From: Nitrospira sp.
Lineage (GTDB): Bacteria > Nitrospirota > Nitrospiria > Nitrospirales > Nitrospiraceae
Direction: 5' to 3'
Assembly: GCA_029194665.1 (NCBI GenBank)
Contig: JARFXO010000003.1
Location: 1-64,000 of the forward strand
DNA length: 64,000 nucleotides
Under the pieces are notes generated by a model that saw nothing but the letters and a program-made list of their open reading frames with translations, was not told the DNA's origin and ran no database searches. The position numbers and the translations under genes were made by a program. This document shows, piece by piece, positions 1-64,000 of the stretch (within the stretch, counting starts at the first letter, position 1; each line of letters opens with the position of its first letter).

Positions 1-200
1 GCGACACTCCGCCTTGCTGCGAATCCAGATGATTGCCCCGGGATTCGGGCGTATCCGACCCACGGCCACCCCTACCTTTTCGGTATGGTCATAAATTCTG
101 AACCCTCTCATAAGTGCCACTCGCAAGAGCTGTGTAGGTATGTCGGTTGGTTCGATCCACCAAATGTGTTGTGCATGAAGAAAAGGGCTGCTGAAGCGCC

Positions 201-398
201 ATGAATAACCTTTTGACAATGGATGAAGCCGCGAAGTATTTAGGCATATCCAAATTGACCCTGTACGGATGGGTCTCCGCGAGGAAACTGGGGTACGTCA
301 AAATCGGACGGCTGGTGAAATTTAAGAAAACTCAGCTGGATGCCTGGATCGATCAGCATACGATCACACCACGGAGAGACAGCCATGGGACTCACTAA
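201..398 (+). CDS. Excisionase-type helix-turn-helix DNA-binding protein
   Basis: A 65-residue protein that is almost entirely one MerR/excisionase-like winged helix-turn-helix. LTMDEAAKYLGISKLTLYGW is the classic helix-turn-helix of this family, followed by the wing VKIGRLVKFKKTQLDAWI. Such proteins direct excision or regulate an adjacent integrase. It overlaps the start of the tyrosine integrase by 14 bases and is co-directional, so the two are probably translationally coupled. The length is normal for phage and integrative-element excisionases. The family is clear; a role in excision is inferred from the neighbour. Confidence 0.85.
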   Translation: MNNLLTMDEAAKYLGISKLTLYGWVSARKLGYVKIGRLVKFKKTQLDAWIDQHTITPRRDSHGTH

Positions 399-1506
399 GC
401 GGCGCGATAGTTACTATGTAGAGTTTCCGGTGATCGAAAGTGTGGACGGAAAATCATTGGTCCTCGCGAGTGGTGTACGTGGTGCCCGTTGGAAACGCTG
501 GAAGGTGGGGTGTCTCAATAAGACTGTTGCCAAGGAGATGGAAGCCACCATCAGGACACGACTCCTCCTCGGCCACGAGAAGACCGAACAAGCCAAGCCG
601 ATCCTCTTCAAAGAATGGGCGAAGGCTTACTTGGAGCTGGAAACCGTCCGAGGACTTCGTTCCTTCGTGGGACGAGCCTACAGTATCGACACTCACCTCA
701 TCCCGTTCTTCGGTCAGAAGATCCTGTCCGAGATCAAGCCTCAGGATGTAGAAGCCTTCCGCAATCAACGCACGAAACCCAACGGAATTAAGGCGAGTAC
801 ACAGACAATCAACCATGATCACATTGCGTTGAAACACTGCCTGAACATGGCGATCAAGCGGGGACTGCTCCAGGCCAACCCCGCGTCCAGAGTCGAGATA
901 CCCAACCCCCAGAACGAACGGGATCGGGTGCTCACGGAAGAAGAATGGGGTCGGTTACATCAGGCCGCGAAGCCACACCTCCGCCCGGTTCTCCTGACGG
1001 CCTATCAACTCGGCCAACGGTTCGGGGAGATTGTGTCTCTGACGTGGGACCGTGTTGATCTCCGTCGGGGATTCATCAGCCTTCGAAGCCAAGACACCAA
1101 GACCAAAACCGGGAGGCGTATTCCCATGACCGCAGACGTTCGGTCAACCCTCCAACGCTTGGCCAAAATTCGCAGTCTGACCAACAACCACGTGTTCACC
1201 TACAAGGGCCGACCGCTTCAACGTATCAGCCGATCCTTCAGGACCGCGTTGAGAGATGCCGGAATAACTGACTTTAGATTCCATGATCTCCGTCATTGTG
1301 CATCGACAAACCTACGACGCGCCGGTGTGGATACAGCAACCGCGATGAAGATTGTTGGTCACAAGTCTGAGAAGATGTGGAAGCGATACAATTCAATCGA
1401 AGAGAAAGACTTGACGGATGCTGCTGTGAAGGTGCAAAAGTACCTTGACGTTAACACCCTAATAACACCAAGCGACATGGCCGTTGAGGGTCATTCTTCC
1501 AAGTAG
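385..1506 (+). CDS. Tyrosine-type site-specific integrase
   Basis: A phage-type integrase of about 373 residues. The N-terminal part (about 60-160) has the SAM-like core-binding fold seen in phage integrases. The C-terminal catalytic domain shows the Arg in QLGQRFGEIVSL, the HDLRH box, the GHKS histidine and the nucleophile Tyr in MWKRYNS, so the active site looks complete. I chose the ATG at 385 because GGAGAG lies just upstream; an in-frame ATG at 340 lies inside the excisionase gene. The gene ends 15 bases before tRNA-Arg, the usual target of such enzymes. It probably marks the end of an integrated element extending left of the window. Confidence 0.93.
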   Translation: MGLTKRRDSYYVEFPVIESVDGKSLVLASGVRGARWKRWKVGCLNKTVAKEMEATIRTRLLLGHEKTEQAKPILFKEWAKAYLELETVRGLRSFVGRAYSIDTHLIPFFGQKILSEIKPQDVEAFRNQRTKPNGIKASTQTINHDHIALKHCLNMAIKRGLLQANPASRVEIPNPQNERDRVLTEEEWGRLHQAAKPHLRPVLLTAYQLGQRFGEIVSLTWDRVDLRRGFISLRSQDTKTKTGRRIPMTADVRSTLQRLAKIRSLTNNHVFTYKGRPLQRISRSFRTALRDAGITDFRFHDLRHCASTNLRRAGVDTATAMKIVGHKSEKMWKRYNSIEEKDLTDAAVKVQKYLDVNTLITPSDMAVEGHSSK

Positions 1507-1521
1507 TTGAAATATTTGCAT

Positions 1522-1598
<77 letters not shown>

Positions 1599-1958
1599 AA
1601 CCGCACTTCGTGTGTACCGCCGGCTCACCAGGCGGAGCGTCTCTTCATTGTTGCTGGCGGATAAACACCTACAGTGTCGTCTGCTCTCTCCCCTTGCTCG
1701 ACCCGGAGCCTATTCTTCTATTGTGGCGACGGGATAAATTCCTCCAGTGATCTGAGTTTCCGACTTCGCTCGTACCACGTGCTCCTTATCGTGCTAAGGC
1801 AATTTCCCGAACACTGCCTTGGCTGTTGCCATCAGAAGGTCATATTCCTTAGTAAATTCCATGCCTCGGTCTGGATCTTCCAGTAGACATTTTACGTTCG
1901 TGTCCCCTATAGTTTGATCACGACTTAATTTTCCTTGTGTCTTCGAAGGGTCTGATAT
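1599..1958. other. Intergenic region, no gene recognised
   Basis: These 360 bases between tRNA-Arg and the DUF748 gene hold no open frame resembling a known family. They may contain an att remnant and the promoter of the following gene; I could not identify either by eye. Confidence 0.5.
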
Positions 1959-4925
1959 TTGATGCGCCGAATCCTCCGACCGCGAGTCCTGGTAGGGACG
2001 TTGGTGGGACTGAGTGCTTTCTACTCGCTTGTTGGATTTGTTCTACTTCCCTATCTGATTAAATCCTACGTCGTTCCCAAGGTCTCGGATCAGATCAATC
2101 ACCCTGTCGTTCTTCGCGAGGCCGCCTTCAATCCTTTTGCGCTCTCCATTCGACTGACCGGTCTGGAAGTGCGGGAGCAGAACCAAACGGCGATGCTGGG
2201 TTTTGAGGAACTGTTTGTGAATCTGCGCGCGACCACGCTGTTCTTTCAAAAAGTCGCGTTCGACGAAATCCGTCTTGTCATGCCGTTCCTGGCGCCCAGG
2301 GTGAGCCCTGAGGGGAAGATGAATCTGATGTCGTTGGTTCCACCGCAGGATGAAACTACACAACCACCGGCTCCACCATCGGGGGAACCAAAAAGAATAA
2401 TGCCGGTGGAGATCGAGCTGCTGGAGATCACTCAAGGCATCCTGGATTACCGCGATGATTCCAAACCAAGGCCGGTCCTGATCGATATTGTCCCCTTTCA
2501 GATCGTACTGCGTGACTTCAGTACCGTTCCAAGCCAAGGTAGCGAGAATGCCTATGCCTTCAAGGCCGAAATTGGAAAGGACGGAAAAGTGGCCTGGGAG
2601 GGGACCTTCTCGCTGGAGCCGGTAGAGTCCGACGGCAAGTTGAGTTTATCTGGAATCAGGCTGCGGACGTTGTATCAAGCTGTACGCGATCAGTTTCAGT
2701 TCGATGTTCCGCAGGGCGTACTGGGCTTATCCGCCTCGTATCACTTTGACCTCCGCGGTCAGGCTCCTCAGGCAACGGTTAAGGATGGAACGGTGTCGAT
2801 TCAGAATCTCGCTATCGTGGAACGGGATGGGATTGATCCGGTTGTCAGCGTGCCGGCATTTGATGTGGAGGGGATTCAGCTGGATTTGCAAAAGCAGACC
2901 CTCGATATCGCTAAGGTGCATTCAGCCGATGCGCGGTTCGAGGCCTGGATGGATCCAGGCGGGATCGTCAATTTCCAACCGCTGTTCACGCCTGTCGGTG
3001 AAGAAGGTGGCACAGCGGAAAAGGCCGTAGCCGCAAAGAGCGAGCGAGCCAAGCCCGGCAAGCCTTGGTCGATCACGGTGGCTGAGGTCGCGTTGCGAAA
3101 CTATGGAGCCGTCTTTGAAGACCGAACCCTTGCACGTCCTGGACATGTGGACGTCGATGCGATGAATGTCACCGTAAAGGGTATTCAGATCCCGTTCAAA
3201 AAGTCGTTCCCCATCGACCTGTCGTTGAAGCTGAATGAGACCGGCTCCATCGCTGTGAAGGGGAAGGTCGGACTTGCACCTCCGGCTGCGGATACAGAGC
3301 TGAATCTGAAACATATCGAAATCCGCCCCTTCCAACCCTATCTGGATCGGTTCCTGAATGCCGATGTGCAGAAGGGGGCGGTCGATCTCGCCGGATCGAT
3401 GCATTTCTCCAAGGAACATGCGAACGAACCGTTGATGCGATTTCAAGGAAATCTGGGGGTGAATCAACTGGCGATCGCGGATCGTACAGACCTCGACAAT
3501 GTTCTCACCTGGAAGGCGTTGAGCCTGAACCGCATCGCGCTGGATGTGGAGCCGACGGCGGTGAAGCTTGGAGAAATTGTCTGGCAAGAGCCGTCCCTCC
3601 ACATGGTGGTGGATTCCGAAGGCCGACTTAATCTCTCGCGTCTCGTTGTCACACCTCCGCCTGGCGATCAGGCGGCGGGTCAAAAAGAATCTGAGGGGGA
3701 GAAAACGCAAGCTAAGACAGGCGATCCTGCGCCGGTTACCATCGACCAGGTCAAGGTAGGCAAATTGGCCGCAACGTTTCAGGATATGTCTGTGGAACCA
3801 CAGGTGAGAACCAGCCTCACGGAGTTCGGCGGAACCATCAAAGGACTGTCGTCGAAGCACCTGCAGAAAGCCGACGTCAACCTGAGAGGCAAAGTTGGAA
3901 GAGCGGCTCCCTTAAAGATAGTCGGAAAGATCAACCCACTGAGCGAAGATGCCTTCACCGATCTCAAAGTGTCCCTTGACGGGGTGGATTTAACGCAGGC
4001 CGGGCCGTACATCGGTAAGTATGTGGGCTATGGATTGTCGAAGGGAAAATTGTCGCTCGATTTGAAGTACAAGGTATCGCAAAAAGTGTTGGAAGCGGAA
4101 AATCTTGTGCAGGTCGATCAACTGACGTTCGGTGAGACGACGAATAGCACGGACGCCACGTCGCTACCAGTTCCGTTGATTGTGGCGCTCCTCAAAGATC
4201 GGAAGGGCCTCATCGAAATCGATATGCCGATTCGCGGCGATCTCAACGATCCGGATTTCAAATATGGGAAAGCGGTCATTTCGACGTTGCTCAATCTGCT
4301 TGGCAAGGTCGTCGCTTCGCCGCTTGCGTTAATGGGTAAGCTCGTGCCCGGCGGTAGCGAGGAAGATCTTCAAGTGATCGAATTCCCACCGGGAAACGCC
4401 TCGCTGGCGGACAGTGAACTGACAAAGCTCGACGCACTCGCGAAGGCGTTGGATGAGCGACCGGGGCTCCGGCTCGATATCAAGGGAACGACCGATTCGA
4501 CTCTGGATGTGGCCGTGCTTCAAACGATGAAACTTCAAGATCAGCTTTTTGTAATGAACGGCGGGAAGAAGCCCGATCAAGAAGCGCTGTCGCCGAAAGA
4601 GGAGCAACGGCTTGTGGAGAAACTGTTTGCGAAACTCCCCATGCCTGATCCATCAGCCACATCCGCGCAGCCGACGGTGGCGGAAATGAAGCAACAACTC
4701 GCGTCGGCCATTCAAATTTCCCCGAGTGAATTGGAGACGCTGGCCCACCAACGCGCTGAGGCGATCCGTCACCATATTCTGGAAGGGGGAAAGCTCACAG
4801 AGGAACGAGTCGCTGTTCTCGATCCGGGCGTTGCTGAGTCCGGTCATGAGAAGGTGCGGACTCAGTTGTCGCTCTCTGCCGGGTCGCAGGATCGACCAGC
4901 GTCAATCTCTGATGAGATGCCCTGA
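1959..4925 (+). CDS. DUF748 (AsmA/TamB-like) envelope protein
   Basis: A 988-residue protein with one N-terminal membrane anchor (about 9-35) followed by a very long periplasmic region. Repeated beta-rich segments such as FEELFVNLRATTLFFQKVAFDE, read over residues 78-99, are typical of DUF748/AsmA-like proteins, which are linked to lipid transport or outer-membrane assembly. Near residue 800 a stretch with PPGNASLADSELTKLDALAK resembles the OmpA-like C-terminal part seen in DUF748 proteins. The start may be TTG at 1959 or ATG at 1962; GAAGGG at 1945-1950 serves either. It appears monocistronic. The family is clear; the transported substrate cannot be told. Confidence 0.85.
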   Translation: MMRRILRPRVLVGTLVGLSAFYSLVGFVLLPYLIKSYVVPKVSDQINHPVVLREAAFNPFALSIRLTGLEVREQNQTAMLGFEELFVNLRATTLFFQKVAFDEIRLVMPFLAPRVSPEGKMNLMSLVPPQDETTQPPAPPSGEPKRIMPVEIELLEITQGILDYRDDSKPRPVLIDIVPFQIVLRDFSTVPSQGSENAYAFKAEIGKDGKVAWEGTFSLEPVESDGKLSLSGIRLRTLYQAVRDQFQFDVPQGVLGLSASYHFDLRGQAPQATVKDGTVSIQNLAIVERDGIDPVVSVPAFDVEGIQLDLQKQTLDIAKVHSADARFEAWMDPGGIVNFQPLFTPVGEEGGTAEKAVAAKSERAKPGKPWSITVAEVALRNYGAVFEDRTLARPGHVDVDAMNVTVKGIQIPFKKSFPIDLSLKLNETGSIAVKGKVGLAPPAADTELNLKHIEIRPFQPYLDRFLNADVQKGAVDLAGSMHFSKEHANEPLMRFQGNLGVNQLAIADRTDLDNVLTWKALSLNRIALDVEPTAVKLGEIVWQEPSLHMVVDSEGRLNLSRLVVTPPPGDQAAGQKESEGEKTQAKTGDPAPVTIDQVKVGKLAATFQDMSVEPQVRTSLTEFGGTIKGLSSKHLQKADVNLRGKVGRAAPLKIVGKINPLSEDAFTDLKVSLDGVDLTQAGPYIGKYVGYGLSKGKLSLDLKYKVSQKVLEAENLVQVDQLTFGETTNSTDATSLPVPLIVALLKDRKGLIEIDMPIRGDLNDPDFKYGKAVISTLLNLLGKVVASPLALMGKLVPGGSEEDLQVIEFPPGNASLADSELTKLDALAKALDERPGLRLDIKGTTDSTLDVAVLQTMKLQDQLFVMNGGKKPDQEALSPKEEQRLVEKLFAKLPMPDPSATSAQPTVAEMKQQLASAIQISPSELETLAHQRAEAIRHHILEGGKLTEERVAVLDPGVAESGHEKVRTQLSLSAGSQDRPASISDEMP

Positions 4926-4950
4926 GGGTCTATCGTGGTTCCAAACCCGG

Positions 4951-5316
4951 TTACTTCGCGCTGTACCGCATCCGCGTCCCGTGGAGAAGAGACAGCTCAA
5001 TCTCAGAGGCGTTCAGTTCCTTGGGGAAGAGAGCGCCGGAAATTTTGCAGGCATTGATACTGGCTCCATCCAAGTTGGCCTTGCTCAAGTCGAGGCCTCG
5101 GAGATCGGACTGCCGAAAATAGCAGTCGCTGAAATCCAGCCCGTCGGCATCCAAGCCGCGAAGGTCAAGACCGCGCAGATCGCTTCCCCGAAGATCACAT
5201 TGTTCTCCGGAGGCTTTCTTGGCGTTGAACTCCTTGACGCAGCCTTCACGCAGCATGAGGTACATCGGCTCCTTTGAGATATGCAGTTTTGTATGCGATC
5301 TGTCCGCGCCGGCCAT
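4951..5316 (-). CDS. Pentapeptide repeat protein
   Basis: A 121-residue protein whose middle (about 40-95) is made of A(D/N)LxX-type pentapeptides: CDLRG, SDLRG, LDLRG, SDLRG, ANLDG and similar. These predict a short right-handed quadrilateral beta-helix. The 40-residue N-terminal leader contains MYLMLREGCVKEFNAKK and lacks repeats. There is no signal peptide, so it is probably cytoplasmic. It is convergent with the DUF748 gene, 25 bases away. The repeat family is clear but its function is unknown. The start could be internal, for example the Met at about residue 18. Confidence 0.75.
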   Translation of the reverse strand: MAGADRSHTKLHISKEPMYLMLREGCVKEFNAKKASGEQCDLRGSDLRGLDLRGLDADGLDFSDCYFRQSDLRGLDLSKANLDGASINACKISGALFPKELNASEIELSLLHGTRMRYSAK

Positions 5317-5459
5317 GTTCGGCTCCGTTGAAATGGGTTGCTGAACCTCCTATCGGCAGAAGAGGCGAGAAGCTTGAGTTAAGCAGGAATGGAAATCCTA
5401 ATCTCAGTTGTCAACTTGGAAAGGCGAGGAACTTCAAATACGGATCGCTTATGGGATGG

Positions 5460-6917
5460 CTAAAAAGACCGCCGGTTCTCACCGGTCGCGTGGTCCAGTG
5501 CCCGCCGCGGCAACGGAGCGGCTGCCGCTTCCGCTTCGAGGTCGCGGAGGAGTCGCTGAAATTCCTTGTCATCTCTGAGGAGCTTGGACGCCGCCGACAG
5601 GAGATGATCGAGCTGGTCATCGGTCAATGCGAGGTTGGTGGGAATGCTCATGAGCCGGGCATGCTCCTCAACATCCTCCAATTCCATCAGGCTGACATTG
5701 ATGAAATAGATGTCGGCATCATGCGCGAACACGCTCGAAGCGGTTGGCGGGCGGCGGTGTAATTGCGCCCGCCATTGCGTCACGGCCTGGCTCATGAGTT
5801 CGAATGTGTCGGTGGAATAGCGATTGATCGGAATATCGACCAGAGCGCTGCCCACCCGCCAGAGATCCGGAATTTCGTTCAACGTATACTGGTTCACATT
5901 CGGGGCAGTCTCGGCGCTGACCATCAGATAGACGAGCTTTTTGATGTGCTTGACGCCGAGCAGTTGGAAGTAGGACTCAAGGTCTCCGACCAGTGCCGTC
6001 GTTTCCAGCACACTACGCATGCCGACATTGTCGGACAGTCCGCCATCCAATAGATGGACATAGGGACGCTTATCTGCATCCAGGTACGACCTGAGTTCGG
6101 TTGCCCGCCGGCGGCCCCACGTGGTCTTTCGCACTTCCGTAAAGCGGGCCGGGGGCTCAAAACCGCATTGCCCGGCGTAGTTCTTCATCGAGATCGGGCT
6201 GAGGATCATGGGTAGGGCGCTCGAGGACGCCGTCGCCACGGAAAGCGGTAGTTGGTTCAGGTCGGAGCAGATCAGATCGAACTGTCGCTGGTTGAACTCA
6301 AACCGCGAGAGCGTGGCCATGTCGGACGCATGGAGAAAGACGATCGGCCGCTGATGGCGTGAAACCAGGTCACCGAAGGTGTGGCCGTCGAAGAGGGCCT
6401 CATCCAACAGTTCAGAAAAGATGTGTGCGCGACCGAAGTAGGGCGACCACAGGCGAAGCCAGTTATGGGGCGAGCGAAAAATCCTCGCACGCAGCTCGTG
6501 CTCCCAGTTCTTTCGGAGAAAGCGGGATTCGAAGTCGTGGAAAATACGATCGCCATAGAGCGCATAATAGGCTGCCGTGAAGCTCCCGCCCGAGAGAGCC
6601 GTAATGACGTTCAGTTCATCGACCAGTCGTTCGGTTCTGCCTTCCCATCGGATCGGTGTCCGAGCCAATTCCCGAAGCACGCCATAGGAGAGTGCCGAGG
6701 CCCTTGTGCCACCACCGGAAAACGAGGCGATGATAAACAAGCTGTCCGAGCTGCCGGTCTTGGAGGGAGGCAGGTTGGTCGAACGATAGCCGTAGTTGAC
6801 ATCCCATCGGGCAAGCGGCGCATTCATGGTTGGACGCACATACTCACAGCCGAGCGTCACGCTCAACAGGCTACACAGGAGCCACAGCCCGGCACGATAA
6901 CTGGGTTGAGTTGCCAT
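5460..6917 (-). CDS. Patatin-like phospholipase, lipoprotein
   Basis: A 485-residue lipoprotein. The signal peptide ends in VTLGC, with the lipidated Cys at residue 24. The patatin fold is shown by the oxyanion loop FSGGGTRA (about 66-73), the nucleophile region ALSGGSF (Ser112) and the catalytic Asp in LLDGGLSDNVG (Asp291). The nucleophile elbow is GGSFT rather than canonical GxSxG, so the enzyme is a divergent lipolytic acyl hydrolase. It is probably anchored to the periplasmic face of a membrane and acts on lipids. The start lies next to a 545-base intergenic region. The family call is firm; the substrate is unknown. Confidence 0.88.
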   Translation of the reverse strand: MATQPSYRAGLWLLCSLLSVTLGCEYVRPTMNAPLARWDVNYGYRSTNLPPSKTGSSDSLFIIASFSGGGTRASALSYGVLRELARTPIRWEGRTERLVDELNVITALSGGSFTAAYYALYGDRIFHDFESRFLRKNWEHELRARIFRSPHNWLRLWSPYFGRAHIFSELLDEALFDGHTFGDLVSRHQRPIVFLHASDMATLSRFEFNQRQFDLICSDLNQLPLSVATASSSALPMILSPISMKNYAGQCGFEPPARFTEVRKTTWGRRRATELRSYLDADKRPYVHLLDGGLSDNVGMRSVLETTALVGDLESYFQLLGVKHIKKLVYLMVSAETAPNVNQYTLNEIPDLWRVGSALVDIPINRYSTDTFELMSQAVTQWRAQLHRRPPTASSVFAHDADIYFINVSLMELEDVEEHARLMSIPTNLALTDDQLDHLLSAASKLLRDDKEFQRLLRDLEAEAAAAPLPRRALDHATGENRRSF

Positions 6918-7462
6918 ATGAGGTACCTACCGTACGATCCCCCGAGCTTTTTCGAATGCTACATGAGGCTCACTCAGTGCGCGGGAGGGTATTTGTACGC
7001 AATTCCTCTGTAGGTCACATTGGTCCACTGTATCTCGCCGCTGCCTTGGCCAAAGGCACCCGTCTGTCCCGCACGATTGGTGAGCATTTGGAGAGTATTG
7101 GCTCCCATCTTATGGGTTTCCTTGTTATGTCCTCCGGATGTGACGAAAGTCTGCTCCCGGCGTGAGCCTTATCTTATGAGCCGGGTGGCTTTGTCAATAG
7201 TGTTTCTGCGGAGCTTTGTGGCGTCCTCCTGACTGCGGGACAGTTGGAGTCGGATCTGGCCGAGGCCGACGACGCAGGTCAGGTTCATCCGGGCAGGTCG
7301 ACAACCCCGCGCTGACGATCAGATTCACCCGCCTACGAGGGAGCCACGGCTGAAAGCCCTAGGGCTTCACAGGCGACCTCTTGAACTTGTTCATTTGGAC
7401 GCAGTATTGTAGGCAGACAGTAGAATTTTGTCGTAGGTGATCGCGAGACAAGGAGGTATCCC
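6918..7462. other. Intergenic region between divergent genes
   Basis: These 545 bases separate the divergent patatin and peroxiredoxin genes and should hold both promoters. No convincing gene, tRNA or known riboswitch was seen. AGGAGG at 7451-7456 is the strong ribosome-binding site of the peroxiredoxin gene. Confidence 0.5.
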
Positions 7463-8098
7463 ATGGCTATACGATTGGGCGACGATGCCCCGAACTTTAC
7501 TGCAGAAACGACCGAAGGGACGGTCAATTTTCACGAGTGGCTGGGTAACAGTTGGGGCGTTCTCTTTTCACATCCCAAGGACTATACCCCGGTTTGTACG
7601 ACTGAGCTGGGGACGATGGCTAAGATTTCGCCCGAGTTCAAGAAGCGGGGGGTGAAGGTCATGGCGGTCAGCGTTGATCCCATGGATTCGCACAAGGGTT
7701 GGATCAACGACATCAACGAAACTCAAAGAACGACGGTGAATTATCCCATCATCGCCGATCCGGACAAGAAGGTCGCCACGCTGTACGATATGATCCATCC
7801 CAACGCCATCGACAATATGACGGTGCGCTCGGTCTTTATTATCGGTCCTGACAAGAAGGTCAAGCTCACCTTGACGTATCCCGCCTCCTGCGGCCGGAAC
7901 TTCGATGAGCTGGTGAGGGTGATCGATTCACTCCAACTGACATCGAAGTACAAGGTCGCTACCCCGGTGAATTGGAAGGACGGCGAAGATTGCATCATCA
8001 CTCCGGCGGTGAGTGATGCCGAAGCGAAGGATCTCTTCCCCAAGGGATTCAAGACCGTGAAGCCCTATTTGCGCTATACTCCGCAGCCGAATCGGTAA
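7463..8098 (+). CDS. 1-Cys peroxiredoxin (Prx6/AhpC-TSA family)
   Basis: A 211-residue thiol peroxidase that reduces hydrogen peroxide and alkyl hydroperoxides in the cytoplasm. The active site is HPKDYTPVCTTELG with peroxidatic Cys45. The Prx6-type C-terminal domain follows, with VATPVNWKDGEDCIITPAVS and the terminal FPKGFKTVKPYLRYTPQP. No resolving Cys is in a 2-Cys position. A Cys occupies the site in YPASCGRNFDE that is Thr in most relatives. AGGAGG at 7451-7456, seven bases before ATG, fixes the start. It appears to be a single gene with a strong hairpin just downstream. Confidence 0.95.
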   Translation: MAIRLGDDAPNFTAETTEGTVNFHEWLGNSWGVLFSHPKDYTPVCTTELGTMAKISPEFKKRGVKVMAVSVDPMDSHKGWINDINETQRTTVNYPIIADPDKKVATLYDMIHPNAIDNMTVRSVFIIGPDKKVKLTLTYPASCGRNFDELVRVIDSLQLTSKYKVATPVNWKDGEDCIITPAVSDAEAKDLFPKGFKTVKPYLRYTPQPNR

Positions 8099-8123
8099 AC
8101 GTCGAATTGTTTCCAGCTGGACC

Positions 8124-8151
8124 GGCAGAAGGTGCTGAAGCGCCTTCTGCC
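8124..8151 (+). terminator. Perfect hairpin after the peroxiredoxin gene
   Basis: A 12-bp stem (GGCAGAAGGTGC with its complement, one G-T pair) closes a TGAA tetraloop 26 bases after the peroxiredoxin stop codon. No U-run follows, so it may act as a transcript-end or stability hairpin rather than a classic intrinsic terminator. Confidence 0.5.
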
Positions 8152-8336
8152 CCGTTCGCCTACCAGAACATACCCTCTCCCGATCTCGCTGGTTGACCTG
8201 CTAGCGATATTGTTCACTCAAACGTATCGGGCAGGAAAAGATCATCGCTGGCTTTCGATGACATCCCCCTCCTCGCCACACGGATACAGTAGAGTCTGCG
8301 TTTGGCTGTCGGTGGGTGGGTAGAAGTACCGGAGCG

Positions 8337-10511
8337 TTATACAAGCACGAGGCCCGCGTCGCGGACCTTTTTCCACGAAGGGCTGCGCAGGAAGATGTTG
8401 AAGTCCGACAGCATCCCAGGAAACGAGTTACCGGCCTCCCGCATATGGGGATAGGTCTGAAATGCCTGTTGCGGGGTGGCATCTCTGATCACTCGCTCCA
8501 ACCACCGGGCTTCTGGTTCCCGCAGAGAGATGCTGTGATCCTGTCTGGAACCGGTGATAGTGACGGTTGCCTTCTTTCCGATCTGCTTACAAGCCACCGC
8601 TCCACCCACCCAGACCACACGCCGTTCTAAGTCTGAATGATCATCGATCGGCCGCTTGGTGAGCACTCGTCTCAGCCATGTGTGAGGTACATGAGGGCGC
8701 GGGACCTCGTCATCGAACCACTGACGAACATCGAGATCGAGTCCCCGTCGTTCAAGGTAATTCAGGAGCGATCGTCGCAGCCCTTCACCGAGCCAGGTCG
8801 GCGCTTCCCCTTTATCATCGTGATGCAAGAGGTCATTCTCCGCGAAGCCTCGAAATTCCGGCCCGAGAACCCGTACACTATGAGCAGTGGGATCCAGCCC
8901 CACCGGGCTGTGAGCGGTGACGGTAAAACGATGCCAAAAGGCCGATTGAAGGAGATCTGCCGAGACAAGCTGACGGACTCGTTCAAGTGAGTCGATGGTT
9001 TCCTGAATCGTTTCCGATGGACAACCATACATGAGGTAGGCATGGATCAGGATGCCGGCTTCTTTGAACCCGGCGGCGACCAGCGCGGTCTGATCGACGG
9101 TAATGCCTTTCTTCATACTATCCAGGAGCCGGTCTGAGGCTGCCTCAAGACCCGCCGTCACCGCGATACAACCGGAGGCGGAGAGAAGGCGGCAAAGGTC
9201 CCGCGAAAAAGCAGTCTCAAAACGGATGTTCCCCCACCAGGTGATATCGATCCGTCGCTCCAAGAGGGCAAGGGCCAGTGACTTCAATGCTGATGGTGGT
9301 GCTGCCTCATCAACGAAGTGAAACCCTCTCCGGCCCGTCTCTGCGACGAGTTGTTCGATTTGCTGGATGAGCCGCTCGGTCGGAGTCATCTCGTAGCGAC
9401 CAATATAGGTGAGCCCTATATCGCAGAACGTACATTGTTTCCAATAGCAGCCGTGTGCCACGGTCAGTTTATTCCAATGCCCCTCAGACCAGAGGCGATG
9501 CATTGGATTGGTACTGTCGAGAATGGTCAGGTAACGATCCAGTGACAGCCCGCGGTAGGTTGGACAACCGATGTCGTTCATCGTGAAGTCACGTGACAAG
9601 GGGTCATCGGCATAGACGACGCGATCGCGATGGCGATACATCGTGCGGCACAAAGATCTGCGGGGGCGCGAGCCGGAAATATGTTCAATTAAGGAGAGGA
9701 GGGGCCGTTCACCGTCGTCGAACGTCATGAAGTCGACATAATCAAACACACGAGGGTCGGTAACCCGGCGCAATTCCGTGTTCACATAGCCGCCGCCGAT
9801 GGCCACAGGCAGATCAGAACGATACTTTTTGATCGCCTTAGCAATGAGGAACGCTCCATAGAGATTACCTGGAAACGGTATGGAGAGACCAACCAGCGAT
9901 GGGTTGACGCGGTTGACGTGTTCCCAGAATGCATCCAGGAGCCATTCATCAGTCAGACTCGGTGGCTCATCCAAGGCGGTCACGATTTGGTCAAACGATG
10001 AGGCGCTGCGCCCGATATGTTCTGCGTATCGGCTCAAGGCGAAGTGCGGTGTAATGGTGGCTTGCACCAAATCGGCGAGATCTTCGAGGAAGAATGTCGC
10101 CCATTGTTTGGCTCTATCAGGCACTGATACAGAACGTGCGAATTTCCGGCGCCCCCGGAATCGCGGGCCCTGGGGCAACACTCCTGGTCGAATCAAGCGA
10201 GCGGCGATTTCAGGAGTTTTGCTCTGTAAGAAGGCGATGACCGGTCCGATCATTTTCACGTAGGTCTGTTCGTTCCTCATCATGCCGAGGGCTTCCTTGG
10301 GGAGGGAACCCTCCCGGCCGCGAAGTTGTCGAAAGACAGTTCGGATCCCCTCGGGGCTGAATAGGCGCAACGCCATCTCGATGCCCAAGTCGGCTTGCGC
10401 TGCCTCAATTCCACGAGACTGAAGAAACCCAGTTAGATAGGCGGTGGATGGGTAGGGGGTATTCAGTTGAGTCAAGGGAGGAATCACCAACAAAATACGG
10501 GGGCAAGCCAT
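8337..10511 (-). CDS. B12-binding radical SAM protein with CX4CX2C cluster motif
   Basis: A 724-residue protein. The N-terminal part resembles the B12-binding Rossmann domain of class B radical SAM enzymes (LVIPPLTQLNTPYPSTAYL; IGGGYVNTE near 245). The radical SAM domain follows with HGCYWKQCTFCDIG, where the three cluster cysteines are spaced CX4CX2C rather than the standard CX3CX2C. FHFVDEAAPPS and GLEAASDRLLDSMKKG are the later beta-strand motifs of the barrel. About 170 C-terminal residues lack a recognised domain. It probably performs a cobalamin-dependent methyl transfer or other radical chemistry; the substrate is unknown. No partner gene is adjacent. Confidence 0.85.
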   Translation of the reverse strand: MACPRILLVIPPLTQLNTPYPSTAYLTGFLQSRGIEAAQADLGIEMALRLFSPEGIRTVFRQLRGREGSLPKEALGMMRNEQTYVKMIGPVIAFLQSKTPEIAARLIRPGVLPQGPRFRGRRKFARSVSVPDRAKQWATFFLEDLADLVQATITPHFALSRYAEHIGRSASSFDQIVTALDEPPSLTDEWLLDAFWEHVNRVNPSLVGLSIPFPGNLYGAFLIAKAIKKYRSDLPVAIGGGYVNTELRRVTDPRVFDYVDFMTFDDGERPLLSLIEHISGSRPRRSLCRTMYRHRDRVVYADDPLSRDFTMNDIGCPTYRGLSLDRYLTILDSTNPMHRLWSEGHWNKLTVAHGCYWKQCTFCDIGLTYIGRYEMTPTERLIQQIEQLVAETGRRGFHFVDEAAPPSALKSLALALLERRIDITWWGNIRFETAFSRDLCRLLSASGCIAVTAGLEAASDRLLDSMKKGITVDQTALVAAGFKEAGILIHAYLMYGCPSETIQETIDSLERVRQLVSADLLQSAFWHRFTVTAHSPVGLDPTAHSVRVLGPEFRGFAENDLLHHDDKGEAPTWLGEGLRRSLLNYLERRGLDLDVRQWFDDEVPRPHVPHTWLRRVLTKRPIDDHSDLERRVVWVGGAVACKQIGKKATVTITGSRQDHSISLREPEARWLERVIRDATPQQAFQTYPHMREAGNSFPGMLSDFNIFLRSPSWKKVRDAGLVLV

Positions 10512-10677
10512 GGTTTCGGCATAACATACGGATCGACGGGAATGCTACGTCTCAGAAAGGTGAAAAGCCGACCGATCTGCAGAGGCGGTACACGACAATT
10601 GACATCGGCCAATTCCAAATGTAGCCGGCGTTTTCGGGGATGCGACTGGGTGGCGTGTGAGGAATGGCCGTAGTTAG

Positions 10678-11031
10678 CTATTTCTTTGTATCCAGGATGC
10701 TGCCGAGTAAGGTATCTCCTGTTTGCAAGGTCTGGAGATTCGCTTGAAAGCTGCGTTGAGCCACGATTTTCTGCACCACTTCCTCGCCCAGATCCACATT
10801 CGAGAGCTCAACCATGGTTTGATTGCCGCCTGTGTCACGAAGAACGCTTGGACCGGATGAGTCGTCTTTCTCAACAACAGGGAGGACCCCACCGCTTGGG
10901 ATTTCGACGAACTCTGTTCTGGATTTTTTGAAGCCGTCGGTATTGACGTTGGCAACATTGTGGGCCACGACCTCAATCTGCTTGCCGAAGGCAGTCAGGG
11001 CCGAGAGAGCTGTATGGATGGCGGAAATCAT
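10678..11031 (-). CDS. Short flagellar basal-body rod-like protein
   Basis: A 117-residue protein with both halves of the FlgB/FlgC/FlgG family. The N-terminal rod motif is ALSALTAFGKQIEVVAHNVANVNTDGF, residues 8-34, where ANxxAN-type residues are visible. The C-terminal helix is VELSNVDLGEEVVQKIVAQR followed by SFQANLQTLQTGD. The middle domain of FlgC or FlgG is missing, so it is a minimal rod protein. No other flagellar gene is nearby. A c-di-GMP-I riboswitch lies about 90 bases upstream on the same strand, which suggests second-messenger control. It may serve an export or appendage role instead of a true rod. Confidence 0.8.
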   Translation of the reverse strand: MISAIHTALSALTAFGKQIEVVAHNVANVNTDGFKKSRTEFVEIPSGGVLPVVEKDDSSGPSVLRDTGGNQTMVELSNVDLGEEVVQKIVAQRSFQANLQTLQTGDTLLGSILDTKK

Positions 11032-11120
11032 GCGGCACCTCCATTCTGGTGAGGCTGGAATGTAGCGGAAAGCACCAGGGGAGCGGGAGGGAAACCTCGA
11101 TCGGTCAGGTCATCGGTTGT

Positions 11121-11210
11121 GTGGCAGCTAGGCTGACCCTGGAACATGTTCCGTCCCTGTTAAGGTCCCTTGGCTTTGCGTCCCACCCTCTCGGGTGGTT
11201 TGCCTTTTTC
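11121..11210 (-). promoter_or_regulatory. c-di-GMP-I (GEMM) riboswitch
   Basis: Read on the minus strand, the element starts with GGCAAACC (11197-11204), a short hairpin with a GAGA loop, then GGGACGCAAAGCC. This is the highly conserved GEMM-I core that binds cyclic di-GMP. A second stem follows, ending in CAGCCTAGCTGCC, which matches the tetraloop-receptor side of the aptamer. It lies in the leader of the flagellar rod-like gene, about 90 bases before its ATG. I saw no clear terminator between aptamer and gene, so the mode of control (transcription or translation) is open. Confidence 0.85.
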
Positions 11211-11506
11211 ACCCTGTCGAAAACTGTATCGGCCGTTTGACCTATGACTTGAGCATCTGATGTGGTTCAAGTGTAGGAGAGATCGATCTGCGGCAACTGC
11301 GGACGACCGCCACGAACCGGCAGAATCGAGCCTTTACGGTACAGTGGATGGTTCGCATATGACCACGAGTGGTGGCCGCGTTTGGTCGCCTGCGGCATGA
11401 CCTTGCCAAGTTCAGCAATTCAGAAAACACACCTAGGTACCGATAAGGTAGGGCTGATGGACCGAGTGCATTGTGTCGGTGGAGCAATAGTGATGCAGGT
11501 CAACGG

Positions 11507-13441
11507 ATGACGGTTCCTGCCGCACCCATTCCCGAGTATCCTTCCAGTGGTTCGCTGGCTTGGCTGTCGACCCGAGAGGATGTCTCCCTCATTCTCGAGA
11601 CTTCGACAGAAGCGATCTTTATTACGGACCAAGAAGGTCGAATCCTATTTCTCAATCCTGTCGCCAAACAACTTGTCGGCAGAATGCGAGACGTGATCGG
11701 ACTGGGGTTTCACGACCTTATTGGATGCCTGACGCCAGGCGAGAGTGAGGTAGCTCAGTGCCCGTTCACTCGGATGGTGAATACCGGCGAGCATGTCGTG
11801 ATCCCTTCCCAGTTTTGGAATCGAGAGGATGGGAGCCGGTTCGAGTTGTCACTGTCGTTCTGGCCGAGAATGCAGCAAAGCGTACACGTGGGTGGCCTGG
11901 TGGTTGTACGCGACGTGACCGACGCGATGGAGATTCAGCGGGATGTCGATCGCGCTGCACGGTTGGCCGAGGATGCGCCGAATCCTATCGTGGAATTTGA
12001 CTCGATGGGTGTCATGCTCTATGCCAACACCGGTATGCTGAACTTGATGGGAGAATGTGGACTTCTTGAAGCCGGTATCGAAGTGATGTTCCCGCCAACT
12101 CTATCAACAATGCTGCAGGAGTGCCTCGTGAACAATTCCGCGCTGTTGCGGGTGGAACATGCCGTGGCGGATCGAGTTATTGCCTGGTCGTTTTTCCCTT
12201 TGAAAGAGCTAGCGTTGGTCCGTGCGTATGGACTTGATATCACCTCGGATGTGGTCTTGCGCCGTGCGAAAGAGGCAGCCGAAGAGTCAGCCCGAGCGAA
12301 GGGAATCTTTCTCGCCACGATGAGCCATGAGCTTCGGACCCCGATGAACGGGGTGCTGGGATGCACGCAACTCCTCAAGGACTCCTCGCTCACCGATCAG
12401 CAGCGGGAGCTGATCGAGACGATGCATCGCTCCGGAGAGGCATTGTTGGCGCTGGTGAACGACATTCTCGACTTTTCAAAGATCGAAGCCGGCAAGATGA
12501 CTCTGGAGGTGGCCGATGTCAATCTGCGCGCGCTGATCCGCGACGTCACGACATTGGCGGAGGGGTTGGCTGCCCAAAAAGGTCTTACTATTTCGGTGAA
12601 GATTGATGCCGATGTTCCGGAAGAGCTTCGAGGCGATCCGATCCGGCTGAGACAGATCCTCTTCAATCTCGTCGGGAATGCGATCAAGTTCACAAAGCAT
12701 GGAGGGGTCACCATTGCGGTGTCGCTGAGGACGAAACGGCAGGAGAGCTCGGGGACCGTGTTTCTGCAGTGGAGCGTACAAGATACGGGCATCGGGTTGA
12801 CCCCAGAGCAACAAGCCCAGCTGTTTAAGGCCTATGTACAAGCTGATCTATCGACCGCGAGACGATTTGGGGGAACAGGCCTTGGTCTCATGATCTGTCG
12901 TCAACTCGTCGAGTTGATGGGAGGGACCATCACTGTCGACAGCTGGTTCGGTCATGGCAGTACGTTCGTCTATACCACCAACCTCCTTCCGGCCATTCAT
13001 CGAGATCCCGCAGTATCTTCCCTGGGCGCGGGTCAACGCGGTGCGGGCGAACCGCTGGAGCCGCTGCGTGTCCTGGTCGCGGACGATAATGAAATCAATC
13101 AAGTTGTCGCCTGTAAGTTTCTACAAAAGCTTGGCTGTCAGGTCGAAGTTGCCCGTACAGGCTGCGAAGCGGTGGAGGCCATCACCCGAACGGCCTATGA
13201 CGTCGTATTGATGGACTGTGAGATGCCCGAGATGGATGGTTATGAAGCCGCCAGGGAAGTTCGTCGTCGCGAGGAAGGGACGTTGAACCACCTGCCTATC
13301 ATGGCCCTTACCGGTCATGCATCCGACGAGGATGCCCAGAAGTGTCGTCAGGCCGGGATGGATAAAGTTATGACCAAGCCGTTGACATTGTCGGCGCTCC
13401 GCGCAAATCTCCAGGAGTTGTTACGGCACGCCGATTGTTGA
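11507..13441 (+). CDS. Hybrid sensor histidine kinase with PAS and receiver domains
   Basis: A cytoplasmic kinase of 644 residues from the ATG at 11507 (a TTG at 11471 is also in frame). Order: a PAS domain (about 25-135, ILETSTEAIFITDQEGRI), a second PAS-like segment (about 145-250), a dimerisation domain with LATMSHELRTPMNG (phospho-acceptor His274), the ATPase domain with N box LFNLVGNAIKFT, G1 DTGIGL and G2 GGTGLGLMICRQL, then a receiver domain with LVADDNEINQ, phospho-acceptor Asp570 in LMDCEMPEMDG and the Lys of MTKPL. No membrane segment is seen, so it senses an internal signal. No response-regulator gene is adjacent. Confidence 0.93.
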   Translation: MTVPAAPIPEYPSSGSLAWLSTREDVSLILETSTEAIFITDQEGRILFLNPVAKQLVGRMRDVIGLGFHDLIGCLTPGESEVAQCPFTRMVNTGEHVVIPSQFWNREDGSRFELSLSFWPRMQQSVHVGGLVVVRDVTDAMEIQRDVDRAARLAEDAPNPIVEFDSMGVMLYANTGMLNLMGECGLLEAGIEVMFPPTLSTMLQECLVNNSALLRVEHAVADRVIAWSFFPLKELALVRAYGLDITSDVVLRRAKEAAEESARAKGIFLATMSHELRTPMNGVLGCTQLLKDSSLTDQQRELIETMHRSGEALLALVNDILDFSKIEAGKMTLEVADVNLRALIRDVTTLAEGLAAQKGLTISVKIDADVPEELRGDPIRLRQILFNLVGNAIKFTKHGGVTIAVSLRTKRQESSGTVFLQWSVQDTGIGLTPEQQAQLFKAYVQADLSTARRFGGTGLGLMICRQLVELMGGTITVDSWFGHGSTFVYTTNLLPAIHRDPAVSSLGAGQRGAGEPLEPLRVLVADDNEINQVVACKFLQKLGCQVEVARTGCEAVEAITRTAYDVVLMDCEMPEMDGYEAAREVRRREEGTLNHLPIMALTGHASDEDAQKCRQAGMDKVMTKPLTLSALRANLQELLRHADC

Positions 13442-13516
13442 TTCCAGAGAGCACCCCAATACCCCGCCTGTTCGATAGCGGTGGACTCTGCCGAGCTACT
13501 TCGGTACAGTGGGCGC

Positions 13517-14089
13517 ATGAATACCGGTTCCGCTTCCGATCGATTTCTTCTCTATGGCGACTTCAACTGTCCCTTCTGTTACGCGCTGCACGAACGGCTG
13601 CACGACTTGAGTTTGATCGACCGGTGTGAGTGGCGTGGAGTACAACACGCACCGCAGTTGCCTCGCCCTATGAAGCCCTGGAGCGGCTCCTTGGGGGCCG
13701 AGTTGCGGCACGAGGTCGCGATGGTGCAGCGGTTGGCACCGGGATTGCCGATCGCGTTGCCGCCTGGGAAACCGAATACTCTGCCGGCGATCGAACAGGC
13801 GGTTGGGCTCCTACGAGAGGATCTACGGAAGGGGATGGACTTTGTTCGGCAAACCTACCGTGCTTTCTGGTGCGATGGGCGAGACATTTCTGATCCGCTG
13901 ATTTTGAAGCAGTTGGCGGGAGAAGATTTTGCTGAAGACAGTGATGGGCAGAACCAAGTCATCGCACAGAAGTGGGAAACTGCTTGGCATGCGACAGGTC
14001 AAAATGGAGTTCCCCTCCTCGTGTCTCCAGACGGCGATCTGCTCGTCGGTTGTGTATCCGAGGAGCAGGTTCGACAGTTCTTTCTGTAA
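13517..14089 (+). CDS. DsbA-family thioredoxin-like oxidoreductase
   Basis: A protein of about 190 residues with a thioredoxin-type start: a beta strand FLLYGDFNCPFCYALHERL carrying a CPFC redox pair, an inserted helical domain (about 70-140), and a cis-Pro strand NGVPLLVSPDGDLLVG. This is the DsbA/2-hydroxychromene-carboxylate isomerase-like fold. There is no signal peptide, so it is probably cytoplasmic (FrnE-like). I use the ATG at 13517; a GTG at 13481 would add 12 residues. It follows the kinase gene closely and may share its transcript. The redox role is inferred from the motif. Confidence 0.8.
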   Translation: MNTGSASDRFLLYGDFNCPFCYALHERLHDLSLIDRCEWRGVQHAPQLPRPMKPWSGSLGAELRHEVAMVQRLAPGLPIALPPGKPNTLPAIEQAVGLLREDLRKGMDFVRQTYRAFWCDGRDISDPLILKQLAGEDFAEDSDGQNQVIAQKWETAWHATGQNGVPLLVSPDGDLLVGCVSEEQVRQFFL

Positions 14090-14094
14090 CCGAT

Positions 14095-15006
14095 TTACGT
14101 CAGGAGCCGAGAAGGATTTCTGTCAAGGAACGTCAATTCAGCAACGGCTGATTTATCCAGGTCACCTTTACCCAATTCAATCAATCGGCGATATTGATTC
14201 AACGTTGCCTGTGCGAGTGGTAGGGAGAGGCCGACCAGTTTGGCCAAGTCGAGCGCGATGGCCGAGTCTTTCGCGGCATGGGCTGCCGAAAAGTAACAGT
14301 CGTGGGTACGTAGCTGCATATCCTCTCCGTCTGTTTCCAATACCCTCGAAGCCGCTCCGGTCTGGCTGAATACCTCACGCAGAAGAGTCAGGTCGATCCC
14401 CAGCGCTGCCCCCAGTCCTAACCCTTCGGCCAACGCGGCGGTGTTGCTGTTCATCACCATGTTGACGAGCGCCTTGACTTTTGCCGCCTCTCCGGCCGGG
14501 CCGACATATCGGACCTTCGCGCCGAGGGTCTCCAGCAGGGGGAGAGCCCGATAGAACACGTCCTGCTTGCCTCCGCACATCAGATGCAGGGTGCCCTCGC
14601 GCGCTTGGGTTATGCTGCTCGCCATGCATGCTTCAAGAGTCGCACCACCACGCCGTTCGACCGCCTGTTCAAGGTCGATGTGGAGAGCCGGGGTGAGAGT
14701 CGCACAGTTGATGAATAGCCGGTTTGTCGCATGAGCCATTAGCCCGGTCGGGTCCTGCTCTGCGTAAATCTCACGCATCGCATCGTCATCCGATACGACG
14801 GTAATGACGATATCCGATATCTCAGCAACACGTGCCGGTGATCTGGCCGCTTCCGAACTCAGCTCTTGTGACAAGGATTCCGACACGTCGGTATGGCGGT
14901 CCTGAACAGCCGCGATGAGGTATCCTCCTTCTTTCAATCGGCGGGCCATATTGGCGCCCATTCGACCGACTCCGACGAAGCCGATGCGAGCTTGTGTGTC
15001 TGCCAT
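14095..15006 (-). CDS. NAD(P)-dependent beta-hydroxyacid dehydrogenase family protein
   Basis: A 303-residue member of the 3-hydroxyisobutyrate/6-phosphogluconate dehydrogenase family. The N-terminal Rossmann motif is IGFVGVGRMGANMARRL. The C-terminal all-helical domain has the catalytic Lys region GEAAKVKALVNMVMNSN. The usual substrate loop DAPVSGG is replaced by EACMASSITQAREGTL, so the substrate may be unusual. The ATG at 15006 has GAAAGGA upstream; a start at 15039 is possible but lacks support. It is convergent with the DsbA-like gene, five bases apart. The oxidised hydroxyacid is unknown. Confidence 0.85.
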   Translation of the reverse strand: MADTQARIGFVGVGRMGANMARRLKEGGYLIAAVQDRHTDVSESLSQELSSEAARSPARVAEISDIVITVVSDDDAMREIYAEQDPTGLMAHATNRLFINCATLTPALHIDLEQAVERRGGATLEACMASSITQAREGTLHLMCGGKQDVFYRALPLLETLGAKVRYVGPAGEAAKVKALVNMVMNSNTAALAEGLGLGAALGIDLTLLREVFSQTGAASRVLETDGEDMQLRTHDCYFSAAHAAKDSAIALDLAKLVGLSLPLAQATLNQYRRLIELGKGDLDKSAVAELTFLDRNPSRLLT

Positions 15007-15047
15007 GAGAGAGCATCCTTTCCTGATCCATGCGACCAACGATGGGG

Positions 15048-16352
15048 CTAAAGCTGATGGTCCTCTGTCGGTTCAGGAAGCACTTTGGTCCATCGAAGGT
15101 TGGTCTTCCCATCGCTCGTGGTAAATCCGTGGTCATGGAAGGCGATGATGCTGACGCGTTGTTGCTGCTTTTGGACAGGTCGGAGCTGGGGAATGCCCTC
15201 TTTGGTTTGCACGGTCCCGCGGAACGTATCGACAATCAGCAGGTCGGTCGCGGCGGAAGGCTTGATGGCCCACACGAAGGTGGCGGAACCTCCGGCATAA
15301 GTGCCTGATCCCTCCCATTGGCCAACGAGGTCAGGATCGACCGTCTTGAGTTGGAAGACCGGCACGCTGGTGGCTTCGCGTCTGAGTTTCCATAGCTCGG
15401 CTGGGATGAGCGTTGGGTTTTGATCGATTGAGAGTCTCTTCCAGGTCGCTTGAACACTGCCGGTGCTGGCGAACGAATTCGGGATCGTCTTGCGGTACGT
15501 CCCTTTCCATCCAAGGCCCTTAAACGTGTTCGCCCGCTCGAGTGACCACAGGCCTGCTTCAGCGTTCAAGATGCCGTCAAACTGCATCATCGATGAGAGC
15601 GACCACTTCAGATTGGGCTGAATGATGAGGAGCATGTCATGCTGTGTCGTACCCCGTGTGACATGCGCGTGCCAGGTTCCTACTAGGTTTGTCGGGTCAA
15701 ACGATGCAGTTCTTTTGGGCCCGGCCTGGCTATCAGAAGGGGTGGAGAGTGTATGCGCCAGCGTCACCGGGGCCGGCGAAGCGACGGGCTCAGTGTGGGC
15801 TCCGCGGCTGGGTATGTGGGTTGAGTTGGAGACTGAGGCTGCGGTTGTGGCTGAGGGAGGGAGAGTCGCTGTTGAGGATGCTCCGTACCGGGCTGCAACC
15901 GTCCTTCCCAACTGAGTGACAGACTCACCGAGCTGTTTCTGTCGGGTTGAAGCAACAATCACGGTCACGAATGCGTCTTTGTGCATGAAGGTCAGTCTAG
16001 ACAAAGTCGGAGAGGAGTCAATTCTCACCGCTCCGTCGCCCAGGCCGGGAATGAGCTGGCTGTCACGGCGCAGACGCTCTTTATTGAACCATGTCCGCCG
16101 TTCCTTCCCGGGTGATTCATCAAGCTGGACCGTGACGGAATTTCCCTCATTACGCTTGGCTTTGAAGATACAGGTTGTCGGATCGGTCAGCGTCCCGTCC
16201 TGAACCGGCTCCCCGAGCGCCCCTTCCGCGTCTACAGCGGTCACTAAGGAACAAGGGGATGATTTTGACCCGAACAGACTGGATGACTCGCTGCATGAAA
16301 GAAGCAAGGGAGCCAGTCCGAGAAATGTGTAGGGTAGTACTCGTGAGAACAT
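15048..16352 (-). CDS. Uncharacterised lipoprotein
   Basis: A 434-residue protein with a lipoprotein signal (YTFLGLAPLLLSC, Cys at 20). The first third (about 30-150) has a small Cys-containing domain with CSLVTAVDAEGALG and TCIFKAK, which resembles the general pattern of DUF3558-like lipoproteins. A low-complexity Ser/Thr/Pro linker (about 155-215) follows. Two lipocalin-like repeats come next: NLVGTWHAHVTRG and DLVGQWEGSGTYAGG, each starting with a xLVGxW motif. The gene is upstream of and co-directional with the dehydrogenase gene, 41 bases apart. The function is unknown; it is probably envelope-anchored. Confidence 0.65.
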   Translation of the reverse strand: MFSRVLPYTFLGLAPLLLSCSESSSLFGSKSSPCSLVTAVDAEGALGEPVQDGTLTDPTTCIFKAKRNEGNSVTVQLDESPGKERRTWFNKERLRRDSQLIPGLGDGAVRIDSSPTLSRLTFMHKDAFVTVIVASTRQKQLGESVTQLGRTVAARYGASSTATLPPSATTAASVSNSTHIPSRGAHTEPVASPAPVTLAHTLSTPSDSQAGPKRTASFDPTNLVGTWHAHVTRGTTQHDMLLIIQPNLKWSLSSMMQFDGILNAEAGLWSLERANTFKGLGWKGTYRKTIPNSFASTGSVQATWKRLSIDQNPTLIPAELWKLRREATSVPVFQLKTVDPDLVGQWEGSGTYAGGSATFVWAIKPSAATDLLIVDTFRGTVQTKEGIPQLRPVQKQQQRVSIIAFHDHGFTTSDGKTNLRWTKVLPEPTEDHQL

Positions 16353-16496
16353 CGCAACGTTGCCTCAATGGTCCTGGGACCGCGATTGTACCGTGAATAA
16401 GTTGAGGAGTGCCAGATGTGCTCGACCGCAGCAGTCTACGTGTGTTGGAACGCCGGAGTCCTTTGGTCGTGAGGGGAGAGTAACGACCCGCAACAA

Positions 16497-16916
16497 TCAG
16501 CCGGCCACAAATCTCAAGGCCACGCCATTGATGCAGTAACGGAGACCGGTGGGCCTCGGCCCATCCTTAAACACGTGGCCTTGGTGGCCCTCACATCGCG
16601 CACAATGGACTTCTGTTCTGGGCATGAAGAGTTTGAAATCGGTTCGGGTCTCGATCACGCGTGGATCGATCGGTTGCCAGAAGCTTGGCCAACCGGTACG
16701 GCTGTCGAACTTGTGCTCGGATGAAAAGAGCGGCAGGTCGCAACCGGCGCAATAATAGACCCCTGCTTGATGATTCTCATGCAGTGGGTTGACGAACGCT
16801 CTCTCCGTATCTTCGTGCCGCAAGACACGATAGGCGGCAGCCGGGAGCTGTTTTTTCCATTCGTCATCCGTTTTCGTGACCTTAACGATGGAATCGATCT
16901 GAATAGTAGGCGGCAT
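16497..16916 (-). CDS. msrB: Peptide-methionine (R)-S-oxide reductase MsrB
   Basis: A 139-residue cytoplasmic enzyme that reduces methionine-R-sulfoxide in oxidised proteins. Both zinc-binding CxxC pairs are present (Cys56/Cys59 in YYCAGC and Cys105/Cys108 in HCARC), with the family signature FDSRTGWPSFW and the catalytic Cys128 in GLRYCINGVAL. The length is normal for a stand-alone MsrB. No msrA gene is adjacent. GGAGAA sits just upstream of the ATG. Confidence in the enzyme call is high. Confidence 0.96.
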   Translation of the reverse strand: MPPTIQIDSIVKVTKTDDEWKKQLPAAAYRVLRHEDTERAFVNPLHENHQAGVYYCAGCDLPLFSSEHKFDSRTGWPSFWQPIDPRVIETRTDFKLFMPRTEVHCARCEGHQGHVFKDGPRPTGLRYCINGVALRFVAG

Positions 16917-17049
16917 GGGAATTCTCCTTCCTCGGTAGTGTGATGCCTCTCAGTCGGAAGGCCCGGCGAAGTCTTACAGGGCTCCTCAAGAGGCACGGTC
17001 GCCCTTTGATAATAAAATGGTACGGTTCAGGAACCCAGAATGCAAGGGC

Positions 17050-17604
17050 TCAAGATGAGGCCTCATGCGCATGAGTTCTGCGAAGTAGCCTCCGCATGTC
17101 TCTAAACGATGGATGGGGCTCTGTCAGTTCCGGGTGAGCAAGGTCGATCTGAATATCATAGAGCGAAGTGTTGACGTTCTTGACCTGGACGACCGGGTAC
17201 CAACATTCATACCGTTGTTCCCAGCGGTCGCGATAGGCTAATCGAAGATAGCCTCGGCTCAACAATTTCGCGCGGATCGGCTGATCTTGGCTCAGGACGA
17301 TAGGAACCAAGCGGCGTTGATCTCGATGGCCTTTGGGATGAATGAGTTGGATCGAAAACCGCCCCTCCCATCCTGCCAATTGGACGATGCAATCATGGGC
17401 TGCTCCATGGCCCATGTTTTCCACCTCAGGTGTCAATGTGACCATCTCTCCTGCGTTCATCGCCGACATGTTGGTGATGCGAAGAGCCGGTTGATAGGCT
17501 TGAAACTCGCGTCTGATCTTGCCGGCGAATCTATGCCACGCGAAAGCGCCCACGCCACCAATGACGAGTACAACAAGCAAGGCGATCAGCACTAACCAAT
17601 CCAT
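17050..17604 (-). CDS. Membrane-anchored hypothetical protein
   Basis: A 184-residue protein with one N-terminal membrane helix (about 4-24, LVLIALLVVLVIGGVGAFAW) and a soluble remainder. The soluble part looks beta-rich and resembles an immunoglobulin-like fold: MVTLTPEVENMGHGAAHDCIV, residues 53-73, recalls CARDB-type domains on orthologous conflict-free membrane proteins, but the match is weak. The domain should face the periplasm if the positive residues after the helix do not invert it (HRFAGKIRREF suggests a cytoplasmic C terminus). The function is unknown. Confidence 0.6.
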   Translation of the reverse strand: MDWLVLIALLVVLVIGGVGAFAWHRFAGKIRREFQAYQPALRITNMSAMNAGEMVTLTPEVENMGHGAAHDCIVQLAGWEGRFSIQLIHPKGHRDQRRLVPIVLSQDQPIRAKLLSRGYLRLAYRDRWEQRYECWYPVVQVKNVNTSLYDIQIDLAHPELTEPHPSFRDMRRLLRRTHAHEASS

Positions 17605-17827
17605 GGCGAAGGTGCCCTAATGGGAACAGGTGCCGCTCGATCGGAGACGGAGAAACCCTACGTGGAGGAGAGGCGAGAGTCAACTGACAGCCTGCGCACA
17701 TGAAGCCGTCACTGACCGACCTCTGCAGGTACATCCATTCCTTCTGTCTATCACGCTTTAACCCAGGGGGGTACTACATGAACAGCGTTATAAGATAGGC
17801 TTGAGTGATGGCAACATCCAGAAATGC

Positions 17828-18208
17828 TTAGGCGGCTTTGCGGCTGTCGGTTAGAGCAAAAAGTTTGTCGGTTACTGCTATATTCGCTTTGATCTTCCGG
17901 GCGAGGGCCGTGCCTTTTGCACTGAGCTGCAGCTTGACGATCTGCCTATTCGAGTTGACCCGTGGCTTGCGTATCCATCCCTGTCTCTGAATAAGCTGGA
18001 CGGCCTTGACCGTTGAGAGATTCTGAAGACAGAGCGCCGCGGCGATCTCCATCACCTCGCATTGAGGATGCCGGTCAAGATAGAGCAACATACTTGCTTG
18101 GAGAGGAGAGACGCCAAGCGGATGCAAGCGATGACGGAAAAGACCCTGAAGCCGGAGCACAGTTTCGAGAGAGGAGGGCTTGCCGTTGTCACGTTGAGAT
18201 GAATTCAC
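17828..18208 (-). CDS. MarR-family transcriptional regulator
   Basis: A 126-residue winged helix-turn-helix protein. The recognition region LGVSPLQASMLLYLDRHPQ and CEVMEIAAALCLQNLSTVKA (about 32-70) and the wing with RKPRVNSNRQIVKLQLSAKG are typical of MarR proteins. It probably acts as a dimeric repressor or sensor. It contains Cys50 and Cys60 in the DNA-binding half, which might be redox-sensitive, though this is speculation. It stands alone with about 220 bases to the next gene, so its target is not obvious from context. Confidence 0.8.
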   Translation of the reverse strand: MNSSQRDNGKPSSLETVLRLQGLFRHRLHPLGVSPLQASMLLYLDRHPQCEVMEIAAALCLQNLSTVKAVQLIQRQGWIRKPRVNSNRQIVKLQLSAKGTALARKIKANIAVTDKLFALTDSRKAA

Positions 18209-18307
18209 AGAAGAAGTATAGCTGAAGATCGTAGAACCGGAAAGTGGTGGTGGCTCGCATCGAATGCATGAACAGCCGTGAGCGGGCCTCTGTCCCTCTG
18301 CAGAAAG

Positions 18308-18628
18308 CTACGAAAGATTTTTCTCTTCGACGGTGATGTCTCCCAACTTCGAAATCTGAATGCGCTTACCGGGATTCTTGAGGACCTTCGGGATCACCTT
18401 GTTTTCTACGAAATGCTGCAACTCTTCGCTAGACGTGTGGTCGGCTAAAAACTGTTCATTAAAGATCAAGTGCCAAGACTGCTTCTCGACGCTGTGGTGA
18501 AAGCCAAACGTCGGTCTGATATTCTGATTGAACTTGATGTCTACAAAGTGTTTTTCGAGACATTCTCGTATGGTCTGAATTGTATTTGGATCAATGCCAC
18601 ATTTATCACTGCCCATAGAGTGCTCCAT
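18308..18628 (-). CDS. Conserved-looking hypothetical protein
   Basis: A 106-residue soluble protein without a recognised domain. Residues 15-30 (NTIQTIRECLEKHFVD) predict an amphipathic helix, and the middle is rich in aromatic residues and His (FGFHHSVEKQSWHLIFNEQF). There is no signal peptide or membrane helix. Codon use looks like real coding sequence. It lies between the MarR gene and a 78-residue hypothetical gene, all on the minus strand. The function is unknown. Confidence 0.55.
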   Translation of the reverse strand: MEHSMGSDKCGIDPNTIQTIRECLEKHFVDIKFNQNIRPTFGFHHSVEKQSWHLIFNEQFLADHTSSEELQHFVENKVIPKVLKNPGKRIQISKLGDITVEEKNLS

Positions 18629-18759
18629 AGGTGAGTGTGAAAGAAAAGTTTACGAAAATACCTTTCGCAGCTCTAGCGATTTTGGAGGTTCGGCCAAGAC
18701 AAGATTCGTGTGGTGGTCACTTGCCTTTCGGTGGCGCCACGCCGACCCACACGTCTGCT

Positions 18760-18996
18760 TTATCCCACCGAGGAGCCGGGAATCTTGCCATCAATGATTA
18801 GTTGGCCATAGACAAGGCATTGGGCCGTGGCTTCGGCCTCCGTCGCATACCGACCAGTCTTCACGAAATGCCGACTGTCCTCCTCGTCGTCAACCGCCCA
18901 TGAAATGAAGACATTCAATTCCCATTGGCCGGTATCGACGAGCTGCCGAGGCGCAGGTTGAATGGTGAACCCCTTATAAGTCACCGCCTGGGTCAT
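18760..18996 (-). CDS. Small CV_2116-like hypothetical protein
   Basis: A 78-residue protein. The start YKGFTIQPAPRQLVDTGQW and the end ATAQCLVYGQLIIDGKIPG match the pattern I remember for CV_2116-type small domains, where a YKGF strand is followed by a helix and a G(R/Q)xIIDG end. No catalytic residues are evident. It is likely cytoplasmic. It lies 120 bases downstream of tRNA-Ser on the same strand. The function is unknown and the family recall is tentative. Confidence 0.6.
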   Translation of the reverse strand: MTQAVTYKGFTIQPAPRQLVDTGQWELNVFISWAVDDEEDSRHFVKTGRYATEAEATAQCLVYGQLIIDGKIPGSSVG

Positions 18997-19116
18997 TTGC
19001 TGTTAGCCCTTATCTAACGACTTCCCCGTCGGCAGCTCGCCCTTCTTTTCAAGCGGTGGCACTAGAGGGTCTTGTGTGAGAAAGTCCTATAGATTCTGAA
19101 TCACTCAATTGATATA

Positions 19117-19206
19117 TGGCGGAGGGGGCGAGATTTGAACTCGCGGATGAGTTACCCCATCTCCGGTTTTCAAGACCGGCACGTTCGGCCGCTCCGTCAC
19201 CCCTCC
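19117..19206 (-). tRNA. tRNA-Ser (anticodon UGA), CCA encoded
   Basis: Read on the minus strand, the 7-bp acceptor GGAGGGG pairs with CCCCTCC, the anticodon stem CCGGT/ACCGG encloses loop CTTGAAA (anticodon TGA), and a long class II variable arm (GATGGGGTAACTCATC) precedes the T arm. The CCA is encoded. It lies 66 bases downstream of serS in the same direction, so the tRNA and its own synthetase may share a transcript. Confidence 0.95.
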
Positions 19207-19272
19207 AAACAGAACTTGTTCGACCTGGAGCGCTTACGATTGAGCGCGACAGGATAATACCACATTAGAATT

Positions 19273-20559
19273 CTATCCCTTTTCTATCCGTTCCATTCCT
19301 CCCATATACGGCCTCAGCACCGAAGGTATCTCAACCGAGCCGTCAGGCTGCTGGAAATTTTCCAAGATGGCCACCAAGGTTCGCCCGACGGCCAGTCCGG
19401 AACCATTGAGCGTGTGCACAAAGTCCGTCTTTGCCTCTTTCTTTCCCCCGGTTGGGCGATACTTGATGCTCGCTCGCCTGGCTTGAAAAGATTCGAAATT
19501 ACTACAGGACGAAATCTCCCGGTATTGTTGCTGAGACGGCAGCCACACCTCAAGGTCATAGGTCTTCGCCGCAGAAAATCCCATATCACCGGTACAGAGT
19601 GTGATAACGCGATAGGGAAGGTTCAATCCCTGCAAGATCGATTCGGCATGGCCCGTCAGCCGCTCCAGCTCTTCGTACGAACGATCCGGTGTCGTAAATG
19701 ACACAAGCTCTACTTTGTTGAATTGGTGAAGCCGAATGAGTCCTCTCGTGTCCTTTCCATATGACCCTGCCTCTCGTCTGAAGCAAGGAGTATAGGCTGT
19801 GTAGCGGAGCGGTAAGTGGTCTCCACCTAGGATCTCCTCACGATGCAGGTTCGTCACCGGCACTTCTGCGGTCGGGATCAAGAAATAGTCTTCGTCCTTC
19901 ATACGAAAGAGATCTTCTTCGAACTTGGGAAGCTGACCGGTTCCCGTCATCGATGAACGATTCACCATGAAAGGAGGAATCACCTCTCGATATCCATGTT
20001 GGGTTGTGTGTAGATCAAGCATGTAGTTGATCAGCGCTCGTTCCAGCCTAGCACCTGCCCCGGTCAGGACGGAAAACCTGGCTCCTGCAATCTTCGCGGC
20101 TCGATCGAAATCCAAGATTCCGAGGTTCTCTCCGATTTCCCAATGAGGTTTGGGAGGGCTTGAAAAAGACGGTATGGTACCCCATCGACGGACCTCGACG
20201 TTTTCTGATGCATCAGCCCCTACCGGGACCGAGGCATGTGGGAGATTGGGGATGCGAAGCGCAAGGTCACTCAGCGCCTCCTCGACTGTTCGGAGTGTTC
20301 CCTCGCTGTCCTTGATGCGATCACCCAGTCGCTTCATCGCCGCCATGGCTTCTTCAGCCGGTTCTTTGGCTCGACGCAGGCGAGCAACCTCTTCCGAGCC
20401 CTTATTGAGCTCGTACCTCAATTGCTCGACCTTCGTCGTAACCGCTCGCCGTTCTTCGCTCAATGTTTGGAGATCAGCCCACGGAACATCGTTCCCGCGT
20501 CGTCCGAGAGAGGTGCGGATATGGTCGAGGTTTTCGCGCAGATATTTCAGATCGTACAA
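19273..20559 (-). CDS. serS: Seryl-tRNA synthetase
   Basis: A full-length class II synthetase (428 residues) that charges tRNA-Ser. The N-terminal coiled-coil arm (about 30-105) is visible as charged heptads with [17 protein letters not shown]. The catalytic domain has motif 2 ([20 protein letters not shown]) and motif 3 ([19 protein letters not shown]), plus the [15 protein letters not shown] region. The end, [14 protein letters not shown], is typical. It is followed by tRNA-Ser(UGA) on the same strand. No T-box or other leader was recognised upstream. Confidence 0.97.
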
Positions 20560-20763
20560 GGGTCACACTTCACGAAGGCGGTTGGAATCTAGCACCTGGG
20601 TCGAGGAGAGTCAATGAAACGACCGGTGACAACTCGAGGCAGCCGGACGTGGACGAAGCCTTTCGATCCTTGCGTCTATTGCATTTCCCACTGATGGCCC
20701 ATCAAACCCACGCGAACGCGACGCCTGGTGGGATCGTCCTGTGGTTTGCCGTCGCGCAGCTGT

Positions 20764-21744
20764 TCATCCGCGCGGCGCAGACTCACTGAGTTCCTTCAAG
20801 AGAAAATCTCGAACCTTTTCGCGCGCGTCTCGCGAAGGCTGTCCCGCCTCGCCTTGCTCTCTCCACGAACCGACCAATGTGCTGTGAGCCTTGGCCGGCT
20901 TTCCGTTCATCCGATACTCGATTTCTCCATCGAATCGAAACCGGTCAGGGAAACGCTTCCGCAACGTGTTCATTTTATCGGGATGCGAGATGCAGTCAGT
21001 TTGGAACCTCAATCCGAAAATCTTGGCCCTGCTGCGTTCAGCGTGAGCGATATCTTCTGGAGAAATACCAAGAGACTTGTGGTCGGCATCCGTGTACCAC
21101 CAGAAACGGAGGGGGAGGGCAGGCTGCGCCACCACCACGGCAGCGACCCGTGGGTGATCAAGCAGGGCGACAGGGATCGAGCCGGTCAGACAGTTGCCAA
21201 TGATGCCGATGGACTGTTGCGTATGCCGTTCTCCGAGCTTCTGCACCACCCCTCGCAGCCAGTTTACGATGGGAGCGCTTCGCTGAGAGGGGACGCCCCA
21301 TTCACCGCCGGGGAAAAACTCCATTGATCCTCGGAACCAATAGGCCGACAAGCCCTTCGTAAGGGAAAACTTGCCTTTCTCGCCGAATAGCAGCGGCGCA
21401 TATATAGTGAAGTCCTTCGAGAGTTCCTCGGCGTAGGCCAGTGTCCCAGGAGACAGGCCGGTCAACTCATGGAGCAGAAGCACCGGAGGCTTGCCGGTAC
21501 CGTCATTCAGACAGAACACCGAATGGGTGATCCTTCCATGCGAGAAGGGTTCGCCGAAACACTCGACCCAATTCCGAGCAGGCGCACCTTCTTCTTTTGT
21601 GTGCGGCGCGCACATCCCCAACTGTGTTGCTCCACAGCCTGCCTGAAACAGAAGTAGCGTGGTGATGATGGTTCGTAAGCACGAGAGCCGTGGTTTGCCC
21701 GTCTCGCATTTCCGGTGCAATGTGTTGCAGTTCCTGACGTGCAT
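20764..21744 (-). CDS. Dienelactone hydrolase-family lipoprotein
   Basis: An alpha/beta hydrolase of about 327 residues. A lipoprotein signal (IITTLLLFQAGC) precedes the catalytic domain. Key motifs are LLLHELTGLSP, the nucleophile elbow GNCLTGS (Cys as in dienelactone hydrolases), the acidic segment FQTDCISHPDK and a late His in KAHSTLVGSWREQGE. It probably hydrolyses an ester or lactone at the periplasmic face. The start is uncertain: the frame is open to 22014, but this would overlap the divergent kinase-like gene, and the ATG at 21744 gives a long n-region; a TTG at 21720 is also possible. Confidence 0.75.
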   Translation of the reverse strand: MHVRNCNTLHRKCETGKPRLSCLRTIITTLLLFQAGCGATQLGMCAPHTKEEGAPARNWVECFGEPFSHGRITHSVFCLNDGTGKPPVLLLHELTGLSPGTLAYAEELSKDFTIYAPLLFGEKGKFSLTKGLSAYWFRGSMEFFPGGEWGVPSQRSAPIVNWLRGVVQKLGERHTQQSIGIIGNCLTGSIPVALLDHPRVAAVVVAQPALPLRFWWYTDADHKSLGISPEDIAHAERSRAKIFGLRFQTDCISHPDKMNTLRKRFPDRFRFDGEIEYRMNGKPAKAHSTLVGSWREQGEAGQPSRDAREKVRDFLLKELSESAPRG

Positions 21745-21874
21745 ACCGTGAAGCAAACCAGCGGAAGATTGCCCGCGTCCGAGGACCGGTGCAAGGCCCC
21801 CTTGTCTGTTCGGCCGCACATCCTGTGATAGGTCCATTTTGAAATGGATGTCCCTGTGTGTTAGTCTCCGCCTC

Positions 21875-22990
21875 ATGCAGGAAGATGATCTCTCAATTCC
21901 TTCGACGCCGGAGTCTATCACCACGGCTTGGCTCACGACGATGCTGCGGCGTGCCGGCGTGCTCGACCGGGCCGCAGTGGTGGGGATCACTGTGACGCCG
22001 GTTGCCGGAGGCAATGGGTTTGTCGGGCAAACAGCCCGCCTTCAGGTCGCGTATGATGCGCCAGAAAGCAGCGCTCCCGCCACCGTCTTTGTCAAATTGT
22101 CCTCAGCGGATCCCGCTGTCAGGCAGCAACTGCGCAGAGTGGGAATCTACGAGATCGAGGCAGGTTTTTATCGAGACGTGGCTCTGCAGCCGGCCTTCCC
22201 TATACGCGTGCCCCGTCCGTACCTGAGTCGGTATGACGAAGGCACGAGTGCAAGTGTGCTGTTGCTGGAAGATCTCAATTCGGTGGAGTTCGGCGACAAT
22301 CTCACTGGTTGTTCCGCAACGGACGCTCAGATTGCTGTGAGGCAGCTCGGTCTCTTGCATGCTCACTATTGGGGCGCCCCTCTCCTTAACTCCCTCTCAT
22401 GGTTGCGTGCCCTGACCGATGAGGCTCAGGCAAGAGCGGCTATTTACCAGGCGATGTTGCCCCGCTTCGAACAACGGTGCGCTGGATTTCTGACGCCAGG
22501 TTTACGTGAAGCCGCACGAAGATTCGCGTTGGTTTTTCCGGAATATTCTCAACAGTGCTCAACTGGTCCTCAGACACTCACGCACGGCGACTTCCGAGCC
22601 GACAATTTGGCATTTGCCCACACAGGCGAGGGACGAGGCGTGACCGTATTTGATTGGCAGGTGGTACGGCGCTCTCGCGGCCCGCGCGACCTTGCCTATT
22701 TTCTATCAGGTTCACTGTCGGTGGAGCAGCGTCGGACTCTGGAGGAGTCGCTGCTGGGGTTGTATCATGAGACACTGAAAGCGAACGGCGTGGAAGGGTA
22801 TTCGACTAGAGACCTCCGCCGTGACGTTCAGGTCGGGCTCGGCGCTCCGTTGACGACATGGGTGATTGCCGCTGGCATGCTCGACTTCTCTAGTGAACGA
22901 GGGACCGACTTGTTGAAGCGAGTGTGCGAGCGGCTTGGCGCATCGCTGGAGGATCATCAGTTTATGAGCTATCTCGACGAACTTGCCTGA
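21875..22990 (+). CDS. APH-fold phosphotransferase (aminoglycoside/choline kinase-like)
   Basis: A 371-residue small-molecule kinase-like protein. The N-lobe has the nucleotide loop PVAGGNGFVGQTARLQV and the strand Lys in TVFVKLSS. The C-lobe has the Brenner motif LTHGDFRADNLAF (catalytic Asp) and the metal-binding VFDWQVV. This arrangement matches the ecdysteroid kinase-like/aminoglycoside phosphotransferase superfamily. It is cytoplasmic. The ATG at 21875 avoids overlap with the divergent hydrolase. A methyltransferase gene follows 24 bases later on the same strand, so the two may act on one small molecule. The substrate is unknown. Confidence 0.82.
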   Translation: MQEDDLSIPSTPESITTAWLTTMLRRAGVLDRAAVVGITVTPVAGGNGFVGQTARLQVAYDAPESSAPATVFVKLSSADPAVRQQLRRVGIYEIEAGFYRDVALQPAFPIRVPRPYLSRYDEGTSASVLLLEDLNSVEFGDNLTGCSATDAQIAVRQLGLLHAHYWGAPLLNSLSWLRALTDEAQARAAIYQAMLPRFEQRCAGFLTPGLREAARRFALVFPEYSQQCSTGPQTLTHGDFRADNLAFAHTGEGRGVTVFDWQVVRRSRGPRDLAYFLSGSLSVEQRRTLEESLLGLYHETLKANGVEGYSTRDLRRDVQVGLGAPLTTWVIAAGMLDFSSERGTDLLKRVCERLGASLEDHQFMSYLDELA

Positions 22991-23014
22991 CATGGCACTG
23001 ATTCAATCGGCAAC

Positions 23015-23824
23015 ATGGCCTTGACGCAACACGAAACCTATTCAGCGGGCTACGATCCGTTGGTGTTGCGAGGACTGGCCATGCGAAGCGCGACTCGCGA
23101 GGCCTCGTTTTTTGTGCCGTATCTCACTCCCGCCATGCATGTGTTGGATTGTGGATGTGGGCCGGGCGGAATCACGGTCACACTTGCGGCATTGGTCCCG
23201 CAGGGACGAGTTGTTGGAGTTGATATTGAAGCCCGCCAGCTCGACATGGGCCGCCGAGAGGCGCAACAGCGTGGGATCGGGAACATCGAGTTCCAGCATG
23301 CCAGTCTGTATGCACTTCCGTTCGAGGACGAAACCTTCGACGCGGTCCTGGCTCACGCCGTTCTGTATCATCTCGCCGAGCCGATGAAGGCCTTGCGGGA
23401 ACTGTGGCGCGTTCTCAAGCCGGGAGGGGTCATCGGCCTACGCGATGCGGATTTCGACGGCGATGTGTATTATCCATTCCATGAGGATGTCGAGCGATTG
23501 TGGAAGTTGACGATGCGGGTGATCGAATACAACGGCGGCGATGTACGGTTCGGCCGAAAACAGCGCAGGCTATTGCGCGAAGTCGGATTTCAGAACATAG
23601 TCGCCTCGGCGTCGTCCGATGTCTTTGGCACACCGAAGATGACCGCAGGCTTCAGTCGTTACTTCGGCGGTGTTTTTCTCGAACAGCATCGTAAGCTGAT
23701 TCTGGAGGAACAGTGGGCGACCGAGTCGGAGCTCACTGCCATGCAGAACGCTCTGCTGACGTGGGGTGGAGATCCCGATGCTTTCCATGCCCGCTGCCGC
23801 TGTGAGGCGGTGGGGTGGAAGTGA
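23015..23824 (+). CDS. SAM-dependent class I methyltransferase
   Basis: A 269-residue methyltransferase. Motif I is HVLDCGCGPGGITVTLA, the acidic residue after strand 2 is in VVGVDIEARQLDM, and the post-motif segment is LPFEDETFDAVLAHAVLYHL, all of Methyltransf_11/UbiE type. The C-terminal part (about 180-269) is helical and may cover the substrate. It is probably in an operon with the upstream APH-fold kinase. The family is certain; the acceptor molecule is not. Confidence 0.9.
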   Translation: MALTQHETYSAGYDPLVLRGLAMRSATREASFFVPYLTPAMHVLDCGCGPGGITVTLAALVPQGRVVGVDIEARQLDMGRREAQQRGIGNIEFQHASLYALPFEDETFDAVLAHAVLYHLAEPMKALRELWRVLKPGGVIGLRDADFDGDVYYPFHEDVERLWKLTMRVIEYNGGDVRFGRKQRRLLREVGFQNIVASASSDVFGTPKMTAGFSRYFGGVFLEQHRKLILEEQWATESELTAMQNALLTWGGDPDAFHARCRCEAVGWK

Positions 23825-23846
23825 GCCTGCCTTCCAGATGACCTCC

Positions 23847-24242
23847 TTAGTTGGACTTCAGAGCAAATGAGGCCTCGGCCAACACGTCCTTGGCGTCGTA
23901 GAGGTTCGCAACCCCGACGGGCTTTTGACCTTTGTACAGCGTCACCGTCATAGCCGTCCGACGCGAGTAGCCAAGTACGTCGGCGCGCTGAGCCAGGTGA
24001 AAAAAGTCATACCCCTCGCGGAGGGTCAGCTCCGCGCAGCGTCGACGCAGATAGCGGTCAAGCTGTTCTTGCGAGGTGAAGGCGCTCACCCGGTATTCCA
24101 CCCGATAGACGGTCTCCTGGAGCTGCTCGATCTCATCCTTCTCCGCCTCGCCCAGCGACGTATAGCGTCCGGTCGCACAGCCGGCAAGAGACACGGTCAG
24201 GATCACCATCGTCGCTCTTGTCTTCCAAAGCTTGGGCCACAT
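23847..24242 (-). CDS. Small CC0125/CC1285-like lipoprotein
   Basis: A 131-residue protein with a lipoprotein signal (MVILTVSLAGC, Cys at 22). The remainder contains YRVEYRVSAFTSQEQLDRYL and RRCAELTLREGYDFF, which match the CC0125/CC1285 lipoprotein family pattern, where a YxV strand is followed by a helix and a CAEL segment. It is probably tethered to the outer or inner membrane. It is convergent with the methyltransferase gene, 22 bases apart. The function is unknown. Confidence 0.7.
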   Translation of the reverse strand: MWPKLWKTRATMVILTVSLAGCATGRYTSLGEAEKDEIEQLQETVYRVEYRVSAFTSQEQLDRYLRRRCAELTLREGYDFFHLAQRADVLGYSRRTAMTVTLYKGQKPVGVANLYDAKDVLAEASFALKSN

Positions 24243-24633
24243 CGAAGGTGGCCATCCTAGCGGGGCGAGCCAACGAGATCAACAGCAGCCTCGCATTTTG
24301 CCTTTGCTTCATCAGGAGTCGCGCGAATCCGGATGGAAATCGAGGAATAAGACCGTCAGGAACAAGGGGAAGTACCCGCAATCCGCTCGTCTACCCGTCA
24401 CCGTAGACTTTCATTCAATCCCGCTTAGTGTCGGTGATATGACGGTCCGTTCCTTCTGTACAGTGCGAAATGGTAGCAGGGGTACATCTGGTTATGTGCT
24501 TCGAACACCCGCAGTGTCATAATTTGGTGAGACACGGAACAAGCCCTGACCCTCATTTCAGGTGCTCAGAGTTCTGGGTGATGCACGGTTCAAGCCCCCA
24601 CTCCACATTTTCCGATCGCCACCCCAAACGGTG
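24243..24633. other. Intergenic region, no gene recognised
   Basis: These 391 bases lie between the lipoprotein gene and the 3' end of the caspase operon. The promoter for the lipoprotein gene should lie here. I saw no RNA gene, repeat or coding frame that I could support. Confidence 0.45.
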
Positions 24634-25470
24634 TCAGACCGTGAACGGCGTCTGCGCGATGAACTTCGGGTTCGACGCGCCGCTCTGGAAGAAAGCCGGT
24701 CTTTGGCTCTCGGGCATCTTCGTGACGATCGCCTTGTGCAATGCCCTGTAGGAACCCTCGAATGTTCCGTCTCCCCAAACGCTCTTGAGGGTTCCAGTGA
24801 AGAGGCCGTTGAAGTTGCCATCTAGAGACGTCTGATTGTCCTGACAGCCTGAGATCAGCAGCACCGAGGCTCTTGGTGCTGAAGGTGCCGGTCTCATTAG
24901 GACCTTGTCGTAAGCCTTCTTCTGTGCGTAATAAGCCCCCAGCAGGTACGCCGCCGGCATCATACGAATGGCGACACCGTCAGCATTACGCAGCACCTGC
25001 GCAGCCGCGTCAAACGTGGTATTGTCGGCCTTCCTCTCAATAGCTCTCGTTGCAGTGCCGCTATGGCAACTGTCGGATAGTACTAGGACGCGAACGCCGG
25101 ACTTGAAAGCGCATAGGGCCGAATTCAGTTCGTCATCGACTAACTCGCCGTCGTAAAGGCACCAGGTCTCATCTTGATTGTCATCTTCGTCGCCATTCAG
25201 GTCGGGGAGTTGGCCGCCGTGGCCAGAGTACGTGAGGAAAAAGATATCTCCAGACACGAGTTTGCTTGCAGCAGATTTGATGACGGGCAGCACGTTGTCT
25301 CGCGTTCCGGCTCTCGTTAGTAGCTTAGTGGTTCCGAAGCCTCGGTTCTTTGCGAGTGCTTCCATGTCGTTTGCATCCGCCTCACAGGCGTTTAGTTTCC
25401 CACTCCAGCCGCCATAGGCGGCTGCAGAAACCGAGTTCAATCCGATATGAAGTGAGATTCCGTTAGTCAT
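24634..25470 (-). CDS. Metacaspase-type caspase-family peptidase (second of operon)
   Basis: A 278-residue protein that is essentially one C14 peptidase domain. The catalytic dyad is intact: His84 in LTYSGHGGQ and Cys135 in LSDSCHSGTA. The acidic segment PDLNGDEDDNQDETWCLYDG between them is typical of type I metacaspases, which often need calcium and cut after Arg or Lys. There is no signal peptide or prodomain. Its ATG overlaps the stop codon of the upstream 66-residue gene as ATGA, and AGGAGGT precedes it. It is the last gene of a five-gene operon with a TPR protein and another caspase. The protein target is unknown. Confidence 0.9.
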   Translation of the reverse strand: MTNGISLHIGLNSVSAAAYGGWSGKLNACEADANDMEALAKNRGFGTTKLLTRAGTRDNVLPVIKSAASKLVSGDIFFLTYSGHGGQLPDLNGDEDDNQDETWCLYDGELVDDELNSALCAFKSGVRVLVLSDSCHSGTATRAIERKADNTTFDAAAQVLRNADGVAIRMMPAAYLLGAYYAQKKAYDKVLMRPAPSAPRASVLLISGCQDNQTSLDGNFNGLFTGTLKSVWGDGTFEGSYRALHKAIVTKMPESQRPAFFQSGASNPKFIAQTPFTV

Positions 25471-25667
25471 GTTGCACCTCCTGGAATTAGTGATGAAGGG
25501 TTAATTGTGACCCACTTCGCGTAGGGCACCAGTATGTCTTCCCATTTCGGTGACCACGAAGGCAGGCAGAATGTTCGGTTAGCCATCCAGTTGATGGTTG
25601 CACAGAGTGAGATCGTCGACGACAGTGCAGCGGAAGCGGTCAAGAAATTTGGATCCTGAGAGTTCAC
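25467..25667 (-). CDS. 66-residue protein coupled to TPR and caspase genes
   Basis: This small gene fills the space between the TPR and second caspase genes exactly. Its GTG start overlaps the TPR stop (GTGA) and its TGA stop overlaps the caspase ATG (ATGA). Both four-base overlaps argue that it is translated, or at least that ribosomes pass through it. The product is uncharged and rich in Ser, Ala, Thr, Trp and Pro, without a known domain; residues 9-30 might form a weak hydrophobic helix. It could be a small regulator or inhibitor of the peptidase, or simply a spacer frame. No homologue is recognised. Confidence 0.5.
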   Translation of the reverse strand: MNSQDPNFLTASAALSSTISLCATINWMANRTFCLPSWSPKWEDILVPYAKWVTINPSSLIPGGAT

Positions 25668-27763
25668 GCATCTAGAGACTCGACGCTCTGATGGTGTGTG
25701 ACCCCAATGGTTGTTTGCGGTTCTCGGAAAAAGGAAAGTGTTTGACTGTCGATCCGGCCCTGTATGAAATCGATCATGGTCAGCAGCAAGAATTTGGCAT
25801 GCGGAGCCACTTCCGAGTTCTGAATAGCGTAAATCAACCCCCTGAAAGTCCAGTCTTCTGGTCCGATTTTTGGATTCACATCCCTATAGTAGTTCAAAAA
25901 ATTATCGAGCTGCGTATTATCTGAATGACTCGGATCGAGTAGAAATGATGCAGCAACGAAAAAACGCAGCACACAAGCATAAGGCTGCGAGATCTGTGCA
26001 TGTTCCAAGGCTTGAAAGGCGTGCGTCCTTGCCTGGTCAAAGTGGCCCGTCTTGAGCAGAATTTCAACCAGATTGGTTTTTGCGCTCACGCTATTCTCGA
26101 TCTTGTTCAACTTCTGCAACCGCTTCAGTCCTTCGGCAAAATCCAACTTGTAGTCAGAGTAGAACTCCGAAAAGTAAGTTAGGGCATTGATGTGTTCAGG
26201 GTTGATCCGCACAGCCTCTTTGAAACTGAATTCGGCAGCGTCCAATTCCCTCAGTCTCATTAAGCTGATACCTTTGACGGCCCAGGCTTCTACGTCATCC
26301 GAATTCTTTGCGATTACGGCTTCGGCAAGCCGAATAGTCCTGCGATGTTGCTCCTGCGACTCTTTCTCTTTACCCAACTTAGCAAGCGCAACGGCCTTGT
26401 TAGATGCGGCCCAGACCTCTTCATTATTGGACGCCTCAAGCGCCCTATCGTAAAACTCGATCGCCTTGTCGTATTTCTTCTCCTTGTTGAAAAAAAGGTT
26501 CCCCTGACTCAAAAGGGCCCAGGAATAATCCGGTTTCAAGGCGATGGCTTTGCCATAACTGTTTCTGGCCTCGTCAACCTTGTCTAGGTTCTCGTAACAA
26601 GCTCCACGATTCCCCCAAGCCTCAACATTCTTGCCATCATGCTTGAGCGCCTCGTCATACAATTTAATGGCCTCTTGGTACTGGGTCAGCCCGAACAGGG
26701 CATTGCCTTTGGCAATCCATATCCAACCGTAATTGGCATCAATCTCCGTAAGTTTTCGATATTGTTCGATGGCCGCATCATATTTTTTGAACTCGAAGAG
26801 TAGATCGCCCTTATGCAGCCATGCCTCGGCATAGTTTGTGTCCAGTTCGATAGCTTTGTCGTAGGCTGTGATCGCCTCCTGGTGGCGGTTCAATTTCCTC
26901 AAGGCCGATCCTTTACCCTCCCAGGCCCAAGCCCATGCAGGGTTTTTCGCAATCGCGCGATTAAAGTAAACCAGTGCCTGATCTAGGTCTAATGACAGTA
27001 ACTCATTGCCCTTACTGCTCCAGGCCCACACATTACTCTGATCGATATTGGCAACGACTTCATAACACTCCAATGCGCCGGGATAATCCTTCTTTTGAAA
27101 AAGCGTGTCACCCTTTCTGATCCAGGACGATGATCGTTTGGGGTCGATGCGAATGGCCACATCACTGCATCGGATCGCATCATCAGATCGTTCGAGGGCA
27201 TACAGGGCAGCTGCTTTGTCATCCCATACTGGCGCATACTCAGGATCAATAGCGATGGACTTGTCGTAGAACTCAAGCGATTCTTCATATTTCTTGAGAT
27301 TCGAGAAGATAAGTCCTTTGTTCCGCCACGCATACTTGTTGCCAGGCTCAGTGGTGAGCAGCTTATCGTAAAAGGTTATCGCTTTGTCGTACTGTCCCAG
27401 GTTATGCAGCGCTATCGCTTTCCCGTGCAACGCGTTTGGTGCATGCGAATCGATTTCGAGAGCTTTCTCGTAGGACTTGAGCGCTTCATTCGGTTTGCTC
27501 AACTTGATGAACGCATCGCCTCTGGCCAACCAGACATCGGGTTCAGCCGGGCGCATTTCCGCAGCACGGCCATAGTTCTTGAGCGCTTCTTCATAGTTTT
27601 CAAGGCGCGAAAACACAAGCCCCTTGTTGTACCAGGCATCAAAGTTATCGGGGTCAATAATAATGGCTTCGTCGTAGTAGCGCTGAGCTTCAGTCCATTC
27701 CTTCTTCTCGAAATGAACATTGCCTTGCTGCACTAACTGGTCAGCTTTCTCGTTAAACGCCAT
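25664..27763 (-). CDS. Large tetratricopeptide-repeat protein
   Basis: A 699-residue protein made of about fifteen 34-residue TPR units from residue 5 to about 540; for example YNKGLVFSRLENYEEALKNY and WIAKGNALFGLTQYQEAIKL. The units are close to consensus, so they form a long superhelical scaffold for binding a partner. The last 150 residues lack TPR signature and contain YACVLRFFVAASFLLDPS and a helical region. There is no signal peptide. It is encoded between two caspase-like peptidases, with 27 bases to the upstream one. By analogy with TPR-controlled proteases, it may sense a ligand or hold substrate, but this is inference. Confidence 0.92.
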   Translation of the reverse strand: MAFNEKADQLVQQGNVHFEKKEWTEAQRYYDEAIIIDPDNFDAWYNKGLVFSRLENYEEALKNYGRAAEMRPAEPDVWLARGDAFIKLSKPNEALKSYEKALEIDSHAPNALHGKAIALHNLGQYDKAITFYDKLLTTEPGNKYAWRNKGLIFSNLKKYEESLEFYDKSIAIDPEYAPVWDDKAAALYALERSDDAIRCSDVAIRIDPKRSSSWIRKGDTLFQKKDYPGALECYEVVANIDQSNVWAWSSKGNELLSLDLDQALVYFNRAIAKNPAWAWAWEGKGSALRKLNRHQEAITAYDKAIELDTNYAEAWLHKGDLLFEFKKYDAAIEQYRKLTEIDANYGWIWIAKGNALFGLTQYQEAIKLYDEALKHDGKNVEAWGNRGACYENLDKVDEARNSYGKAIALKPDYSWALLSQGNLFFNKEKKYDKAIEFYDRALEASNNEEVWAASNKAVALAKLGKEKESQEQHRRTIRLAEAVIAKNSDDVEAWAVKGISLMRLRELDAAEFSFKEAVRINPEHINALTYFSEFYSDYKLDFAEGLKRLQKLNKIENSVSAKTNLVEILLKTGHFDQARTHAFQALEHAQISQPYACVLRFFVAASFLLDPSHSDNTQLDNFLNYYRDVNPKIGPEDWTFRGLIYAIQNSEVAPHAKFLLLTMIDFIQGRIDSQTLSFFREPQTTIGVTHHQSVESLDA

Positions 27764-27790
27764 GAAAAGTCGATCCCAACCAGGACAACA

Positions 27791-29017
27791 TTAGCCTGCG
27801 GCCGCTGAACGGCTGATGGTCTGCTGCCGGCTCTCGGTGTTGTCGTAGGGCCTGCACTTGGTCACGAACTGTTCTTTGGTTATTTCCGAAGTTACAGCTC
27901 GGCTGAGCAATGTAATCAAGGTCCCATCCCGGCCTTCCAGTTTAGCCGTCACAGCGAAGTCAAGCCTGTCTACGAGGCTATCAAGCTCGTTGTACACGAA
28001 TCGGAGCTGACCATTAAGATCGAGAATATTATCTGAGAGCCATTTTTGCATCTGACTTTTATAAGCATCCAGGCTCGTTTGGCAGTTCGTCCTAAGGGCG
28101 AGACCCTCCTTGTGCTTCCCATTCACGTTTAACAAGCTGTCGACATCCTTCACAGCTCGAAACAATCCCGCAAAGTCCTTTCGCGCGAGGTTATCCAGCG
28201 CGTTCTCGATCTTGTCGCGCATGTTTCGGTTGTATTTCTCGGTTGCGACGGCAATCTGTATTGCTCCGAGATTGCTGCTTTCCCTGAAGAACCTGGGGGT
28301 TTGCTTTTGATTGTACTTGAACTGTGTTTCGAGATGGGTCTCCAGCATCCGCAGGTTGATGACACCTGCCTCGTCGGACGCACTGCCGTCAAGTCCCTGT
28401 ATCAGGTGGTATGAAAATGCCCCGTGAGCATGAGGCTCCTCTTCATTGATGTGTCGCTGGATGATTTCCCTAGATGTTTGGTCAGGGCTGCTTGAGGCAA
28501 AAATGATTCGGCCCTCCCCGGACAGGGTTTCCAAGGTGGATTCATACGCGGTTCTGTAGTCCGCGATGGCCTTTTCGCCTTTTGTTGCCACACCGCTATA
28601 GCAACAATCCAGAATAATAATCACCGAACTGGCAGTAGACCTGGATACCACACGCTTGAATTCCGGAATGCTCACACCACAAACGAAAGGGTCTGTTTTG
28701 GAAAAATCGTAGGGGGCGATGTAGCCTTCGTCACCGCCGTAAACCAGGCCATGCCCAGAAAAATAGAAAAGCGCAAGATCGCAAGGATCATCGGTATTCC
28801 AGAAAACGTCGCTGATGGCTTTGCGGATGCGCTGGGCCGTCGCTTCATCACCGGGCAAATAGTGATCCTCTGCAATCTGGAAGTTGCCGATGTCGCGATT
28901 GCCAAGACGCTCATACAGTTCCCGAGCATCATTCTCCGCACCCATCAACTCCGGGATGCCCGGGTTCTTGTACTTATTGATTCCAACAATAACGGCGCGA
29001 CGCGTGCCTTCAAGCAT
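27791..29017 (-). CDS. Caspase-family peptidase with C-terminal helical domain (first of operon)
   Basis: A 408-residue protein. The C14 domain (about 5-255) starts with RRAVIVGINKYKNPGIPELMG and has catalytic His89 in FYFSGHGLVYGG and Cys139 in IILDCCYSG. Residues about 265-400 form a mostly helical extension (EKYNRNMRDKIENALDNLAR; LSDNILDLNGQLRFVYNELD) with no recognised domain, which may bind a partner such as the TPR protein. There is no signal peptide. Its ATG lies inside the end of the upstream thioredoxin-like gene (8-base overlap). Both catalytic residues are intact, so it is probably an active peptidase. Confidence 0.92.
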   Translation of the reverse strand: MLEGTRRAVIVGINKYKNPGIPELMGAENDARELYERLGNRDIGNFQIAEDHYLPGDEATAQRIRKAISDVFWNTDDPCDLALFYFSGHGLVYGGDEGYIAPYDFSKTDPFVCGVSIPEFKRVVSRSTASSVIIILDCCYSGVATKGEKAIADYRTAYESTLETLSGEGRIIFASSSPDQTSREIIQRHINEEEPHAHGAFSYHLIQGLDGSASDEAGVINLRMLETHLETQFKYNQKQTPRFFRESSNLGAIQIAVATEKYNRNMRDKIENALDNLARKDFAGLFRAVKDVDSLLNVNGKHKEGLALRTNCQTSLDAYKSQMQKWLSDNILDLNGQLRFVYNELDSLVDRLDFAVTAKLEGRDGTLITLLSRAVTSEITKEQFVTKCRPYDNTESRQQTISRSAAAG

Positions 29018-29606
29018 TGGACCTTATCGATTGTGCTTCGCCACGCTGCAGTCTGAGAGTGCCATCGATTACGGAAACGGAAATATCGCGCTCGGCGACA
29101 AAGGCTTTAATACCCTTCAAGGGAGCGAGGACGATCTGTTTCAATCGAGCCAGAAATTGATCACGCTTACCTTCTCGCATTGCGTCGGCAATTTTCCCAC
29201 CGATATAGAGATTGAATAATCTCTGCACGCATTCGATCGTGGCATCAGGAGAATGAAGCAAGGCTTTGCTGTCCAGACGGACATAGGCGGTCGCGGCTTC
29301 GGATCTTGCGGAAGCCAACTCCTCGATGCCGGTCATTACCAAGACGGGCAGAGGCTTTATCCCAAACTTCTTCTGAATCGATTTGTAGTTCGGATCGGAC
29401 AACCTGCCGATGTTCACAAACAGGTTGTTTCCCGTGGCGTTGCCCAAACTCCTAAGCCTGGCTTCGAGTTCTTCGTCCGGTACGGCGCCTGAAAAATAAA
29501 GGAGATAGACTTTGAAATCTCTGGATAGATTGTCGAGAAAAACATTTTCCCCTATCGCCTTTGTTCCATGCTCGTCAGGCTCGGAGAATATCAGTCGGTA
29601 CGGCAT
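29010..29606 (-). CDS. Thioredoxin-fold-like protein leading the caspase operon
   Basis: A 198-residue protein. Residues 30-95 look like a thioredoxin fold: the strand FKVYLLYFSGAVPDEELEAR, a strand with NNLFVNIGRLSDPNYKSIQK and the cis-Pro-type IKPLPVLVMTG. The CxxC redox pair is missing (SGAV in its place), so it is probably a binding module, not an oxidoreductase. The C-terminal half is helical and ends in DISVSVIDGTLRLQRG. GGAG lies eight bases before the ATG. It is the first gene of the five-gene operon. The fold call is mine and moderate; the function is unknown. Confidence 0.65.
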   Translation of the reverse strand: MPYRLIFSEPDEHGTKAIGENVFLDNLSRDFKVYLLYFSGAVPDEELEARLRSLGNATGNNLFVNIGRLSDPNYKSIQKKFGIKPLPVLVMTGIEELASARSEAATAYVRLDSKALLHSPDATIECVQRLFNLYIGGKIADAMREGKRDQFLARLKQIVLAPLKGIKAFVAERDISVSVIDGTLRLQRGEAQSIRSNA

Positions 29607-29692
29607 GAACCTGCTCCATGCACGTTGCTAAGGTGGACTAATGTGACGAGATATTTATCATTTGGATAGGGCGACCGGTTTAATTGGCGAGT

Positions 29693-29721
29693 ACTGTAAC
29701 TAAGCGCTTTCCGCAAGTCAA
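29693..29721 (-). promoter_or_regulatory. Candidate sigma-70 promoter of the caspase operon
   Basis: On the minus strand TTGACT (29716-29721) is followed after 17 bases by TACAGT (29693-29698), about 87 bases upstream of the first ATG of the operon. The palindrome AAGCGCTT lies in the spacer and could be an operator. The IS insertion boundary at 29998 is upstream of this site, so the operon should keep its own promoter. Confidence 0.45.
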
Positions 29722-30142
29722 TCAAGTGAAAGAACGACAAGATTTTATCCTCCGCCCTTGCACTATGATCTCTTTTCTTCCGAACTTGTGCGGAACGGTA
29801 GGCCTTCCATTTATTTGTACATTTGGTGTCAGGCATGCTATTGACTTCAGGAACACCGGCGGTGTTTCAGGTACCTGCTCCTCTCTGCGACTTTGGCGTT
29901 AGCGGACTGGTCAGTCTAGATAGTGGCCAAATTTCCACCGGTGCTGCTTCTCCATCGCGATCCACCAGAGTTCTCCGGACATAATAATTGGGAAACACTA
30001 GCAGGCTGCGGAAAAACCCGGATTGAATGAGACCGATGCCCCCAAATCCACTTGCCCGAGCCATCGCCGCGCATCCGTGAGGGAGTGTCCCACCGTGGAC
30101 GCTCGCTGTGGGCCACGCGGCATGCGGTGGACCCGTGTCGGC

Positions 30143-30433
30143 TCATGTCGCGACCTCCATGAGATTGCGCATTCGCACCAGGTTGTACGCCGCCACGGCG
30201 AAGGTGAACAGCCAGCCGACTCGTTGGACGCCATGCAGTTTGACCTTGCGCATTAAGCCGACGGTCTTCAACCAGCCGAAGACTTCTTCCACGCGTGTGC
30301 GCTTCTGTTGACTGACGGCATAGCCGGGGTGCCGCGTGGTCCGGCCGTCGATGGCACTTGTCCGCCCCGCCTTGTGTTGCGCCACATGAGGCGTGACCTG
30401 TCGCTCCCGCAACGCGTCCACGAACGCGGCCGT
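30143..30433 (-). pseudogene. IS5-type transposase, C-terminal fragment
   Basis: The last 97 codons of the transposase, with RTSAIDGRTTRHPGYAVSQQ, RTRVEEVFGWLKTVG (the conserved Glu of the DDE triad lies in RVEEVFGW) and the terminal AAYNLVRMRNL. It lines up in frame with the N-terminal fragment at 32687-33484 once the nested IS21-type element and one copy of its 7-bp target duplication are removed. The intact protein would have been about 362 residues. It is inactive as it stands. Confidence 0.9.
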
Positions 30434-30440
30434 GTCAGAG
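30434..30440. repeat. Target site duplication of the IS21-type element, left copy
   Basis: GTCAGAG directly precedes the left end of the IS21-type element and is repeated directly after its right end (32687-32693). The 7-bp length fits IS21-family elements. The two perfect copies suggest recent insertion. Confidence 0.88.
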
Positions 30441-30583
30441 TGTCAGCGGTCATGCAATAATCCCCAGATGTGGTCAATGAATTCTCCCCACCCTCTCACC
30501 GAAGGAGGGATGTGATGGAACTTGACGATAGCAAGGAGACAACGATCATACCGTCCCAGGTAGACCACACTCGGGAGGTATGT

Positions 30584-31852
30584 ATGGTGGATCAAGAGCG
30601 GTGGGCGGAGATTCGACGGTTGCGTCATGAAGAGCGGGGATCCATTTCAGGGATTGCGCGGCGGTTGGACCTGGATCGGAAGACCGTGCGGCGCAGTCTG
30701 CAGCAGACGACGTGGCAACCCTATCGCCGAGCGGCGATGACGGAGACGCTGCTGACCGCCCATGCCGACTTTGTGCGGACCCGTGCGTCGCAGGTTAATT
30801 ATTCGGCGCGGATTCTCTATCAGGAACTGCGAGCGAGCCACGAGTACATCGGCAGTTATGAGACGGTGAAGCGAGGGGTGGCGCCGCTGCGTGAGGGTCA
30901 GCTGCAGGCGGAGCGGGCCCTCCTCCGCTTTGAGACACCGCCGGGCCAGCAGAGTCAGATTGATTGGGGCCAAGCCACCGTGCCCTTCCGCGCCGGCCCG
31001 ACGGTGGTGCACGTGTTCGTGTTGACGTTGGGGTTCAGCCGACGTGGGTTCTATTACGCCTGTGCCGATGAGCGGCTGGCGCAGTTTCTCGAGGCCCATG
31101 AACGGGCTTTTGCGCATTTCGGTGGCCACACGCGAGAGCATCTGTATGACCGACCGCGAACCGTCTGTTATGCGGATGAGACGGGGCGGCGGCTCTGGAA
31201 TCCCACCTTCAAAGCCTTCGCCGACTATTGGGGCTTTGAGCCGCGCGTGTGTCGGCCCTATCGGGCCCAGACCAAGGGTAAGGTCGAATCCGGCGTGAAA
31301 TATCTGAAACGGAACTTTCTGCCGGGACGAACGTTTGTCGATCTGGTGGACTTTCAAACCCAACTTGACGAATGGACCGCGACAATTGCCGACCGCCGCA
31401 TCCATGGCACGACGCATGAGGAGCCACTCGTCCGGTTTGCGCGAGAACGCAACCACCTGGTCCCGCTGGCGGACCAGCGCGCCTTCCAGCAGGAGGCGCG
31501 CGTCTCACGGATCGTGGCCGAGGACTATTTGGTCAGCCTGGCGACGAACCGCTACTCCGTGCCCTTCCGGCTCATTGGTCAGCGGGTTGAAGTGCAACGA
31601 CGGGGGGACACGGTCCACATCTTTCACCGTGACCAAGAGATCGCGACGCACCCGGTGCTCCCGGGCCAGCACCAATTCCGAATCCAGCCCGAGCACGGCC
31701 CTGGAGCCAGTGCGCGTCTCGCCCGCCACCGTCGGTCCACGGTGAGCGATCGGTCCCCTCGCCCCGATGCCTTGCCGGAGGTCGAAGTGCGGGATCTGGC
31801 CTGGTACGAGGCGGTGTGTGAGCGCACGGCGTCGCAGGAGGGGCGGCCATGA
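30584..31852 (+). CDS. istA: IS21-family transposase IstA
   Basis: A 422-residue transposase from the ATG at 30584, which GGGAGGT precedes. An N-terminal helix-turn-helix (RGSISGIARRLDLDRKTVRR) is followed by the rve-type DDE domain with QSQIDWGQATVPF (first Asp), a middle Asp around HLYDRPRTV and the Glu in KGKVESGVKYLKRNF. The C-terminal part with YSVPFRLIGQRVEVQRRGD is the Mu-type beta-barrel-like domain of IstA proteins. It works with IstB as a target-selecting ATPase partner. An upstream in-frame start at 30470 lacks support. Confidence 0.95.
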   Translation: MVDQERWAEIRRLRHEERGSISGIARRLDLDRKTVRRSLQQTTWQPYRRAAMTETLLTAHADFVRTRASQVNYSARILYQELRASHEYIGSYETVKRGVAPLREGQLQAERALLRFETPPGQQSQIDWGQATVPFRAGPTVVHVFVLTLGFSRRGFYYACADERLAQFLEAHERAFAHFGGHTREHLYDRPRTVCYADETGRRLWNPTFKAFADYWGFEPRVCRPYRAQTKGKVESGVKYLKRNFLPGRTFVDLVDFQTQLDEWTATIADRRIHGTTHEEPLVRFARERNHLVPLADQRAFQQEARVSRIVAEDYLVSLATNRYSVPFRLIGQRVEVQRRGDTVHIFHRDQEIATHPVLPGQHQFRIQPEHGPGASARLARHRRSTVSDRSPRPDALPEVEVRDLAWYEAVCERTASQEGRP

Positions 31853-32631
31853 ACGCGGCGCAACTGGAACGGCTCCGTGACCAACTCACGCGCCTACGGC
31901 TCTTGAAGAGTCGGGAGCGGCTGGAGGCCCTCTTACAAGAAGCGGCCGTCAAGGAGCTGCCCTATGCCGACTTCCTCGACCAGGTGCTCGGCGAAGAAGT
32001 CGCGTCCAAGACCGCGAAGAACATTGCGATGCGGACGAGTTTGGCGCGATTTCCATTCGTCAAGAGTCTGGAGGTCTTCGACTTCAGCTACCAGCCTTCG
32101 TTGGATAAGAAGCAGATTCAGCAGGTGGCGACCTGCCACTTCATCGAGCACGGCGAGAATGTCGTGATCTTGGGGCCGCCCGGTGTGGGCAAAAGCCACC
32201 TGGCCATCGGGCTAGGGCTGCAAGCCATTGCCCAGGGCTATCGGGTGTTGTTCACGACAGCCGCCGCCATGATCGCTACGCTGACTCGGGCGCTCACGGA
32301 GAATCGGCTGGAGGACAAGCTGAAGCTCTATACCATTCCCCGGTTGCTGATCATTGATGAGATCGGCTATCTGCCCATTGACCGCACCGGGGCCAACTTG
32401 TTCTTTCAGCTCATCTCACGCCGCTATGAGAAGGGGCCGATGATTTTGACCAGTAACCAGAGTTTCGGGGCTTGGGGCGAGGTGTTTGGCGACCGGGTGC
32501 TGGCGACTGCGATCCTGGATCGGGTGCTCCACCACGCGATCACCATCAACATCCGGGGCCATTCCTACCGGCTGAAGGAGAAACTCAAAGCCGGACTTGT
32601 GCGGGTCGAAGAAGCGTCAACGACAACCTAA
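31849..32631 (+). CDS. istB: IS21-family helper ATPase IstB
   Basis: A 260-residue AAA+ ATPase of the DnaC/IstB type. Walker A is ILGPPGVGKSHLAIGLGLQA and Walker B is LLIIDEIGYLPID. The C-terminal HSYRLKEKLKAG is typical. The ATG overlaps the istA stop codon (ATGA), so the two are translationally coupled. IstB forms an ATP-dependent oligomer on target DNA that recruits IstA. The length is normal and no defects are visible. Confidence 0.95.
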   Translation: MNAAQLERLRDQLTRLRLLKSRERLEALLQEAAVKELPYADFLDQVLGEEVASKTAKNIAMRTSLARFPFVKSLEVFDFSYQPSLDKKQIQQVATCHFIEHGENVVILGPPGVGKSHLAIGLGLQAIAQGYRVLFTTAAAMIATLTRALTENRLEDKLKLYTIPRLLIIDEIGYLPIDRTGANLFFQLISRRYEKGPMILTSNQSFGAWGEVFGDRVLATAILDRVLHHAITINIRGHSYRLKEKLKAGLVRVEEASTTT

Positions 32632-32686
32632 CGGGGTGGGGAATTTTCGATGACCATAACTGGGGCAATTTGGATGACCCTTGACA

Positions 32687-32693
32687 GTCAGAG
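32687..32693. repeat. Target site duplication of the IS21-type element, right copy
   Basis: The second GTCAGAG copy, adjoining the right end of the IS21-type element. See the left copy at 30434. Confidence 0.88.
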
Positions 32694-33484
32694 TTCTTAT
32701 CGCCCCCCAGCGTGATGCGTCCGGTGGGCGCCTGCGCATCCACCAAGGCCAGCGCCGCCTCCCGCTCCGCCGTCCCCGTCGCCCGCGTCACCGTGGCGTT
32801 GACGACCAAGCCGTGGCGGTTTTCCATCAGCCCATGGCCCAGAAAACACAACTTCGCCTCCTGGCCCGCCGCCTTCTTATACAGCCGGGCCTCCGGGTCG
32901 GTCGTCGAGGCGTGCGTCGCGTTGGTCCGCCGCTCGCCCCGGAAGTCCACGCTGGGATTGCCCGGGTCATCCGCTGGCGGGGTCGGTGCCGGCTCCGCCG
33001 TCTTCTTGAAGCTCTTCTGGCCCGCCCAGGCCTCGATCAGCGTCCCATCCACCGTGAAGTGTTCATCGGACAAGAGGCCCTGGGCCTTGGCTTGGGCCAA
33101 GACCTGCTTGAAGAATGCCATGGCCATTTCGCCCTCCAACAAACGGTCCCGGTTCTTGGTGAAGACCGTCACGTCCCACACCGGCGCGTCCAGATCCAGC
33201 CCGACAAACCAGCGGAACAGCAGGTTGTACTGCAACTCCTCCATCAAGAGCCGCTCACTGCGGAGGCGGTAGAGCACCTGCAGCAAGAGGGCTCGCAGCA
33301 GTCTCTCTGGGGCAATCGAGGGACGACCAGTCCGGGCATAGAGCTGCTCCAGCTTGGGGGACAATGCCGTCAGCGCGGTGTCCACAGACTGCCGAATGGG
33401 CCGCAACGGGTGCGTCGCCGGGACACGCTCCTCCGGCGACAGATAACTGAGCAGCCCAGCTTGTTGGCTATCCTGACCGCGCAT
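32687..33484 (-). pseudogene. IS5-type transposase, N-terminal fragment
   Basis: The first 266 codons of the transposase from an ATG at 33484 with GGGAGG upstream. It has the DUF772-type N-terminal domain (ARTGRPSIAPERLLRALLLQ, LFRWFVGLDLDAPVWDVTVF) and the DDE start (EHFTVDGTLIEAWAGQKSF with the first Asp, and GRITLGGDKN with the second). Translation now runs into the nested element and stops at about 32585. It is the 5' part of the gene whose 3' part is at 30143-30433. Confidence 0.9.
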
Positions 33485-33663
33485 CCTGAACCTCCCTGCC
33501 AATATCCTAGTTATTTCTATGTACTACCCCAGGGAGATAGGGGAACGCAAGAGTTTTTCCGCAGCCTGCTAGAGGCAGAGATAATCTGGCGCTCCGCATG
33601 CTCATATTTCCTCCGGTATAAGCACTCATTCATATATTGGACTTCAGTGTCAGAGCGTCTGGA

Positions 33664-34716
33664 TCATGAAAACATTCCATCCGCAAGCCATTCGGATCTA
33701 TATACTGTCCAGAAATCTACGGCTAGTGCGTCCTCGACGTATTCGTAGGGCAGGTAACCGTAGCCATTCTCACCCCATTTATCGCCCCAAGAGTTTCGAA
33801 AGATTAGGCAACCTTCATTCGTCGTCTTACCAACATTGTCTTCAATCACGAGGTTGTCGTCATAACCCACAGCCAGGATGGCATGGCCGCCTTGCAACTT
33901 GTCCTTAGTCGTAGGATAGGGCACATATGGCGATTCTGTCATAGAGCTGTAAACCGGGAACCCAAAGCTCACCACAAAACCAGCTGCCAGTGCGCGTTTG
34001 ACCGCATCCAACGTCTGTTTGCCTGTGGCATTGTAAGGGTCGAGGCGCGCATATTTGATCGCCCTAAAGTTATCCGCATAACTATAAAGAAATGCGTCTG
34101 GCTCGTCTTCATAGCGACTAATGTCATAGGGGCAATATTGTTCAGGGGGCACACCAAAACCTGCCGCAGCCTTGATCGTAGTCCGAATGTGGGCACCAGT
34201 GTCTCCGGTCCAGCCTAGAAGGCGGCGGGTGACCCTATATAGGAAGAGGCGAGAGAGGTCGGTGTGTTCACCGAGGCCACGTCGCATCATGTATTCCAGC
34301 ATGGCGACTACGGCATGTGCGGTACAGGAGCCGAGAGTATCTTGGTCTTCTATCGGTGAGCAATATTGCCGGTTATCTATCCGACTCGGAATCTTGGCCG
34401 AAGATTTCGAGACCAGAAGTGCGTTCGCTCTTTCTAATGGTTGCCGGAACTCGTCTGTATCTAGTGCCTGGTCACGAAAGTCTGGGATGTCGGCTTGCCA
34501 CCCGCCGGCAAATTGACGCCGACCTGAGCGGGGGATGACAGGGCCACCACCGGCCCTAAGAATAATGCCACCACCCCTGACTCTAGGGATGATTGTTGAG
34601 CTTGTGCCACGCTGAGTGATGGGACCACCTCCTGCGCGAGAAATGATGACACCGCCACCGGCTCGCGGCACAATAGGACCTCCACCCGCTTTCAACCCAG
34701 AACCTTTCTTCCCCAT
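33664..34716 (-). CDS. Papain-like (C1A) cysteine peptidase with N-terminal Gly-rich repeats
   Basis: A 350-residue protein. Residues 9-62 are six tandem 9-residue units of the type RAGGGPIVP. The peptidase domain follows: the oxyanion Gln125 and nucleophile Cys131 in EDQDTLGSCTAHAV, His278 in GGHAILAVGYDD and Asn308 in IFRNSWGDKWGENGYGYLPY. The usual GSCWA is GSCTA. There is no signal peptide and no classic inhibitory propeptide; the repeats stand in its place. It lies 14 bases downstream of a lipoprotein gene and about 0.5 kb (IS elements removed) from the caspase operon. The triad is intact, so it is probably active. The target is unknown. Confidence 0.9.
   Translation of the reverse strand: MGKKGSGLKAGGGPIVPRAGGGVIISRAGGGPITQRGTSSTIIPRVRGGGIILRAGGGPVIPRSGRRQFAGGWQADIPDFRDQALDTDEFRQPLERANALLVSKSSAKIPSRIDNRQYCSPIEDQDTLGSCTAHAVVAMLEYMMRRGLGEHTDLSRLFLYRVTRRLLGWTGDTGAHIRTTIKAAAGFGVPPEQYCPYDISRYEDEPDAFLYSYADNFRAIKYARLDPYNATGKQTLDAVKRALAAGFVVSFGFPVYSSMTESPYVPYPTTKDKLQGGHAILAVGYDDNLVIEDNVGKTTNEGCLIFRNSWGDKWGENGYGYLPYEYVEDALAVDFWTVYRSEWLADGMFS
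34531..34692 (-). repeat. Six tandem 27-bp coding repeats
   Basis: The repeats encode K/R-A-G-G-G-P/V-I-x-x units at residues 9-62 of the papain-like peptidase. Units 1, 2, 3 and 6 are close to consensus; unit 4 (RGTSSTIIP) and unit 5 (RVRGGGIIL) have diverged. The alternating Gly and branched hydrophobic residues could form a beta arch or amyloid-like stack, which is inference. Confidence 0.8.
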
Positions 34717-34730
34717 GGTAAAGCCTCCTC

Positions 34731-36305
34731 TTATCGAAATTTAGTCTTGCCTTGGTGTGTTAATCGGAAGATGCCTGGACTACCTTCCATCTTTTCCAGA
34801 TCGGTGGACGTGAGCTTATGTAGAGCATCCATTTGAGCGGGGTTAGAGGCACTAAGGATCGGCAAGTTCACAATGATCTCGGCCAACGTTTCGAGAATAG
34901 CGGCGTTCTTTGCTTCGGCGTTTCGGCGAGGCACTGAGTCCTTGGGGTCAGTGAGTAGGGCAATCTGTTGTGACCAGAACAGTGCATAATCCGGCGATGT
35001 TCTGAACGAAGGGTCGCGACCGACACGACGCGTTGCTTCTGCCGCTATGCGTCGCTGTTCAAGTACAGATTTGAGAGATGCTGCTATAGCGTCCACTTCC
35101 GGACCAATCCGTTGACTGAGAGAGGCGTGGGACGGATTATCCAGTAACCTGGTCAATTGGCGGACCTCGCGCTCAGAGGCGGCCTTGAGTGCCTCTGGTT
35201 CTAACCCAAGGGGTAGGCCGGTTACTATGGAAAGCACTACATGGGTGCGATCGGTGAACCGCTGGCGAATGCCTGTTGCGATGGAAAAGTCGACAGTGCG
35301 GTTGGGGCCTGTCCGAAGTCGGACCAGAGCGCGATCCTTAACGCTTCCCGACTCCGCATCCTTGATCTCGGTGATGATGCGATAGAGATAGCCCCCTTCG
35401 TAGCGCAAGATTTCGTTCGCATAGTATTTTTTTCCATCGACACCAATGTATTCTGCAATGAAGTACTCTTGTGAATAGTCCATATCGAAGACACTGGCTT
35501 CCGGGCGGGGTGCATCCATCAATTTGCTGAACCGCTTCCATGTGGTGAATCGCTCTTCCAATTCACGTTTCATGATGGCATAGGATCCTGTGCGCAAAGG
35601 TGATACCATGGTCACGGTTTTATCATGGCGCTGAACAGGCTCATGGACCTTGTCGAGGGCGTCATTGCCTGTGGAAGCCTTGCCGATGGCACTTACAGGG
35701 TATAAGGTCATATCAAAGCGCAATTCGAAATCGTCTTCGTTCATGGCGTTGATGGCCTTGGCAATGTCCACTGCGACTACGATGGCTGGCGCTGCTTCAG
35801 GCTTTGCAGCGGCTGCGGTTGTGCCCACAGTATCAATGATCTTTGAAGCTAACTCCTTCTCCTCTTTATCAAGCTCCACAATTGCCAGTTTGATCCGTAG
35901 GGGAAAGCCTTTGAACGGAGTCGGTCCGTAGAGTACACGATCAGCTAAGCCCAAGTTCACACCCGCTGGTGAATTTCTCTCGTTATAGAGCACCTTTGTC
36001 ACAGCGGTGTCGACATTGTCTGTGCCATCGTCAAAAACTTGAGCATAGACCAGCACGTGGGGGCTGCCGACTTCCTTCAGATACTTGATGAAGGCGTTAT
36101 TGAGAACCAGGGAGATGATTTCACCCTTGTGTGGAGTCACCGATGTAGTGTTCGTCGTGTCTGTCGTATCGCGGTCGAGCATCTGCCCTTGATTGGGAGG
36201 GCCAATCCCGTAGACCAGAGGTTCACCGGTAATGATGTGTTGATTAGAGCACGCCGCCAGCAGAAGCGTGATAAGGAGGAAGAGATAGGGCGCTAGAGAC
36301 TTCAT
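34731..36305 (-). CDS. Uncharacterised lipoprotein paired with the papain-like peptidase
   Basis: A 524-residue lipoprotein (signal FLLITLLLAACSNQ, Cys19). Residues 55-235 look beta-rich (KGEIISLVLNNAFIKYLKEV; FPLRIKLAIVELDKEEKELA), contain an Ala-rich helix AAAAKPEAAPAIVVAVDIAK and recall a C2-like or adhesin-type sandwich, but I recognise no domain. The C-terminal half is helical with REVRQLTRLLDNPSHASLSQ. AAGGATC lies before the ATG. It is the first gene of a two-gene unit with the peptidase, 14 bases apart. It is probably membrane-anchored while the peptidase seems cytoplasmic, so their link is unclear. Confidence 0.75.
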   Translation of the reverse strand: MKSLAPYLFLLITLLLAACSNQHIITGEPLVYGIGPPNQGQMLDRDTTDTTNTTSVTPHKGEIISLVLNNAFIKYLKEVGSPHVLVYAQVFDDGTDNVDTAVTKVLYNERNSPAGVNLGLADRVLYGPTPFKGFPLRIKLAIVELDKEEKELASKIIDTVGTTAAAAKPEAAPAIVVAVDIAKAINAMNEDDFELRFDMTLYPVSAIGKASTGNDALDKVHEPVQRHDKTVTMVSPLRTGSYAIMKRELEERFTTWKRFSKLMDAPRPEASVFDMDYSQEYFIAEYIGVDGKKYYANEILRYEGGYLYRIITEIKDAESGSVKDRALVRLRTGPNRTVDFSIATGIRQRFTDRTHVVLSIVTGLPLGLEPEALKAASEREVRQLTRLLDNPSHASLSQRIGPEVDAIAASLKSVLEQRRIAAEATRRVGRDPSFRTSPDYALFWSQQIALLTDPKDSVPRRNAEAKNAAILETLAEIIVNLPILSASNPAQMDALHKLTSTDLEKMEGSPGIFRLTHQGKTKFR

Positions 36306-37077
36306 GAAGAGATCCTTTCAAAGGAATAAGTTATTGACCATGGAGACTCAAGCTTTCAGTCAGGTCTTGATGCTCAGGCTGATCCCAAAGGTGATCAGCC
36401 TGGTATCTCGGCCACATGTTCGTCGAATTCCGCAGCTCAGTGCTTACTCATTCAGCAAGGAGCGGACCACGATGAGTCCGTGAGAATTCTCGGGCATTGC
36501 GCTGCTGCCTCGTACGTAAAAGCCTCATAAGTGAATCTCTTTCGATTCAGGGAGTATCTGAATGGATACATGGTACCTCCTCGGAACGACAGGCGGACCG
36601 AACCACCATTTTCCCGTACCGTACTTGGAAGCACATTGATGAAAACCTTGAGTTCTAACTCCAGGTGCAACACGGCAAGCCCGGATGGGCTACGGTGTTG
36701 CGAGAAAGGAAGCTGCCGAGGAGCGATGTCGCAGGATTCTGTGAGAAGGGCTAACTGGAGCGGGCACACTCGGCCGCTGGCTCTGATTCCAGCCGGCGAG
36801 ATCAGGGCCTTTTTGAGGCGCAACCCGCTCTTGCTCAACTAGCCCATATTATGCGTGAGCACTTCTGCTACCATCGTGGATTCGCCGCTGTGACAAGCCA
36901 ACATGCGGAGTCGAAGGCAACAGACCTCTCCGTCGCGACGCGATCGAACGCGGCGGCTCAAGCGAAGCTTGGTATGGCGGGCGGACTCGCCGCATTGCTG
37001 ATCGCCGTATCGCCCCAGGTCTTGCGCTCTGTAGAGCTACCTGTCTTTGACCACGATGATGTGGGTCGATGGCCGAT
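36306..37077. other. 772-base intergenic region with hairpins
   Basis: No coding frame here resembles a known family. Two strong inverted repeats are visible: a 10-bp stem CAGGCTGATC with its complement at 36375-36402, and a stem GCAACAC/GTGTTGC enclosing AGCCC/GGGCT at 36667-36701. The first lies in the leader of the lipoprotein gene at 34731-36305. Whether either is an RNA structure is not known. Confidence 0.5.
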
Positions 37078-37842
37078 TCATTTCGCGATGGATACCGGGG
37101 CGATGCCGATGCCCGCTGATTCGATCTCGTTTCGGACGAGCCGGACGAATTCAACTGCCTGCGGTGTGTCGGCGTGAATGCACAGACTTTCGGCATGCAG
37201 GGCGACGCGTTGACCCTCAATGCTCGTGACATAGCCTGACAGGATCTGGCGCAGTTGCCGACAAACTTGCTGTTCGGTCTTGAGGAGAGCGTCTGGTTGA
37301 GAGCGTGGCACTAATGAACCGTCCGATCGGTACGCTCGGTCGGCAAAGGCTTCCTGAACGATGGTCAAACCGGTACTCTTTCCACTCTCAACCAAGACTG
37401 ATCCGGCAAGGACGAAGAGGAAGAGGTGTCGGTTGAACGAGGCGATTGCTTGCGCAACGGCATCTGCGATTGTCTGATCTCTCGACGCCAAGTTATAGAG
37501 CGCGCCATGAAGCTTCACGTGGGTGACGGTCAGATGATCCAATGCCAGCACGTCGACAAGCATCTTCAGTTGTGAGGTCACCAGTGATTCGACTTGCAGC
37601 GGAGAGACCTGGTAGTCACGCCGTCCGAAACCCTCGGCGTCAGGAAAACCTGGATGTGCTCCGATTGCAGCTCCGTGCTGCGCGGCTAACCTGGCGGTGC
37701 GGCGCATGAGCGTGGGATTGCCGGCATGTACGCCACAAGCGATATTCACCGAGGTGATCAGCGGCATAAGTTGGGCTTCGAGTGCCAGGAACTCCTCGCT
37801 GTCGTACTCACCCATGTCGCTGTTCAAATCAATGGTCGTCAT
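37078..37842 (-). CDS. pxpA: 5-oxoprolinase subunit A (LamB/YcsF family)
   Basis: A 254-residue protein from the ATG at 37842, which gives the family-typical start MTTIDLNSDMGE. Other signatures are SVNIACGVHAGNPTLM, AIGAHPGFPDAEGFGRR and VKLHGALYNLA, with metal- or substrate-binding His and Asp residues. With PxpB and PxpC it forms the ATP-dependent prokaryotic 5-oxoprolinase that opens the damaged-glutamine product 5-oxoproline to glutamate. It overlaps pxpB by 14 bases. No pxpC is seen in the window, so the third subunit must be elsewhere if the enzyme works. Confidence 0.93.
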   Translation of the reverse strand: MTTIDLNSDMGEYDSEEFLALEAQLMPLITSVNIACGVHAGNPTLMRRTARLAAQHGAAIGAHPGFPDAEGFGRRDYQVSPLQVESLVTSQLKMLVDVLALDHLTVTHVKLHGALYNLASRDQTIADAVAQAIASFNRHLFLFVLAGSVLVESGKSTGLTIVQEAFADRAYRSDGSLVPRSQPDALLKTEQQVCRQLRQILSGYVTSIEGQRVALHAESLCIHADTPQAVEFVRLVRNEIESAGIGIAPVSIAK

Positions 37843-38572
37843 CCTGTGTCTCATGGCGCAGACGATCGAACTCGTTCCGGTTGATGGGTCTGAATTGGAC
37901 CAGGTCGCCTGGCTTCAATAGGAAGGGAGTCACTCCGGTCTTGCGATAGATGACGAGCGGTGTACGGCCGATCAGTCGCCATCCACCAGGTGTAGCGCTG
38001 GGATAGATGCCGGTTTGGCGGTCGGCAATGCCGACGGATCCAGCTGGCACTTTCGCACGAGGAGTCGAGCGGCGAGGCATGGCCAAACGTTCAGGGATCG
38101 GACCTAAATAAGGAAAACCAGGACTGAACCCGAGCATATAGACACGATAGGGCATCGATGTGTGCAATGCGATCGCATCTGCCGGTCGCAGCCCGGCGAA
38201 TGCTGCGACCTCCTCCAAATCAGGTCCCCATTCCCCACCATACAAGACAGGGACTTCATGGGCGGTGCCGTTCGATCCCGTTTCGTTTGGACTGGGTCGA
38301 GGCAGTCTGCGTAGTTTCCGGGTCATTACAGGCAAACTCCACTGAAGTGGATCGAAAAAAACGGTGACTGACCGATAAGTGGGCACGATGTCCAGGATGC
38401 CGCCCCACCCTTGATCGGCGACCGTCTCTCCAAATGAGATGGCGTGTGCGTTGATCAACGGATCGATCTGGTTGCCGAATTCGATCGTGATGGCAGAGTC
38501 GCCAAGCGGTAGGATGCGGAACATGTCTTTAGAGGTTCGACTTCGACCTCTTGCCTGATTGGATGGAGGCAT
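37829..38572 (-). CDS. pxpB: 5-oxoprolinase subunit B (KipI/allophanate hydrolase subunit 1 family)
   Basis: A 247-residue protein. It has the N-terminal FRILPLGDSAITIEFGN, the central EVPVLYGGEWGPDLEEVAAF and the signature YMLGFSPGFPYLGPIPERLA with PGGWRLIGRTP, all of the KipI/PxpB family. Together with PxpA and PxpC it makes 5-oxoprolinase. The start may be the ATG at 38524, which would begin MFRILPLG; the longer form adds 16 basic residues with no clear benefit. It overlaps pxpA, so the two are translationally coupled. Confidence 0.92.
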   Translation of the reverse strand: MPPSNQARGRSRTSKDMFRILPLGDSAITIEFGNQIDPLINAHAISFGETVADQGWGGILDIVPTYRSVTVFFDPLQWSLPVMTRKLRRLPRPSPNETGSNGTAHEVPVLYGGEWGPDLEEVAAFAGLRPADAIALHTSMPYRVYMLGFSPGFPYLGPIPERLAMPRRSTPRAKVPAGSVGIADRQTGIYPSATPGGWRLIGRTPLVIYRKTGVTPFLLKPGDLVQFRPINRNEFDRLRHETQDDDH

Positions 38573-38610
38573 GAGCTAGGGCACCAAGCCACGGAATCAC
38601 AGAACAGACA

Positions 38611-40254
38611 TCAACGAGTCTTGACTGTGGCCAGGATGGATTGGGCAGCGGCTATACCGGAAAGTGCTGCCCCTTCCATGAATCCCTGCCATTCGTAGAA
38701 CGAGTTGGTGTGCTCGCCGGCAAAGAACAAATTGCCTGCCGGAACACCTTCGAGACCACCCATGGTCGTAAATTGGCCGGGACGGTAACAAGTGTAGCTG
38801 CCTTTCATCAGAGGATTCGCCGGCCAATGTTCAAGATGCGCGAGGTACTGTCCCTGCACCAGGGGCGCAGCTCCGAGCGCTCCAGGGTAGACGAGATTCA
38901 AGTCTTGCAAGAATCGCCGAGCTTCTGTTTGGACCATATGCTGGTTCAAACCTGCACCTCGAGCACCGCTGGAATAGTCGGTCAGTATGCCTCTGGTCTC
39001 TGTGCCCCGTGACGGATTGGTTTCCCATGTCGTCTGTACATTCGCAAGATCGGCATAGACAGTTCCGTTCCCTCCCAACCCGCGCCACGGTCGACTGGAA
39101 AAGCCGATCATCAACTTGGCATTGGTGCCGTAGCCGAGTCCTTGAATCGTGGCGCGTTGCGCGGGAGGGAGTTCGAGGCCTTCATCCAGATCCACCTGGC
39201 GGAGCATGGTAAAGGGGATGGCCAGCACGGCGATATCGTGCGTCTTGGCAACGGTGCGGCTGCCTAGCTGGAACGTCAGTTCGATGCGGCTGTCGCTCAG
39301 GCGACGGACGCGCACCAGCCGGCTGTCATATGTGAGCTGACCGGCGAGGTTCTGAGTCAGTCCTTCGACGATGCGGGCGTTGCCGTCCAGCAGATGATAG
39401 CGTTCGTCGCTGCCGCCGAACGGGGTGAAGGTCGAACGGTTGTCGGCGTGAATGAATAAGAGAAAATTTAGGCAGCTCTGTTCTGTTGCGGCAAGTCCAT
39501 ATTCTGCCTCATAGGCTGCCACAATGGCTGCCTTGGCCAAGGGGCCAGCTGGGACTCCGGCTCCGTTCCGCCCTTCCAGATAGGCCAGCAGATCCGTACG
39601 GTCCAGTGCCACATCATCGGGTGTGTGAGAGCGGGCCGTGACTTCTCGGGACAGGCGATTGAGGTCCCTCCGCATCACCGATACGAAATCACGAAATTCG
39701 GCCACAATCGCGCCCTCTGAATACCGTTGTCCCAGGAAATGGTAGAAGACCTCGCCTGGCTGTTTATTCACATCTTCCAGAGCCAGGCCGAATCGTTTGG
39801 CGTAGCCCAGCATAGTCTTGTGCGAATTGTCGATGAGCTCGCCGCCTCGTTCTGCGACCTGACCAGGGAAGAAGCCTCGTAACGACCAACAGCGGCCGCC
39901 GGTCCGCGTGGCTGCGTCGTAGATGGAAGTCCAGATGCCGCGGGCCTTGAGTGTATCGGCGCAAGCCAATCCGGCAAGCCCTGCACCGACGATACCGATG
40001 GAGAGGGAGGAGGGGAGTGGCTTGGCATCGGCGATGCGGAGCGGAAACCCCGTGATCGTTCCGAGAGCGAAGGTTGCGCCGGTCACCCCAGCGCCGAGCA
40101 GAAATTGGCGTCGGGAAATCGTGGGAGAAAACTTGGCCTGAGTGGCTTCTTGGAGCGTTCCGGCAGCATCGGCATTCGAACACCCTCGACTCTCGGCCAA
40201 CATGGCCGTCGCCATCAATCGAGTGAATGAACGGAATGCAGCGCTTCGAGCCAT
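38611..40254 (-). CDS. Tat-exported flavin-containing amine oxidase
   Basis: A 547-residue protein. A twin-arginine signal (SRRQFLLGAGVTGATFALG, about 47-65) is followed by an FAD-binding Rossmann motif SIGIVGAGLAGLACADTL and the amine oxidase pattern RTGGRCWSLRGFFPGQVAERG. Near the end, NLFFAGEHTNSFYEWQGFME binds the flavin. It probably oxidises an amine or amino acid in the periplasm with a folded, preloaded FAD. The true start may be internal, since 46 residues precede the twin-Arg motif. It is 38 bases downstream of pxpB's start side, on the same strand. The substrate is unknown. Confidence 0.88.
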   Translation of the reverse strand: MARSAAFRSFTRLMATAMLAESRGCSNADAAGTLQEATQAKFSPTISRRQFLLGAGVTGATFALGTITGFPLRIADAKPLPSSLSIGIVGAGLAGLACADTLKARGIWTSIYDAATRTGGRCWSLRGFFPGQVAERGGELIDNSHKTMLGYAKRFGLALEDVNKQPGEVFYHFLGQRYSEGAIVAEFRDFVSVMRRDLNRLSREVTARSHTPDDVALDRTDLLAYLEGRNGAGVPAGPLAKAAIVAAYEAEYGLAATEQSCLNFLLFIHADNRSTFTPFGGSDERYHLLDGNARIVEGLTQNLAGQLTYDSRLVRVRRLSDSRIELTFQLGSRTVAKTHDIAVLAIPFTMLRQVDLDEGLELPPAQRATIQGLGYGTNAKLMIGFSSRPWRGLGGNGTVYADLANVQTTWETNPSRGTETRGILTDYSSGARGAGLNQHMVQTEARRFLQDLNLVYPGALGAAPLVQGQYLAHLEHWPANPLMKGSYTCYRPGQFTTMGGLEGVPAGNLFFAGEHTNSFYEWQGFMEGAALSGIAAAQSILATVKTR

Positions 40255-40554
40255 CGAGCCCTCTTCCGGTTGGCGGCCAACCGAGGGTGGGTATCTTACA
40301 GAAGGGAGGTGGAGGTGAAAAGAGGAGAGATGGAGGTTGCTGTTACCGATGGCTGCAGCTGGGCTGCCGTCGCGAAGCCGTTGATCGATCGCCTAATCCG
40401 AAGCTTCCAATCACTCCCTTTTCGACACAGAGAAGCGTGCGACCTATTTCCATCGGCATGGGGAATGTGATGATAAAGGCCACGAGGTCGAGGAGGTCTT
40501 CGGAATCGTCGGCGAGGCGAGGGTTTGATCCAGCAAGATGGCCAAGCGGGAGCG
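40255..40554. other. Intergenic region, no gene recognised
   Basis: These 300 bases lie between the 5' end of the amine oxidase gene and the 3' end of the bactofilin gene. No RNA or coding feature could be supported. The promoter of the amine oxidase gene is expected here. Confidence 0.4.
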
Positions 40555-41013
40555 TCAGTTCCCTCGTTCACTTTCAATCAGCACAGGTCGCGATGAACTG
40601 AGTCGATGTGAAAAATCTGGTAGGACCATGGTCGATTGTTGCAGTTCATCGACCACCGGATGGGAACCCATGTCGATCGATCCTTTGAAGAACGCACCTT
40701 CTTCCATTGAAAACGACGGAGAGGAGACATCCCCGAGCAGGACGGCGGACTTGAGCAGTTGAATCTTGCTGGTGGCACTCACGTTGCCATGGATCTTTCC
40801 TCTGCTCACAACAGTCTCGGCGATAATCGAACCACGGACCACCGCATTTTCGCCGATGACCAACATTCCTTTGGCGTGGATTTCTCCTTCGATGGCACTA
40901 TCGAGTTGAACGGTACTGTGAAAGTGGACGATGCCTTTAAATGTGACATCCTTCCCTAAAACGGTAAAATTTCCGTTATCCGGGTCCATCTCGCCTCGCT
41001 TTTTGTCCCACAT
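40555..41013 (-). CDS. Bactofilin-family cytoskeletal protein
   Basis: A 152-residue protein from the ATG at 41013, which AGAGGATC precedes. The central part (about 15-105) is a right-handed beta-helix with hexad-like repeats: VLGKDVTFKGIVHFHSTVQL, GEIHAKGMLVIGENAVVRGS, ETVVSRGKIHGNVSA. The tails are short and disordered. Bactofilins polymerise without nucleotide and act as scaffolds in cell shape or polarity. No peptidoglycan hydrolase (M23) partner is adjacent. The family call is firm. Confidence 0.9.
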   Translation of the reverse strand: MWDKKRGEMDPDNGNFTVLGKDVTFKGIVHFHSTVQLDSAIEGEIHAKGMLVIGENAVVRGSIIAETVVSRGKIHGNVSATSKIQLLKSAVLLGDVSSPSFSMEEGAFFKGSIDMGSHPVVDELQQSTMVLPDFSHRLSSSRPVLIESERGN

Positions 41014-41251
41014 GATGATCCTCTTTCGGAGTGGTTTCAAGAGCAATAAAAGCTCACCATACAGGAGTCAGAAGCAAGAATCAAAGGCTGATTTTGGAAA
41101 TGAGGCATGAGGAGCGCGGAAAGGTTTTTCCTGGTAGAGAATGGATCCTGATCTCGCGTGTTGTCCGAACTCTTTCATGCGATGGAGTATTCGGCCTGGA
41201 TCGCGTATGATCCGACCGTTCCGCAACCGGTGGTTCAGGGAGCCGGACAGG

Positions 41252-41644
41252 ATGGATGGCGAGGCATCGTCTCGGTGGGTACTGTGTATCGGTTGTATCA
41301 GCGCCGGAGTTGGCGTCGCAGCCGGCGCCTTCGGGGCCCATATGCTGAAGGACATGTTGGATCAGCCGATGCTGGCCGTCTACGAGACAGCGACCCGGTA
41401 CCAGATGTATCACGCCTTCGGCATGATCTTGAGCGGGTTTGCTGCTCGCAGCTGGCGCGATGCCGGAGCAGTCAAAGCCGGGTGGATGTTTCTGGCCGGG
41501 ACGCTCTTGTTCTCCGGGAGTCTCTATGGCGTGTCGTTGTTGGGAGTGCGCTGGCTCGGAGCTGTGACACCGATTGGAGGCACGTTATTCATTGTCGGCT
41601 GGGGCTTGCTGGCTTGGCGCGCCTGGCGTGGGAGAATCTGTTAA
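41252..41644 (+). CDS. DUF423 small membrane protein
   Basis: A 130-residue protein with four predicted membrane helices. The signature GAFGAHMLKDMLDQPMLAVY followed by TATRYQMYHAFGMILSG is diagnostic of DUF423 (YwdK/TMEM256-like). I chose the ATG at 41252, with CAGGGAG upstream; the frame is open further left, but those residues do not fit the family. It sits in the inner membrane. The function is unknown. A 124-bp inverted-repeat element begins ten bases after its stop codon. Confidence 0.9.
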   Translation: MDGEASSRWVLCIGCISAGVGVAAGAFGAHMLKDMLDQPMLAVYETATRYQMYHAFGMILSGFAARSWRDAGAVKAGWMFLAGTLLFSGSLYGVSLLGVRWLGAVTPIGGTLFIVGWGLLAWRAWRGRIC

Positions 41645-41653
41645 CAAAGACGA

Positions 41654-41777
41654 GCAAGATGTTCAAAAAGGCCTTCCAGCAAGGCCGCAGCAAGCGAAGC
41701 GGCGAGGCGTACGCTTCGGTACGTTGAGCCTCTGAGCGACGTGAGAACGAAGCTGGAGGACTTTTTCAACATCCTGC
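41654..41777. repeat. Compact 124-bp inverted-repeat (MITE/REP-like) element
   Basis: The left end (41654 on, GCAAGATGTTCAAAAAGGCC) and the complement of the right end (to 41777) share a terminal inverted repeat of about 27 bp with a few mismatches. The interior contains GGCGTACGCTTCGGTACGTT, a second dyad. It fills the gap between two convergent genes and ends at the stop codon of the next gene. I recall similar sequences from Nitrospira genomes, but cannot verify this here. Confidence 0.65.
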
Positions 41778-42773
41778 CTAGGGCTTGCAGGCCGCCGTAC
41801 GCTTGCCGCTGATGGCTCCCCATCCTCCCATGTTGTTCACAAAAGACCCTTCGATCTTCGTATTGTCCTTGATGAACAGTAAACTGTCTTCTTGCATGTG
41901 CCCGTTCTGCTCCCAGCGCAAGTAAATGCTGTCGCCAAGAATGATCATTTCCGACAGTGCGGGAATAGTGGACGGGACCTGTCCATCGGGAGGAAAGACC
42001 AGCGTGTTTTTCTGCTCTTCGTGGTGCTGGTGATTGTGAATGGTCCACTGCCAAGTCCCACAGAGGCGAGCCCGGCCTTTCGTCTGCCTAATGCGGTCCT
42101 TCCAGCCATAGATTTCCCACCAAGCGGCGATGGCCTGTTGGCTGGATTCAAATGCCGTGCGCTCGGCTGCCAACAGAAGTTCTGTATTGTGAGGACCGGG
42201 TGTTGGTTGAGAGGCTCGAAGGGTCTGGTCCTCCTGGGTGATGCGGAGCAAATCTGAAAGCGCTGCGCTTCGACTGCGAGCGCGCAACCACTCTTGTCGT
42301 GCAGCAGCAGGTGGAAGCAGGACAGCGGATGGCTCCACAGCCTGACGGATTGGATTGGCCAACTGCCATGTAGCCAGCGCCGCCATCAACTCATAGACCG
42401 ACTGGGACAATTCAGCCAACTTCAGCTCATTGACCATTTTGCTTGGGAGACGTTTAGCCCCCAGTATTCCTGCCGCATCTTTCAGGCCGAGAGCAGGGCC
42501 GACGGCGGTGGTGAATAGGGTCATGGCTTTCTCGTCCGAATCGATCGGAGCGAACTGGTCGGCACGCTGAACGACTTGTTGGGCCAGCAACGTCGGGGAC
42601 GTTCGTTCTTCAGCGAATGTGGGTGACAGCGTGAGAATTGACAGCCCCACGAACAGGAAGAAACCGGTCATCGTAGGACGACACCGGCTGCGACCTCGTC
42701 GATGGCCGGAGGTTTTCGAACCATCAACATCTGTGCGAGTCTGAAAACGAAGAGGCGGTCTACGTCGGGTCAT
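41778..42773 (-). CDS. Secreted hypothetical protein
   Basis: A protein of about 331 residues. A long basic n-region precedes a signal helix (MTGFFLFVGLSILTLSPTFAEE), so cleavage near TFA-EE is likely and the mature protein is periplasmic. Mature residues form helical segments and then a C-terminal beta domain with RLCGTWQWTIHNHQHHEEQK and GDSIYLRWEQNGHMQEDSLL, a lipocalin-like pattern that starts with a CGTW motif. The ATG at 42773 overlaps the stop codon of the upstream hydrolase-like gene (ATGA), which supports this start. The function is unknown. Confidence 0.65.
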   Translation of the reverse strand: MTRRRPPLRFQTRTDVDGSKTSGHRRGRSRCRPTMTGFFLFVGLSILTLSPTFAEERTSPTLLAQQVVQRADQFAPIDSDEKAMTLFTTAVGPALGLKDAAGILGAKRLPSKMVNELKLAELSQSVYELMAALATWQLANPIRQAVEPSAVLLPPAAARQEWLRARSRSAALSDLLRITQEDQTLRASQPTPGPHNTELLLAAERTAFESSQQAIAAWWEIYGWKDRIRQTKGRARLCGTWQWTIHNHQHHEEQKNTLVFPPDGQVPSTIPALSEMIILGDSIYLRWEQNGHMQEDSLLFIKDNTKIEGSFVNNMGGWGAISGKRTAACKP

Positions 42774-43570
42774 GTTCCTTGAAGGCAAGATTTCAAGAAG
42801 CTCGCAGTTCGCTCCCAGGCGATGGCCGAACTGTCGGGGTCATAGGCCTGTGGCTTCATGTCATTACAGAAGGCGTAAGATGCATCGGGATAGAGATGAA
42901 TCTCAACTCGCTTGGCAAATTCGGCCGCTGCGCCGCGCAATTGTTCGACGTCGTCCTGCGTGGCCCAGGTGTCCTTTCCTGCTTGGTGATACAGCACCGG
43001 TGAAAAAAGATCTTTCATCAATGTTTTGGGAGTGACCGCCTTGCCGTAGTACGAGACGGCCGCGCGAAGCCGTTTCCGATGGCAAGCGAAACGGAGCGCA
43101 TAGGATCCCCCCATTCCATAGCCCACGACTCCATGGATATTCCCCTTCGTGAAGTGGCGTGTATTGAGATACTCACAGCAGGAATTGATATCCGTCATGA
43201 CATGGGCGTCGTTCTGACGTTCCAGCAGAGCGGCCGCGACGTCATCGTCGGCGGTGACCATTCCTCCCAACCGTCCATAGAGATTCGGAATGATCACTGC
43301 ATACCCTTCACAGGCCAGGCGGGCGCCGACATCCTTGATCTGGCCGGTCAATCCCCACCGATCATGCAGCAGGATGAGCCCTGGATAGGTCCCCGGTGGT
43401 TGCGGCCAGAATAAGAGACTATCGATTTGGTGCTCCTTCGGCACCTTGGTCTTGAAGTAGGGATCGACCATTTGATCGGTGCGCGTAGGGATCGGCACGC
43501 CGCTTGAGAAACGCGCGGTTCCTGTTCCGATCTGTTCTAACGAAAAAAGGGCGCGGTGTGTCGTAGGCAT
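42770..43570 (-). CDS. Dienelactone hydrolase-fold protein lacking catalytic residues
   Basis: A 266-residue alpha/beta-hydrolase of the dienelactone hydrolase family. The scaffold is clear: GLILLHDRWGLTGQIKDVGA, YAVIIPNLYGRLGG, HGVVGYGMGGSYALRF. Key residues differ: the nucleophile elbow GxCxG is GYGMG (Gly152), the late catalytic His of the GAxHAF motif is Tyr232 (DASYAF), and the usual Glu after the first His is Asp70. Asp200 is kept. It is therefore probably a pseudoenzyme or uses different chemistry. It is cytoplasmic and translationally coupled to the downstream secreted protein gene. Confidence 0.85.
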   Translation of the reverse strand: MPTTHRALFSLEQIGTGTARFSSGVPIPTRTDQMVDPYFKTKVPKEHQIDSLLFWPQPPGTYPGLILLHDRWGLTGQIKDVGARLACEGYAVIIPNLYGRLGGMVTADDDVAAALLERQNDAHVMTDINSCCEYLNTRHFTKGNIHGVVGYGMGGSYALRFACHRKRLRAAVSYYGKAVTPKTLMKDLFSPVLYHQAGKDTWATQDDVEQLRGAAAEFAKRVEIHLYPDASYAFCNDMKPQAYDPDSSAIAWERTASFLKSCLQGT

Positions 43571-43703
43571 GACGGGAATGTCTTATCGGAGGGGAATCGC
43601 ACTCAACATGCGTTACTATATGAAGCCGCTTGCGGGAATGTCAAATGAGCGGCGTTGACTGATCGATGCTTCCGTTTTACTCTGAATCAGTTGTGAGGGA
43701 CTC

Positions 43704-44693
43704 GTGAATCAGGGTCGCATCGGCGTCGGGTTGATCGGGGTGGGCAGGCATGGGCTTCGTTATGCGCAGCACATCGTGCGCGACCTCCCGACGGCTGTTC
43801 TGAGCGCAGTCTGCCGGCGACATCCTGAGCAAGGGTTCGATGTACCTGGAGCCCCGCCGGTCAAGATCTATGGGGAGGCCCTGTCGCTGATCGCCGACCC
43901 CATGGTCGACGTGGCCATTGTCGTCACTCCTCCCATATTTGCCCTGGAGATCTGTCGGTTGGCGGTCCAGGCCCGCAAACCCATGCTGATTGAGAAACCG
44001 TTGGGGACCACTTCGTCCGATGCCTATGCGATGGTCGCCCTAGCCCGTGGAGCTGATGTGCCCCTGATGACGGCGCAGACCCTCCGATTCGACAATACGA
44101 TCCAGCACATGAAGATGCTCCAGCCCTGTATCGGGGGTTCGCAACAATTGAACCTAGTGTTCAACATTGAGCTACGACAAACAGCTCCCGATCATGTCGC
44201 TGGTTATGGGGGGCGGGGTGCGCTGCTGGAAATCGGAGTTCACATGCTTGATCTGGTTCGGTTCATGACCGGTGAAGAGGTGCAAGACGTGCGTTGCACG
44301 ATGGACCGGCAGCCCCCGCATGCGCCGGAAACGAGAGCCTCGGTTGATCTCACCACGATCGGGGGGACGACCTGCCGAATAGAAGTCACCCGAGTTTTGG
44401 GGGCACGTGCCGGTCGAGCGATATGGATCGGTTCGAAGGGGCGCGTGGAGGCCGACTGGATTCAGCGTCGAATTCGCTGTGTGGATGATGCCGGCGTCGA
44501 GACGATGCACGCCGACCCTCCTCCGTCCCAGACGGTCCTTGCCGCTCTCACCGCCTTTTTGCAGGCGGTACGAAACAATTGCTCGATGCCCATCACGGGG
44601 GAGGATGGGTGTCGTGCCGTGGAAATCGCCGAAGCCTGTTACCGGTCGGCCCAAGCAGGCGGCAAGCCGGTCACCCTTCCCATTACACACTAA
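43704..44693 (+). CDS. Gfo/Idh/MocA-family oxidoreductase
   Basis: A 329-residue NAD(P)-dependent oxidoreductase. The Rossmann motif is VGLIGVGRHGLRYAQHIV and the family signature is ARKPMLIEKPLGTTSSDAYA (EKP, Lys catalytic). The substrate domain has GALLEIGVHMLDLVRFMTGE with the metal- or substrate-contacting His. It begins with GTG. It probably acts on a sugar, inositol or sugar-nucleotide derivative. It is convergent with the small AsnC-like gene and overlaps it by four bases. The substrate is unknown. Confidence 0.9.
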   Translation: MNQGRIGVGLIGVGRHGLRYAQHIVRDLPTAVLSAVCRRHPEQGFDVPGAPPVKIYGEALSLIADPMVDVAIVVTPPIFALEICRLAVQARKPMLIEKPLGTTSSDAYAMVALARGADVPLMTAQTLRFDNTIQHMKMLQPCIGGSQQLNLVFNIELRQTAPDHVAGYGGRGALLEIGVHMLDLVRFMTGEEVQDVRCTMDRQPPHAPETRASVDLTTIGGTTCRIEVTRVLGARAGRAIWIGSKGRVEADWIQRRIRCVDDAGVETMHADPPPSQTVLAALTAFLQAVRNNCSMPITGEDGCRAVEIAEACYRSAQAGGKPVTLPITH

Positions 44694-44926
44694 GGTTCAG
44701 CGACGATGTGAGTATCCGTCTCTTCGACACCGTCGATGGCATGGATCTTCGTGATGACGACATCGGAAAGCGCCCGTTCATCCTGGACGCTGATAAAGAC
44801 AAAAATGTCTGGACGGCCGAAACAGGAGTGAGCCTGTTCCACGCCGGGTATTTGTTTCAGCGCGCCGACCACGTCCTTGGTCTTTCCCGCTTTCACTTTA
44901 ATGAGAATGTAGGCTCTTGTTGCCAC
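44690..44926 (-). CDS. Stand-alone Lrp/AsnC ligand-binding (RAM) domain protein
   Basis: A 78-residue protein that is one RAM domain: YILIKVKAGKTKDVVGALKQ, the ligand-pocket segment PGVEQAHSCFGRPDIFVFIS and DGVEETDTHIV. No helix-turn-helix is attached, so it cannot bind DNA by itself in the Lrp manner. Such single-domain proteins bind amino acids or related metabolites as oligomers and often occur beside metabolic genes. It overlaps the end of the oxidoreductase gene. The ligand is unknown. Confidence 0.88.
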   Translation of the reverse strand: MATRAYILIKVKAGKTKDVVGALKQIPGVEQAHSCFGRPDIFVFISVQDERALSDVVITKIHAIDGVEETDTHIVAEP

Positions 44927-45062
44927 GTGTCCCTCCTTGTAGGTTCGGACGTTCGTAAAACCCGCTTCGCCGCGAGGCGCGGGTCATGCGTAATCAGATT
45001 CAGAACGGTCATATCTTTGTCGTGGTTGCGAGATGCAAGACACGCCTCACGAGCCAGTCGAT

Positions 45063-45710
45063 TCACCGTCCCGCTGCCCCGGGCATTGCCTTTCGATGGT
45101 GATCATAGACCTCTTCAAACCTTTGTCCTCGCGCGGTGAGCGCCGACCGGCCCTCTCGTACGAGCTGCATGAATCGCTCGAAATCATCGACCGATAGGTT
45201 GAATTGTCCAAGACCGGTTGCCAGCCGCTCCAGCTCTTCCGCAGAGGTGCGCTGGTCCGCGTCCGCGAGCGCTTCCAATATTTCAGCGGTCCATCCGTTT
45301 GCGCGAAATCGTTCGAGAAGGGGAGTGGCTTCCTCGCCGTATTTGTTGGTGAGGGCATCGCGCAGAAAACCCTGTACCGACGCATCGGTGCTCTTACTGA
45401 ACGCGGATTGGAACTGGATTACGGACCTGATGACGCGGTCGGCTTCTTTGGTGCCTTCCGGTGGGAGCACGCTCGCCTGTTCAAGGGTGGCGAGGACGGC
45501 CATGGCCGACCCAACAAAGGGGGAGGCGCTTCTTGCGTGTTGAGCCTGAATCCCGTGGATTCGGCTCTCCGCGGAGGATGGAGAAATACTGGTCACGACG
45601 AAAAAAATCAGTATAGATAGCGGAATGGAGGCGAAGAGCGGGTAAGGCGTCCGGTTGGATCGTGACCGATTCGAAGCGATGGCTCCCTCCGGGCGAAACC
45701 AGAGGCACAT
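45063..45710 (-). CDS. Exported hypothetical protein
   Basis: A 215-residue protein with an N-terminal hydrophobic segment (about 27-45, ASIPLSILIFFVVTSISP) followed by SSAES, so it is exported or anchored. The rest is helical and charged, with EEATPLLERFRANGWTAEIL and LSVDDFERFMQLVREGRSAL, and no known domain. There is no lipobox. It lies upstream of and divergent from yifB. The function is unknown; codon use supports real coding. Confidence 0.6.
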   Translation of the reverse strand: MCLWFRPEGAIASNRSRSNRTPYPLFASIPLSILIFFVVTSISPSSAESRIHGIQAQHARSASPFVGSAMAVLATLEQASVLPPEGTKEADRVIRSVIQFQSAFSKSTDASVQGFLRDALTNKYGEEATPLLERFRANGWTAEILEALADADQRTSAEELERLATGLGQFNLSVDDFERFMQLVREGRSALTARGQRFEEVYDHHRKAMPGAAGR

Positions 45711-45847
45711 GGGCGGGGATTATACAGAGTCGGTGAGAATGGTGCTAGAGAAGATCCGGCAGTCGGTTACTCTATTGAAACCCCCTGAGAGACTTCCTAT
45801 AATCGCCCGGTTTGGCCGCGGTCTAGAGTAGGAAAGGCAGTATTTTC

Positions 45848-47377
45848 ATGCTTGCCAAGGTTACGAGCGCGGCCCTCGTCGGGCTGGATGCCCATCTCGT
45901 TGATGTGGAGGTCGATATCGCCGGCGGCCTGCCGCAGTTCTCGGTTGTCGGGTTGCCTGACGCGACCGTCAAGGAAAGTCGAGACCGTGTGCGCTCCGCG
46001 CTGAAAAACACCGGGTTTCACTTTCCTGCCAAACGAATTACCGTGAATCTGGCTCCTGCCGGCGTGAAAAAGGAGGGCTCGGGGCTCGATCTCGCCATCG
46101 CCGTCGGGATTCTCGTCGCCGAAGATGTCATCCCTCAGGCCATGCTGGACAAGCGTGTCTTGATCGGAGAACTCTCTCTGGACGGTCGGGTGAAATCGAT
46201 CACCGGAGCCTTGTCGTTTGCGCTCTCTTGCCGGTCCGGATACGAGTTGTTACTGCCCGCCGATAACGGCCCCGAAGCAGCGCTGATAGAAGGAGTGAGC
46301 GCCTATCCGATCCGGAGTCTTCCGGAGGCCGTGGAGTTTCTTAAGGGAAGCCAACTCATTGTTCCAACTTGCTCGAACCAAGACTTGCTGGAATCAGCCA
46401 GGACGACGGAGGACGACGACTATTCAGACGTTCGAGGGCAGGAGCATGCGAAGCGTGCACTCGAAATTGCGGCTGCCGGCGGACACAACGTGCTGATGGT
46501 CGGTCCTCCTGGTTCCGGCAAGACGATGTTGGCACGGCGACTTCCCTCGATCCTTCCGTTGTTGGAATTGCAAGAGGCGATTGAAACGACGCGCGTGCAT
46601 AGCGTAGCCGGACAACTGACTCCCGATCGGCCGTTGCTGGCTGTACGACCGTTCCGAGCTCCTCATCACAGTATCTCTGATGCCGGGCTGGTGGGAGGAG
46701 GCACCGTTCCCAAGCCTGGGGAGGTGTCACTTGCGCATAACGGCGTACTGTTTTTGGATGAGTCCCCTGAGTTCAAACGAGGTGTGCTTGAGGGATTGCG
46801 GCAACCGTTGGAAGACGGACATATGATCTTGACCAGAGCGAGCGGAACTCTGAAATATCCTGCCCGATTCATGTTGATTGCCGCGATGAATCCTTGTCCT
46901 TGCGGATATTATGGGGATCGAACCAGACCCTGTATTTGTACCGGCACTCAGATTCGTCGGTATCGCGCGAAACTCTCCGGGCCGCTGCTCGATCGGCTGG
47001 ATATTCACCTGGATGTGCCGCCTGTTCCGGTGCGCGAACTACGCACCGAACTCCCTGCTCCCGAAGGATCGACTGCGATCAGATCGCGTGTCGTGGCGGC
47101 CCGCGAGCGTCAACGACGGCGGTACCGAAGCGACGGCATCTACACGAATGGCCAGTTGAAGCCGCGGATGGTAAAGCGGTATTGTGGCCTGGGTCAACCA
47201 GCCCAAGACTTGCTCGAACAAGCGATGACCAGACTCAGACTGTCGGCGCGGGCGCATGGTCGCATCCTGCGCGTCGCCCGTACCATTGCCGACTTAGCTG
47301 ACTCTGACAACATTGAGGCCATCCACATCGCGGAGGCTATTCAATACCGTTCATTCGATCGCAATCCTGACGTGTGA
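45848..47377 (+). CDS. yifB: YifB/ComM-family Mg-chelatase-like AAA+ ATPase
   Basis: A full-length 509-residue AAA+ helicase-like protein. The N-terminal Lon-S16-like domain (about 1-170) carries SAALVGLDAHLVDVEVDIAG and GLPQFSVVGLPDATVKESRD. The ATPase domain has Walker A VGPPGSGKTMLARRLPSI and Walker B GVLFLDESPEF. The insert with NPCPCGYYGDRTRPCICTG has four Cys and may bind zinc. The C-terminal domain contains LRLSARAHGRILRVARTIAD. In transformable bacteria ComM drives branch migration in recombination. A small membrane protein gene follows at once. The function here is inferred from the family. Confidence 0.95.
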   Translation: MLAKVTSAALVGLDAHLVDVEVDIAGGLPQFSVVGLPDATVKESRDRVRSALKNTGFHFPAKRITVNLAPAGVKKEGSGLDLAIAVGILVAEDVIPQAMLDKRVLIGELSLDGRVKSITGALSFALSCRSGYELLLPADNGPEAALIEGVSAYPIRSLPEAVEFLKGSQLIVPTCSNQDLLESARTTEDDDYSDVRGQEHAKRALEIAAAGGHNVLMVGPPGSGKTMLARRLPSILPLLELQEAIETTRVHSVAGQLTPDRPLLAVRPFRAPHHSISDAGLVGGGTVPKPGEVSLAHNGVLFLDESPEFKRGVLEGLRQPLEDGHMILTRASGTLKYPARFMLIAAMNPCPCGYYGDRTRPCICTGTQIRRYRAKLSGPLLDRLDIHLDVPPVPVRELRTELPAPEGSTAIRSRVVAARERQRRRYRSDGIYTNGQLKPRMVKRYCGLGQPAQDLLEQAMTRLRLSARAHGRILRVARTIADLADSDNIEAIHIAEAIQYRSFDRNPDV

Positions 47378-47384
47378 GGCATCA

Positions 47385-47597
47385 GTGGCATCGGTAAAAG
47401 TGTTTCTCTGGTGGTTTGTCGTGGGAGCGACGATGGCTCTGGCCGTCATCATGGTGCAAGGCGGCATCAGAGAGGTCATGCAGGCTCAAGGGTCCGTCTG
47501 GGAGCTGAAACTCGTCGAGGTGCTGACGACCATCATGGGCGGAGGATTGTTGGGCGGCTGTGTCGCGTTGATTCTGAATCGGATTAAGAAGTCTTAA
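47385..47597 (+). CDS. Small two-helix membrane protein
   Basis: About 70 residues with two membrane helices (VFLWWFVVGATMALAVIMVQ and LTTIMGGGLLGGCVALILNR) joined by a short charged loop with WELKLVE. The start is probably the GTG at 47385, seven bases after the yifB stop; another GTG at 47400 is possible. It may be cotranscribed with yifB. No family is recognised. Confidence 0.55.
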   Translation: MASVKVFLWWFVVGATMALAVIMVQGGIREVMQAQGSVWELKLVEVLTTIMGGGLLGGCVALILNRIKKS

Positions 47598-47760
47598 CCA
47601 TACCTGCCTCTTCGCCTCCGTACAGATTTTCCACGATCCGGTTTATGCCCTGCGCTCGCAAATCGACAAATACCTTCGTGCCTATTGCCTGCTTGTGATA
47701 CGAAGGAAAGTCTATCCCCTCTGAGTGCTGTGTTCTTCGGACAGATCGACAGACTCATCG

Positions 47761-47934
47761 ATGCCGCGCAACGACCAAGTAACCAGGTAGTGGCATGTGC
47801 TTCGATTGCTGGAATCGCCGCGCGGTGTGACGCTGGATGAACTGCCCAAGCGGCTGCCCGCCGACTATACCCGCCATGCCCGAACCGTGAGGCGCGATCT
47901 GAAAGCGCTCGAGTCGGCCGGACAATCCGTTTAA
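47761..47934 (+). pseudogene. Remnant of a WYL-type transcriptional regulator (N-terminal HTH)
   Basis: Translation from the ATG gives MPRNDQVTR, a TAG stop, then WHVLRLLESPRGVTLDELPK, RLPADYTRHARTVRRDLKAL and ESAG before a TAA. This matches the N-terminal helix-turn-helix of WYL-domain regulators, which continue for another 250 residues with the WYL domain. The in-frame stop at codon 10 and the loss of everything after about codon 54 show that it is a broken gene end. It runs straight into an NPxNP repeat remnant. Confidence 0.7.
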
Positions 47935-47938
47935 TCTG

Positions 47939-48121
47939 GTGAACAAACATGATCCCGGCAATCCGGTCAACCCGATCAACCAATACAACCCCAACAATCC
48001 GTTCAACCCCGTGAACCATTACAATCCGGATAATCCACTGAACCCAGTGAACAAGTTCAACCCCGCGGTGCCGTTCGCGCCGCTCGATGGAAGCGGCGGT
48101 CGGAGGACCGGAGCATGGTGA
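47939..48121 (+). pseudogene. NPxNP-repeat protein remnant
   Basis: The frame encodes a run of Asn-Pro repeats with period about 15-16 residues: NPVNPINQYNPNNPFNPVNH, then YNPDNPLNPVNKFNP, ending APLDGSGG. The repeat frame extends left past the GTG at 47939 to about 47918, where it meets the WYL-regulator remnant, so its natural start is missing. No signal peptide remains. It is probably the tail of a once-secreted or surface repeat protein. Confidence 0.55.
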
Positions 48122-48147
48122 GGCTGGAGCCGACACGGATCGACCGG

Positions 48148-48729
48148 TCACCTCTCGGCGTTGGCTGCATGGAAGACATACTGCAATTCGCCCTGAAGTC
48201 CAAGCCGCTCCGCCCAGTTCCAGAGGTAGGGAAGATCCATCTGCAGGCGCGAGTTCTTGACGATGCTGATCACGTCGTCAAAGTCTCGTGGTCGGCTCGC
48301 TCGCAATTTCAAGAGAACGAGATCTTCTGGCGAGCTCATCCAGATCGTCAAGCCATGAAAATCGACAGCTCGTCGCCGATCGAGCACCGCGCGATCAAAT
48401 GGGCTCAGCGAAAAGACCAGGTCAACGGGAAAATGAGGGGCAGTGGGATGCGCGAGTCGTAGGACGACTTCACGAGCCATCGGATTGGCATCGTGCCATG
48501 GCTTGTTGATCGCAAATCCGGCTGTACTCAGCAGACTGAGGAACGGTTGGGGATCGTTGCATTGAGCGAGGATAAGAAAGTCGACATCGTACGTGGCACG
48601 TGGAGTTCCCCAGACACCAAGGGCTAACGCTCCGATGACACAGTAGGGCGCTTCTGTTGAGGACAGGGCGCGATGGGCTAACTCCACTACCGCGAGGTAG
48701 TCGTTTTGAAAACCCTCGGGTTGAGTCAT
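48148..48729 (-). CDS. Nucleotidyltransferase-fold protein
   Basis: A 193-residue protein from the ATG at 48729. YCVIGALALGVWGTPRATYD followed by VDFLI shows the nucleotidyltransferase pattern: a GxxA helix, then the DxD-type YDVDFLI. The later part has FHGLTIWMSSPEDLVLLKLR and RPRDFDDVISI, as in DUF6036/AbiEii-like proteins with a conserved K and D. It may be the toxin-like part of a two-gene module with the small gene directly upstream (eight bases). The frame is open for another 400 bases upstream but without sensible protein sequence. Confidence 0.75.
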   Translation of the reverse strand: MTQPEGFQNDYLAVVELAHRALSSTEAPYCVIGALALGVWGTPRATYDVDFLILAQCNDPQPFLSLLSTAGFAINKPWHDANPMAREVVLRLAHPTAPHFPVDLVFSLSPFDRAVLDRRRAVDFHGLTIWMSSPEDLVLLKLRASRPRDFDDVISIVKNSRLQMDLPYLWNWAERLGLQGELQYVFHAANAER

Positions 48730-48737
48730 GACATGAA

Positions 48738-48947
48738 TTAGGAGTGAGGGATAACCGGGTGAGTGCAATCGGATTCCTCTATGGCGCCACGGAGGGCCGA
48801 TATCCAGCGATGTTGGGCGCTCGACAGACGACAAACGGCGAGGATGCCCTCGGTTGCGGAAACGGGATAGTCTGTGGGATTGATCTGAGCGGCGCTCGCA
48901 TGGAGTTTGCGTAGCCAGATAGGCGGATTGGCGGGATCGAAGGCCAT
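48738..48947 (-). CDS. Small hypothetical protein upstream of the nucleotidyltransferase
   Basis: About 69 residues from the ATG at 48947: it begins MAFDPANPPIWLRKLHASAA and ends in CTHPVIPHS. It has no known domain. It ends eight bases before the nucleotidyltransferase gene on the same strand, an arrangement seen in toxin-antitoxin-like pairs, so it might be the partner. No clear ribosome-binding site is visible, so the start and even the reality of the gene remain uncertain. Confidence 0.45.
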   Translation of the reverse strand: MAFDPANPPIWLRKLHASAAQINPTDYPVSATEGILAVCRLSSAQHRWISALRGAIEESDCTHPVIPHS

Positions 48948-49141
48948 GGCGCGATTGTACAGGAAGCAAGAGAAAAGGCAAAGCCGGCGGGCGAGTGTGG
49001 TCCGGGCAATGTGGGAACTCTGGCCAATAAGTACAACTCCGACGTTTGCTTCTTCCCGGCACGAAAGGGCGGTTGTATGATCTGGCCCGTCTACCAACGA
49101 GAATCCTTGTTGGATTCCCAATCTTGCTTCGTGATCCAAAC

Positions 49142-49267
49142 ATGACAGACTGGCTTGCTCATGTGCGGCGAAACGACGACGGGTCGTTTGCGATTCATGA
49201 ACTGGAAGACCAGTTGCGCGCAGTCATCAAGTGCCTCTGCCTAGTGGGTGAATGGAGTTTGAGATGA
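49142..49267 (+). pseudogene. Cas3''-like N-terminal remnant, copy 1
   Basis: A 41-codon frame encoding WLAHVRRNDDGSFAIHELED and then QLRAV. It matches the fragment at 50189 (HVRRNADGSFAIHHLEDHLR) and what I recall of the first residues of CRISPR-associated HD endonuclease Cas3'' proteins, which continue with a GLWHDLGK motif. Here the sequence is lost after about 26 residues. No cas gene or CRISPR array lies nearby. The assignment is from memory and moderate. Confidence 0.4.
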
Positions 49268-49403
49268 AATCCGCAGCAACCAGCAAGCCTAGAGGCATCA
49301 CTGTGGAACCGTTCGCTTCAACATGGTCTACCCTCCAACGAACCGTTGGCGGGAGGGATACGTGGGAATCAGAATGGGAGATGATCAGGTGCAACGCAGC
49401 AGA

Positions 49404-49733
49404 TTAGGGGGCAAACAGTTCCGCGAGGAGAGCCAGCACGCGGTCGGCGGCAGCTTGGTCGATCGCGCCCATGCGCTTGATCAGGCGAGCTTTATCCACG
49501 GTGCGAAGTTGATCCAACACAATCTGCCCCGTCTTGCGGTGAAAGCGAACAGGCACGCGAGTCGGATACGGGCGCCCTTTGGTCGTCATAGGTGCCACGA
49601 TCACCGTGTCGATGTGCCGATTCATTTCATCGGGCGAGATGATCAGGCAAGGACGGGTCTTTCGAATTTCTCGGCCTTGGGTCGGATCGAGGCGAATGAG
49701 ATAGACCTCGAAGCGACGGACTACCATTGCCAT
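49404..49733 (-). CDS. mazF: MazF/PemK-type toxin endoribonuclease
   Basis: A 109-residue toxin of the MazF family, which cleaves mRNA at short motifs. Signatures are RFEVYLIRLDPTQGREIRKT (with the PTQGxEIxKTRP start), CLIISPDEMNRHIDTVIVAP and GQIVLDQLRTVDKARLIKR. The start overlaps the antitoxin gene by 13 bases, so translation is coupled. The start may be the second Met (49727). The partner antitoxin lies directly upstream. The sequence appears intact. Confidence 0.93.
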   Translation of the reverse strand: MAMVVRRFEVYLIRLDPTQGREIRKTRPCLIISPDEMNRHIDTVIVAPMTTKGRPYPTRVPVRFHRKTGQIVLDQLRTVDKARLIKRMGAIDQAAADRVLALLAELFAP

Positions 49734-49975
49734 TCATCGCGATCCCATTGCGAAGGGGAGGAGCGCTCTTGGTCGAGGAGTCGATCGTCGCCGGTCTTGT
49801 GCATGGCGCGAAAGGCCTCGTCCCATCCGCTACGGGGCCGTGATGTGGAACGTACCACCAGTTGATTGCCCTGGATCTCGATCTCCACGGGACCGTCCAG
49901 ATGACACTGCTGGAGAACGGATTTTGGGATGCGGATACCCTGAGAGTTGCCGATGGGTACGATCTTGGTTTTCAT
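49721..49975 (-). CDS. mazE: MazE/AbrB-type antitoxin
   Basis: An 84-residue antitoxin from the ATG at 49975 (an upstream Met at 49993 is possible). The swapped-hairpin AbrB/SpoVT domain is KIVPIGNSQGIRIPKSVLQQ followed by GPVEIEIQGNQLVVRS. The acidic, flexible C-terminal tail (RSGWDEAFRAMHKTGDDRLL to RDEWQW) should wrap the toxin. It overlaps mazF and probably autoregulates the operon through its AbrB domain. Two Cas3''-like remnants flank this module. Confidence 0.92.
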   Translation of the reverse strand: MKTKIVPIGNSQGIRIPKSVLQQCHLDGPVEIEIQGNQLVVRSTSRPRSGWDEAFRAMHKTGDDRLLDQERSSPSQWDRDEWQW

Positions 49976-50188
49976 GGACAAGGCCCCATTCAAGACGATG
50001 TGGCTACGGAGTAATTACATTGGGTGTCGGCTCTGTGTCAAGAACATCGCGAGGAATCTGTGGCTGAACAAGAGCGAGGTGTACGGATGTGGGGGAACCG
50101 ATGAGGATGTGGAGCAATCCGGCAAATACGGAGAACTCCGAAGGGTGGCTGGGCCGGTGGAGGGTGGGATTCGTCGAGGGAGCCTGAG

Positions 50189-50392
50189 ATGAGGACCCGC
50201 ATTCTGGAAGAACATTGCCAGTCTCATGCGGCTCATGTGCGCCGGAACGCAGACGGGTCGTTTGCGATCCACCATCTTGAAGACCATTTGCGCACGGTGG
50301 GTGATCTGGTGGGCGAGGTGTCATTACCCAATTCGCGCTTAAAGCGCATGGTATTGACGGGTGACGCTTATCGGGTCTCTCATCGGCCGTAA
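50189..50392 (+). pseudogene. Cas3''-like N-terminal remnant, copy 2
   Basis: A 67-codon frame containing AHVRRNADGSFAIHHLEDHL and RTVGDLVGEVSL, after which the similarity to copy 1 at 49142 ends. The GDLxGEF-like continuation fits the N terminus of Cas3'' HD nucleases as I recall them, just before their first metal-binding His-Asp motif, which is missing. It is therefore probably a non-functional fragment. DNA similarity between the copies covers about 75 bases. Confidence 0.4.
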
Positions 50393-50509
50393 GCCATTGG
50401 GTTCTAACGACTGAGGGCGTGATTTCCTAAATGGAAAAGGGTAAGCTCCCGCCGATTTATCTAGGAGTCTTATTGTAAGCTTTCCTTCTAATCAATCGGA
50501 GAGTAGGGC

Positions 50510-52139
50510 ATGTCGAAAGCGAAGATGGAATCAGCGAAAGCTAAGAACGGCGAATCAGCAGGACTTGAAGCAAAGCTCTGGGCCGCGGCCGATGCGTTGC
50601 GAAACAATATGGACGCAGCGGAGTATAAGCATGTCGTGCTCGGCCTGATCTTCCTCAAGTACATCTCGGATGCGTTCGAAGCGAAACATGCCGAGCTTGA
50701 GGCGCAAAAGAAACAGGGTGCAGACCCGAAAGATCCAGACGAATACAAAGCCGCGAGTATTTTCTGGGTACCGAAGGAAGCGCGGTGGTCACATCTCAAG
50801 GCGAGTGCTCCGCAACCGACCATCGGAACGATCGTCGACGATGCGATGAGCGCCATCGAGCGGGATAACCCGTCGCTCAAGGGAGTTCTCCCAAAAGATT
50901 ATGCCAGGCCAGGGCTCGACAAGCAGCGGCTTGGCCAGCTCATCAATCTGGTCAGCGATATCGGCCTCGGCAGTCCGGCGGATCGGGCCAAAGATATTCT
51001 GGGTCGGGTCTACGAATACTTTCTTGCGCAATTCGCCAGCGCCGAAGGCAAAAAGGGCGGACAGTTCTATACGCCTTCCAGAGTCGTCCGCGTGCTCGTT
51101 GAAATGCTGGCTCCATACAAGGGCCGTGTCTATGACCCCTGCTGCGGGTCGGGTGGCATGTTCGTCAGCAGCGAAAAGTTCATCGAGGCGCACAGCGGCA
51201 AGCTCGGTGACATCTCCATCTATGGTCAGGAGTCCAACTACACCACATGGCGGCTGGCCAAGATGAACCTTGCCATCCGTGGCATCGACGCGCAGATCGC
51301 GCACGGCGACACTTTCCACAACGACAAACACCCAGATCTCAAAGCCGACTACGTGCTCGCCAATCCGCCCTTTAACGACAGCGACTGGCGCGGCGAGCTG
51401 TTGAAAGATGACAAGCGCTGGGTCTACGGCACGCCGCCTACGGGCAATGCCAACTACGCCTGGGTACAGCACTTCATCCATCATCTGGCTCCCACCGGGA
51501 TTGCCGGTTTCGTGCTCGCCAACGGATCAATGTCATCGAATCAGTCGGGCGAGGGTGAGATCCGCAAAGCCATCATTGAAGCCGACCTCGTAGACTGCAT
51601 GGTGGCGCTGCCGGGCCAATTGTTTTACTCGACACAGATTCCTGTTTGTCTCTGGTTCATTGCTCGCGATAAGCGTGGGCAACCCTCACCTGGCCTTCGG
51701 CCACCCTCTCCCAGTGAGAGAGGGGCTAGGGGTGAGGGATACCGAGACCGACGGGGCGAGGTATTGTTCATCGACGCGCGCAAGCTCGGCACCATGGTGG
51801 ACCGTGTGCACCGGGAGCTGACCGATGCCGACATCGCCAAGATTGCCGGGACGTATCATGCTTGGCGCGGCGACTCCTTCGATCGTCATTCCCGCGAAAG
51901 CGGGAATCCAATTCCATATTCGGGCATCCCTGGTTTCTGTAAGGCGGCGAAACTCGACGACATCCGTAAACACGGTCACGTGCTCACGCCAGGTCGCTAC
52001 GTCGGCGCTGAAGCTGCCGAAGATGATGCCGAGCCGTTCGAGGAGAAGATGAAGCGGCTGATCGCGACCTTGCGCGAGCAGCAAGCTGAGGGAGCGAAAC
52101 TCGATGCCGCGATTGGAGCTAACCTGAAGGAGTTTGGGT

Positions 52140-52150
<11 letters not shown>
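50510..52150 (+). CDS. hsdM: Type I restriction-modification methyltransferase subunit HsdM
   Basis: A 546-residue adenine-N6 methyltransferase. The N-terminal helical domain is followed by [20 protein letters not shown], the SAM motif [20 protein letters not shown] and catalytic NPPF in [22 protein letters not shown] precedes the ATG. Two in-frame repeat insertions interrupt the C-terminal half: residues about 392-410 ([14 protein letters not shown]) and about 459-467 (HSRESGNP). Without them the length matches normal HsdM. It is the first gene of the hsd operon; hsdS overlaps its end by 11 bases. The catalytic motifs are intact. Confidence 0.95.
51683..51739. repeat. In-frame palindromic repeat in hsdM (CCCTCACC...GGTGAGGG type)
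   Basis: The segment begins CCCTCACC, contains ACCCTCTCCCAGTGAGAGAG and ends GGTGAGGG, so the whole folds as nested hairpins. It encodes residues of the type [19 protein letters not shown] within HsdM without breaking the frame. Related palindromes are in hsdS (52692 and 53097) and hsdR (57632). Confidence 0.8.
51885..51910. repeat. In-frame palindromic repeat in hsdM (SRESGNP type)
   Basis: ATTCCCGCGAAAGCGGGAAT forms an 8-bp hairpin and encodes HSRESGNP. This short palindrome is a widespread bacterial repeat. Here it sits in frame in the C-terminal part of HsdM and differs from the CCCTCACC-type repeats. Confidence 0.8.
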
Positions 52151-53849
<1,699 letters not shown>

Positions 53850-53851
53850 TG

Positions 53852-53879
53852 GTAGGGGCGGTTCACGAACCGCCCCTAC
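53852..53879. repeat. REP palindrome upstream of the RAYT gene
   Basis: GTAGGGGCGGTTC and its perfect complement flank a two-base centre. It lies two bases after the hsdS stop codon. The same palindrome recurs inside the RAYT gene (54210) and at its end (54452). Confidence 0.9.
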
Positions 53880-53929
53880 ACAGAATCGTAAATCCATTGG
53901 ACGGGTGATGGGTTCATAAAGGGAAGAAT

Positions 53930-54502
53930 GTGATGACGATGAATCACGGCAGGCACCATCGTCGGTCCATTCGACTGAAGGGCTACGACTATGCACAAGC
54001 CGGTGCGTACTTCGTGACGATGTGCACACAGAATCGGGCCTGTCTGTTTGGCAACGTCGTCGATGGCCAGATGCGGCTCAATGAATGTGGGCAGGTGGTG
54101 GCGGATTCGTGGCTGTGGCTGTCTGCCCGATATCCTCATGTTGATTTGGATGAATGGGTGGTGATGCCAAATCACCTGCACGGCATCATCATTCTGACGG
54201 GGCCGGACGGTAGGGGTGGTTCGCGAACCGCCCCTACAGAGAACCGTAAACCCATCGGGCGATTGATCGGGGCATTCAAAACCGTCTCCACCAAACGTCT
54301 CAATACAATGCACAACTCCCCTGGTGTTCCGGTCTGGCAGCGCAACTACTACGAGCACATCGTCCGCAGCGAGGAAGCTCTCATCCACATTCGCCGATAC
54401 ATCGTCGGCAATCCCGCCCATTGGGAGGAAGATCGCGAGAACCCGCAGGCGGTAGGGGCGATTCGTGAACCGCCCCCGTTCAAGGGCCTATGGCAGGCTT
54501 GA
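53930..54502 (+). CDS. REP-associated tyrosine transposase (RAYT, Y1/HUH family)
   Basis: A 190-residue single-strand transposase-like protein. The start [20 protein letters not shown] and the metal-binding HUH motif in [13 protein letters not shown] are typical. The Tyr of the Y1 motif lies in [20 protein letters not shown] and is followed by YIVGNPAHW. Its own REP sequence lies upstream, in the middle of the gene (encoding [10 protein letters not shown]) and near the 3' end. GGGAAG precedes the GTG/ATG start cluster. It is inserted between hsdS and hsdR, in the same direction. It probably mobilised the surrounding REPs. Confidence 0.93.
54210..54237. repeat. REP palindrome inside the RAYT gene
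   Basis: GTAGGGGTGGTTCGCGAACC and its continuation form a 28-bp palindrome with one G-T mismatch. In frame it encodes GRGGSRTAP within the transposase. Confidence 0.9.
54452..54477. repeat. Degenerate REP palindrome at the end of the RAYT gene
   Basis: GTAGGGGCGATTCGTGAACC followed by GCCCCC is an imperfect third copy of the REP. It encodes VGAIREPPP close to the C terminus of the transposase. Confidence 0.75.
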
Positions 54503-54618
54503 CCGAATCCATCGTCGAATCCGCCGCCCTCGCCTGGCTCGAAGGCTTGGGCTACCAGGAGCTGCATGGACCGGTTATCGCTGTACGACCGTTTCTTTTT
54601 TGCGGTAGTTGTCGTTAA
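54490..54618 (+). pseudogene. hsdR 5'-end remnant
   Basis: The frame encodes [20 protein letters not shown] and GYQELHGP, then an unrelated tail and a stop. The first 28 residues match the N terminus of the HsdR encoded 1.6 kb downstream ([18 protein letters not shown]...LHGP) but differ at about one third of positions, so this is a different hsdR allele. It overlaps the end of the RAYT gene by 13 bases. It marks the left border of the AbiE insertion. Confidence 0.7.
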
Positions 54619-54627
54619 CTACCGCAA
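54600..54627. promoter_or_regulatory. Palindromic operator candidate upstream of the AbiE module
   Basis: An 11-bp perfect inverted repeat (TTGCGGTAGTT and its complement) with a six-base centre lies about 30 bases before the probable abiEi start at 54657. AbiEi antitoxins are known to bind inverted repeats in their promoter and repress it, so this is a good operator candidate. Its left arm falls in the tail of the hsdR remnant. Confidence 0.5.
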
Positions 54628-54735
54628 CTATGTAACATGATGTGATGGTGAGATCCATGGAAGATCGTCTGAGGAAGGCGCTTCGCAAGGTAGGCGCCGC
54701 GCGCGCGCGAGCTGGAGCAGGCTGGGATCACACGC

Positions 54736-55245
54736 ATGCAGATTGCGCGGCTGGTGTCGGCGGGAAAGCTGCAACGGATCGGGCGCGGGCTGTATGCGCC
54801 GGCGGACTATCAGGGGACCGAACACAGCGCACTCGTTACCGTGGCAAAGCGAGCGCCTAACGTCGTGTTCTGCCTGCTCACCGCGCTGCGCTTCCACGAG
54901 ATTACGACGCAATCGCCGTTCGAGGTGTGGATCGCCATCGCGAACAAAGATCATCCACCCCGCCTCGACTATCCGCCGCTGCGGACCGTGCGCTTTTCCG
55001 AAGCCTCGCTGCGGTACGGTGTGGATGTGAGAAAAGCGGAAGGTGTGGCGCTGCGGATTACCAGCCCGGCGAAGACGGTGGCGGATTGTTTCAAATTCCG
55101 GAACAAGGTCGGGCTCGACGTCGCGCTCGATGCGCTCAGGGAAGTGTTGCGCGAACGAAAGGCGACGGCCGACGAGCTGTGGCTCTGCGCGAAGGTGAAC
55201 CGTGTTGCCAATGTGATGCGCCCGTACCTGGAGGCGACCGCGTGA
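54736..55245 (+). CDS. AbiEi-family type IV antitoxin (5' frameshifted)
   Basis: The frame encodes 169 residues of an AbiEi-like antitoxin and regulator: the winged helix-turn-helix MQIARLVSAGKLQRIGRGLY, the conserved YAPADYQGTEH and the C-terminal domain with VALRITSPAKTVADCFKFRN. The first helix lies in another frame: from ATG 54657, MEDRLRKALRKVGAARAR reads correctly up to a (CG)6 tract at 54698-54709, then the expected ELEQAGITRMQ continues in the frame used here. One more CG pair, or one base less, would restore a gene of about 195 codons. As it stands, translation may start at 54736 without the first helix. Confidence 0.8.
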   Translation: MQIARLVSAGKLQRIGRGLYAPADYQGTEHSALVTVAKRAPNVVFCLLTALRFHEITTQSPFEVWIAIANKDHPPRLDYPPLRTVRFSEASLRYGVDVRKAEGVALRITSPAKTVADCFKFRNKVGLDVALDALREVLRERKATADELWLCAKVNRVANVMRPYLEATA

Positions 55246-56111
55246 AGGCAGACCTTGCCGCCTCCATCCATGCGCGGCTTTCCTCCCGCGCGAAGGCGCG
55301 CGGCGAGATCTTCCAGGAGGTGCTTACCCGTTACGGCATCGAGCGCTTCCTCTACCGGCTTTCCTGCACCCCCGCACGCGACAGGCTGTGGCTCAAGGGC
55401 GCACTGCTCTTCGACTTGTGGTTCGACGTACCGCATCGACCGACGCGCGATGCGGATTTCCTGGGGTTCGAACCGGCGGATCAAGACGCGTTGGAATCCA
55501 TGGTTCGCGAGGCGTGCGCGATCGACGTGCCGGACGGCATGAGCTATGAGCCGGCTTCGATGCGGGTCCGTGAGATCCGGGAAGATGCGCGCTACGTAGG
55601 ATTACGGGTCACGCTCACGGGCAGGTTGAAGAATGCCCGCTGTCCGGTGCAGCTCGACGTTGGCTATGGCGACGCGGTCACACCGGGGCCGGAAGAGGCG
55701 CTGTATCCGACGCTGCTCGATGATCTCCCCGCGCCGCGATTGAAGGTGTATCCGCGCGAGACGGTGATTGCAGAAAAGCTTGAGGCGATCGCAACTCTCG
55801 GCATAGCCAACAGCCGGATGAAAGATTATTTTGATCTGCTGGCGCTTGCGCGCGGAGGTGCCATCGACCCGCGCGTTCTGTCCGAGGCGATTCGTGCAAC
55901 GTTCGAAAGGCGTCGCACGTCGTTACCGGCGAGCATGTTGTTGGGGCTGGAGGATCAGTTCGCCCATGACAAGGTCAAGCAGGCTCAGTGGAACGCATTT
56001 CTCGCTAAGAATCGTCTGGAAGGACCGCCCCTGGAAGTCGTGGTGCGCGAAGTGCGCGCGTTTCTCCAGGTGCCGCTCAGCCAGGCATCGAAGCTACCGG
56101 AGATGCGATGA
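55242..56111 (+). CDS. AbiEii-family type IV toxin nucleotidyltransferase
   Basis: A 289-residue toxin of the AbiEii/MenA nucleotidyltransferase family, which blocks growth by modifying tRNA or related targets. Motifs visible are the helix [25 protein letters not shown] (the metal-binding D-x-D), the segment [13 protein letters not shown], and [18 protein letters not shown] with [11 protein letters not shown]. The GTG start overlaps the antitoxin stop (GTGA). Its stop overlaps the ATG of hsdR (ATGA), which couples it to the restriction subunit. The catalytic residues appear intact. Confidence 0.88.
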
Positions 56112-58789
56112 CTGCATTCACCGAGTCCGTTGTCGAAGATGCAGCCCTCAGCTGGTTCGAAGTGCTGGGCTACCGGGTGCTGCACGGGCCGGACATCGCC
56201 GCGGGTGAACCCGCCGCGGAGCGCAGCGACCCGAACTACCGCGATGTGGTGCTGGAAGGCCGCCTGCGCCAGGCTCTGGTGCGCCTTAACCCCGACCTGC
56301 CGTCCGAGGCGCTGGAAGATGCATTCCGTAAACTCACGCGCATGGATGCGTCCTTACTCGTGGAGCGTAACCGCGCAGTGCATCGACTGTTGGTCGATGG
56401 GATCACTGTTGAGTATCGCCGCAAGGACCTGCCTGCGCCGCGCCCAGGCCATTTTTTCGTCTATGCAATCCGCTGCACCGATGAAAGCATCTATATCGGC
56501 CAGACGGAAAATCTAGAGCAACGTTGGCATCAGCACCTTGCCGGCACTGCCGCAGATCATACACGCAAACACAGGCCCGTCCATCTGGAGCACTACGAAG
56601 AGCATGCATCGCGCAAAGCCGCTGTGGAGCGTGAGAAATGGCTCAAGACCGGTTACGGTCGTACATGGCTGAAGAGAGAGATCGCTGCTGGGCGGACGCG
56701 GCAGGCAGGCGGCTCGATTGCCGGGGCTCAGGCCCGGGTCATCGACTTCGACAGGCCCGACAACAACGACTGGCTCGCCGTGAATCAGTTCACGGTGTCA
56801 GAAGGTCAGCATACAAGACGGCCGGACGTGGTGCTGTTCGTGAATGGGCTGCCGCTGGCGGTGATCGAGCTCAAGAACCCAGCGGACGAAGACGCCACGA
56901 TTTGGAGTGCCTATCAGCAGCTCCAAACCTATCAAGCACAGATTCCCTCCTTCTTCTCTACCAATGCAGCGCTGATCATTTCTGATGGAGTGCAGTCTCG
57001 CATTGGGACTCTTGGGGCTGGGAAGGAATGGTTTAAGCCCTGGCGAACGATTGCGGGGGGTCAGGACGCGGCTCCCACGATGTCTGAGCTGCAAGTGGTC
57101 CTGGAGGGAGTCTTTGAAAAACGACGGTTTCTGGACCTTGTGCGCCATTTTATCGTCTTCGAGGACGAGGGCCAGGGAAAGCTCACTAAGAAGATGGCGG
57201 GCTATCACCAGTTCCACGCGGTGAATGTGGCGGTCGAGGAAACCTTGCGGGCTGCTCGACATGCGGCAGAGCATCGAGCTGCTGAGCCGTTAGGTCAATA
57301 CCAGTCTGGGCATCAGCCAGGTGGTGAACCTGGGGATCGAGGGGTTGGTGTGGTCTGGCACACACAGGGATCGGGGAAGAGCCTGACGATGGCCTTCTAT
57401 GCGGGGCGAGTCATCCTCCATCCGACGATGGCGAACCCCACCATCGTGGTGCTCACCGATCGCAATGACCTAGACGATCAACTCTTCGGCACCTTCGCTC
57501 GGTGCCGCGACCTGCTCCGGCAGGACCCAGTTCAGGCAACCGACCGGGCTGACTTGCGCGCAAAGTTGAGCGTGGCTTCTGGAGGCGTGGTGTTTACCAC
57601 CATTCAGAAGTTCATGCCGCCTTCGGCGGCACCCTCACCCCAGCCCTCTCCCAGTGGGAGAGGAGGGAGCGAAGCGGAGGGTGAGGGAGACTGGCGCATG
57701 CCAGTCTTGTCTGATCGACGCAACATCGTCGTGATCGCGGATGAAGCCTATCGGAGCCAGTATGACTTCATCGATGGCTTTGCCCGCCATATGCGGGATG
57801 CGCTACCGAATGCTTCGTTCATCGGTTTCACCGGAACGCCGATCGAGAAGACCGATGCCAACACCAGAGCGGTCTTTGGCGACTACATCAGCATCTACGA
57901 TATCCAGCGGGCGGTCATCGATAAGGCGACCGTTCCCATCTACTACGAGAGCCGGCTTGCGAAGCTCGAACTGAAGGCGTCCGAGCGGCCAAAGATCGAC
58001 CCCAAGTTTGAAGAGGCGACCGAGGGGGAAGAAGTCGAACGCAAGGAGAAGCTCAAAACCAAGTGGGCGCAGCTGGAAGCAGTGGTGGGGTCGGAGAATC
58101 GGATCAAATTGATCGCGCGGGACCTCGTGGATCACTTCGAAGACCGCCTTGGGGCGATGGATGGGAAGGCGATGGTGGTCTGTATGAGCCGACGGATTTG
58201 CGTGGAGCTCTATCGAGAGATCGCTGCCCTGCGTCCACGATGGCATGCCGATGCGGATGACCAAGGATCGATGAAGGTGATCATGACCGGCTCGGCGTCC
58301 GATCCGATCGAATGGCAGGGCCATATCCGGAATAAAAAACGCCGAGAAGACATGGCGCTCCGGTTCCGTGCTCCCAAGGACCCGTTCAGGCTCGTCATCG
58401 TTCGTGACATGTGGCTGACTGGTTTTGACGCGCCGAGTCTCCATACGATGTACATCGATAAGCCGATGCGTGGGCATGGGCTGATGCAGACCATTGCGCG
58501 AGTGAATCGCGTGTTCAAGGATAAGCCTGGTGGATTGGTCGTGGACTACCTTGGCCTTGCCGACGAACTGAAACAAGCTCTTGCGACCTACACAGAAAGC
58601 GGTGGGACGGGGAAGACGGCGATTGACCAGGCAGAGGCTGTCGCGGTGATGCTGGAGAAGTATGAAATCTGTCGAGGCCTCTTCGGTTCATACAACACGC
58701 CTGCCGGCCTAGTGAGGGCGTTTGACTGGTCGCTCTGGATGACCGGCAAGCCGCAAGAGCGGCTCCTGCTGCGCAAGAGCATATTTTGA
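56108..58789 (+). CDS. hsdR: Type I restriction endonuclease subunit HsdR, N-terminal part, with GIY-YIG insert
   Basis: 893 residues of HsdR. The HSDR_N nuclease has Asp240 and ELK (Glu254, Lys256) in [20 protein letters not shown]. The translocase has Walker [19 protein letters not shown] (near 421), [11 protein letters not shown] and the DEAD-box-like [11 protein letters not shown] (near 545; usually DEAHRS). Residues about 107-200 are an in-frame GIY-YIG nuclease domain absent from normal HsdR. A palindromic repeat adds about 18 residues near 510. The frame ends early at [14 protein letters not shown]; the rest of HsdR continues in another frame from 58786. The ATG overlaps the AbiEii stop. 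Confidence 0.9.
56426..56707 (+). other. GIY-YIG endonuclease domain inserted in HsdR
   Basis: About 94 codons between VEYRRKDL and [15 protein letters not shown] of Hsd[21 protein letters not shown] carries the GIY (VYA) and YIG (YIG) halves, [10 protein letters not shown] has the catalytic-type Arg and a His, and [20 protein letters not shown] has the conserved Glu and the end of UvrC/YhbQ-type single-domain nucleases. Direct joining of the flanks would give normal HsdR sequence ([15 protein letters not shown]). No palindrome borders are evident here, unlike in hsdS. Confidence 0.8.
57632..57687. repeat. In-frame palindromic repeat in hsdR
   Basis: The segment starts CCCTCACCCCAGCCCTCTCC, has the inner hairpin CTCTCCCAGTGGGAGAG and ends GGTGAGGG. 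It encodes [19 protein letters not shown] in the HsdR translocase just before ADEAY, without a frame break. It belongs to the same repeat class as the copies in hsdM and hsdS. Confidence 0.85.
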
Positions 58790-59613
58790 AGCAGCCAGAT
58801 GGTAAGACACGGCTCCTCCGTGCCGTGACGGAGCTTTCGCAGGCCTTTGTGTTAGCCGTGCCACATGAGGAGTCCTTCCGGATTCGGGATGATGTCGGAT
58901 TCTTCCAGGCTGTGCGTGCGGTGCTGGCGAAGAGCACACCGGGCGAGCAGAGGACTGATGAAGAGCTCGACCATGCCATTCGCCAGATCATTTCAAAGGC
59001 CGTGGTGTCCGACAAGATCGTAGACATCTTTGCTGCTGCCGGGCTCAAGAAGCCGGATCTCTCTATCCTCTCTGATGAGTTTCTCGCCGAAGTGCGCGGC
59101 ATGCCGCAGAAGAACTTAGCTGTCGAACTGTTACGGAAGTTGCTAAGCAGAGAAATCAAGGTGCGATCTCGCAAGAATGTGGTGCAGGCAAAGTCCTTTG
59201 CAGAAATGTTGGAGCAGGTGGTGAGGAAGTATCAGAACCGAGCAATTGAGGCCGCGCAGGTGATCGAGGAAATGATCGGCTTGGCCAAGGATATGCGGCG
59301 AGCCCATGAACGAGGGGAACGGCTTGGTCTGTCCGAGGAAGAGATGGCGTTTTATGATGCGCTCGAAACCAACGACAGTGCAGTAAAGATACTTGGGGAT
59401 GAGACGCTACGGGCCATCGCGCGCGAAGTGGCTGAAGCGGTGCGTAAAAATGTGACGATCGACTGGACGGTTCGGGAGAACGTCCGCGCTCAGCTGCGCG
59501 TCATTGGGAAACGTATTCTCCGCAAGTATGGATATCCGCCGGATAAGCAAGAAAAGGCGACGCAGACTGTACTGGAACAGGCAGAGGTGTTGTGCGGCGA
59601 AGTGGTGGCATGA
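58786..59613 (+). CDS. hsdR: HsdR C-terminal part after a frameshift
   Basis: 275 residues of the helical C-terminal domain of Hsd[41 protein letters not shown], and the final [20 protein letters not shown]. They continue the protein at 56108-58789: reading the other frame back gives [13 protein letters not shown], so a one-base loss near 58755-58770 split the gene. The TTG at 58786 overlaps the upstream TGA, so reinitiation is possible but unproven. A natural HsdR is about 1050 residues, which fits the two parts minus inserts. It could also be a sequencing error. Confidence 0.85.
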
Positions 59614-59650
59614 GAGTGGCTGTCGTTATTTGTCGGGAAGGCGGCCTGCG

Positions 59651-59962
59651 TTGAAGATTATCCGTTCTGTTTCGGGTGTTCCCATTCGCCTCACTCCTGA
59701 GCGGTTTGGCCATATTGCCGCGCGCCATCCTGAAATGGCAGATCAACAAGACCGCATTCTGGAAACAGTGAATCAGCCGGACTACGTTCAAGAAGGGGAC
59801 AGCGAGACGCTGATTGCGGTAAAGTCGTATCCGAAAACGCCGCTGTCCCAGAAAGCTTGTGCTGTCATGTATCGAGAATTGAGCGATGGTGATGGTTTTG
59901 TGGTAACCGCGTATTTCACAAGTCGTCCAGCCGTCTGGAGGAGGATCATATGGAAGCTGTGA
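59651..59962 (+). CDS. PBECR-like small nuclease-fold protein, putative toxin
   Basis: About 103 residues from a TTG at 59651. The pattern VPIRLTPERFGHIAARHPEM, ILETVNQPDYVQEGD, then YRELSDGDGFVVTAYFTSRP resembles small PBECR/DUF4258-type nuclease-fold proteins, where the His in RFGHI, the Arg and the Thr/Ser of TAYFTS are catalytic candidates. It overlaps the DUF2283 gene downstream by 13 bases, a pairing typical of toxin-antitoxin modules. It follows hsdR by 37 bases. The family recall is moderate and toxicity is inferred. Confidence 0.6.
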   Translation: MKIIRSVSGVPIRLTPERFGHIAARHPEMADQQDRILETVNQPDYVQEGDSETLIAVKSYPKTPLSQKACAVMYRELSDGDGFVVTAYFTSRPAVWRRIIWKL

Positions 59963-60177
59963 AGGTGTTCGAACGAAAAGATGTGCCTCTGGATTGGGAC
60001 TACAATGACGACGCCGATACGCTCTACCTGAGCTTCGGCAAGCCGAAGGCCGCCGTGGGCCTTGATATCAGGGAAGGGGTCGTCGTTCGATACGATGAGC
60101 AAGCCAAGGAGGTCGTGGGGCTGACGATCGTCGGCGTTGGACGCCGGTTGGAAGAATATGTGAAGAATAAGCCGTGA
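59950..60177 (+). CDS. DUF2283 protein, putative antitoxin
   Basis: A 75-residue protein of DUF2283: WDYNDDADTLYLSFGKPKAA and VGLDIREGVVVRYDEQAKEV, VGLTIVGVGRRL. The YDxxADxLYLxF start and the DxxxGVVxRYDE centre are diagnostic. Such proteins occur next to small toxin-like genes and are taken as antitoxins. The gene overlaps the PBECR-like gene upstream, so production is coupled. AGGAGG stands before the ATG. Confidence 0.85.
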   Translation: MEAVKVFERKDVPLDWDYNDDADTLYLSFGKPKAAVGLDIREGVVVRYDEQAKEVVGLTIVGVGRRLEEYVKNKP

Positions 60178-60699
60178 GGGGCTAGGCGGCAGAGACATGA
60201 CCGATCAACGCTCTCTGGATGAAGCGACATTGCAGGCAGTGGTGCAGCGGACAATCCAAAGGGGTCGGATACCCATGTCTGACGAAGTACACTCGAGGTC
60301 GTAAGACCATACGCATGCAAGGCCACTTGTTTTGTCCACATTGAGCCTGCCTCTGTTCTGTTAATCCCTCGGCACATTCGCTACAATGCCGACATTGTGA
60401 AACCGGCGGCCGTCGATGCGGTGGATTGCATGAGGAAAGAAAGGGGACGTGATGCAGCGAGAGTATGGGCCGCTGGTGCAGGAGTTTCTTCGATTGCTGC
60501 GAGAGGAGTTCAGCGGTCAGGTGCGGTCGATGTTGGTATTCGTCCCGGTGGGGCGTGACACGCCGGCTCCAGCAGCGGCCGCGCTGTCGGCACCATCATC
60601 ATCGGCGTAATAGGTAGGAGAGTTTCAAGGAAAGATTAGCCGACTGCGTCAGCAAAAAACATTGCCCAGGATCATCGTCATCAGTTAGGGAGGTGTCTG
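60178..60699. other. Intergenic region with gene fragments
   Basis: These 522 bases contain a 35-codon frame (60197-60304, MTDQRSLDEATLQAVVQRTI) that I cannot assign, and a nucleotidyltransferase remnant at 60452-60610. No RNA gene was recognised. The region looks like the decayed right end of the defence island. Confidence 0.5.
60452..60610 (+). pseudogene. Remnant of a minimal nucleotidyltransferase
   Basis: The 52-codon frame reads MQREYGPLVQEFLRLLREEF, then SGQVRSMLVFVPVGRDTPAP. It corresponds to the first helix and strand of MNT-type nucleotidyltransferases, whose next motif is normally FGSxARG; here this is FVPVGRD, followed by an Ala-rich tail. The catalytic core is missing, so it is not functional. 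Confidence 0.5.
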
Positions 60700-61425
60700 A
60701 TGGTTGCATCGTCCCGTGTCGTATTGCTCATCATGGTGGCCCTGCTGGTCGGATGTGCCTCGACCAAGCAAGCGAGGTCGATGGAACAATCAGGCTTTCT
60801 TGGCGATCTGTACCCACTGATGCAGAAAGGCAAGGAGGGAGAGGCGCTACTGGTGTACAAGAGCCCGCGCGTGGCTCTCATCCCACGCGGGACGTACAAG
60901 AAGATGCTCTTGGAACCGGTGACCATGTGGGGGCCACCGGCTGAGGAGCATAAGACCGCTCCACAGAAGGAGCTCCAGGCGGTGGCTGATATGTTGTACG
61001 GCCTGATGTACGAGAGTTTGTCGAAAGATTACGAGATGGTTTCCGTGCCGGGGCCGAATACCCTGCGCATTCAGGCGGCCATCACGCGGGCTGATCAGTC
61101 GTATGTCGTCCTGCGCGCCGTGTCCACGATCCCCGCTCCGATGAATTACCTTGCCGCTGCCTCGTTCCTGAAGGACCTAGGGACCGGAAAGCCGCTCTTC
61201 GTTGGGGAGGCCAGCATTGAGGGGAAGATTGTGGATGCTCAAACGGGAGAAGTACTTGGCGCTTCCGCCGACCGGCGAGTCGGCAAGCGGCATCTAGATG
61301 CTCATTCATTCGACTCCTGGGACGATGTTCATCAAACCTTGGCGTTTTGGGCGGAGCAGCTCCGGTACCGGCTGTGCAAAGAGCGTGAACGCGGGGAATC
61401 CCACTGCACGCCGCCGAAGGAGTGA
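60700..61425 (+). CDS. DUF3313-like lipoprotein
   Basis: A 241-residue lipoprotein: the signal ends VALLVGCAS with Cys19. The mature protein has SGFLGDLYPLMQKGKEGEAL, a helical segment with ADMLYGLMYESLSKDYEMVS and strands with GPNTLRIQAAITRAD, then the late GEASIEGKIVDAQTGEVLGA with DRRVGKRH. This is the DUF3313 pattern. A strong GGAGG precedes the ATG. It is probably on the inner face of the outer membrane. The function is unknown. Confidence 0.82.
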   Translation: MVASSRVVLLIMVALLVGCASTKQARSMEQSGFLGDLYPLMQKGKEGEALLVYKSPRVALIPRGTYKKMLLEPVTMWGPPAEEHKTAPQKELQAVADMLYGLMYESLSKDYEMVSVPGPNTLRIQAAITRADQSYVVLRAVSTIPAPMNYLAAASFLKDLGTGKPLFVGEASIEGKIVDAQTGEVLGASADRRVGKRHLDAHSFDSWDDVHQTLAFWAEQLRYRLCKERERGESHCTPPKE

Positions 61426-61534
61426 GGGATGGGTTAGCCGCCACATCAGTCAGATCGTCCACAGCGTTACCGAGTCAGCAATGGCGATCGCACGAAAACC
61501 GGCGTCGAGCGCGAGGGCAGGTTACAATTTGACC

Positions 61535-62110
61535 TTACGGCAGCAAATCGGCGACGACGACTGTAGCTGTGGTGGCGGCGAGCGGAGCGATGCGGTCGGA
61601 AGGAGCGAGCTTCTGGGATGACCCGTACACACTTGCTTGGCCGGGAACAACCACCGGATCTCGGTACACTTCCAGACAACGTTCGGCGAGGTTGACGATC
61701 CAGTATTCTCGGATGCCGGCGCGGGCGTAAATGGCGCGTTCGCGGTCTCGGTCCAATGAAATGGTGGTATCGGACACTTCGACGACAAGCAACGCCGACC
61801 GTGGGTGTTCGTCTCGGTAGTCGTCAGGCGTTCCAGAAACGACCGCCAGGTCCGGTTCCGGTTCTGAATCAGGGTCGACGATGAGCGGCATTTGCACTCG
61901 CACCCACACGTTGGATCCGAAGAGCCGTTCGAGGGCCCGTTCTGTTTTTCCGATGGCTGATGCCTGTGGACTGTTTTGGGGAGTCATCGTGAGGATATCA
62001 CCCTCAATTAATTGGACGCGATCATCCTGACTGAAAATCCCCACCTCAGCCATACGGTCGTATTCCAGGCGGGTCCAGCGCTTCGTTTGTATAACGGGGG
62101 CGACCATCAT
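61535..62110 (-). CDS. Uma2-family putative endonuclease
   Basis: A 191-residue protein of the Uma2 (DUF820) family, a PD-(D/E)xK fold. Motifs are RWTRLEYDRMAEVGIFSQDD, RVQLIEGDILTMTPQN, SEPEPDLAVVSG (the Asp) and LLVVEVSDTTISLDRDRERA (the Glu; the usual Lys lies in the following helix YARAGIREYWIVNL). I start at the ATG at 62110, with GCGAGG upstream. Uma2 proteins are common in cyanobacteria and Nitrospirota, usually alone, with unknown role. The fold is confident; activity is not shown. Confidence 0.88.
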   Translation of the reverse strand: MMVAPVIQTKRWTRLEYDRMAEVGIFSQDDRVQLIEGDILTMTPQNSPQASAIGKTERALERLFGSNVWVRVQMPLIVDPDSEPEPDLAVVSGTPDDYRDEHPRSALLVVEVSDTTISLDRDRERAIYARAGIREYWIVNLAERCLEVYRDPVVVPGQASVYGSSQKLAPSDRIAPLAATTATVVVADLLP

Positions 62111-62266
62111 TGCCTCGCATCGGCTGAGCTGAGTGTAACAAACCACCAGGCTGGTCACAAGCGATCGACCTGTCTAGCAAGATAGTTGTGGGATAGGATT
62201 GAAAATGGGCGGGCTTCAGGGATACAAAGGACGGCTGAACGATTACCACATTGAGGCGCAAGGAAC

Positions 62267-62692
62267 ATGGATATTGAAATCGGCTCCAATCTCTACCGCA
62301 ATTCTAACGGCACCATTGAAGTCGAAGGTGTGCCGCAAATCCAACTGGCTCGACATTCTTCAACCGGGAATCTCCTGGTGACGTTTGCACTGTTTGACGC
62401 GAACGGCCGAATGCTGGCGAAGGTGGTGGACAGCACCATGATGTTCAACGAACGGCGCGCCTATGAATTAACGAAGACGAACCAAAGCGTGGCGATGAAA
62501 GAATCTGAGTCCGGCAAAATTCTTCTTCATGTCGAAGTGAAGGCCTCCGACGTGGTGTCTTTGTCGCGAGGAGAGTTTCATACGATGAAAGGCCGCCTGC
62601 TGCATGTGTCGCCGACGGAGTGGAAGCTTGACAAGCAGCAGAGGAGCGGGCTTACTCAAGATGCCGACGGAGGCGTTGTGTCTATCGGTTAG
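62267..62692 (+). CDS. Hypothetical protein
   Basis: A 141-residue soluble protein without a known domain. It looks like a beta sandwich: [40 protein letters not shown] and [20 protein letters not shown] are alternating strands. There is no signal peptide. It is convergent with clpB, and the two ends overlap by 11 bases. Similar small proteins accompany phage- or plasmid-type regions, but I cannot assign a family. Confidence 0.6.
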
Positions 62693-64000
62693 GCGAAGAC
62701 GCCTGCGCGGTCGTTGTCGGCACCACGACCAGGTCCCCGTTTTTCATATCCACCGACGCCGTTTCGCCATCCCGCAACTCTCCCTTGACCAGCAATCGTG
62801 CGATCGGTGTGTCCAATTCCTGCTGAATGAGGCGCTTGAGGGGCCGTGCTCCATAGACCGGATCGTAACCACGTTCCCCCAGGTGCCTGAGCGAGGCTGG
62901 GCTGAGTGTCAGGGTGATCCGCCGTTCAGCCAATCGATTGCGGAGACGCTCCAGCTGAATGTCCGCGATCTTGATCAAGTGTTCGGTGCCGAGTGGATGG
63001 AACACCACGAGTTCATCGACCCGGTTCAAGAACTCAGGGCGAAAATGTTGGCGCAGTTCGCCCATGACGACCGTTCTGACCTCCTCATACGACGCGCCCC
63101 GTTGTTGCGCTTCGAGAATGTGCGGGCTGCCGATGTTGGACGTCATGATCAACACGGTATTCTTGAAGTCGACCGTGCGGCCTTGTGAATCGGTGAGTCG
63201 TCCATCGTCCAGCACTTGCAATAGAACATTGAAGACATCGTGGTGCGCCTTTTCGATCTCATCGAACAAGATCACCGAAAATGGGCGCCGTCGAACAGCT
63301 TCGGTGAGTTGCCCTCCCTCTTCGTACCCGATGTAGCCGGGAGGCGCGCCGATGAGGCGGGCGACCGTGTGCTTTTCCATATATTCTGACATGTCGATTC
63401 TGATCAGGTTTCCTTCGTCGTCGAACAAAATTGCGGCCAACGCACGGGCCAATTCTGTTTTCCCGACACCGGTTGGGCCGAGGAACAGAAATGAACCGAT
63501 CGGACGATTGGGATCTTTGATTCCCGACCTGGCACGAAGCACCGCGTCCGCGACGGCTCGCACGCCTTCATCTTGGCCCACGACACGTTGATGCAACAGT
63601 TCCTCGAGTTTCAACAGTTTGTCGGTTTCCCCTTCGAGCAAACGGGAGACGGGAATACCGGTCCACCGACTGACCACGGCGGCAATCTCGTCTTCATCCA
63701 CCTCTTCCTTCAGGAGTCTTGTCTCGTCCTGTTTTTCCCCTAACTGCTGTTGTTCCAGTTCCAACTCCCGCTCGAGTCGAGGCAGGTCTCCGTACCGCAG
63801 CTCAGCCACCCGATTGAGGTCATAAGCCCGTTCGGCTTGATCGATCTTCAGTTTGACCTCTTCGATCGCCTCACGGGTTTTGCGAAGGCGTGCGACGGAG
63901 GTCTTTTCCGATTCCCACCTGGTTTTCAGGGCCTGCAGGTCGCGTTGCTTTTCGTTCAGCTCGGTCTCGATAGCGGCCAAGCGGGCGATGCTCGCCGGGT
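62682..64000 (-). CDS. clpB: ATP-dependent disaggregase ClpB, C-terminal part (runs off the window)
   Basis: The last 439 codons or so of ClpB; the gene continues past the right edge. Visible parts are the middle coiled-coil domain ([20 protein letters not shown] to [20 protein letters not shown]), the conserved [20 protein letters not shown] and the second AAA+ module with Walker [20 protein letters not shown], Walker [14 protein letters not shown], pore loop GYIGYEEGG and sensor MTSNIGS. The C-terminal domain ends [20 protein letters not shown]. It rescues aggregated protein with DnaK. No defect is seen. Confidence 0.96.

Follow-up and report, generated by a model that had tools for sequence, protein, structure and literature searches.

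The DNA analysed here, which we refer to as the window, comprises 64,000 nucleotides (positions 1-64,000 of contig JARFXO010000003.1) from the 4.8-Mb genome of Nitrospira sp. (GCA_029194665.1). An Rfam scan of the whole window returned three matches, two tRNAs and one c-di-GMP-I-GGC riboswitch aptamer (RF03167), the latter located on the sense strand within the 5' leader of a gene for a 117-amino-acid rod-like protein (Table 1). The end of the aptamer is separated by 87 nt from the ATG start codon, and a Shine-Dalgarno sequence (GGAGG) ends 6 nt upstream of this codon. Just 5' of the aptamer lies an exact match to the pattern of sigma-28 (FliA-type) promoters (TCAAGT-N14-CCGATA; 11252-11227, minus strand).

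Table 1. Features of the rod-like gene and its leader in the window, and the leader RNA found before homologous genes in Desulfobacterales.
Feature	Position	Strand	Basis
Predicted sigma-28 (FliA-type) promoter, TCAAGTCA-N11-GCCGATAC	11226..11252	-	Pattern match, conserved spacing
c-di-GMP-I-GGC riboswitch aptamer	11119..11213	-	RF03167, 70.0 bits; RF01051, 62.9 bits
GCCAAGGGA within the aptamer, 5' strand of the proposed anti-aptamer helix	11166..11174	-	Pairing in 13 relatives
TCCCCTGGT, 3' strand of the proposed anti-aptamer helix	11074..11082	-	Pairing in relatives
TGGTGCTTTC, proposed anti-Shine-Dalgarno strand	11068..11077	-	10/10 pairs kept in 13/13 sequences
GGAGGTGCCG, Shine-Dalgarno region	11033..11042	-	Direct reading; GGAGGTGC conserved in relatives
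Predicted minimal FlgC-like rod protein (117 aa), extra paralogue	10678..11031	-	PF00460, 38.6 bits; PF06429, 46.1 bits; AlphaFold2
Desulfobacterales leader RNA	L195:1501-1610	+	Also at L198, L200, L201, L204, L205, L207-L210 and others

The RF03167 match extends over the full model (positions 1-80) with a score of 70.0 bits (gathering cut-off 59; E 1.6e-14), and the parent family c-di-GMP-I (RF01051) detects the same element with 62.9 bits (cut-off 35) as its single match across the 4.8-Mb genome. A chance match is ruled out by these covariance scores. They also bear out the first-pass annotation of this DNA, which had placed a c-di-GMP-I riboswitch at 11121-11210 and had named a covariance search as a means to verify it: both models score above their cut-offs, the boundaries are correct to within 3 nt, and the GEMM core and tetraloop stem that it described are present as GGGACGCAAAGCC and CCACCC-GAGA-GGGTGG on the minus strand, a strand that it did not give. 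In our own alignment, AAGGCAAACC retains a G at the place of G20 and UGCC retains a C at the place of C92 of Vc2, which we take to be the residues in contact with the ligand. Binding of c-di-GMP by this aptamer is predicted from its match to the class-I covariance model.

Among the 146 genomes of the order that we sampled, 59 possess RF03167. In the genus to which the window belongs, the aptamer is positioned 83-105 nt upstream of the rod-like gene in 17/17 RF03167-positive genomes, and three genomes from a sister genus of the same family likewise carry it before this gene, with a gap of 83-105 nt. Within the sample of the window's genus, the aptamer is dedicated to the 117-aa rod-like gene. 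The gene itself forms a conserved, syntenic Nitrospira family, with a radical SAM gene on its 3' side and genes for a hybrid histidine kinase and a DsbA-like protein on its 5' side in most species. Across 61 sequences of this locus, 13 possess both the aptamer and the sigma-28 box, 12 the aptamer only, 27 the sigma-28 box only and nine neither of them; four natural states at one orthologous locus provide a ready comparative experiment on the gain and loss of an RNA switch. Nitrospira moscoviensis lacks the aptamer. As the state of the aptamer changed at least six times on the gene tree of these 61 sequences, the aptamer block appears and disappears among them while the rest of the locus is stable. 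RF03167 also precedes two homologous genes from Desulfobacterota (L084 and L104); these aptamers and those of Nitrospira may descend from a common ancestor or may have arisen independently.

Given this turnover and the absence of the aptamer from 36/61 relatives, one might regard it as a relic, or as a sensor for another dinucleotide, the more so since RF03167 is a variant family for which our literature search returned listings and no binding or function data. We consider this highly improbable: the aptamer core is nearly invariant in the relatives while the spacer drifts, the G preceding GCAAACC is retained, and the score of the parent c-di-GMP-I model is far above its cut-off. Two further interpretations of the element were rejected, namely antisense action on the divergent kinase gene, as the aptamer has the orientation of the rod gene and synteny persists where the aptamer is absent, and a plasmid-borne origin, as no plasmid match was found.

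The 117-aa protein contains both domains typical of rod proteins, Flg_bb_rod (PF00460) at residues 6-35 (38.6 bits; cut-off 20.7) and Flg_bbr_C (PF06429) at residues 71-114 (46.1 bits; cut-off 23). It passes the general hook-basal body subfamily model TIGR03506 (72.5 versus 70.25 bits) and falls below the cut-off of the FlgC equivalog TIGR01395 (40 versus 102.1 bits), as it does for every other listed equivalog. Full-length homologues mostly measure 110-118 aa, and nearly all of those from Nitrospira are 117 aa long. An AlphaFold2 model calculated from 50 full-length relatives is confident (pLDDT 87.9) and predicts four strands flanked by a long helix at either terminus; its best matches in the PDB are the proximal rod chains from Salmonella (7cg0; TM 0.84 by query, rmsd 2.4-2.8). 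In sequence-profile comparison, FlgC is the relative of similar size that matches almost from end to end. According to this modeling, the 117-aa protein is a complete, small rod protein with a FlgC-like fold, and the earlier view that the gene encodes only the two ends of a rod protein is contradicted by the whole predicted fold.

The same genome encodes FlgB, FlgC, FlgE, FlgF, FlgG and FlgK at C3:110-164 kb, the separate FlgC scoring 171.3 bits with TIGR01395; the genes for FlhA and FliA are located at C3:148-153 kb (FliA: TIGR02479, 256.3 bits; G000:C3:152607-153278), and flagellin is encoded at 188 kb. Since the host possesses its own FlgB, FlgC, FlgE, FlgF, FlgG and FlgK proteins, the 117-aa gene is an extra paralogue; a function as substitute for a missing FlgB or FlgC was rejected, as both are present. 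The nearest canonical rod gene lies about 100 kb away on the same contig. The first-pass annotation had described the gene as devoid of flagellar neighbors, and this is correct for the immediate surroundings, where none of the four genes scanned (radical SAM, hybrid histidine kinase, DsbA-like, patatin) is flagellar; it does not extend to the contig, which holds the full flagellar set at a distance of about 100-177 kb.

Late flagellar genes usually encode filament, motor and chemotaxis proteins, and not rod-like ones. The pattern TMAAGT-N14-CCGATA is found five times in the 4.8-Mb genome, compared with zero sites for the reversed control, and these five sites are positioned before the flagellin gene, before a PilZ-domain gene, before a gene for a GAF/PAS histidine kinase, within a gene, and before the aptamer. 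The PilZ-domain gene (L192:1501-1911), which lies directly 3' of its sigma-28 box, likely encodes a c-di-GMP receptor within the flagellar regulon. In relatives, the sigma-28 box and its spacing are conserved: 27 relatives without the aptamer have a box of this kind 5' of the gene (e.g., TAAAGTTC-N11-TCCGATAA), which mostly ends 42 nt upstream of the start codon. Several Desulfobacterota also have sigma-28 boxes 5' of the gene (e.g., L084 and L107), and in one member of the Desulfobacteraceae (L084) the homologous gene is preceded by a sigma-28 box together with an RF03167 aptamer and a hairpin resembling a terminator. From the match to a flagellin-type promoter, we predict that the 117-aa gene belongs to the sigma-28 regulon. 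With respect to its regulation, the gene is therefore not isolated, as had been assumed: it possesses a sigma-28 box of the flagellin type, and 67 of 70 genomes carrying it also encode flagellin.

A further conserved element, resembling TGCTACACT, is situated 5' of the sigma-28 box in the relatives, and TACACT (11270-11275, minus strand) is part of it in the window. It may constitute a second promoter of the sigma-70 type; a scan with promoter consensus sequences found no sigma-70-type promoter at this element.

The occurrence of the gene follows that of flagellin. Flagellin is encoded in 67/70 gene carriers and in 35/76 non-carriers among the 146 genomes (Fisher p 8e-12, a value uncorrected for phylogeny). 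In G046, a genome devoid of flagellin and FlhA, the gene has decayed, with an ATA start codon and a frameshift. Two other genomes without flagellin and FlhA, G032 and G011, retain an intact gene. The G032 genome (99% complete, about 10 contigs) has kept both the aptamer and the gene, contains no other match to the protein, and displays a dN/dS of 0.13-0.18 for this gene when compared with its nearest relative, L082. These two genomes speak for a non-flagellar role, in secretion or surface attachment, of what would merely be a descendant of a rod protein, a reading that we deem unlikely in view of the co-occurrence with flagellin, the sigma-28 control in two phyla and the decay of the gene in the flagellum-less G046; moreover, the constraint seen in G032 may predate the loss of its flagellum. 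A flagellar role, possibly besides a second one, is the better reading: because of the sigma-28 box, the co-occurrence with flagellin, the decay in G046 and the FlgC-like fold, we read the 117-aa gene as an accessory component within the flagellar regulon. Of the earlier proposals, direct c-di-GMP control of this gene accords with a sense-oriented, covariance-scored and dedicated (17/17) aptamer, provided that the notion of an isolated gene is dropped. As for the suggestion of a sessile-motile or secretion role, the promoter, flagellin co-occurrence, G046 and the fold point to a flagellar gene and not to one for secretion.

How might the aptamer be connected to the expression of the gene? No terminator-like site was detected on the minus strand between 10400 and 11500, and a transcription-terminator platform like that of the Clostridioides difficile riboswitch Cd1 was consequently rejected. 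Judged by pairing potential in the leader, the platform likely acts on translation. Across the 13 closest leaders, the strand GCC(A/G)AGGGA, which is part of the aptamer, has a potential partner further downstream (UCCC..GG). In the anti-aptamer helix that the two would form, 88.9% of the cells are paired, compared with at most 61% when the strands are slid against each other; covariation within this helix amounts to one compensatory change, and the shuffle control is weak (81/500). An anti-Shine-Dalgarno strand, YGGYRCYUUY, can pair with the ribosome site GGAGGUGCCG with 10/10 pairs in 13/13 sequences, compared with at most 70% when slid, and five positions of this helix vary, each time preserving the pair. 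In the window, the anti-Shine-Dalgarno and anti-aptamer strands share 4 nt, so that the two helices are mutually exclusive. The window's own anti-Shine-Dalgarno helix contains several G-U pairs, and the energies of the individual duplexes are often no better than those of shuffled sequences. In a third aptamer-bearing lineage (L178-L185), some members possess a good anti-Shine-Dalgarno strand, and no clear anti-aptamer strand was seen.

On these grounds, we regard it as rather probable that the leader RNA senses c-di-GMP and, upon binding, masks the start site of a sigma-28-driven accessory axial protein, thereby functioning as an OFF switch. Transcription would start at the sigma-28 promoter a few bases 5' of the aptamer, and since this promoter precedes the aptamer, the mRNA would be made only once FliA is active. 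At low c-di-GMP levels, GCC(A/G)AGGGA would pair with the downstream C-rich strand, thereby occupying part of the masking strand, and the gene would be translated. At high c-di-GMP levels, the aptamer would fold, and the C-rich strand would be freed to pair with GGAGGUGCCG; because the two helices share nucleotides, ligand binding should release the anti-Shine-Dalgarno strand and translation should stop. We infer the OFF polarity from the conserved, mutually exclusive pairing alone. A late flagellar part would thus appear only in cells that combine flagellar assembly with a low c-di-GMP level. Most likely, the 117-aa protein would be a substrate for export through the flagellar type III apparatus, and would add to, or modulate, the rod or hook base. 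This accessory motility part is probably made only when c-di-GMP, the signal to settle down, is scarce. Twelve aptamer-bearing relatives that have no sigma-28 box, and the retention of the gene in G032 and G011, speak against this model.

The opposite sign, c-di-GMP switching translation ON, for instance of a component that would brake or cap the flagellum as cells settle, appears to us somewhat unlikely. Single-sequence minimum-energy folds mask the ribosome site without any ligand in several relatives, as an ON switch would have it; these folds vary among the relatives and do not settle the choice between ON and OFF. Near-identical cyclic-dinucleotide aptamers are reported to serve as ON or OFF switches (PMC9262584), and expression of the C. 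difficile gene downstream of Cdi-1-1 increased with c-di-GMP (PMC6200980). However, formation of the aptamer should release the anti-Shine-Dalgarno strand, which shares nucleotides with the anti-aptamer strand, and expression by sigma-28 suits a gene of the motile state.

In Desulfobacterales, a different structured leader RNA of about 110 nt precedes the same rod-like gene, often immediately, at 10 or more loci, with the consensus GGCUUCUCGGAUGUGCGUGCAUCUUUU...ACCG...GAAUAACGGCAU..GGGAAGCC. A model of this RNA matches 49 of the 194 Desulfobacterales genomes sampled, with up to 10 copies per genome, and 12/297 genomes in a phylum-wide sample. In 61 matches (59 distinct), 24 of the 37 pairs change on both sides, and 270 covarying cells compare with 101 expected by shuffling and at most 79 when slid, in an alignment fitted to the model; the four founding leaders, aligned without the model, display five pairs with compensatory changes. 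No Rfam family matches this leader at E values up to 0.5. By eye, many copies follow TGGCA-type (sigma-54-like) or sigma-28-like sequences, some are succeeded by terminator-like hairpins, and others precede kinase-like, rubrerythrin-like or glycosidase-like genes. Two copies lie in tandem at L254 (194-302 and 384-493, plus strand), an arrangement known for riboswitches. We consider the Desulfobacterales leader a candidate for a new class of riboswitch or small RNA.

The c-di-GMP-I-GGC aptamer also occurs in other settings. In another family of the order to which the window belongs, it is found about 230 nt upstream of a second FliA/WhiG-type sigma factor gene (L171: aptamer at 1501-1595, open reading frame at 1691-2530; similar in G019 and G011), and c-di-GMP may there control an alternative sigma factor; G011, which has this arrangement, lacks flagellin and FlhA. 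Other such aptamers in the family of L171 lie near Flp-type pilin genes (L002, L020 and L026), and hence the c-di-GMP-I-GGC class looks tied to surface structures in these bacteria.

Usually, c-di-GMP affects flagella via protein receptors or through the shutdown of whole operons. In the Nitrospira genomes, by contrast, a single riboswitch each is set aside for one additional rod-like gene that already has the promoter logic of flagellin. The 117-aa protein is thus marked as a likely point at which Nitrospira controls the passage from swimming to settling. We found no paper in the literature that joins Nitrospira, flagella and this riboswitch. A broader reading, which we put forward tentatively and regard as possible though doubtful, is that an undescribed accessory rod-like protein of Nitrospirota and Desulfobacterota serves as a dedicated target for RNA-level control of motility; if true, Nitrospira and some Desulfobacterota would employ a c-di-GMP-I aptamer for this control, and the unrelated leader of Desulfobacterales would represent a new class of riboswitches that responds to a motility signal.

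Compared with known systems, the aptamer is full-length, above the gathering cut-off, sense-oriented and placed in a 5' leader, with no difference that would exclude it from c-di-GMP-I-GGC (RF03167; clan CL00126). The protein resembles FlgC in its predicted fold (TM 0.84 with the proximal rod of Salmonella), its size class and its possession of both rod domains; it differs from FlgC in its length (117 versus about 135-149 aa), its score (40 bits versus the 102.1 cut-off) and the presence of a separate FlgC in the genome. The promoter shares motif and spacing with FliA (sigma-28) late flagellar promoters, including that of flagellin, whereas the leader that follows it carries an aptamer and precedes a rod-like gene. 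In C. difficile, the class-I c-di-GMP riboswitch Cd1 (Cdi-1-3) lies before flgB as an OFF switch; it is transcribed from a sigma-A promoter, terminates transcription and governs the whole early flagellar operon (PMC6200980, PMC5386303). The Nitrospira leader likewise places a class-I aptamer before a flagellar rod-type gene, with OFF polarity proposed; unlike Cd1, it combines a sigma-28 promoter with a proposed translational platform and a single, unlinked, extra rod-like gene. Hence, a class-I c-di-GMP aptamer ahead of a flagellar rod gene has a precedent; the novelty here concerns its target, an extra rod-like protein, together with the sigma-28 promoter and a platform that likely acts on translation.
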